This document shows positions 1 through 30,965 of a stretch of DNA of 30,965 bases, piece after piece (positions within the stretch are counted from its first letter, which is position 1; each line of letters begins with the position of its first letter). Location of the stretch: contig CALSCQ010003236.1 of NCBI GenBank assembly GCA_943704525.1, positions 1 to 30,965 of the forward strand. Direction: 5' to 3'. The notes under the pieces are model-generated. The model searched no databases and was not told the origin of the DNA. It was given only the letters and a program-made list of their open reading frames with translations. Position numbers and translations under genes: made by a program. Origin of the DNA: Pigoraptor vietnamica (lineage: Eukaryota > Opisthokonta > Filasterea).

Positions 1-4
1 CCCC

Positions 5-32
5 AAAAAAAAAAAAAAAAAAAAAAAAAAAA
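5..32. repeat. Homopolymeric A tract (28 bases)
   Basis: Twenty-eight consecutive A at the window edge. On the coding strand of the F-BAR gene this is a T tract inside the intron that begins at 90, where it could serve as a polypyrimidine stretch. Confidence 0.9.
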
Positions 33-90
33 GCAAATCACACACAACAAAATGGAAGGCAAGCAGCAAAGCAAGAGGCCTCGCACGCAC

Positions 91-2147
91 CGGACGTGCT
101 TGCGGACATCCGCGACGGGGTCCGTTGCCTGCGCGAGGGCGAGACACCGGTCGCCCTCGGCGGGAAGGGACGCGACCATCGTGCGTTCCAGCGAGGCCAT
201 CTTGATCACGACCTCGCGGCTCTTCTGCTCGCAGTCCTCGCCGAGCCTTCGCAGCGTCCGAAGGAGCGTCTTCTCAAACGCCTCAAAGTCGGCCGTCGCC
301 TTGTTCGCCGCGCTCAGTTGCTGCCTGTACGTCTCCTCCGTCGTCGCAAGCACCCGCCGCTTCTCGTCCGTGTCGGGCACGCGCCCGAGTCCCTTCGACG
401 CGCGTTCGAGCGACACGGCCTCGAGCGTGTGCGCGGCCTCGTGGTACTTTTGCTTGGCGCGCGCGGCGGCGGCCGATGCGTCGGCGAACCGCTTCTGCTC
501 CTTCTGGTACTGATCGCGAATGAGCCTCCGCGACCGGTCGTTCTCCGCGCGCTTGGCGGCCAGGGGCTCCTGCACCGTCTGGATAACCTTGTTGGCGTAG
601 TCGAGGCGTCGGGTGGCCGCAGACTCGGCGTACTTGAGGATCTGCTGGAACGACTCGTGGAACGAGCTGTTGACGAGGAAGGCCTGGTCGGTGAGCGCGT
701 CGAGGGCCTTGCGTGTGATCTTTGCGAGCCCCTTCGAGTACTCGAGCTCAAGCTGCGTGCGCTTCTCAATGTAGCTGAGCACTTCCGCGCTGTACTCGGC
801 CCAGCCTGCGCGAGAGGGGGGTGCGAGGGAAGGTTGGAACAGTTCGCACGTGACCACGTCGGACAGCACCCCAGCAGCAGTGCCACGTGCTGTGCAGGCA
901 CACGAGAACAACGACATTTCGCACACCCACGCGGATGTGCATACATGCAAGAGTAACGTACACAAACAGGACATGGGCGCCCCAAACGCAGACGCGCACA
1001 CACGCCAGACCACGCACCCTTTGCCCTGTTCACGAGGAGGTCCACGCCATCAATGTAGAGGAAGCCCGCGAGGTCGGCGTCTTCCTCGGCAAACTCGTCC
1101 GAGTCGTCGTCCGCCGCATCCGCAGGGCCCTGCGCAAAGCCAATCAGGTACTCCTGGAGGCACGTGACCAGCGAACTCCGCACCGCCGCCGACACCTGCG
1201 CAAATGTATGGCGGACGCGTCAGAGAGGCGGCTGCATGGGCGCGATGCAGGGTCGCAAACAAAGAGACTGTCCCGAGAATGAGAGAAAGGGTTAAGGAGG
1301 GGACGGCAGACACGACAGGCGAACGAGACGAGACGTAAAGGAGTGGGCGGCACACACGACAGGCGAACGAGAAACGAGACGGGGTAAAGGAGGCGGCGAC
1401 AGGCACGTGCCTCCTCGAATTCTGGCGGCCGCACGGGGTTCTCTTTGTCCATTTCTTTGATGAGCTTGCCGAGCGACGCGGCGTTTGCATTGACGTCGGT
1501 CGACGAAATGCTGAACTCGGTCGCGAGCTCCTTGATTGAGCCCACGAGCGCCACAAACGACGCCACGCACGCGTCGTGCGAAATGGGCGTTGCGGCGAAC
1601 GCATTGTCGAGGGCTGCGGGCGAGAGCGACAGAACGTGAGCAACTTGAACACATTCGCACAATGTTTGCGCGACAAACAACAGTCAAATTACAACCACAC
1701 CACCCGTTCCTAGACCCGCCCACCTGTCACCGCGCCGTGGAAGCGACGCACGTGGGCAGTTAGACGATCAAAGTCAGCCTCGTCGTTCACACTCGTCGAG
1801 CGCGGCCGGTTCGTCGCCGAGACAGACGTGCGCCGCCCGTGCGTGGAGGAAGGCGACTCTGTGCGGCCAATGGTCCCCGACGACGACGACGACTTGAGGT
1901 CCTTTCCGGACGAAGCCGATGCGAGGAGATTGTCCGCAGTGGTCCGTCGCTCGAGCGCAGAGGGCGCCCCCGGCATGGGGTCGCTTTTTGTTGGCGTGAC
2001 ACTCAGGCGCCGCTCTGTAGAGCCACGGTGGCCGGGCGGTGCAAGAGATGCCGCGGGCGACTTGTCGTCATGGTGGCCCTTCGAAGACCTCTCCCTCTCT
2101 TTCTCCTTGTCGGCCTTGTCGCCCTTGTCCTTGCGGAAGAGCTTCAT
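91..2147 (-). CDS. F-BAR (FCH) domain protein, 3' part outside the window
   Basis: Exons, read on the minus strand: 2147-1724, 1613-1411, 1195-1018, 805-91; the next donor (GTGCGTGCG) is at 90-82 and the gene leaves the window. Phases close across all junctions, giving 506 codons so far. I start at the ATG at 2147 (MKLFRKDKGDK) because an upstream in-frame start adds only a CA-repeat-like leader. Residues 1-120 are basic, then Ser/Thr-rich and disordered. Residues 125-209 form a helical region of unknown family. From about 250 an F-BAR domain begins: the stretch KRTQLELEYSKGLAKI is the classic FCH signature, followed by about 200 residues of charged amphipathic helix. F-BAR dimers bend membranes and often connect to Rho GTPases and actin. 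The downstream domains (C1-RhoGAP, SH3 or others) lie outside, so the subfamily cannot be set. Intron 2 appears to use a GC donor (GAG|GCACGT) because no GT donor there keeps the frame. Confidence 0.8.
1283..1405. repeat. Intronic tandem repeat, about 3 copies of a 38-44 nt unit
   Basis: Three imperfect copies at 1283-1323, 1324-1367 and 1368-1405 share the core taaaggag...cgacaggc. The array lies in intron 2 of the F-BAR gene and stops five bases from its GC donor. Confidence 0.75.
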
Positions 2148-3527
2148 GGCGGCAACGCACGCGCGCACGCCCACACACGCACCACGCACACGCACACGCC
2201 ACGCAACGGAGTATGAATCGCGGCAGAGCCTACTAGATTAACATGTGCATGGGTACGCAACTACCTCCCGTGCTGAAGAGAGTGAGAGAGGAGGAAAGAA
2301 GATAATCGCTGCGATTTGGCGAAGTTGTTGAAAAACCAAACACAAGGCACAAGCGTGTTTTTGGTGTGTGGTGGCCGAATTGGAATGTCCGAAATCTCGG
2401 TAAATTTAAATAAATATCCGAGTTCTCGCAAATATTTTGGTGGAAGTTCTCGCTGACTTTTTTGCCCAGTTTGTCTTACGTTGCTTATCGCGGAAATTCA
2501 CGGAAAAAGGTACCCTGTTTTATTTGGGCCAACCCTGAAAATGTGTTATGGATTGATGTCCGGATTCAAATAAAAATTCGCTAGAAGGAGGAACATTTCA
2601 TATGTACCACACATGGCATACATTTCCAATTTTGCTATTTATCCAATTTACCGCATTTGGCGGGCAAGTGGAGCAACTCCGTCACTGGGGAATGCGGGGC
2701 TGCCATTTCGAGCACGGGTGCGTGCGTGTGCCCGTCTGGGTGTGTGTGTGTGCGTGCGCAACTGTATTGCGCCTTATTTCCCCTCGACGTCTTCCTCTTG
2801 GTTGTGCCGTGTCTTCGTTTCCAGGGACTCCGTCTCTGTCCAGTCTGTGCGACTTCCACTCGGGCTGCGGTTTCTCACTTCGTGTCCCTATCGCTGGCGA
2901 CGGGAGTGACACGTCATAGGTCCATTTGTTCCTCGCTATCGGCCAAAAGGACTCGCCGTTTCGAAGATCGAAACAGCACTTCCCCCCATTTGTGGCGACA
3001 CAGCTTTGGGACAGACAGCCGTTGCGCTGTGCGTCCGACCCCTGCGTGCCACGCATACCACCGCTAACCAAAGGGGTGTGTGGCCGGCCGACAGGCCTTA
3101 TCGGGCGGCGCCGGAGTCGACAACAAAGGGGTTGGGACGACTGTCCGATTTGGTCGCTGTGGACACAGGGTGTGAGGCGAGAGAGAAGAGGAGGCGGCGC
3201 GGCCAGTACAGTCCTCTCGTCTCCCCTCACGACGCACAGCATACGGCGTACATCGCAAGCAAGTCGGGGTTGTGTTCCTTCGAGAGCCGCTCTTCGTCGT
3301 CGGCGTCGTGCATGGCTGTTGACGGGCTCGCTTTCTTGCCGGCCTCGTAGATTCCTTCTTCTTGCTTACTGTCGAAAGTCGTTTAAAAATCGTGCGAGCG
3401 TCAGAGCCCTGCTGCGGATGCAGCTGCTCTCAAAGCCGCTTTAACACGGTCGTCATTTCGGCGCGTCCACAAGCGCTGACGCATTGCTCATCTACGTCGC
3501 CTTCGCGCTCGTGTGGGGCGGGGGACC
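2148..3527. other. Divergent intergenic region between F-BAR gene and HDAC gene
   Basis: This 1,380-base spacer must contain both promoters and 5' UTRs. 2330-2660 is AT-rich (long T/A runs, TTTAAATAAATAT near 2403). 2660-3500 is GC-richer with overlapping short open frames on both strands that match no family I recognise and have no consistent codon use. No clear TATA box placed relative to either start codon was found. Confidence 0.6.
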
Positions 3528-6500
3528 ATGAGTGGTGAAGCGCCCATGGAGGTGGCCTCGGCGCCTCGCTCTGCGTCTCCGACACCGTCCAAGTCGCACG
3601 GTCGGAGAGTGGCGCACGAGGGCAGCGTCGACGACGGCGGTCCCCGTCGCATGTCGTTTGTGATGGAGGGCGGACAGAACAGCGAGAGGCGGCCCTCCGT
3701 CACGATGGCCGACGCATCGCCAGGCAGTTCGCCCAGCGGAGAGTGTGCGCCGGGCACGCGCACGTCCGCCGAATGGGGCGACGCAAGCCGACTGGTCAAC
3801 TTCTTTCAGCACCAGACCGAGAGCCTTTCTCACCTCATCGCTCCAATCGAGGAGCGCCCGGGCGGCGAGCGTCGGGACTCGCAGTCGTCGGCAGATTCCG
3901 CACCGAGCCCGAGCCCGCCCATTGCCGGCTCCCTCGTCGACTTGCGCACGACGCCCCGCATTCGCGCGAAGCCCGAGCCGCAGGAATGGCACGGGGGCAA
4001 CTTGGCGACGAGCCCTCCGGCGGGCTACGCGAACATGCCCCTCGGCTTCAAGGGCGGCGCGTACTACACGTGGCACCTCTCTGCGCCGGAACCCTACGAT
4101 CCGCGCGGGGGGGACCCTGCTGCCGCCGGCGTGCAGCGACCGAGGACGACGAGCGAGTCATCCGCCGAGGAGCCCGGCATTCGCCCGCCCGGCGGCATGA
4201 CCGGCGTCGGAAGCTATCCGCCGCGTCCGTACGAGGGCTATGGCGCGCACCCCATGGACCCCTCACGGCAGTTCTACTCGTACGCGCCGGTGTGGGGAGT
4301 CGTGGGCCACGACGAGAGCGGGGCGCCCCTTCATGCGCCCGTGCGATGGCCGGAGAGCTCGAGCTACTTTCCGGCGCCGCCGTCGATGGACTTTCCGCTC
4401 CGAAAGACGTCGAGCGAGCCGAACATGTTGGGGAAGCCCGGCCACGGGCACTCGTCGCAGACGCACGCTCACGGTCACACGCACCGCGGGGCGTCGAAGC
4501 AGCTCAAGACGATGAGCGGACGCGATGCACACGAGCCATACGCGCGCACACGGCCACGGCAGGTGTCGGGTGAGTGTGCCTGGGGATTGCCTCTCCTCAA
4601 CTGGCAGCCGCGTTTCTGTGGTGGCTTCCGCTTCGGAGAGTGTTTTTCCGGTGCTCTCTTACACGTGTCGTTTGCGGTGACAGCGCTACTCACACGCGTT
4701 ACTCACCGCGGTCCTTCAGCAGCCGCCGCCGACCTCATGCCCGTGGGCTTCCCCGGCGGCCTTGGTCTCGCTGTGAGCCAGCCGACAACGCCGCGCAGCG
4801 CACCCACAACGCCTCGCTACGGCCAAATGCGCCCTCTCGACGACCCGCACTTTCGCCACGGCCACGGGGACGACGCCGCGCTGTGGACGTCGCCGTCGCT
4901 CCCGAACCTGAGGTGCGTTGGGAGCGTCGAATTCTCGTCTGATTTTTACCTTATCCCTATTATTCCCTTTACTTACATGTCGTCTATCTATCTATCTGTC
5001 TCTCTCTCTCTCTCTGCAGCACATCCCCGGGCAACTCGATGGGTGTGCTCAGCGCAGGGCCGGAGCAGACGGGCATCGTCTACGACAGCGTCGTTCTCCT
5101 CCACAAGTGCCCGTGTCCGAACGCGAGCGAAGTGCACGGAGAAAGCCCCGAGCGCCTGCAGAGGTCGGTCGCATCGTCTGCGCCGTCATTTGCCTGTTGC
5201 GTCTCTCGTCGTTTTATGTGGGCTGCACGTCCGTTAAGTGTGACTAGTGTTATGCACAGTGTTATGCTCACATTGTCAGTAGTATTTTCCCGTTCATTAT
5301 CTCATGTCCTCACTCTCCTCTGTTACGACAGCGCGTACACGTACCTTAACGACAGGGGCGTCCTGCAGCGGTGCCATCGCGTCAAGGCGCGAAAGGCCAC
5401 ACTCAAGGAGCTGTATGCGATCCACTCTGAGGCGCACACCGTCACATACGGCACGCCGACGCAGCACCAGGTGGGCTTTAGTCGTGCGGTTGCTTGCGTG
5501 CGCTTCGCTGTGCTTCTTTTATGTGCAAGTTGTGTTCACCCACTTTCTAACTCGTCTGTCCGTTTCGCAACACTAGAATGCGACCAAGTTTGCGGAAAAG
5601 CGTCCGAGCGGCGCCAAAGCCGTCGCCGGTGCGCCCCCTCTCACGCGCCTCCCATGCGGCGGAAAGGGCATTGCGACGGGCCTCGATGCGCAGACGTACT
5701 GGAGCGAGGACCACAGCGCACTTGCCGTGCGAACGGCCGCGGGAAGCGTCGTGGAGCTCGCCACAAAAGTGGCGCGAGGGGAACTGCGCAACGGGTTGGC
5801 CCTTGTGCGGCCGCCCGGTCACCACGCCGAGCGCGGCCGTGCGATTGGCGGGTGTTACGTGAACAACGTGGCGGTGGCGGCCAAGGCGCTGCGCAAGTCG
5901 GCAGGGGTGAATCGCGTGATGGTGGTCGACTGGGACCTCTTCCACGGGAACGGCACGCAGGAGGCATTCTACAAGGACCCCTCGGTGCTGTTCGTGTCGC
6001 TGCATCGGAGCGACGGCGCGTCGGTGTTCCCGTTCACGGGGCGCATTTCGGAGACGGGCCTTGGCGGCGGCGAAGGGTACACCGTCAACATTCCCTGGTC
6101 AACGGGAGGTGCGTGCATGTGCCGATTATCCGTGACGTGTGTGCGTGTCCTCATTGCATTGCGTTGTGAGTGATTCTGACGCTATTATTCCCCCTCTGCT
6201 CTGTTCGCAGCGGACGCTGTTGTTGGGGACGCCGAGTACCTTGCGGCGTTCCGTGCGGTGGTCATGCCCCTCGCGCGGCAGTTCTCTCCCGAAATCGTTC
6301 TCGTCTCGGCCGGGTTTGGCGCCGCGGACGGCCCCGCGCTTGGCGGCTACACCGTAACTCCCGAGGGTGCGTTTCCAGTCTCTGTTATTTGTGGCACTCG
6401 CGACGTTCTTGTCAACACAACGTCGTGCATGCGCTGATCGCCCGTCCTTTCCCACCGCAGCCTTCGCCCACATGACCCGGATGTTGATGCGCGCGTGTGA

Positions 6501-7140
6501 AGGGCGTGTCGTCCTGGCTCTGGAGGGCGGCCGCAACACGGCCGTGCTCAACCGCTGCCTAGAGCTCTGCCTCAACACGCTCCTCGGCGACCCCGTCCCG
6601 GAGCTCCCCGCTTCTTCTGCCGCCCGCCGTCCCACCGAAGATGCCGTCAAGGTCCTTACTGAGGTCGTTTCCACCCACCGGCGCCACTGGCCAATTCTGT
6701 CCACGGCCGTCGACATGGTCTCGCGCTCGCCCGCGGAGGCCGCCGAGCGAGAGAGGACGGAAGAGGCCGACACGATGGCCGCGACGGAAGCGCTGGCGGC
6801 ACTCGCGATGAACATGCCGCCCACCGCCGCGCTGCCGTCCCCGGTGTCCCTGCCGCAGCAGCCGATGCCGGCCGGCCCCTACGCGCCGCTGCACCCGGGC
6901 GTCGGGTTTGCCACGCAGCACTACGAGGCCCAGCAGGCGGAACTGGCGCGCGCTTACGCCAGCGCCATGTCCGCGGGCGTTGCGATGGCACTGCCGCAGG
7001 GCGCCAAGGGGGTGTCACGTGCGCCTCGACTCACCGTGCGCCTCCCGAACGGCGGCGCGGGTGAGCCCGTGGCTCAGGGGAACGCGGGCATGCAGTCGCT
7101 CGCGGTAGCCGCGTCACTGGTGGACGCGTCGCGCGAGTGA
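3528..7140 (+). CDS. Class IIa histone deacetylase, probable pseudo-deacetylase
   Basis: Exons 3528-4569, 4720-4912, 5020-5163, 5332-5470, 5577-6108, 6211-6366, 6461-7140; 961 residues. The ATG at 3528 starts a Ser/Pro-rich regulatory region (1-410) that contains [11 protein letters not shown] at 289-299, almost identical to the 14-3-3 site around Ser246 of human HDAC4. The catalytic domain (about 430-810) matches class IIa: structural zinc residues C442, C444, H451 and C533 (RLPCGG), RPPGHHAE (H588, H589), [10 protein letters not shown]. The C-terminal extension also matches HDAC4 (RPTEDAV, then EEADTM). Catalytic zinc ligands are broken: D626 is kept, but the His is F628 (DWDLFHGNG) and the second Asp is G720 (SAGFGAADG). 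The position of HDAC4 His976 is R760 (LEGGRN). Spacing is as in HDAC4 (H589-D626 37, D626-G720 94). By inference it acts as a signal-regulated corepressor scaffold, shuttled by 14-3-3, not as an active enzyme. Confidence 0.93.
4385..4425 (+). other. 14-3-3 binding motif coding segment of the HDAC
   Basis: It encodes [11 protein letters not shown] (residues 289-299). In animal HDAC4/5/7/9 the serine of RKT-x-SEP is phosphorylated by CaMK/PKD kinases and bound by 14-3-3, exporting the protein from the nucleus. The equivalent serine here is Ser296. Function in this organism is inferred. Confidence 0.8.
4570..4719 (+). other. HDAC intron 1, 150 nt, stop-free and a multiple of three
   Basis: It is bounded by GGTGAGTG and TTCAG. 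The intervening 50 codons contain no stop in the HDAC frame, so retention would insert 50 residues into the regulatory region. Confidence 0.65.
4983..5016 (+). repeat. TATC/TC microsatellite at an intron acceptor
   Basis: (TATC)n followed by (TC)n runs straight into the acceptor TGCAG at 5015-5019 of HDAC intron 2, acting as its polypyrimidine tract. Confidence 0.8.
5164..5331 (+). other. HDAC intron 3, 168 nt, stop-free and a multiple of three
   Basis: Donor AG|GTCGGT, acceptor CGACAG. Splicing yields RLQ-S-AYTYL, which aligns with RIQSIWSRL of HDAC4, so removal is strongly supported. Read through, it contains no stop over 56 codons. Confidence 0.75.
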
Positions 7141-7282
7141 TGACGTTTGAAGTTGTTGCAATACAGTGGTGTGCTGTCCAACACGACGCAAGCAATTGTA
7201 CTGCGTGAAGCTATGCTTTGCTGCGCTCCTCAGTGGGCGACTACTTAATAGTTCATTGGATAAATATTTGATAGGGTGGCAT
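7141..7282. other. Convergent 3' spacer between HDAC and RhoGAP genes
   Basis: Only 142 bases separate the two stop codons, so both 3' UTRs and polyadenylation sites must lie in, or overlap across, this stretch. No canonical AATAAA is seen. Confidence 0.7.
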
Positions 7283-10200
7283 TCAGTGCCAGCCAGCAAG
7301 CAGGAGCTCAACGACCTTCGCCTGCTGCGCGCTCTCAGCCGCAACGGCCGCGACGTCCGTGAGTGGGGCGGTGCTCTCGAGCAGATTGGGCCCAAACACA
7401 GTGCCGAGGTTCGCAGGTCCCATGGCATTGGAACTGACGCGCGAGACAATCCTGCGTTGCGTGCGGCGTTGTCGTCAGCACAGCAGGCACCTGATCATTC
7501 GAGGACTACAGACAGCCGGTGACAGAGGGGCACAGAAGAGAAATGACAGCCGCGCAACTCACTTGCGCCAGTGCGCGACCAGTGCGGCGATTGTCTCCAC
7601 ATGCGGCGGGGGAAGCGAGCGCGCAATGGACACCACTTCGCGAGCAGCCACCTCAGTGGCCGCCGCACTGCCAATGGCAGCCGCTGCGGTGCAAGGGCAT
7701 GTCACGTGAGAGGCGCAGCACACTCGCCCTCTGCACCCTAGGAAAGGCAGGGTAAGCTCACACTCACCCGCGGCAGCCATCGCACGACGGCCGGCGTCGC
7801 CGGGAATCGCACGCGCGGACAGTTCTCGCAGAAACATCTTCAGTACGCCGGCGATCACGTGGACGTCCGCCGTGCCCACGTCCGCCCGTCCAGCCTCAAA
7901 GTCCGCGCGCAGCCTGTCCACCTGCGCGTGTCATGAGTGGTGTGTAAGTGCAAAACAGGCGAGAGAGAGAGAGAGAGGAACAGAGAGCCATGAAGCATAT
8001 CTTCACGGCAAACCGGCAATTCGTCTCTCAGCCACATGCCTTCGACTTTGCTCCCGAGAGGCGGTAGATGCCCTTCTCGTCGAGACCGCGCGCCTCCACT
8101 GCCGCAATGCACTCTTCGACGAGCGACGGCACATTGCGACCCGAGTGCTCGGCGAGCTCTGCAAGACTGCCTCCAAACAGGCGCACGTTCTTTGGGCGCT
8201 TCTTTGGCCGTCCGTCGGCCTTCTTCGTCTTTGATCCCTCCCCGGCGGCGTCTTCGCGCACGCGCTTGCGTGCGGGAGAGAGGGCGAATGGCGAAGAAGG
8301 CGCCGATGCGCGCGTGTTGGGGCATGAAGGGAAGAGCTCGTCTGCGCAGTGCGCGTGCACGATCACGTCACACCCTGCGACACAGACGCGAGGAACGGGT
8401 TGTTAGAGAATATAACAAGTAGGACGGTCGGCGAACGGTATGAGTTAGTCAGGAGATAGGGTTGTCTGTCGAAGGAAGACAACAGATGCCGCAACACTCC
8501 GTGACAAGAGGGGAGGGACGCACCGGCACACTTGAGGCCCTTCTTCATCATCGCGATCGCGCGCTTGCACACATGGCAGTGCGGACGCTTCACAAACGTC
8601 TCTTCGCACAGCGCGTGGCGCACTGGCACGGCTCCGACGGTCGCTGCACCCCCTGCGACTGGGACGGGCGGCATGGGTGGGACATCGACAACCACAGCCT
8701 CGTCAGCCGGCCACGCGGATACGTGGGCCGCCGGCACAGGCATCGCTCGCTCGAGGGCAAACGATGGCGCCACTTGCTCGGCGGCGCTTTCCACAATCGC
8801 CGCAATGTGTATGTCATAGCTCTCCGCCGTGAGCTCCGTCGAGCGGTCCGAGGGCGCAATGCTCCCTGTGGACGTCCTCGACCTCGCCTTCCGCACCGGT
8901 TGCACACGACGCCGCACCGGTTCGGTGGCCTTGGACGGCGCTCCCTCCGGTCCTCCCGCAGCACTCTTATTGGCATGGGTCGCACTCGATGCGAACGACG
9001 CGACGGAGGCGTTCCTCTGCGCAAGACCGCCCGACCGGTCGCTGTGCATCGATAGCGTGTTGCGCGCCTTCGCAATGTCCTTGAGCTGCGGAACACCGCG
9101 CTGCGCCCCAACAATGTTGGCCTTCCGCAGGCGCTCGAGGATGGGGTCCACGGGCGCCGGTGCATCGTCGGCAGGAGGCGCTGAGGGAAGTGCTGTAGGG
9201 GCTGGAGGAGGGGCGGCGGCAACGGCGCTCGCAGCAGACTCGAGCGACGACCAGCCTTCGATGTGCGGGCGCATCGTCGCGCCAGAATCGTCCGTCAGCG
9301 TCAGCATAGGGACCGCCGCGCGATCGGCCTCGCGTGATGGGTTGGGCTTCGCGGCGGGATTTCGCCTCTCATCGACAACGGCGGGCACATGCACCGCCGG
9401 TGGGTCGACGGCCGCGGCCGCGGCAACGGGCGCCACTGCTTTGGCGGCGGACTCTGGAGCTATTTTCTCCCGTAGCTTCGCATTCAGCGCACTCCGCACC
9501 ATTTCGCGCGCCCGCACGATGTCGTCGTCGTCCTCCTCTGCAACAGCGATGACAACACCGGCTTCGGCGACCTTTGGAGTGTCCGTGGGCTGCTTTTTCT
9601 CCATCGCCCGCTTTTCGTCGATGGCACCGTTTGCTTGGGGCTTTGCGGGCGCGGCTGTCTGTACGAGGGCCGGCGGTGGCGGCGGCGGCGGTGGAGGAGG
9701 AGCGGCGCAGATCTCTTCCTTCGTCGGAGTGGACGTCGCACACACATTCGGTACAAACGCCTCCATGAGCCACGACTCGACGCTCCCGTCGCTCTCTCTG
9801 CGCGACGGAGACGCCGAGGGCTGCGGGGACGGACGGCGCCTCTTCAGCGGCATGAGATGCTCGGTTGCGTGCGGGGATTCGCCTCCAAACGAGTCGGCCA
9901 CAGCGCGTTTGGGCCGCCGCAGCACTGCGTCGTCCCTCTCCTCACCGCTGTCGGTCGACAGGCGTGACGGTGACTGTTGCGTGGTGAAGGCGCGCGTGTC
10001 GCGATCCTCGAGGGCCTCGTTCAGCCGCCGGCGCAGCTGGGCCACCTGCGCGTCGTGTGCGGCATCGCGCGCCTCCAGCCTTGCCTCCCACTGCGCATTC
10101 AGTGCGTCTCTCTGCCGCGCAAGGACCTTCGCACCCTCCGCGTCACTTCCCGCGGTTTGGAGCACACGGATGGTCTCCCGCTGTTCGTCGCAGAGTTCGG

Positions 10201-11242
10201 CAAGACGCCGCATGTCCGCGCGCGAGGGGCGCTGGTCCGCGTCCACCTCGGCGTCGCGCAATAACCGTGAAAGGCGCGTGCACTCGGCGTCGAGAATGTC
10301 GCGGTCCGTTCGCGCCGCTCGCAGTTCCGAAAGCGCCACGTCCCTCTCTTCTTGCAGTGCGCGCAGTTCCCCCAACAGCGCATGCTTCTCCGCATACCAC
10401 GCACTCGCCTCGCGTTCGCGCAGCGCAAGGGGTTCGTCGAGACGCAGACGCAGGGCCTCCACGTCGGCGCGGGCGTTCGCATATGCGGCACGAGCCGCGT
10501 CTGCCTCTCGGCGAAACGTGTCCGCGTCCACGATGCGTGCGTCCCTCTCAGCGCACACGTCTGCCAGTCGCCTCTCGAGCGCGCGAATGTCGGCAACAAG
10601 GGCCGCCCGCTCCGCCAACAACGAGCCCATCTCAGCCTGCGCGTTTTCAAATCTCATTCGCGCCGAATGGGCGTCCGCTGCCAGCGATGCGCGCTCGCCC
10701 TCGAGTGCCGCGCGTGCGCACTCGGCCGTGTCGCACCGCAGTTGCAGGCGCCGCGAGACCCCAGGGGACACATATTCTGCCGCGGCATCTTCCAACGCAC
10801 GTGCCCGTCCCTCAGCCTCCGCAAGTAGCTTGCGCAGCGACGCAATTTCTAAGTGGGCTGCCTCGAGGTCGTCCTGTGCGCTGTCGAGGCGACCTCTCAT
10901 CACCGCTGCGTCATCGCGCGCAGTCTTCAGCTCACCAAGCGCACTCGCGAGCCCGTCCTCGGACGACTCGAGATCTTTGAGAGCAAGGTCCAATTCTCTT
11001 CGGACGGCCGCATAGCGCTCCTTAGGGACGACATCATCTCGCAAGCGGGCTTCGTCAACGGATTCACGCGACGCTGCGCCGTGCGAGTCGAGCAGCCCCG
11101 CGCTCGTGAGCTGCAGGAGGAGCGCACTCTGCTGCGAGGCGCCGTTGATCGCTGCGTTTAACACGGCGTTGCGAAGGGCACACAAGTCCTCGAACTCTGT
11201 CTGCACGTCGGCGGCGGTCACCGCGAGCGCCCGTGCCGCCAT
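7283..11242 (-). CDS. Coiled coil-C1-RhoGAP protein, RACGAP1/CYK-4-like
   Basis: Exons on the minus strand: 11242-8524, 8374-8040, 7921-7768, 7683-7563, 7451-7283; 1,165 residues. Residues about 60-415 are a long coiled coil; 416-860 are disordered with a ten-proline run near 515 and basic clusters (KRRR). A complete C1 zinc domain spans H876-C924 with the exact H-x12-C-x2-C-x12-C-x2-C-x4-H-x2-C-x7-C spacing. A lysine-rich linker precedes the RhoGAP domain (973-1165), which has the catalytic arginine finger R1011 in GIYRLSG and the conserved MGPANLGTVFGPNLL. The order coil-C1-GAP is that of RACGAP1/CYK-4, the centralspindlin GAP for Rho/Rac at the cleavage furrow. The human protein is about 630 residues, so this one is nearly twice as long. 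The intron after SGAKSK needs a GC donor (AAG|GCATGT) to give the typical K-V-D junction. A different C1-RhoGAP family cannot be excluded. Confidence 0.88.
7922..8039 (-). other. Probable GC-AG intron in the RhoGAP gene
   Basis: Joining AAG|GCATGT...GCGCAG|GTG restores SGAKSK-VDRLRADF, the usual RhoGAP sequence and correct phase 0. The nearest GT would break the frame. Confidence 0.65.
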
Positions 11243-12027
11243 CCCTCTGCGCTGTCGAGCGTCAGTGGGCGCTAGCGGAAGGGGTGTGCCGCACGACGAC
11301 GGCCATTATTCACAGGGCCCTCCCAGCGAAACGAAACTGACGGAGCGTGATGTGTGGGCTGGTCGTGCTGGCAGCTTGCAATTGATGTGTGCATCTCGTC
11401 CGCCGATACGAATACTGACGAATTCAAAATCAAAAAATCGACTCCCGCCCCCAACTGAAGATATAATTAGTAATTTTCGACCGAAAGTCAAACACATATG
11501 GCAGCTTTCAAGCAGCCAAATTACGTTATATGTTTACAATGGTTACATAAGTCCTTAATAAGGATAAGATGTAAGGTAACATGCTTCCCACAAGCGACCT
11601 TGCAGCGCCGCACATTGCCGCAGTGGGCGCGCGCAGCCGCTGCTTTGACCTTTGAACAATCGAAGAAAATAACCTGCGGCTTACAACTTCAGTGCGCGCA
11701 TGCGCGAGTTGGCGTCACTGTCGTTCCCGCCGCACAGACGGAACCAATGGCGGGCGCAATCGCTATGTTTGCATGGAGCTTGAGCTATGAGCACCGCAAA
11801 CACGCACGCGCCCGGAGATGTCGTGACCATAAGAACACAAGGAAAAGCAAACGAATTGAGTATATTTTTCGCATGTTGCTGCGCAAGACAGCGGCGATGA
11901 ACTGCTTACTGTCCAGGCGGCTGACAGTGGTTAGTATGTAAATGTGCGTGTGCCAGCAATCGGCCGGATCTGAGCAATGATAGCGGCGATTTGCAGCCGG
12001 GGAGACGTCGCTTGATAAGCCAAACCA

Positions 12028-12053
12028 CCCCCCCCCCCCCCCCCCCCCCCCCC
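12028..12053. repeat. Homopolymeric C tract (26 bases)
   Basis: Uninterrupted C26 in intergenic DNA, preceded by CCA. The complementary strand is G26, able in principle to form G-quadruplexes; the C strand could form an i-motif. Confidence 0.95.
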
Positions 12054-12200
12054 AAGTCACATGCGCTAAAACATAGTGGCAATACGCACGTGATGAGCGG
12101 GTAGCTGGCATGTATCGGCTGAAGTCAGTGCTGTCGGCTGTTCGCATTTCTTCTTTTGATTTGATGCAGGCGGGATTTTGGGGAGTCAGACGGGAAAAAA

Positions 12201-12256
12201 GGGTGCCCTGTAGTCGTAACGATCAAGAGGGCAGACACCCGTCCTCCATGCGGAGG
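12201..12256 (+). other. Two adjacent potential stem-loops
   Basis: GGGT+GCCCT at 12201-12209 pairs with AGGGC (12228-12232) and ACCC (12237-12240) around a four-base bulge. CCTCC-atgc-GGAGG follows at 12243-12256. Whether it is transcribed is unknown. Confidence 0.3.
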
Positions 12257-12829
12257 ATGCGACCCGTTCATCACGCAAGTAAAGAACCATGAAGGCCTTT
12301 ACCAAAATCCAAAGAAGAGTGGCGCCTGCGACTGCCGGTCGTCGCGCACGCGTGCCCCGCACTCGGTGCGATAGTGGGACAGAAATCGTACGAGATCTCG
12401 GAAGGAATGTATGTCTGGACATCTAAGATGTTCTGTGCGGACAACCTTGACTTTGTGCTGTTGAATCTCAGAAGATACATCGAATAAATTAACCTACGAC
12501 TCACTATCAAAACACAAAACCTACGCCCCGTGTCAGTACGGAATTTCATTTCAATAACTGCCCAAGGAAACATATGATCGATATGAGCTGATCGCGAGGT
12601 TAATAAGTAATAGCTTGTGTTTGAAAATTGCTGGCAAGCTTGCCATACGTTGCGATACACCGCACGCCAAAACCGCCGACGTTCGAAAATAGCAGTGTGT
12701 GTGTGGACGCGCCGGCAACCGCACGCACGCACATCGAAAAACACGCACGCACGCACTTGCGTCACCCTCCATTTCCTTTGCGCATCGTTTCAAATTGGTG
12801 CAGAGGCATACTTTTCCGCGTTAGTCAAA

Positions 12830-14051
12830 ATGTTGCGGTTGGCGCTTCTTTTTGCGTGCGTGGCGGCGGCCGCAGCCCTTCCGCCGCTCAACATTACAGG
12901 TGCGTTCTTGTGTGCACAGCTCTTATGGGCGGGAAGGGAGAGGAAGAGATGCGAATGCAAAAATCACGTGAATGCAGCGTTGGGTTTGTGTGCACGGTAC
13001 GGGCATTTTCGCTGTTCTGGCACTTATATTTATCTTCCTTTCCTCTTCTCTCTGCCGTTTTCCTTGTGTGTGTTTCCTCTCCGCCGTTGTCGAGCAGACA
13101 GCGGGTGCCTCGTCAGCTGGGGCGACTGCAAGTCATGCGTCAAGCGGTTTGATTGCGCGTACTGCGGCGCGGCCGTCAACCCGCTGTACAACGGCTACTG
13201 CGGCCCCATCCAAACGAGCAGCCTGAGCGTCAACATTTTCAAGGACCCTGTCATGCACAACATGTGCGCGCTCAGCGAAATTAAGTACGGCCAGTGCTAC
13301 GGTGAGTTTTTTGGGTGATCTGTCGTCTATTTCGATTGGCATGGGGTTATGACTTCGAGCCTCTGCGCGCACATATCGTCTCTCACAGCTACTGGGTCAT
13401 ATTCGGGTCTCGTTCTCAGTGTACTGCATGTGTGTGGACGAGTGTGTGCCATCCAATTTCGTCTTCTCGTTGCTTAGAGGGGTCGATGGACACATGTCCA
13501 TAATTTATGCTGAAACTGCGTGTTTTGCGTGTGTTTGTAAATGCCTCATCAAGTTTTTCCCTTTCGCTTGCTTGGGACGGCTGGGTTCTGCGCATTGTTT
13601 GTGTTCACACGCCCTCCCCTTATCCCCTCGGACAGTGAGCGCCAATCTCGTCGTGATTATTGTCCCGTCGGTCATCGGTGGTCTCGTGGTTATCATCGCC
13701 ATTGCCATCTGCTGCTGCTGCCGCAAGCGCGCGAACCGCAAGCACAAGGAGTACATGGAGAAGGCGCAGGTGCGTGTGTGATACGGCGCATCGCTTGTTG
13801 CCCGTGCTGTCGCCGAACTGAACTTGATTCTCTCCAGCGAATGTCTGAAGCAATGGTGTAATTTTTATCGCATTGGGTTGCGTGCTATTGTGCCGTGTTG
13901 TCTCTACGCGAGCCCTGTTCTCATCGACCGCGCCATTCCCTGGCAGGCCGACGAGGAACGCCAGGCGGTTGCGCGTCAGGAGCGCAGCGATGGCCGCAGG
14001 GCCGAACGCAAGGCAAAGGCCGACGAAATCCGTCTCAAGTACAACCTGTGA
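12830..14051 (+). CDS. PTTG1IP-like type I membrane protein with PSI-like domain
   Basis: Exons 12830-12899, 13098-13301, 13636-13769, 13947-14051; 170 residues. Residues 1-16 are a signal peptide (MLRLALLFACVAAAAA). The lumenal or extracellular part (17-95) has one N-glycosylation sequon (NIT at 21-23) and eight cysteines in a PSI-like arrangement (WGDCKSC, CAYC). A membrane helix spans 96-116, followed at once by four cysteines (117-120, likely palmitoylated) and a basic patch. The cytosolic tail is a charged helix ending in KADEIRLKYNL. The run AICCCC, the RQERSDGRRAERKAK helix and the DEIR-KY ending all match PTTG1IP (PBF), whose tail reads RQEERRAEMKTRHDEIRKKYG. In mammals PTTG1IP binds securin and sorts between membranes and nucleus; the role here is unknown. 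It is divergent from the RhoGAP gene and convergent with the acidic-protein gene. Confidence 0.88.
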
Positions 14052-14684
14052 GGCGCTGTTGCGCCGCCCGCGCTTTCTTCCCCCCCCCCCCCCCCCCCCC
14101 CCCCCCCCGACACGCGTGAATTCGTGTCGGCGTGCGAGTTGGTGCGCTGGCGGTGTTCGCGCTTTTTGCGCTGCGTTTGTCTGCTGGCGCGGTTTTCGCT
14201 GTCGTCGTCGTTGTCGTCGCCCATTGCTTTGGCTCTTTGCGTCTGCGCGGTCGGTTTTGTTTTCTAAGACATAAATGCGCCGCACATCCGTCTCTCGCTC
14301 GGCACAAATCTGTCGCACCTCGCACAGTGCAGTGAGAAAGAGCGCTTGACAACTGTCCGGGAAGGGCACGCACAAGTGCAGAGCGATTGTGGCTCTGAGT
14401 TCTTGGGCGCTGCGTCCTGCTCTCGCACGGCCATTGTGTGAAGGGTGAGCTCTCGCCCGCGAATGCGCGCATGTGACTCACGCAAGACGTGGTTGCTGAG
14501 AGGAAACTGGAATTAAATTTACACCCAGTCGCATATGCTCTGGGCCCGAAAAGAATGGCATCGCACACACATACAGCAGCGGACGCGCAACGCACGCACA
14601 CGCGCATAAGACGCACGCAACACAGCACGCGGCGCAAACGCAACGCAAGCGATAGACAAATGGACACAAAGTTCAGCTGGCATG
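14052..14684. other. Convergent intergenic region with C tract
   Basis: This 633-base spacer holds the 3' UTRs of the PTTG1IP-like gene (+) and the acidic-protein gene (-). It contains the C29 run and, near 14565-14640, a CA/ACGC-rich segment. No gene seen. Confidence 0.6.
14080..14108 (+). repeat. Homopolymeric C tract (29 bases) in a 3' UTR
   Basis: C29 starts 29 bases after the stop codon of the PTTG1IP-like gene, so the mRNA should carry a poly-C stretch close to the stop. Confidence 0.95.
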
Positions 14685-16909
14685 CTATTCTGCGGCACCC
14701 TCTTCCACGACAGGCGCGCTCTCTCCAGCTGGCGCCTCCTCCGTCTCCTCCGCCGCATCCGCCGTTGCATCCTCGCCCTCGCCCTCGTCCACTTCGACAG
14801 CGGGCGATTCCTCGGGCACGGCATTGTCGGCAGCGCCGTCGAGCGCCTCGGGAGGCGGAGGGATGGCGTCCACCATAGACTGCCGGCGCTCAATAACCTC
14901 CACTTTCTTTGCAATGCTCGTGTTCTCGCTCGCAAGACGCGTGAGCTCCTCTCCGTTCTGGACGATGGAGGACGGGCGATTGAGTGGCGATGCCTCTTAA
15001 GGACACACACTTCAATTGCAATCTCCGACGAACAGATGCTTTTGCGTACCTTTCCCAATTTCTCGAATATTTGCGCGAGAGAACCGGACACCCTCTTCAA
15101 CGGAGAGCCCTCCGCCTCCTCGCCACCCTTCGCAGGCAACAGCGCGATCGCCGGCAGCAGGCTCTGTCGTCGGTCGGGCGTACGCGTCCCAGAGCCAGGC
15201 GTCCGTGTTCCCGCGGGCTCAGTGGATGCGTCACTGTTCGCCCCTTCCGCGCCGCCCCCTTGTGCCGCGTCCTCGGGCTCAAACAGCACAATGGCTTCTC
15301 CCTCGGCGTTCTCTTCTGCGCCCGCTTCGCCCGCCGCATCATTTGCGTGGCCACTCTCGGCCTCTCCCGCATGCTCGGCGCTGCCTTCCTCGGCGCCAGT
15401 CGAGTCCGCTGCTGCCGGTGCCTCGCTTTCGACAGCCACGCCCTCTGCAGCCGCGTCATGCGACTCGTCTGCACCTGGCGCTTCGGCTGCAACACCCCCT
15501 GCCACGACATCCGCGTCCGCGTTCACGTTCGCAGGGGGTTCTTCAACCGACTCGTCCGTCAGCGCGTGCTTGTCGCCCTCCGTGTCTGATGGCGGTACAT
15601 CAGCGTTCGATTCCTCGGCCGCAGCTGGAGCATGCGTCTCCGCAGCCGTCAGAGCGGAAGGTCCAGCCGCCGGTTCCACGCGCGAATCACGCGACCCGCT
15701 GTTCTGTCGGCGCACGGGAGCAGAGCGCGCCTCAATCTTCGTGACGGGGCTTGGCATTGCGTCCTCATGCGGCGAGTCGTCGTCGTCGTGGTCGGGTGCG
15801 GCCGACTGCCCGCGGGAGAATGTTCCCGCAGCGGCCTCATGGCCCGTCCGCGAGCGCACCTTGCCGGGCGATGGCGATCGAAAGGGGCGAATGGTGAAGG
15901 GACCACTGCCGTACGATATCACGTCGACGGTGGACGGTGTGACGTCGTGAAAGAGGGCGCCGTTCCGTTTGGTCTTTGCGCCCTGCAAGCGATCCGGTAA
16001 GGGCGTGCACAAACACGAAGAATGCAATGCCCGCATCACACACTTACCGTGCAGATCTTCCGGTAGCATGACTCGAGCCTGTTCAGCTCTTTTTCCTCGG
16101 GAGACAGCGCAGGCGCATCCTCAAAGCCGGGCGACGCCCCACGCACGGGCGGCAGGCGGGATGTTGGCTCCCACGTGCTCGTCGTCACCGTCGCATGGCC
16201 CGCCGAGCCCTCACGTGACGTGGGCGATCGGCTCCGTCGTCGCGACGGAAGGCCGCGCTCAATCTGCATGGAGAGAAGTGTGAGCAAACACGCCTCGCCG
16301 AGCCCATAGTTACACAACGCCACTCGATTGCAGTGGGTTGGGCACGCGGAAGCGCATCATCCCACCTTCATGCGCTGCAGAAGACGAGCGCGTTTTCCGT
16401 TTGTGGGCGTCACACCGCGTTGAAGGGACTGCGGAATGAGTAGGGGAGGAAGGAAGGAGAAAGTGTGTGAGGCCGCGGTGTAAGCCTCGCAGAGTTCCAC
16501 AGTTCATACAAGAGCAAACACGCACCTCCTCCGACGCAGGATTGTCTCCAATCTGCATTGTGAGCGCATCCACGGGGGAGTACGTCAGAGCGGGCACACA
16601 AAACAGACCACTCGCACGGGCCTTCAATTTTTCACAACCGACGAATAAAGGTCACAGCGACGAAACACACAAAAAAATACACAGAAAATAAGTCCGATAT
16701 ATGCATGAAGAATACTCACCAGCCCAATACCAAACATCACGGGCCTCTGCCGTGATCGTTCCGGTGAGGCTGCCGGTCCGTCCCTTCTGCATGATGAAAC
16801 ACCCTCAGAGTCAGACGAGGCAATCACTCGAAGTCGCCACACATGTGTCGAGACGCAGTGTACGAGCATACCTTGGCGTATAGTCCTGCATGGTCACTAT
16901 TTTGGCCAT
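14685..16909 (-). CDS. Acidic, Ala/Glu-rich low-complexity protein of unknown function
   Basis: Exons on the minus strand: 16909-16872, 16786-16720, 16552-16526, 16428-16366, 16263-16048, 15982-15050, 14957-14685; 538 residues, phases consistent. Exon 3 is a 27-base microexon (IGDNPASEE). The N-terminus (MAKIVTMQDYTPR, then MFGIGL) and the basic Ser/Arg-rich part (about 65-120) are followed by a roughly 200-residue strongly acidic Ala/Glu/Gly region. A short predicted coiled coil (FEKLGKNGEELTRLASEN and onward to VEVIERRQS, about 438-470) precedes another acidic tail. I recognise no family. The recurring S/T-P sites (TPGSGTRTPDRR, SPSPGK) suggest phosphorylation. The composition and lone coil suggest a disordered scaffold or chromatin/cytoskeleton adaptor, which is only a guess. 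The first two short exons are the least certain part of the model. Confidence 0.7.
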
Positions 16910-18085
16910 TTTCGGCTCGTGCATCCTGCGTGCCTCGCACGCGACCCGCCTCGTCTCAACCGGATAGTCGCGAGTTCGCTTCAGCCGTCAACGCATTATG
17001 TTGAGCCGACTTTCCCCGCCACCCGACATCACTATGTCCTTGGCCTCTCTCAATTACACGCACGAGCTTCCCTCTCCTCGCGTCCAGCACAGTTTTCAGC
17101 TGCTTCTCGCTTCACGCACACACGCACGCACACTGAGAGTGAGTCGGCGCCTGAGCCGGTGCGCGAAGAAGCGATCTGGCATGTTGTCGCGCCCAATGGA
17201 CTGAGTCCAACTCGAACCTGTGTTGCTAGTGGTGGATAAATTAAAAATCTGCTGATTTTGACTCGAAGAATCGACACAAAGTTCAATCCTCTCTGACGTA
17301 GCGACGAAGACGTAAAAATACTTTACGATCGTAATAATGCCGACTCATCGGAAATTCGGTCCGAATGTATTGATGACGAAAAAAAAAACAACAAATTTCG
17401 GCGTTTTTTTAGCGGCACATTCATATCGGAATTCATTGCCAATGACACTGTGCCGGTGGTCCATTGACGACAAATGGCCTGAAAAGGAGATTTTAGCCAC
17501 TTTCTTATTGGCATTTCTCCGATAAGTAAGCTCTTCGGCATTTTTGGACGATTCGCAGGGCCGATGCAACCGCGAGGGGGGTTCTCACCCCGATAGTCAC
17601 CAATACTGTTTTATTGCGGGAAAAACCGCATCCGGTGTCTGAAAACCATGTCAGGGGTGTTTTCTCACGTGGCACCATACATTAACTATGGAACAAGAGT
17701 TGCGAACTTCGCACATTTGTGGGTAACATTCCCACCCCGTCGTGGTTGAAAAGGACCAATCATCGCGCACGGCCAGTCACTGACGTAAAACCCCGATTCG
17801 TGTCTACACTACTTTTTCACCCAGCACGCACCTCGCGTGAGCCGCCACAGCTTCGCGGCCCTTCCATCTCGCTTCTCGTCTGCAATCGCACGACGTCGTT
17901 AATGGCATTGCTCCGCAGAACCTTCGCGTTGCGACGTATATTGGTAGAGAGACAGAGGGAACATCCCGCAGTGGCTAAAATTTGATTTAGCTGACGTTTG
18001 GATCGGTTAAAAGCGGCGGGCAATGTCGGGTTTTATTATGCTGTCGTCGTAAAGCGCACCCTTTCGCTGAGGGAAGAGCGCGACG
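16910..18085. other. Divergent intergenic region with AT-rich core
   Basis: A 1,176-base spacer between the acidic-protein gene and the cNMP-domain gene. 17230-17560 is AT-rich and contains a 12-base palindrome (TTACGATCGTAA, 17323-17334) and a pair of inverted termini (see the candidate element). TGACGT motifs occur at 17294, 17781 and 17992. No coding region is recognised. Confidence 0.6.
17336..17542. mobile_element. Candidate MITE-like element (weak)
   Basis: The left end AATGCCGA...CTCATCGGAAA is mirrored by the right end, which in reverse complement reads AATGCCGA, eight extra bases, then CTTATCGGAGA. The interior is AT-rich and non-coding. No clear target-site duplication is seen, so this may be chance. 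Confidence 0.25.
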
Positions 18086-19327
18086 ATGGGCACCGTCCTT
18101 TGCACGCAGCGAGGGCCTGTGGCCGCAAAGGGCAGCGTATCTGTCGCCGACGGCCGCGCATTCACCCGCACGTTTCGAGACCACACGCCAGATGGAGCGC
18201 CGTCGCATCTTATGTCGGGGAGCGGCACGTCTGTATCACGGAGTGAGAGCGCGTCGATAGACGGCGGGCGGCTTGTGAGCTCGAGCGATGTGCGGATAGA
18301 GTCGCTCGACAAGGACGCTCCCTCAGACGACGAGGGATATTTGTCCGAGGCCTCGGTGTCGCAGCGCGCCCGCACGATGCCGCAAAGTCGCTCACCGCAG
18401 CAGCAGGAGTCGGGCATCCGCCGCATGCCCCTCTCGCAGGAGGAGGTCGACTTTTCCGCTTCGGACAGCGCCCTGCGCCGCCGGTCGTGGCCGCTTGTGA
18501 GCGCTGCCCCGGAGCCGTCGAGTCGCTCCGGACTGGACGCCAAGGTGCTCGCGGACTTTGAAAGCGAGCTTGTGCGCGTTGTCACGCCGTGCCTCGTGCG
18601 CAAAGGCGAGGTGTTCGTGCAGCCGGGCGGCGACGATGTGGCCTCGGAGATGTACCTCATCAAGCACGGCACGGCGTTCGTCTGCTCGCCCGACGGCCTA
18701 ATCGTTTATGCCACGCTCGAGCCAGGCGCATTTTTCGGAGAACACGGCGTCATTCTTCCGATTGTATTTTCGTACCCCGAGGGCGCGGTTGTGCACGCGG
18801 GGTCGCACATGTTCCTGCACGTCGTGCAGCGAGCGAAGCTGGAGGAGCTCTTTGCAAAGTACCCCCCGATTGGCGATCGCTTTCACGAGGTCATGGACGC
18901 CCGACGGAAGGCGCCCGCTTCGTCTGCGCCGGCAGGAATGAAGCGCTCCAACCGCCGCCGCTGGTCGATCGCGGCGACGCGGAGCTCTCGGCCCGTGCTG
19001 TACTCGATTCGCGAGGTCGTGCACGAGACGGTGCAAGAGGATATCTACCGAAACCGGAGGGAGCGCTTCAGCCTGCCCGCGCTGGGCGTTACGCTCGCAG
19101 AGTCGCAACAGCTGGAGGCGGCACAGCGGGATAAGGACGAACCGGCGCCTCGTCAACGAAGCCGCAGCGTGCAGTACGACAGCTTGCCGTCGATTGCGAC
19201 GCCCGCGGCGGGTCTCATCGACCGGTCGAGCGTACAGCGCAATCCGGAGGCATTTTTGAAAAGTTTTACGGGGGAGGCGACTATCTACAACGCGTCTCTG
19301 CCGTCGCTCTCCAGGAAGTCGTCGTAG
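18086..19327 (+). CDS. Protein with degenerate cyclic-nucleotide-binding domain
   Basis: A single exon of 413 codons. The N-terminus MGTVLCTQ fits the N-myristoylation pattern (Gly2, small residue at 6), and Cys6 could be palmitoylated, which would place the protein at a membrane. Residues 20-145 are Ser-rich and disordered. Residues about 151-270 form a cNMP-binding-like beta-roll: KGEVFVQPGG, MYLIKHGTAFVCSPDG, LEPGAFFGEHG, then an LEELFAKYP helix, as in PKA regulatory subunits or CAP-type proteins. The phosphate-binding cassette has F-G-E (217-219), but where the cassette arginine is expected (PRAA in PKA) it reads PEGA, and the loop is about four residues longer. Canonical cAMP/cGMP binding is therefore doubtful. 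The C-terminal 140 residues are basic and Ser-rich with R-x-x-S sites. Being intronless among intron-rich neighbours, it may be a retrocopy or simply a compact gene. Confidence 0.8.
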   Translation: MGTVLCTQRGPVAAKGSVSVADGRAFTRTFRDHTPDGAPSHLMSGSGTSVSRSESASIDGGRLVSSSDVRIESLDKDAPSDDEGYLSEASVSQRARTMPQSRSPQQQESGIRRMPLSQEEVDFSASDSALRRRSWPLVSAAPEPSSRSGLDAKVLADFESELVRVVTPCLVRKGEVFVQPGGDDVASEMYLIKHGTAFVCSPDGLIVYATLEPGAFFGEHGVILPIVFSYPEGAVVHAGSHMFLHVVQRAKLEELFAKYPPIGDRFHEVMDARRKAPASSAPAGMKRSNRRRWSIAATRSSRPVLYSIREVVHETVQEDIYRNRRERFSLPALGVTLAESQQLEAAQRDKDEPAPRQRSRSVQYDSLPSIATPAAGLIDRSSVQRNPEAFLKSFTGEATIYNASLPSLSRKSS

Positions 19328-20164
19328 CTCGGGTCGAAGCTGTTGTGAGGGCTTGGATATGCCATTGCGTCGTCCTGTCGTCTCGCTTGCGTCTTGTTCG
19401 TCGGTTGCGTTGTTGTTGCTTGATGCAAACACACGCGCGTCTCTTTTTACACGCACACACATCACCGAGCAGACACTGTACATAATTCTATTTTCTACTA
19501 TCCATTTTGGCGCGCGCTTGTCGCGACGCGTCAAAGGGAAACGACTCGGGGACTCGGGAAGTCCGTGTTGTAACATAAACTATATATTTTTTCTTTTTTT
19601 TTTTTTAACTGAGAAAGAATTGTTCGAGGACCAGAATGGAATGTGCGATGAAAGAGGATTGTGAGCACAAAATACGTTCGCAGACAATGAGAAGCCTGCG
19701 TCTCTAAGGTTTCTCAGAGCATGCTGGAGTATTTGTTGAGTGAGGAATTAGATAAAATTACTTTTATCTGTCGTGCTCCAATATTATTTAAGTAAAGTTC
19801 ATAATTGATGTAAAATTGTCTATTTAAACAGTATTATTTGGCGCATGTGGGAAAAAATTGTGCTTTTCCCCACATTTTCAATTGCAAGAGCCCTCAGTCA
19901 CATTCAATCGGTGAGTAACGCAACGCCCCACTGTGTGTTGTGCTGTGCTCTCGTGTTTGCGATTCAGAAAAGATGCGACGCGGGCGCTTCTTCGTGTTTC
20001 GTTGTAAGCAACAGTCTCACTTTCCACAGTTGAGTTTGTCCGTGTCATAAGCAACTTTTGCGTAGTTAACTGCCAACACAACACGCTGTCTCTGCGTACG
20101 TCACTCCGTTGCGTCCCATAAAACCCATTTGATGCGCACGTGAACGCACGGCGCTGTTGCGAAC
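19328..20164. other. Intergenic region upstream of the UBR5 gene
   Basis: 837 bases holding the 3' UTR of the cNMP-domain gene and the promoter/5' UTR of the UBR5-type gene. 19470-19900 is AT-rich with a T-rich run near 19588-19606. A TACGTCA motif (TGACGTA on the minus strand) lies at 20097-20103, about 60 bases before the start codon. No gene recognised. Confidence 0.6.
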
Positions 20165-23130
20165 ATGCCTCCGGGCATGGGGGGGACCGCCTCCCCCGAA
20201 CCCGAGTCGCGCAATGCACCAGCGCCGGTCGCTCTGCTGCGCGAGCTGACGGTCCAGAGAGCGGGCTTGCCCGGGGCGCCCATCCCCGCGACGCCGCGCG
20301 TGCTCGGACGGCCTCTGCCCGACAGCGGTTTCCGCCACGTGCACGCGTACGACAGCGGCGTGGATCATGTGGTCTTGGGCCCGCTCGACTGGATCGCCTA
20401 CATTGTGAAGGGGCGACTTGTCAAGTGCCGGCTCGACGTCGGCATCTACGACGGGCTCTTTCAGACGGCGCCCCCGGCGTCGCCCGGTGCTGCGGGCCCG
20501 TCGGGTGTTGGAGCCGCACGGCGCGTGTCGGGAGACGAGGCGCCGCAGTCCCCTCTACCTCCCGCGCCGTTCCTCGGTGAGCGCAGTTGGGATGGGCCGT
20601 CCGGGGGCTTCGTCAAGCTGGCAGCGATGGCGTCCGAGGTCGTCGCAGTGGGTGCGGACGGCGCACTCTACCGTTGGAAGTGGGAATCGGAGGACGAAAG
20701 TGGCCGGGGACTGCACCCGCTGTGCGAGGCGCTCGGGGTGTGGGTCCCGGGCGGTGCCGCGGGCGAGCGCGTCGCGGACGTCTCGGCGTGCACAGTGCGT
20801 TGCACTGTCCTCTCTACGACAGGCAAGTGCGCGACGTTCTACGATGAGGCGGTGCGCTCGCTGGCGTCGGGCGAGCTTGCCTCGCTCGGCGTACTTGAGC
20901 GCTTGGAGCATGGCTTTGGGTTTTCGCCGCTGCGGGGCCCGCACCACCAGGGAACGCCGGCCAAGCCCACAGCGGATCCCTTTCGCGCGGACCCGGCCGT
21001 TTCCGTGTCGACCTCCGTGACGGCGACCTTTGCCGTGACGCGGAGCGGGCGGATGTTCCGGTGGGGCTTCTTTGGGGCGTGCGCGCCGGTGGAGGCCGCG
21101 GGGGACGATAAGAAGAAGGCGAAGGCGGCCGATAAGGACAAGGACGCAGACAAGGGCAAGGGGAGCAAGGACGCGGCGGGGCCGTCGTCGCCCCCCGCGA
21201 AGGCACTGCCGAAGCGCGGCGACCGCGTGTTCAACCGCAAGCTGCTCGACGACCTCGCCCAGAACGTGCTTGCTCTGTGCGCCGCACTCGCGCCTACGGG
21301 CGACGCCGAGCGCCTGCCTGGCGACTACGCCGTCGGCCGCCTGGAGGAGAAGGTACTACAGGGAAAGCCCGCGGCACAGCGGGAAATTGTTGTGCTTGAC
21401 TCTCCCCTCGCGCCGTCGAAGCACGGCGAGTTCCGTGCCGTCGCCGCGCCCGGGCAGCTGATCCCCCTCGCTGTGCCTAGTGGCAGCCTTCCGCGCCCAC
21501 TCGGCGTGATTGTGGGTATCGACGGCGCGAATGCAATTGTGCGCCTCGATGCGGAGAAGACGGCTGACGGGACGCCCACCGAGGACGAATATCGAGTGCT
21601 GGAGCTGTCGTCGCTCGCTGCGTGCGACGCGTCGGCATCGGGCGTCTCTGCGGACGCTCTTGGGGACGTCGTTCGCCGCTTTGGACAGTGTGTCACGGAA
21701 CCCGCGGGCATGGAAATCGACGACGGCATTGCGGCGGTGTGCGTCACGTGCTCGTTCCCCGACCTGCACGTGCTCGCTCGCGCGAAGGCGGCCGCCCAGG
21801 GCGACTCTGCCGCGGGCGACGCGGCTGTCGCGCGTACCAACGACCTCTTCTACTGCCGGATGTCTCACGATGAATGGAAGAAAGACGCCGAGTCGAAGGG
21901 CGTGCAGCCCGCGACGCAGCAGCCCGACAGCGGCTTCCAGTGCCTCGTGTGCGCGGAGAAATTTGCGAGCAGGAACCGCCTCTTTGCGCACCTCAGGGCG
22001 CGCGGCCACGAAGTCGGCACCACGCAGAAGGCGGGTCGCTTCTCGGGCCTCGGCATTGCACCGCCGCCCGCTGCCGTGGCGTCGTTCCGCGTGCTCGCGG
22101 ATCCACGCGAGAAGGGCGCCGCGCTGCTGGTCGACAGCGCCAGCTACGTGTATCCCCTCTCGCCCGCCGGCATGAACACGCCCGAGACGGTCTTCACGCT
22201 GCGCGGCGTGCCGGACGACTGCAAGCCGGACTCCAAGGCCGTCGAGTCGCTCGCTGCGCCGCTGTCTTCGCCGCGCGTTACGTTTTTGACGACGGGCACT
22301 TCTGTGCGCGGGCCCTATAAGCTGCGGGTCTACCGGATGCTCGTGGGGTACCTTGGCGACGATCAGCGCGCCATGTCGACGCCGGATGCGGCGATTGCGG
22401 CGCTCATTGCGCGCGGCGTCCTCCCCCTGGGTCGCAACGTGCTGCACGTGTGCACTGCCGCCGAGCAGCTGACCGCTGTCCGCGCGGCCGTCGGCGAACC
22501 GCGTTTTGAAGCGATGCTCCGCGAACGCGACTGGCGCGGGGACACACCGCTGTCTCTGGCGGTTAAGGAGCAGCGGCTGGGCGTGGCCTCGCATCTTCTG
22601 TTTGTCCTGCCCAAGGGACCTGACGCAACCCGCGCGGGCGCCAAGGACGCGTCCGCCGTCGCCGATCCTTTCGGCGTGTGCGAGGCCTTCATTCGCCTCG
22701 TCGGCAAGCACGGGGACGGCGGCGAGAGTGCGGCGCCGTCCACACAACCCTCTGCCGGAGCAGCGTCGGGTGCGACGGGGGCTGCCGCGCAAGGGGACGA
22801 TGCGCGCGGGGCCTCCGAGTTTGCTGTTCGCGACTGGGCCGCGGCGGCCGACCAGCTCTCTGTGCTGGGTGCGGCGAAGGTGTCGGCAGACAAGGCGGTG
22901 CTCGTCCCGAGCTCGCGCAACAAAGTGGGGGCCGTGTGGCGCCGCTCGCGAGTGCAGGTCGCCGCGGGTTTTGAGACGACGTTCACCTTTGCGATCCAGA
23001 ACGCCGCGTTTCAGCCGGCGGATGGGTTTGCGTTTGTCATTCAGAACGTGGGGTGAGTGTTTGTGGATGTGCGCTGCACTCGTGTGTGTGTGTATGTGTG
23101 TGTGTGTGTGTGTCTGTGTGTGTCTGTGTG

Positions 23131-23178
<48 letters not shown>

Positions 23179-26100
23179 CGTGTGCGTGTGTGTGTAAACT
23201 TGTTCGCACACGCGTGGGTGACCCTGTGCTGATTACGGCCATGCGCGCAGGTCCCAGCGGCTGGGCGAGGGCGCGCAGCAGTTGGGCTACGGCGGCATCC
23301 CCATGAGCCTCGCCATCGAATTTGACGTGTATGCGAACGACGACCTCGAAGACCCCCTGCTGCCCCACGTGAGCGTGCAGACGCGGTGGGAGGCAGACAA
23401 CCAGGCGCACCACCGTTACTCGCTCGGGTGCTGCGAGAACCCGCCGCCGATCACGGAGGGGAACACGCACGCGTGCACCATCAAGTACTCGCCTGCGCGG
23501 AACAACATTGAAATTTACATCGACAGCACGTCCATCCTCTCGGTCGAGCTCGGTGCGTGTGCTGCTTGCTGTTAGTTACATTTCTACCCCTTTGTTTGTT
23601 GTCGATAAGAGTGTCCGCCGTGTTCGCTGACACGCGATGCTTTGTGAGCAGGGCCCAACAAATCGCTGCGCAACATCTGCGATGCGAACGGCGAGGCCTT
23701 TGTCGGCTTCACGGCGGCAACGAGCCAGCTCGCGGCGGTCTTCCACGTCGGCGAATGGTCGTACAAAGGTGCGATTTCGTCGCTTGTGTTTGGTGCCGCT
23801 GTGTGCCAGCTCGGACCGTCACTAACATCCGGACTTTTGTACACCAACAGCGGATGTCCGCCCTGAGAAGCCCGTGCTCCGCGCGCTATTGGACAAGGGC
23901 GCGTTTGCTGAGCTCGAGGCGATCGACTTTGCCACGCTGCCCCTAACGGCCGTCGCCACGATCGCGGACGGCGCGCAGGCGAACGTTCCCGGCACGCTCC
24001 TCGGGGCCATCCCTGCCGTGCGCGACTTCATGGCGTCGTCGTCGGCGTCGTCGCTCACGCTGGACTCTCTTGTTCCCGTGTCCGTGCTGAGCGAAGTGTT
24101 GGCGCTCGTTGCGCCGGGCAAGTCGGTGTCGGGCGTGCTTGCGGAGACGGCCGCGCAGAAGGGCCTGGAGGTGCCGTCGGTGGAGGGCCCGCTTCCGTTG
24201 GCGGCAATCTTCCGCCCGGAAGTCGCCGCGCGCGCTCTCTCGCGAATGTGGCAGGACGGGCTCCGCACGCGCATGATTGCGTGGATCGGCGCTGCGAGGC
24301 CTGAGCTGTTTGCTGCGTCGTCCCCCTCGCTCGGCCTTTCGCCCTTTCTCGAGTGCCTGCGCACGGGCCGGTACCACATGGCGGACTGCATCCTCAAGAG
24401 CGTCGCGCCCGCGCGGAGGGACCTCGCGGACACGCTTCTCGCCGCGCGCGACGCAGCGGGACAGACGGTGCTGCATGCGATTGCGGGACGGCCGGCCGCC
24501 GGCGCCGCTCCCACAGGGCAGGCTGCACAGGCGGCGGGGAAGGGCTCTGTCTTGCCTCCCGCACCGCCCAACGATGTCGAATTGGCGCGCATTCGCTCGC
24601 TTGTCGAGGACTTTTTTGTCGTGTGCGCTGCGTCGCGTCCGGAGATGTTGTGGGCGCGAGACTCACAGGTGGGCTGCCCGCACACTTTCTCACATGGTCA
24701 TGGCCGGTGACGTGTTTTTGTTTTCATCTCATCCGTTCCAATTCTCACACTTTCACTGCACCTCCTTTTTTTGTCCGCAGGGCAAGACGGCAGTGTCGTT
24801 GGCCGTGGCGAGCGGCAACTACACTGTCGCTGCCACCATTCTCTCGGCGGCTCTCAAACACCAGGCGGAGGCCGAGCGGCGCGCGCGGGAGGCGGTGGCA
24901 AGTGGTGTCGCCCCCTCGACGCCCGTGACGCCCATTCCCGCGCAATTTTGGGAGGAGATGCTGTGCAAGAGCGAGTACCCGGCGTTTGGGCCCACGGACG
25001 CGTCTGGATCGCCCGACAAGGTGCGCAGTGGTGGCGCGTGGGCTTGTGCTCAGTGGTGGCGCGTGGGCTTGTACGCAGTGGTCGCGTGGGCTTGTGGGCA
25101 GTGGTGGCGCGTGGGCTTGTGCGCAATGGTGGCGCATGGGCTTGTCCCGGTTGTTTGCGCTGTTCCTTTTGGTTTTCCATTTTTGGGGTTCTGCTCACGT
25201 GCCGACTCGTGCCATGCCATGCAGAGCAAGAAGACCGGCATTTGCCTCCTCCACCGCATCGTGGTCGAAGCGTCGCGCGGGCAGCACGGCCCTGCGAACT
25301 ACTGGAAGTCGCTTGCGCAGACAGAGACGATGCACGACGGCATTCCCCTGGTGAGAGTCGCAGTCGGCGTCCGCTGAGTGTGCGCCTACTGTCAGCCGAT
25401 TGTCCGCTTGCATGTGGGCAAACCCGAGAGCCGCCTTCACCTGCGCGCGCCATGCCACTGCTCTTGCGCTCACTGACCTCCGTCTCCTTCTGCCTCGCCC
25501 TTTCATAGGCACTCGCCCTCAACAATTGCACGTCGGTGATGAGCGGGCGGCAGTACCCCACGCAGCGCTACTTTACGTGCATCGACTGCCGCCCGCCCGT
25601 CGAAGGCGAGGTTATTCTTGCGGCGTGCGAGGCCTGCATCGCCGTGTGCCACCGTGGCCACAAGATCGGAAAGGAGCACTACGCGGGGTGCGTTTGCCCG
25701 CCACCTCAGTCGCTGCTTCTGTTGCGATTCCAAATGTCTCGTGCGCATGAAGGGCTCAGGCGCCTTTCTGGCGCAGTTGTACTGATTACCCCCCTCTCTT
25801 TTTCTCTTAACGCGCCACAGCTTTTTCTGCGATTGCGGCGCGGGCGAGCTCAAGGTCACGTGCTGCGTCAACAAGCTCTCGGACCTGATTGTGGGTGACA
25901 CGAAGCGGCACCTCGAGGGCCCCGTGCACGAGCAGAAGATTGAGCTCATCCGCGTGGCAGCCGAGTGCGCGGCCAGGCACGTCCCAGCTGCCCTCGCCGA
26001 CTTGAGCCGCGGTGTGACGCCGCTGGGCGCCGCGCTGTACGCAGGACGATACGCCGAGGCACACGCGCTGCTGTCGGTCGCCGTCCCTCTTGCCGCCGCC

Positions 26101-29100
26101 GACGCCGCAACGGGCGAGCACAGCCATGCCGCCGGGTGCTGCAACGGGACGCACGCGAACAGCTCGAAGAGCTCGCTGCGTCGTGCGGACAGTTTCGATG
26201 GCGGCCTGGACGGCGGGTGGGACAGCGGGGACGAAAAGAAGAAGGGCGCACAGGTCACCGTGCCCGAGGTCCCGCCTCGCGATGCCGAGAGCCTCTCGCT
26301 GTTTGTGCGCGCGTGCGCACGCCGGGCGGGCGAGTGTGCTTCGGAGGTGAGGCGTGCACTCGTGGCGTGTGACCCGCGGGGCAACACGGCGCTGCACTAC
26401 GCGGCCGTCATGCTGGCCCGCCGTGACAAGGAGGCGCGCGCAATCCACGGCCTGCTGCCGTACGCAGGCGGCAAAGAGGTGGCGACCGACGACGCCGTGG
26501 CGGGGACGGGGGCGCAGAGGGGTCCCCTCTCCCTGCTGCCGCTGCTTTCGTCCGTCGCCAGGATGGCGATGATGCCGAATGCAACGCAGGAAATGCCGCT
26601 GACGCTGTACGTGCGCGGCCTGTCGAGGCTGCAGGGCCCGCCGCCTCCACCGTCGGCGGCGGACGAAGATGCCCAGCAATCGGCGCAGCGGGGCGACGAG
26701 CACGACGAGGCGCTGGCGCGGCGGCACGCGTCCCTCTTGAACCCCGAACTGCTGTCGTGGGAGTCTGTGCGAGCGGTGCTGCTGGTCGGGACGGACGACG
26801 TCCCGCGCGGCGTGGAGTGCCCGACAGATCCCTGGGACCACGACCGCATCGCGCGCCTCGACTCGTTTGTGGCAACATTGCTCTCGCTGCGCCCTCCCCT
26901 CTCGCTCGTGTGCTCCAAGGTTCTCCGGGTGCTCGCATCGGCGTGTGCGGCGGAGCGTGCGCAGGCCGGAGGCTCGTCCCGCCCGCCAGCAGGTGCCGGG
27001 TGGACGGCCGCGGACATTGTGCGTCGCTTTGTGCGGTCGTGCGCGCGCGTGTTTGTGCTGCGGTGCCTGAGCCCCGAGTCTGCCGCCGACGGCATCGTGC
27101 CCGACCCGCGCCAGGCCGCGGTCATAGCCGCGTACCGGCAGAACGCATCGCTGGTGTGGCTGACATTCCCCGACACGGCCATTGTGGCCCTCGCGGAGGC
27201 CGCCGCGGCGCTCTTTGCCCCCGTGGCGACGGGGACGGTCGAGGCCTTTCCCGGCTTTGACTCGTCGGGCAACGATCCCCTCGAGGCGCGGCGGTGGGCC
27301 GGCAGCAACCACGCGGCCACGTGGGTGCGCCCTCCGGACGCAGCGGGCGCCTCATCGACCGAGGGCGGTGCGTCGTCTGCGTCGGGCGGCGCTGGCGCTG
27401 AAGGCGGCGACGCGCGCAGGCCGTCGCAGCGGCGCGCGTTCCAGCCCAAGGACTACGATTGGGCCGTGCCATCGACGGACTCGGACCGCCACGCGGCCGC
27501 CGACATTGCGCGCATGTTTGGGCGCGTCGTCCGCGAGATTGCGGACCTCGCGTGCATGCTGCAGGCGCGCGACGGAGGCCACGGCGCGGCGGTGGAGGTG
27601 CTGCGCGGGACGCTGGCCGGGCCCACGCGCTGGCTGTCGGTGGCGATGGACGCGCTCGAGTCGCGGCTGCGCTTTGGAGGGCGGCTGCCCATGCCGGGGC
27701 CCATTCCGTCGATGTCCGCGTATGTGCTGTCGCTGCTGCGCGGGCGGTCGCGCGAGCACGGCGACACCAGGCCGTCCGTGTCCGTGGGCAGGTGAGTTTG
27801 TCTTGGCCTGCCTGCCGATTGTGTTTGGGTTTGCCCACTATCTGCGGTCCCGAGCTTGCGCTCACTGTATTTTCCCGTCGCAGCATGGGTCACGTGGGCT
27901 TTGTGCTGGACGCGTTTCTCTACTGCATGCGGCTGCACCCACAGCTGCTGTGCGAGGAGAAGGACGAGGAGACGGAGGCTGCCAGGGCTGCTGCTTCGTC
28001 TGCGGCCCTTCTGACGCCCACCCGCGCGACATCTGACGGCCAGAAGGGCAAGGGAAAGGAGCGCCTGGACGCGTCCCCGCGGCCGTTCCTCGCGCACCCG
28101 CAGCACCAGCACGGGACGCCGCTGTCGAAGCACGACTCGTTCTTCCGCAAGTCGCACTCGATCTCCCCATACCTCTCGAGCGGCGACGACATTGACATGC
28201 CCATTTATGAGGCGCCCCTGCGCCAGGCGTTGCCCCTCGCGCTCAACCCGACCCTGCTCAGCGAAGGCGCCGTCGGCGTACCGCTGCTGCAGTCCGGCAA
28301 CACGCCGCCGTCGGAGGCGCCCGCAGACGTGCGCTTGTTTGCGGATAGCGTGCTTGGGGCGCACGCGGGGGGCACGCGCGGGGCGGCGGCCACATGGGGA
28401 CCGCTCGCCGACAAGGGCTACGAGGACGTGACCGAGCGCTGGTGGCTGGCGCTGCGGCTGATGGGCCGGTCGCTCTTCGGGGCCATGTGTCTCGAGCGCG
28501 ACTCGTTTGTGGTCAGCGCAGTCGACTTTGACACGAAGGCGGCACACTTTCGCACGCAGATGGACACCCTGCGCCGGAGGGCCTCGAACGAGGTCGACCT
28601 CTCGCGCATCGTCCGGCCCGACATTGTGCGGACGTCCTTCAAGCAGCTCGACGCCCATTTTACCCGCCTCGCCCGCTCGCAGAGCTCGGACGGCGGGGGG
28701 GGTGCGTGGGGCGCGGGCTCTGTCGTCGTACGCTTCATGGACGAGCCCGGCGGCGGAAGCGGTGTCACGCGCGGCTGGTTCACGGCGCTGGCGGAGGCGC
28801 TGACGAGCACGGGGCGACTGGGACCCGAGCCCGCCGGTGGGGCTGCAGCCCCGGCGGCAAGCGGTCCTGGACCCACGCCGCCCCCTCCCCCGCCGGTCAT
28901 GGGCGGGGGCGGGGGAGCGGGCGGCGCCGGGCACGCTGCCCACGAGCTCGATGCATTCTCTTGGCCCGCGCCGCTGCTCTTTGAGCCCGGACCGGCTGGG
29001 TTCTTCGCGCCGCGGTACCACCCGTGCATGGCGCGCTTTGGCGGGAAGGAAGGGGGGAAGGACAAGGAAGTGTCGGAGGAGGCGCGGCGACTGCGGACGC

Positions 29101-30228
29101 TGTACGTGTGCATCGGGCGCTTCATAGGGCTGGCGCTGTCCGAGCAGCTGATCCTTCCGCTGGCGCTGTCGCGGCCGGTCGTCAAGTTTCTCATGGGCCG
29201 CCGGCTGTTTTCGCACGACCTCGCGTTCTACTCGCCAACCAAGTACGAGAGCCTCCGCCACCTGCTCGTCATGTCGCCCGAGGAGCTTGCGGGCTGCAAC
29301 CTCACGTTCGTGGCGCCGCGCTCTGCGGAGGAAGGCGGCGGCGAAGTGGGCCTTCTGGATGGGGGCGGCGGGGAGGACGTGCCGGTCACCGCGGACAACG
29401 TGCACGAGTACGTCAAGCGGCACGCGCGCTTCATCATGGTCGACAACGTGCTGCCCGCACTCGAGGCGCTGCGCGACGGCTTCCAGCAGGTCGGTGTTTT
29501 TTTTTATTATTATTCTTTTTTTTTTTTTTTGGTTTCGATTTTTCGCACTTTGTCGGGCATGGTGCCGTGTTGCTGAGTTTTTCCTTTCTGCGGCTGCAGA
29601 TCATTCCCGCGTCTGTGCTGTCGTACATCACGCCGGAGGAGTTTCATCTGCTGCTGAACGGGTGCGGCTGGGAGGTCGACGTCAACAAGCTCAAGCAGTG
29701 CACGCAGTTTACGAAGTAAGAGACGCTGCATTTGTGTGGGACGCATTGTGTGCGCTTCTGCTCGCTTACACCAACTCATTTTTGCCGCAGCGACAACACA
29801 TCAGCGGAAGACACCGCGGCCATGGAGGGGTGGTTCTGGGAGATTATGAAGGTGCGCTTGGGCGCCACTGTGCCTTTTTTTGTTGTTGCTTGTTCCGACT
29901 GCTTTTGTTTGTGGCTTGTAAGGCATCACCGACTCCCGCTTTACCCGCGCAGGAGTTTGAGGGCGAGGAGCGCAACAGGTTCCTCTACTTTACGACGGGC
30001 AGCACGCGCATGGCAGCCGACGCGTCGCGCTTCTCGCTCAAAGTCCACGTCGTGCCGTGCACCAATACGAACAGCAGCCGTACGTGCGGCCGGGGCCGCT
30101 GCATTCATCTTCCCACGGCGGCGGCGTGCTTTATGCGGCTGAATGTTCCCGTCTATGCCGCCAAGGACGTCTTCAAGGACAAGCTCCTCTACGCCATCAA
30201 CAACTGCGTCACGTACCAGCTCCACTGA
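20165..30228 (+). CDS. UBR5/Hyd-type HECT E3 ubiquitin ligase with inserted L-type lectin and C2H2 finger
   Basis: Exons 20165-23052, 23251-23552, 23652-23768, 23851-24668, 24781-25020, 25225-25350, 25509-25687, 25821-27791, 27884-29489, 29600-29715, 29791-29851, 29953-30228; about 2,899 residues (human UBR5 about 2,800). The N-terminal RCC1-like propeller region (about 40-750) includes ADGALYRWKW, matching KGELYQWKW of human UBR5. A C2H2 finger lies at 593-615. An ankyrin-like stretch NVLHVCTA matches NILHACV. The L-type lectin spans about 897-1102. GKTAVSLAVASGNYTVAATI matches the segment before the UBR box. The UBR box (about 1503-1575) has FTCIDC, ACEACIAVCHRGH and FFCDCGAGE. FFRKSHS matches FFRRSDS. 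The HECT domain ends with LPTAAACF; the catalytic cysteine codon is 30127-30129. The MLLE domain that sits before the human C-lobe is absent, and no UBA domain is visible. UBR boxes bind N-degrons and HECT domains pass ubiquitin through the cysteine. The lectin suggests glycan-directed substrates (inference). Confidence 0.93.
21938..22010 (+). other. C2H2 zinc finger segment of the UBR5-type ligase
   Basis: C593-x2-C596-x12-H609-x5-H615 within FQCLVCAEKF...LRARGH, a U1/JAZ-like spacing usual for RNA- or protein-binding fingers. I know of no such finger at this place in animal UBR5. Confidence 0.75.
22853..23768 (+). other. L-type (legume) lectin domain segment of the UBR5-type ligase
   Basis: It covers the end of exon 1 and exons 2-3. 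Landmarks: GFETTFTFAIQN, ADGFAFVIQN (D953), LGYGGIP, and the metal loop IEFDVYAND...EDPLLPH. Residues E986, D988, Y990, N992, D997 and H1002 have the same identity and spacing as ConA E8, D10, Y12, N14, D19 and H24. The domain closes with AFVGFTAAT, as L-type lectins do. Confidence 0.85.
23082..23195 (+). repeat. GT microsatellite in UBR5 intron 1
   Basis: About 114 bases of nearly pure GT with a few interruptions (A, C), inside the 23053-23250 intron. This alternating purine-pyrimidine DNA could adopt Z-form. Confidence 0.95.
25021..25143 (+). repeat. Minisatellite, five 23-25 nt units starting at a splice donor
   Basis: Units start at 25021, 25046, 25071, 25094 and 25119. The consensus begins GTGCGCAGTGGTGGCGCG. 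The first unit begins exactly at the donor of UBR5 intron 5, so each copy repeats a GTGCGCAG-like donor. Confidence 0.9.
25021..25224 (+). other. UBR5 intron 5, 204 nt, stop-free and a multiple of three
   Basis: Donor AAG|GTGCGC, acceptor CATGCAG. Read through in frame there is no stop over 68 codons (Trp/Ala/Gly-rich), so retention would give an insertion just before the UBR box. An intron is favoured because neighbouring segments align without it. Confidence 0.6.
29497..29530 (+). repeat. T-rich tract in UBR5 intron 9
   Basis: T runs interrupted by ATTATTATTC, between the donor at 29490 and the acceptor at 29597-29599. Confidence 0.85.
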
Positions 30229-30392
30229 AAATACAGTGAATCTCTGCGCACGGCTCCCTGAAATGTTGTCGGGGGTCCTCTTCTGCTGGTGCACTGTGCC
30301 CGCACGAGGTCTGAGATCCCGGCGACTATGTGTACAATGCAAGAGAGAGAAGAAAGGGACGGCAGGCGGACAAGCAAGAAAATAGAATTGAT

Positions 30393-30397
30393 AAAAA
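30393..30397 (-). terminator. Pol III terminator of tRNA-Ala
   Basis: TTTTT on the minus strand begins 11 bases after the discriminator base of the tRNA, the usual RNA polymerase III stop. Confidence 0.7.
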
Positions 30398-30407
30398 TTA
30401 ATTTGCT

Positions 30408-30480
30408 TGGAGGTGGGGGGTATCGATCCCCCTGCCTCTCGCATGCTAAGCGAGCGCTCTACCATCTGAGCTACACCCCC
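30408..30480 (-). tRNA. tRNA-Ala (anticodon AGC)
   Basis: A full cloverleaf of 73 nt without intron. The acceptor GGGGGTG pairs with CACCTCC and includes the G3-U70 wobble that identifies tRNA-Ala; the discriminator is A73. The D-stem is GCTC/GAGC, the anticodon stem CTCGC/GCGAG with loop TTAGCAT, and the T-stem GGGGG/CCCCC. The T-loop reads ATCGATA, with A at 54 instead of the usual T. Internal B box GGATCGATACC fits the permissive GWTCRANNC pattern. It lies 180 bases from the UBR5 stop codon, in convergent orientation. Confidence 0.95.
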
Positions 30481-30900
30481 ACTGTCGATTCCTTTTTAGG
30501 AAATTGACGTTTCAATCGTTTTTTTTATGATTATCGTTACGTCCGCACAATGCTGAATCTCGCACGTGACCATGATAGCCCAAATTTTGGCGCGCATAAA
30601 TCCACAAATTTTCGATGGAATTCGTGCGCAAATAATTTGCATTTCCATACAACTTTCATACATAAATAACGGGTGAATTTGCAGCACACTACACACACAC
30701 ACAAATTTGAAAAAATAATAATAATAATTCCCATTTCATACTTATTTTATAGCCCGTAATTAATCCGCCCGCCACACCACGTGCAGCACACACAATCCAC
30801 ATCCGGGGTGAATTCCGGGTAAACGCGCGTCTTTTTTTCGCCTCCTTTTTTTTTTTTTAGTTTTGGCTATTTAGTGTGCGTCTTTTGCCGTCGCGGCAAA
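30481..30900. other. Intergenic region after the tRNA, probable promoter/5' UTR of the next gene
   Basis: AT-rich, with an ATA-repeat run near 30713-30727. A long T tract ends in TTTAG at 30860, which resembles a 3' splice acceptor and could end a 5' UTR intron. No coding region seen. Confidence 0.5.
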
Positions 30901-30901
30901 A
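30883..30901 (+). promoter_or_regulatory. Perfect 8-bp stem-loop abutting a start codon
   Basis: TTTTGCCG-tcg-CGGCAAAA; the last A of the stem is the A of the ATG at 30901. In RNA it could hinder initiation. Confidence 0.45.
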
Positions 30902-30965
30902 TGGGCAAGCCTAGGCACAAGCCCACCCCTGCGCCACCCACCGGCCTTCACGCCACGCGTAGTGC
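30901..30965 (+). CDS. Probable start of a further gene, truncated by the window
   Basis: The frame MGKPRHKPTPAPPTGL and onward is open to the window end (21 codons). It follows CAAAATGG, a good start context, and an upstream pyrimidine tract. The basic MGK-R-K start recalls small ribosome-biogenesis proteins such as Syo1/HEATR3, but 21 codons are too few to identify it. Confidence 0.4.
   Translation, partial: MGKPRHKPTPAPPTGLHATRS

Follow-up and report, generated by a model that had tools for sequence, protein, structure and literature searches.

Gene structure

The window analysed here, a 30,965 nt stretch of Pigoraptor vietnamica DNA, carries on its forward strand a predicted gene whose ends, as placed by the first-pass annotation, fit a start ATG and a stop codon.

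20165-30228, + strand: whole coding region, 12 predicted exons, 2899 aa, ATG at 20165 and stop at 30228
20165-23052, 23251-23552, 23652-23768, 23851-24668, 24781-25020 and 25225-25350, + strand: predicted exons 1-6, GT-AG joins, frame kept open
25509-25687, 25821-27791, 27884-29489, 29600-29715, 29791-29851 and 29953-30228, + strand: predicted exons 7-12, GT-AG joins, frame kept open

The model is a prediction in which splice joins were picked at GT-AG sites to hold the reading frame open, so the GT-AG borders of the introns (11/11) hold by construction. The GC3 of the exons in this 12-exon model is 0.80-0.90, against a GC content of 0.38-0.63 in the introns. One uninterrupted frame in unspliced exon 1 holds both an RCC1-like segment and the first third of a lectin domain. 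A crude hydropathy scan of the predicted protein gave no signal-peptide-like N-terminus; two 19-residue stretches reach a hydropathy of 1.75-1.78, hence a membrane segment may be conceivable.

L-type lectin domain

The main observation of the first-pass annotation, an L-type lectin inside a UBR5-like HECT ligase, was confirmed on the predicted splicing. The lectin lies where it had been placed, downstream of the N-terminal part and ahead of the UBR box, and is spread over three exons.

22811-23052, + strand: exon 1 part of the L-type lectin, containing the ADG aspartate Asp953 in PADGFAF at 23015-23035
23251-23552, + strand: exon 2 part of the L-type lectin, containing the metal loop at 23318-23368
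23652-23768, + strand: exon 3 part, the last of the L-type lectin; the PF00139 match reaches aa 1107, a few residues into exon 4

On the spliced sequence the domain exceeds the cut-offs of PF18483 (85.4 bits, cut-off 78.3, E=6.5e-24), PF00139 (57.7 bits, cut-off 26.3, E=1.6e-15) and PF03388 (28.8 bits, cut-off 24). Unspliced, exon 2 scores 35 bits (E=1.6e-7) and the end of exon 1 scores 26 bits (E about 1.6e-4 to 1.8e-4) against PF18483, both under cut-off. The closest solved structure is 7elv 'legume lectin' (E=3.7e-14), followed by concanavalin A (ConA) and its relatives. A chance match as origin of the lectin signal was ruled out by the PF18483 E-value.

The metal loop reads E986-F-D988-V-Y990-A-N992-D-D-L-E-D997-P-L-L-P-H1002, and its six ligand positions (E986, D988, Y990, N992, D997 and H1002) align with ConA gap-free and at the same spacing, as had been claimed. 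The short loop piece alone scores E=2.6 against E=4e-8 for the whole match, since the permutation of ConA splits the match in two. The ADG aspartate was also found as claimed, and we take it to be a sugar contact, more than a mere fold residue. Judged by these positions, the metal and primary sugar-site residues are intact, and the domain may bind sugar.

The jelly-roll fold of the domain would follow from homology. An AlphaFold2 prediction from exon 2 of a paralogue (C651a, see below), which covers part of the domain, together with four relatives reached a pLDDT of 48 and gave no Foldseek match at E<=0.001; prediction from the window's exon 1 together with five relatives reached a pLDDT of 35, and at these values neither model is usable. 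Two Dioclea lectins, at E>1, are among the best 50 Foldseek matches listed for the C651a exon. A lectin exon used as single query against bacterial/archaeal and viral contigs found no relatives, which says little since this search mode detects close relatives only and the genomic contig set is prokaryotic.

HECT domain, UBR box and N-terminal part

The C-terminal part holds the HECT domain, whose profile match has E=1.3e-57.

28131-28166, + strand: HDSFFRKSHSIS motif, opposite HPFFRRSDSMT of UBR5 in the HECT-display segment; score -0.2, not significant alone
28428-30225, + strand: HECT domain, extended N-lobe, catalytic Cys2867 with its codon at 30127-30129

Among solved structures UBR5 is the best match to the HECT part (205 bits, 2.2e-59), and the next family is HACE1 (92 bits, 2.6e-25). 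The HECT-display segment of UBR5 is named in PMC10830417. Within the last 686 aa, HECT was the only Pfam match at E<=1, hence no MLLE domain was found there.

The UBR box is encoded further upstream.

25521-25866, + strand: UBR-type zinc box in exons 7-8, with zinc ligands at 11 positions from C1504 to C1571/1572

The box matches UBR4 (E=1.3e-7) and FBXO11 (E=3e-7) and, within this genome, the two PF02207 boxes C323 and C1294; the box of UBR5 itself is absent among the 14 matches to solved structures. Compared with UBR5, whose zinc ligands were taken from a figure legend of PMC10830417, all 11 ligands are in place while three loops differ in spacing (+4, -1 and +3). Of the profile searches proposed earlier, that for the lectin gave matches above cut-off and that for HECT the match at E=1.3e-57; PF02207 went unreported for the UBR box. 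Going by these matches and its ligand positions the UBR box is real, but its likeness to UBR5 is generic.

The remaining features lie in the N-terminal part and in the segment that leads from the lectin to the UBR box.

20558-20869, + strand: RCC1-like segment at aa 132-235, which matches human UBR5 351-456 at E=3.7e-7
21935-22009, + strand: weak C2H2-like zinc finger, aa 591-615, Pfam E=0.024, under cut-off
22427-22600, + strand: weak ankyrin-like stretch at aa 755-812, ahead of the lectin, Pfam E=0.044, under cut-off
23851-25350, + strand: segment joining lectin to UBR box (exons 4-6), with ankyrin-like stretches by eye

Pfam WD40_RLD matches aa 145-301 with 22 bits (E=1.1e-4) against a cut-off of 150; of the RCC1-like beta-propeller at the N-terminus of UBR5, the match covers the one segment at aa 132-235. 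In the segment of exons 4-6 no Pfam match above cut-off was detected, and no UBA domain was matched by Pfam at E<=1 in aa 1-962. The earlier claim that the protein aligns with UBR5 from its N-terminus to the HECT domain thus stands strongly for HECT and moderately for the RCC1-like segment, while the UBR box part is generic. Likewise 'UBR5-type' is fair for the HECT domain and its neighbourhood, but as UBA and MLLE were not found 'UBR5-like' is the safer label.

Comparison with known systems

Human UBR5 (EDD/hyperplastic discs) shares with the predicted protein the closest HECT domain, the RCC1-like segment, a UBR-type box, the FFR-S motif and the catalytic cysteine; it differs in that the predicted protein has a lectin and lacks detectable UBA and MLLE. 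The parts of PMC10830417, PMC11134608 and PMC11326040 drawn on here describe UBR5 as having a propeller followed by a helical scaffold, a UBA and an MLLE, and mention no lectin. In UBR5 the UBA belongs to the propeller and the MLLE to the N-lobe of HECT.

With the L-type lectins (ConA, legume lectins, 7elv; PF00139/PF18483) the domain shares sequence family, ConA-spaced metal loop and ADG aspartate, but it sits inside a ligase whose N-terminus does not resemble a signal peptide. Galectins are not counted among the L-type lectins. Galectin-3/TRIM16 and galectin-8/NDP52 resemble the present case as cytosolic lectins tied to ubiquitin or autophagy, but are separate proteins, and Fbs1-3, plant F-box-Nictaba and F-box-jacalin likewise combine a lectin module with a ubiquitin ligase (both in the consulted part of PMC6389600). 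These sugar-recognising F-box proteins are SCF adaptors with other lectin types, whereas here lectin and HECT are predicted in one chain. No F-box, FBA or other F-box-linked lectin domain was detected in Pfam scans of the predicted protein, and PF04300 gave no match in a genome search run without positive control.

Matches to the ERGIC-53/VIP36-type PF03388 occur elsewhere in the genome, on C1143 and C68, hence the window gene was ruled out as the secretory lectin. A legume-lectin match on C1333 had no counterpart of the window's ligase parts within 9.9 kb.

Paralogues in the same genome

A profile search of the genome resulted in 43 HECT matches at exon level, of which two belong to the window; ten HECT loci, along with one lectin locus, were taken as larger stretches for comparison. 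Seven of the ten HECT loci were classed as UBR5-like (tblastn E 1e-28 to 3e-52; the other three 2e-17 or weaker). The catalytic cysteine is kept in 8/8 aligned family members. Two copies lie on contig C651 (C651a and C651b); the HECT domain of C651a scores 120 bits against UBR5 and 80 against HACE1.

Both C651 copies show the same domain order as the window, with lectins above the PF00139 cut-off. In C651b all seven positions (six metal ligands and the ADG aspartate) are identical to those of the window, in domains 33% identical, and C651a keeps six of the seven, the exception being Tyr to His. Judged by sequence, these paralogues confirm and strengthen the architecture and the metal site. C662, C218 and C995 carry a diverged lectin-like domain in the same place without metal ligands, C376 has by eye a lectin remnant without them in exons that were left unjoined, and in C822 the contig ends before the lectin region. 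A group profile of C662, C218 and C995 reached 97% against the three lectins, a value that may rest mainly on C662; C995 on its own reached no better than E=0.01 with the C651 lectins and E=4 with the window. In three to four paralogues the ConA-like domain stands without metal ligands, so the fold can persist without sugar binding. Pfam scans over the N-terminal parts of C651a, C651b and C662 gave no RCC1-like hit, nor did scans over the C-terminal parts of five paralogues give a UBR hit.

Proposed function and alternative explanations

We lean towards a UBR5-like HECT ligase with an L-type lectin built in between the RCC1-like part and the UBR box and recruiting glycan-bearing clients, a reading to which we give somewhat more than even weight. 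Its likeliest role would be that of a cytosolic or nuclear ligase for glycosylated clients. Located in the cytosol or nucleus, the protein would hold such clients by the lectin, with calcium and manganese bound, and the HECT domain would ubiquitinate them. The clients might be N-glycoproteins that have leaked or been dislocated out of the secretory pathway or damaged phagosomes, or alternatively proteins carrying nucleocytoplasmic O-sugars; a GT41 (OGT/SPY-type) match over cut-off is present in the genome. The lectin would then be an in cis counterpart of the sugar-binding F-box proteins in SCF ligases, and since it is built into the ligase, sugar-bearing proteins may be marked for destruction directly. 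The first-pass proposal that the protein reads both glycans and N-degrons is a conceivable extension, and the first-pass interpretation as a whole finds partial support.

That a separate lectin gene and ligase gene were wrongly joined we consider highly improbable. The joins were indeed predicted from sequence, with GT-AG sites selected for an open frame, but the RCC1-like segment and the start of the lectin already stand together in unspliced exon 1, and the domain order recurs in both C651 copies. Further, five of the six paralogues read (C651a, C651b, C662, C218 and C995) accommodate a phase 2 intron at the corresponding position, the donor in C651b, GTTGGT, being weak and picked to suit the downstream phase, and in C662 an open frame of 1784 codons runs from the second half of the degenerate lectin through to HECT.

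A more serious alternative, although we still hold it unlikely, is that the lectin fold serves as scaffold or protein-protein module, its metal site kept for stability, while the UBR box and other parts choose the substrates. The diverged domains of C662, C218 and C995 agree with this; the ligand positions, however, are kept in the window and both C651 copies, which lie apart on a small HECT tree, where only about a third of the rest is identical, and so is the ADG aspartate, a contrast that is suggestive only because core positions are generally more conserved. With small probability the recruiting role could be narrower, the lectin targeting the ligase to engulfed bacteria or to phagosomes or lysosomes that are damaged, which would thereby be marked for autophagy. 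This would match the known logic of cytosolic lectins and ligases such as galectin-TRIM16 and SCF-Fbs3 (PMC6389600, in the part consulted), but no sequence feature points to phagosomes.

The first-pass annotation knew of no described UBR5 with this architecture, and this agrees with our non-exhaustive search of the open-access full-text literature, where no UBR5 with a built-in lectin was found described; the sugar-reading ubiquitin ligases in the consulted part of the review PMC6389600 are F-box adaptors with other lectin types. If the glycan-recruiting ligase is real, a legume-type lectin and HECT in one chain would be an independent solution to a glycan-reading ligase, would point to an ability of UBR5-like ligases to acquire glycan substrates, and would offer a protist in which glycan signals in the cytosol or nucleus can be put to the test.

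Further, we speculate, with considerable doubt, that HECT ligases which read glycans inside the cell form an expanded family, in which the catalytic half stays alike while the lectin half diverges into different readers. Copies that carry nucleoporin-like GLFG repeats next to the lectin might act at the nuclear pore on proteins O-glycosylated by the organism's own GT41 enzyme; the comparison of FG repeats with shuffled sequences is biased a little towards the real ones, as these were scanned at steps of 10 and the shuffles at steps of 50.

Predicted gene and lectin domain

A single gene is readable at 20165-30228, with 12 exons, 11 introns of 75-204 bp and a predicted product of 2899 residues. 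The end points were adopted from the first-pass annotation, exon phases are consistent and exon GC3 is 0.80-0.90. It should be noted that the joins were picked by eye at GT-AG sites maintaining the open frame, hence all are canonical by construction. The gene and the other features seen in the window were:

5727-6170, forward strand: histone deacetylase exon (PF00850, E = 4.4e-48)
8031-8366, reverse strand: RhoGAP domain, initial part (PF00620, E = 5e-6, over cut-off)
18086-19324, forward strand: cyclic-nucleotide-binding-like domain (PF00027, E = 7e-6, just under cut-off)
20165-30228, forward strand: predicted ligase gene
21935-22009, forward strand: single C2H2-like zinc finger in the N-terminal part of the ligase, under the Pfam cut-off
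30407-30481, reverse strand: tRNA-Ala (AGC) gene a short way 3' of the ligase

The lectin spans about residues 883-1107; it begins in exon 1 and ends a few codons into exon 4. It clears two legume-lectin Pfam models comfortably (PF18483, 6.5e-24; PF00139, 1.6e-15) and a third narrowly (PF03388, 9.6e-7), which bears out the earlier claim of an L-type lectin within the ligase, ahead of the UBR box. In the exon-by-exon genome search, neither of its two larger pieces (E = 1.6e-7 and 1.8e-4) reached the cut-off of PF18483. The closest solved structures were 7elv, 'legume lectin' (3.7e-14), followed by 2fmd and concanavalin A (ConA). The metal loop aligns to ConA without a gap, and E986, D988, Y990, N992, D997 and H1002 mirror the ConA metal-ligand residues E8, D10, Y12, N14, D19 and H24, so that the ConA-identical spacing first described was recovered. 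The ADG aspartate is present as D953. Neither of two AlphaFold models gave a usable fold.

Relation to UBR5

Against solved structures, the last 686 residues matched UBR5 best by a wide margin (205 bits, E = 2.2e-59; HACE1, the runner-up family, reached 92 bits), and the UBR5 alignment includes the catalytic cysteine, Cys2867. The motif HDSFFRKSHSIS aligned to UBR5 HPFFRRSDSMT with a score of -0.2, alone without significance; this UBR5 sequence falls in the 'HECT display' segment, residues 2016-2076, according to a passage of PMC10830417. One stretch in the N-terminal 853 residues matches UBR5 351-456 (E = 3.7e-7), and a match to the Pfam RCC1-like model lies under its cut-off. The zinc box at residues 1504-1572 resembles the UBR box of both UBR4 and FBXO11 (each with E near 1e-7), and it also matches two over-cut-off UBR boxes elsewhere in the genome, on contigs C323 (E = 3.6e-6) and C1294 (E = 2.6e-4). 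All 11 UBR5 zinc-ligand positions listed in a figure legend (PMC10830417) were found in the box, with spacing altered by +4, -1 and +3 in three loops. The Pfam UBR model gave no report for the protein or for its place in the genome search, and no UBA or MLLE was found in the protein at E<=1 (Pfam). The proposed alignment with UBR5 from N-terminus to HECT cysteine thus holds strongly over the HECT domain and moderately over one RCC1-like stretch, and at the UBR box it is of a generic kind. As UBA and MLLE were not found despite the UBR5-closest HECT, UBR5-like is the more cautious name for the protein.

Paralogues

The search of the genome (32.5 Mb, 1395 contigs), whose genes and introns mark it as eukaryotic, gave 43 exon-level HECT matches. 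Ten HECT loci were taken as larger stretches, and seven were treated as paralogues (E = 1e-28 or better against the window C-terminus): C651a, C651b, C822, C995, C218, C376 and C662. The HECT of C651a, the sole paralogue so compared, is nearest UBR5 (120 bits, against 80 for HACE1), and an FFxRxxS motif is present in all paralogues except C376. Pfam scans of three N-terminal parts (C651a, C651b and C662) returned no RCC1-like match; the identity of these parts to window exon 1 is 18-22%, and their UBR-like clusters were recognised as motifs only.

Six of the seven have a readable lectin region, C822 ending too early. Metal ligands are kept in C651a and C651b, with loop insertions of two and one residues respectively; in the C651a loop a Tyr is replaced by His. 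The C662 lectin is without them, although blastp relates it to the window lectin (3e-6) and more closely to that of C651a (4e-12). The lectins of C218 and C995 are more remote; taken together with C662 as one group, they were compared by profile with the three ligand-keeping lectins (97% probability, 147 columns), a result for which C662 may be mainly responsible. These three, and C376 as assessed by eye, thus have a diverged domain that lacks the metal ligands. A phase 2 intron could be placed at the matching lectin point in the window, C651a, C651b (where the donor is weak), C662, C218 and C995. A FastTree of HECT domains (ten tips, weak outgroups) separates the window from C651, which suggests that the metal site is probably ancestral and was lost in some copies.

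A TG-repeat-rich intron was seen inside the lectin in the window (23053-23250), in C651a (stretch L027, 2776-3070) and in C218 (stretch L031). A further legume-lectin match, at C1333:15477-15989 (L037), lies in an unrelated frame, with no match to the window ligase parts within the 9.9 kb examined.

Support for the fusion and its novelty

Three supports for the fusion are independent of window splicing. Exon 1, a single open frame, takes in the RCC1-like segment as well as the lectin's first third, each being under its Pfam cut-off when exon 1 is scored alone. C662 has a 1784-codon single open frame running from the second half of the degenerate lectin to the HECT. Contig C651 holds two more such genes in opposite orientations, each with N-terminal part, lectin, CHAAH zinc cluster and HECT; both lectins clear PF00139 after joining of their two parts, and the second part of C651a does so unspliced (26.5 bits).

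In line with the first-pass statement that no described UBR5 of this layout was known, no report of a legume lectin joined to HECT or UBR5 was seen among the titles and abstract openings listed by open-access searches aimed at such an architecture or at HECT/UBR5 surveys. For Zygnema, 26 combination architectures with Lectin_legB are reported, and the relevant passage of that source does not name HECT as a partner (PMC11096116). Unnoticed database entries sharing the architecture may well exist. The component domains are of already known kinds; their combination appears to be new.

Possible function

Established in earlier reports are ubiquitin transfer by the UBR5 HECT domain (PMC10830417), N-degron recognition by its UBR box (PMC11326040) and, in Fbs1-3, a cytosolic lectin able to bring glycoproteins to a ligase (PMC6389600). 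We infer that the window lectin would deliver a client to the HECT in the same chain, with N-glycans on dislocated or leaked glycoproteins, or cytosol-made O-sugars, as candidate ligands. A GT41-type match exists in the genome (33.7 bits, cut-off 25), its reading frames OGT-like by eye. A crude hydropathy scan found no signal-peptide-like N-terminus; two 19-residue stretches reach 1.75-1.78, so membrane association is possible. Against such glycan recruitment speaks the retention of a diverged domain lacking the metal ligands in C662, C218, C995 and, on inspection by eye, C376.

The C651 pair and FG repeats

L027 5540-9402 against L028 (C651b), reverse: inverted paralogue pair on one contig, patchwork identity in the catalytic half

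The two C651 genes are 88.8% identical in DNA along 3.9 kb of the C-terminal half, ranging from 60% to 100% in 150-base blocks. At E<=1e-10, blastn detects no similarity between their lectin regions; at the protein level the two lectins share 46% identity. It looks as if gene conversion homogenises the catalytic half while the recognition half diverges. Nucleoporin-like FG/GLFG repeats follow the lectin region in three paralogues:

L027 3838-9378, forward strand: C651a
L029 402-5678, reverse strand: C822
L030 4053-9416, forward strand: C995

The window protein has no FG excess (9 FG in total, <=3 per 300 residues). Counts per 300 residues reach 14 in C651a, 20 in C822 and 12 in C995, against a maximum of 7 in 200 shuffles, which were scanned in coarser steps than the real sequences; C218 has 8 (shuffle maximum 6), C651b 6 (6), and C662 and C376 2. 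PF13634 is over cut-off in C651a and C995, two of the five paralogues scanned.
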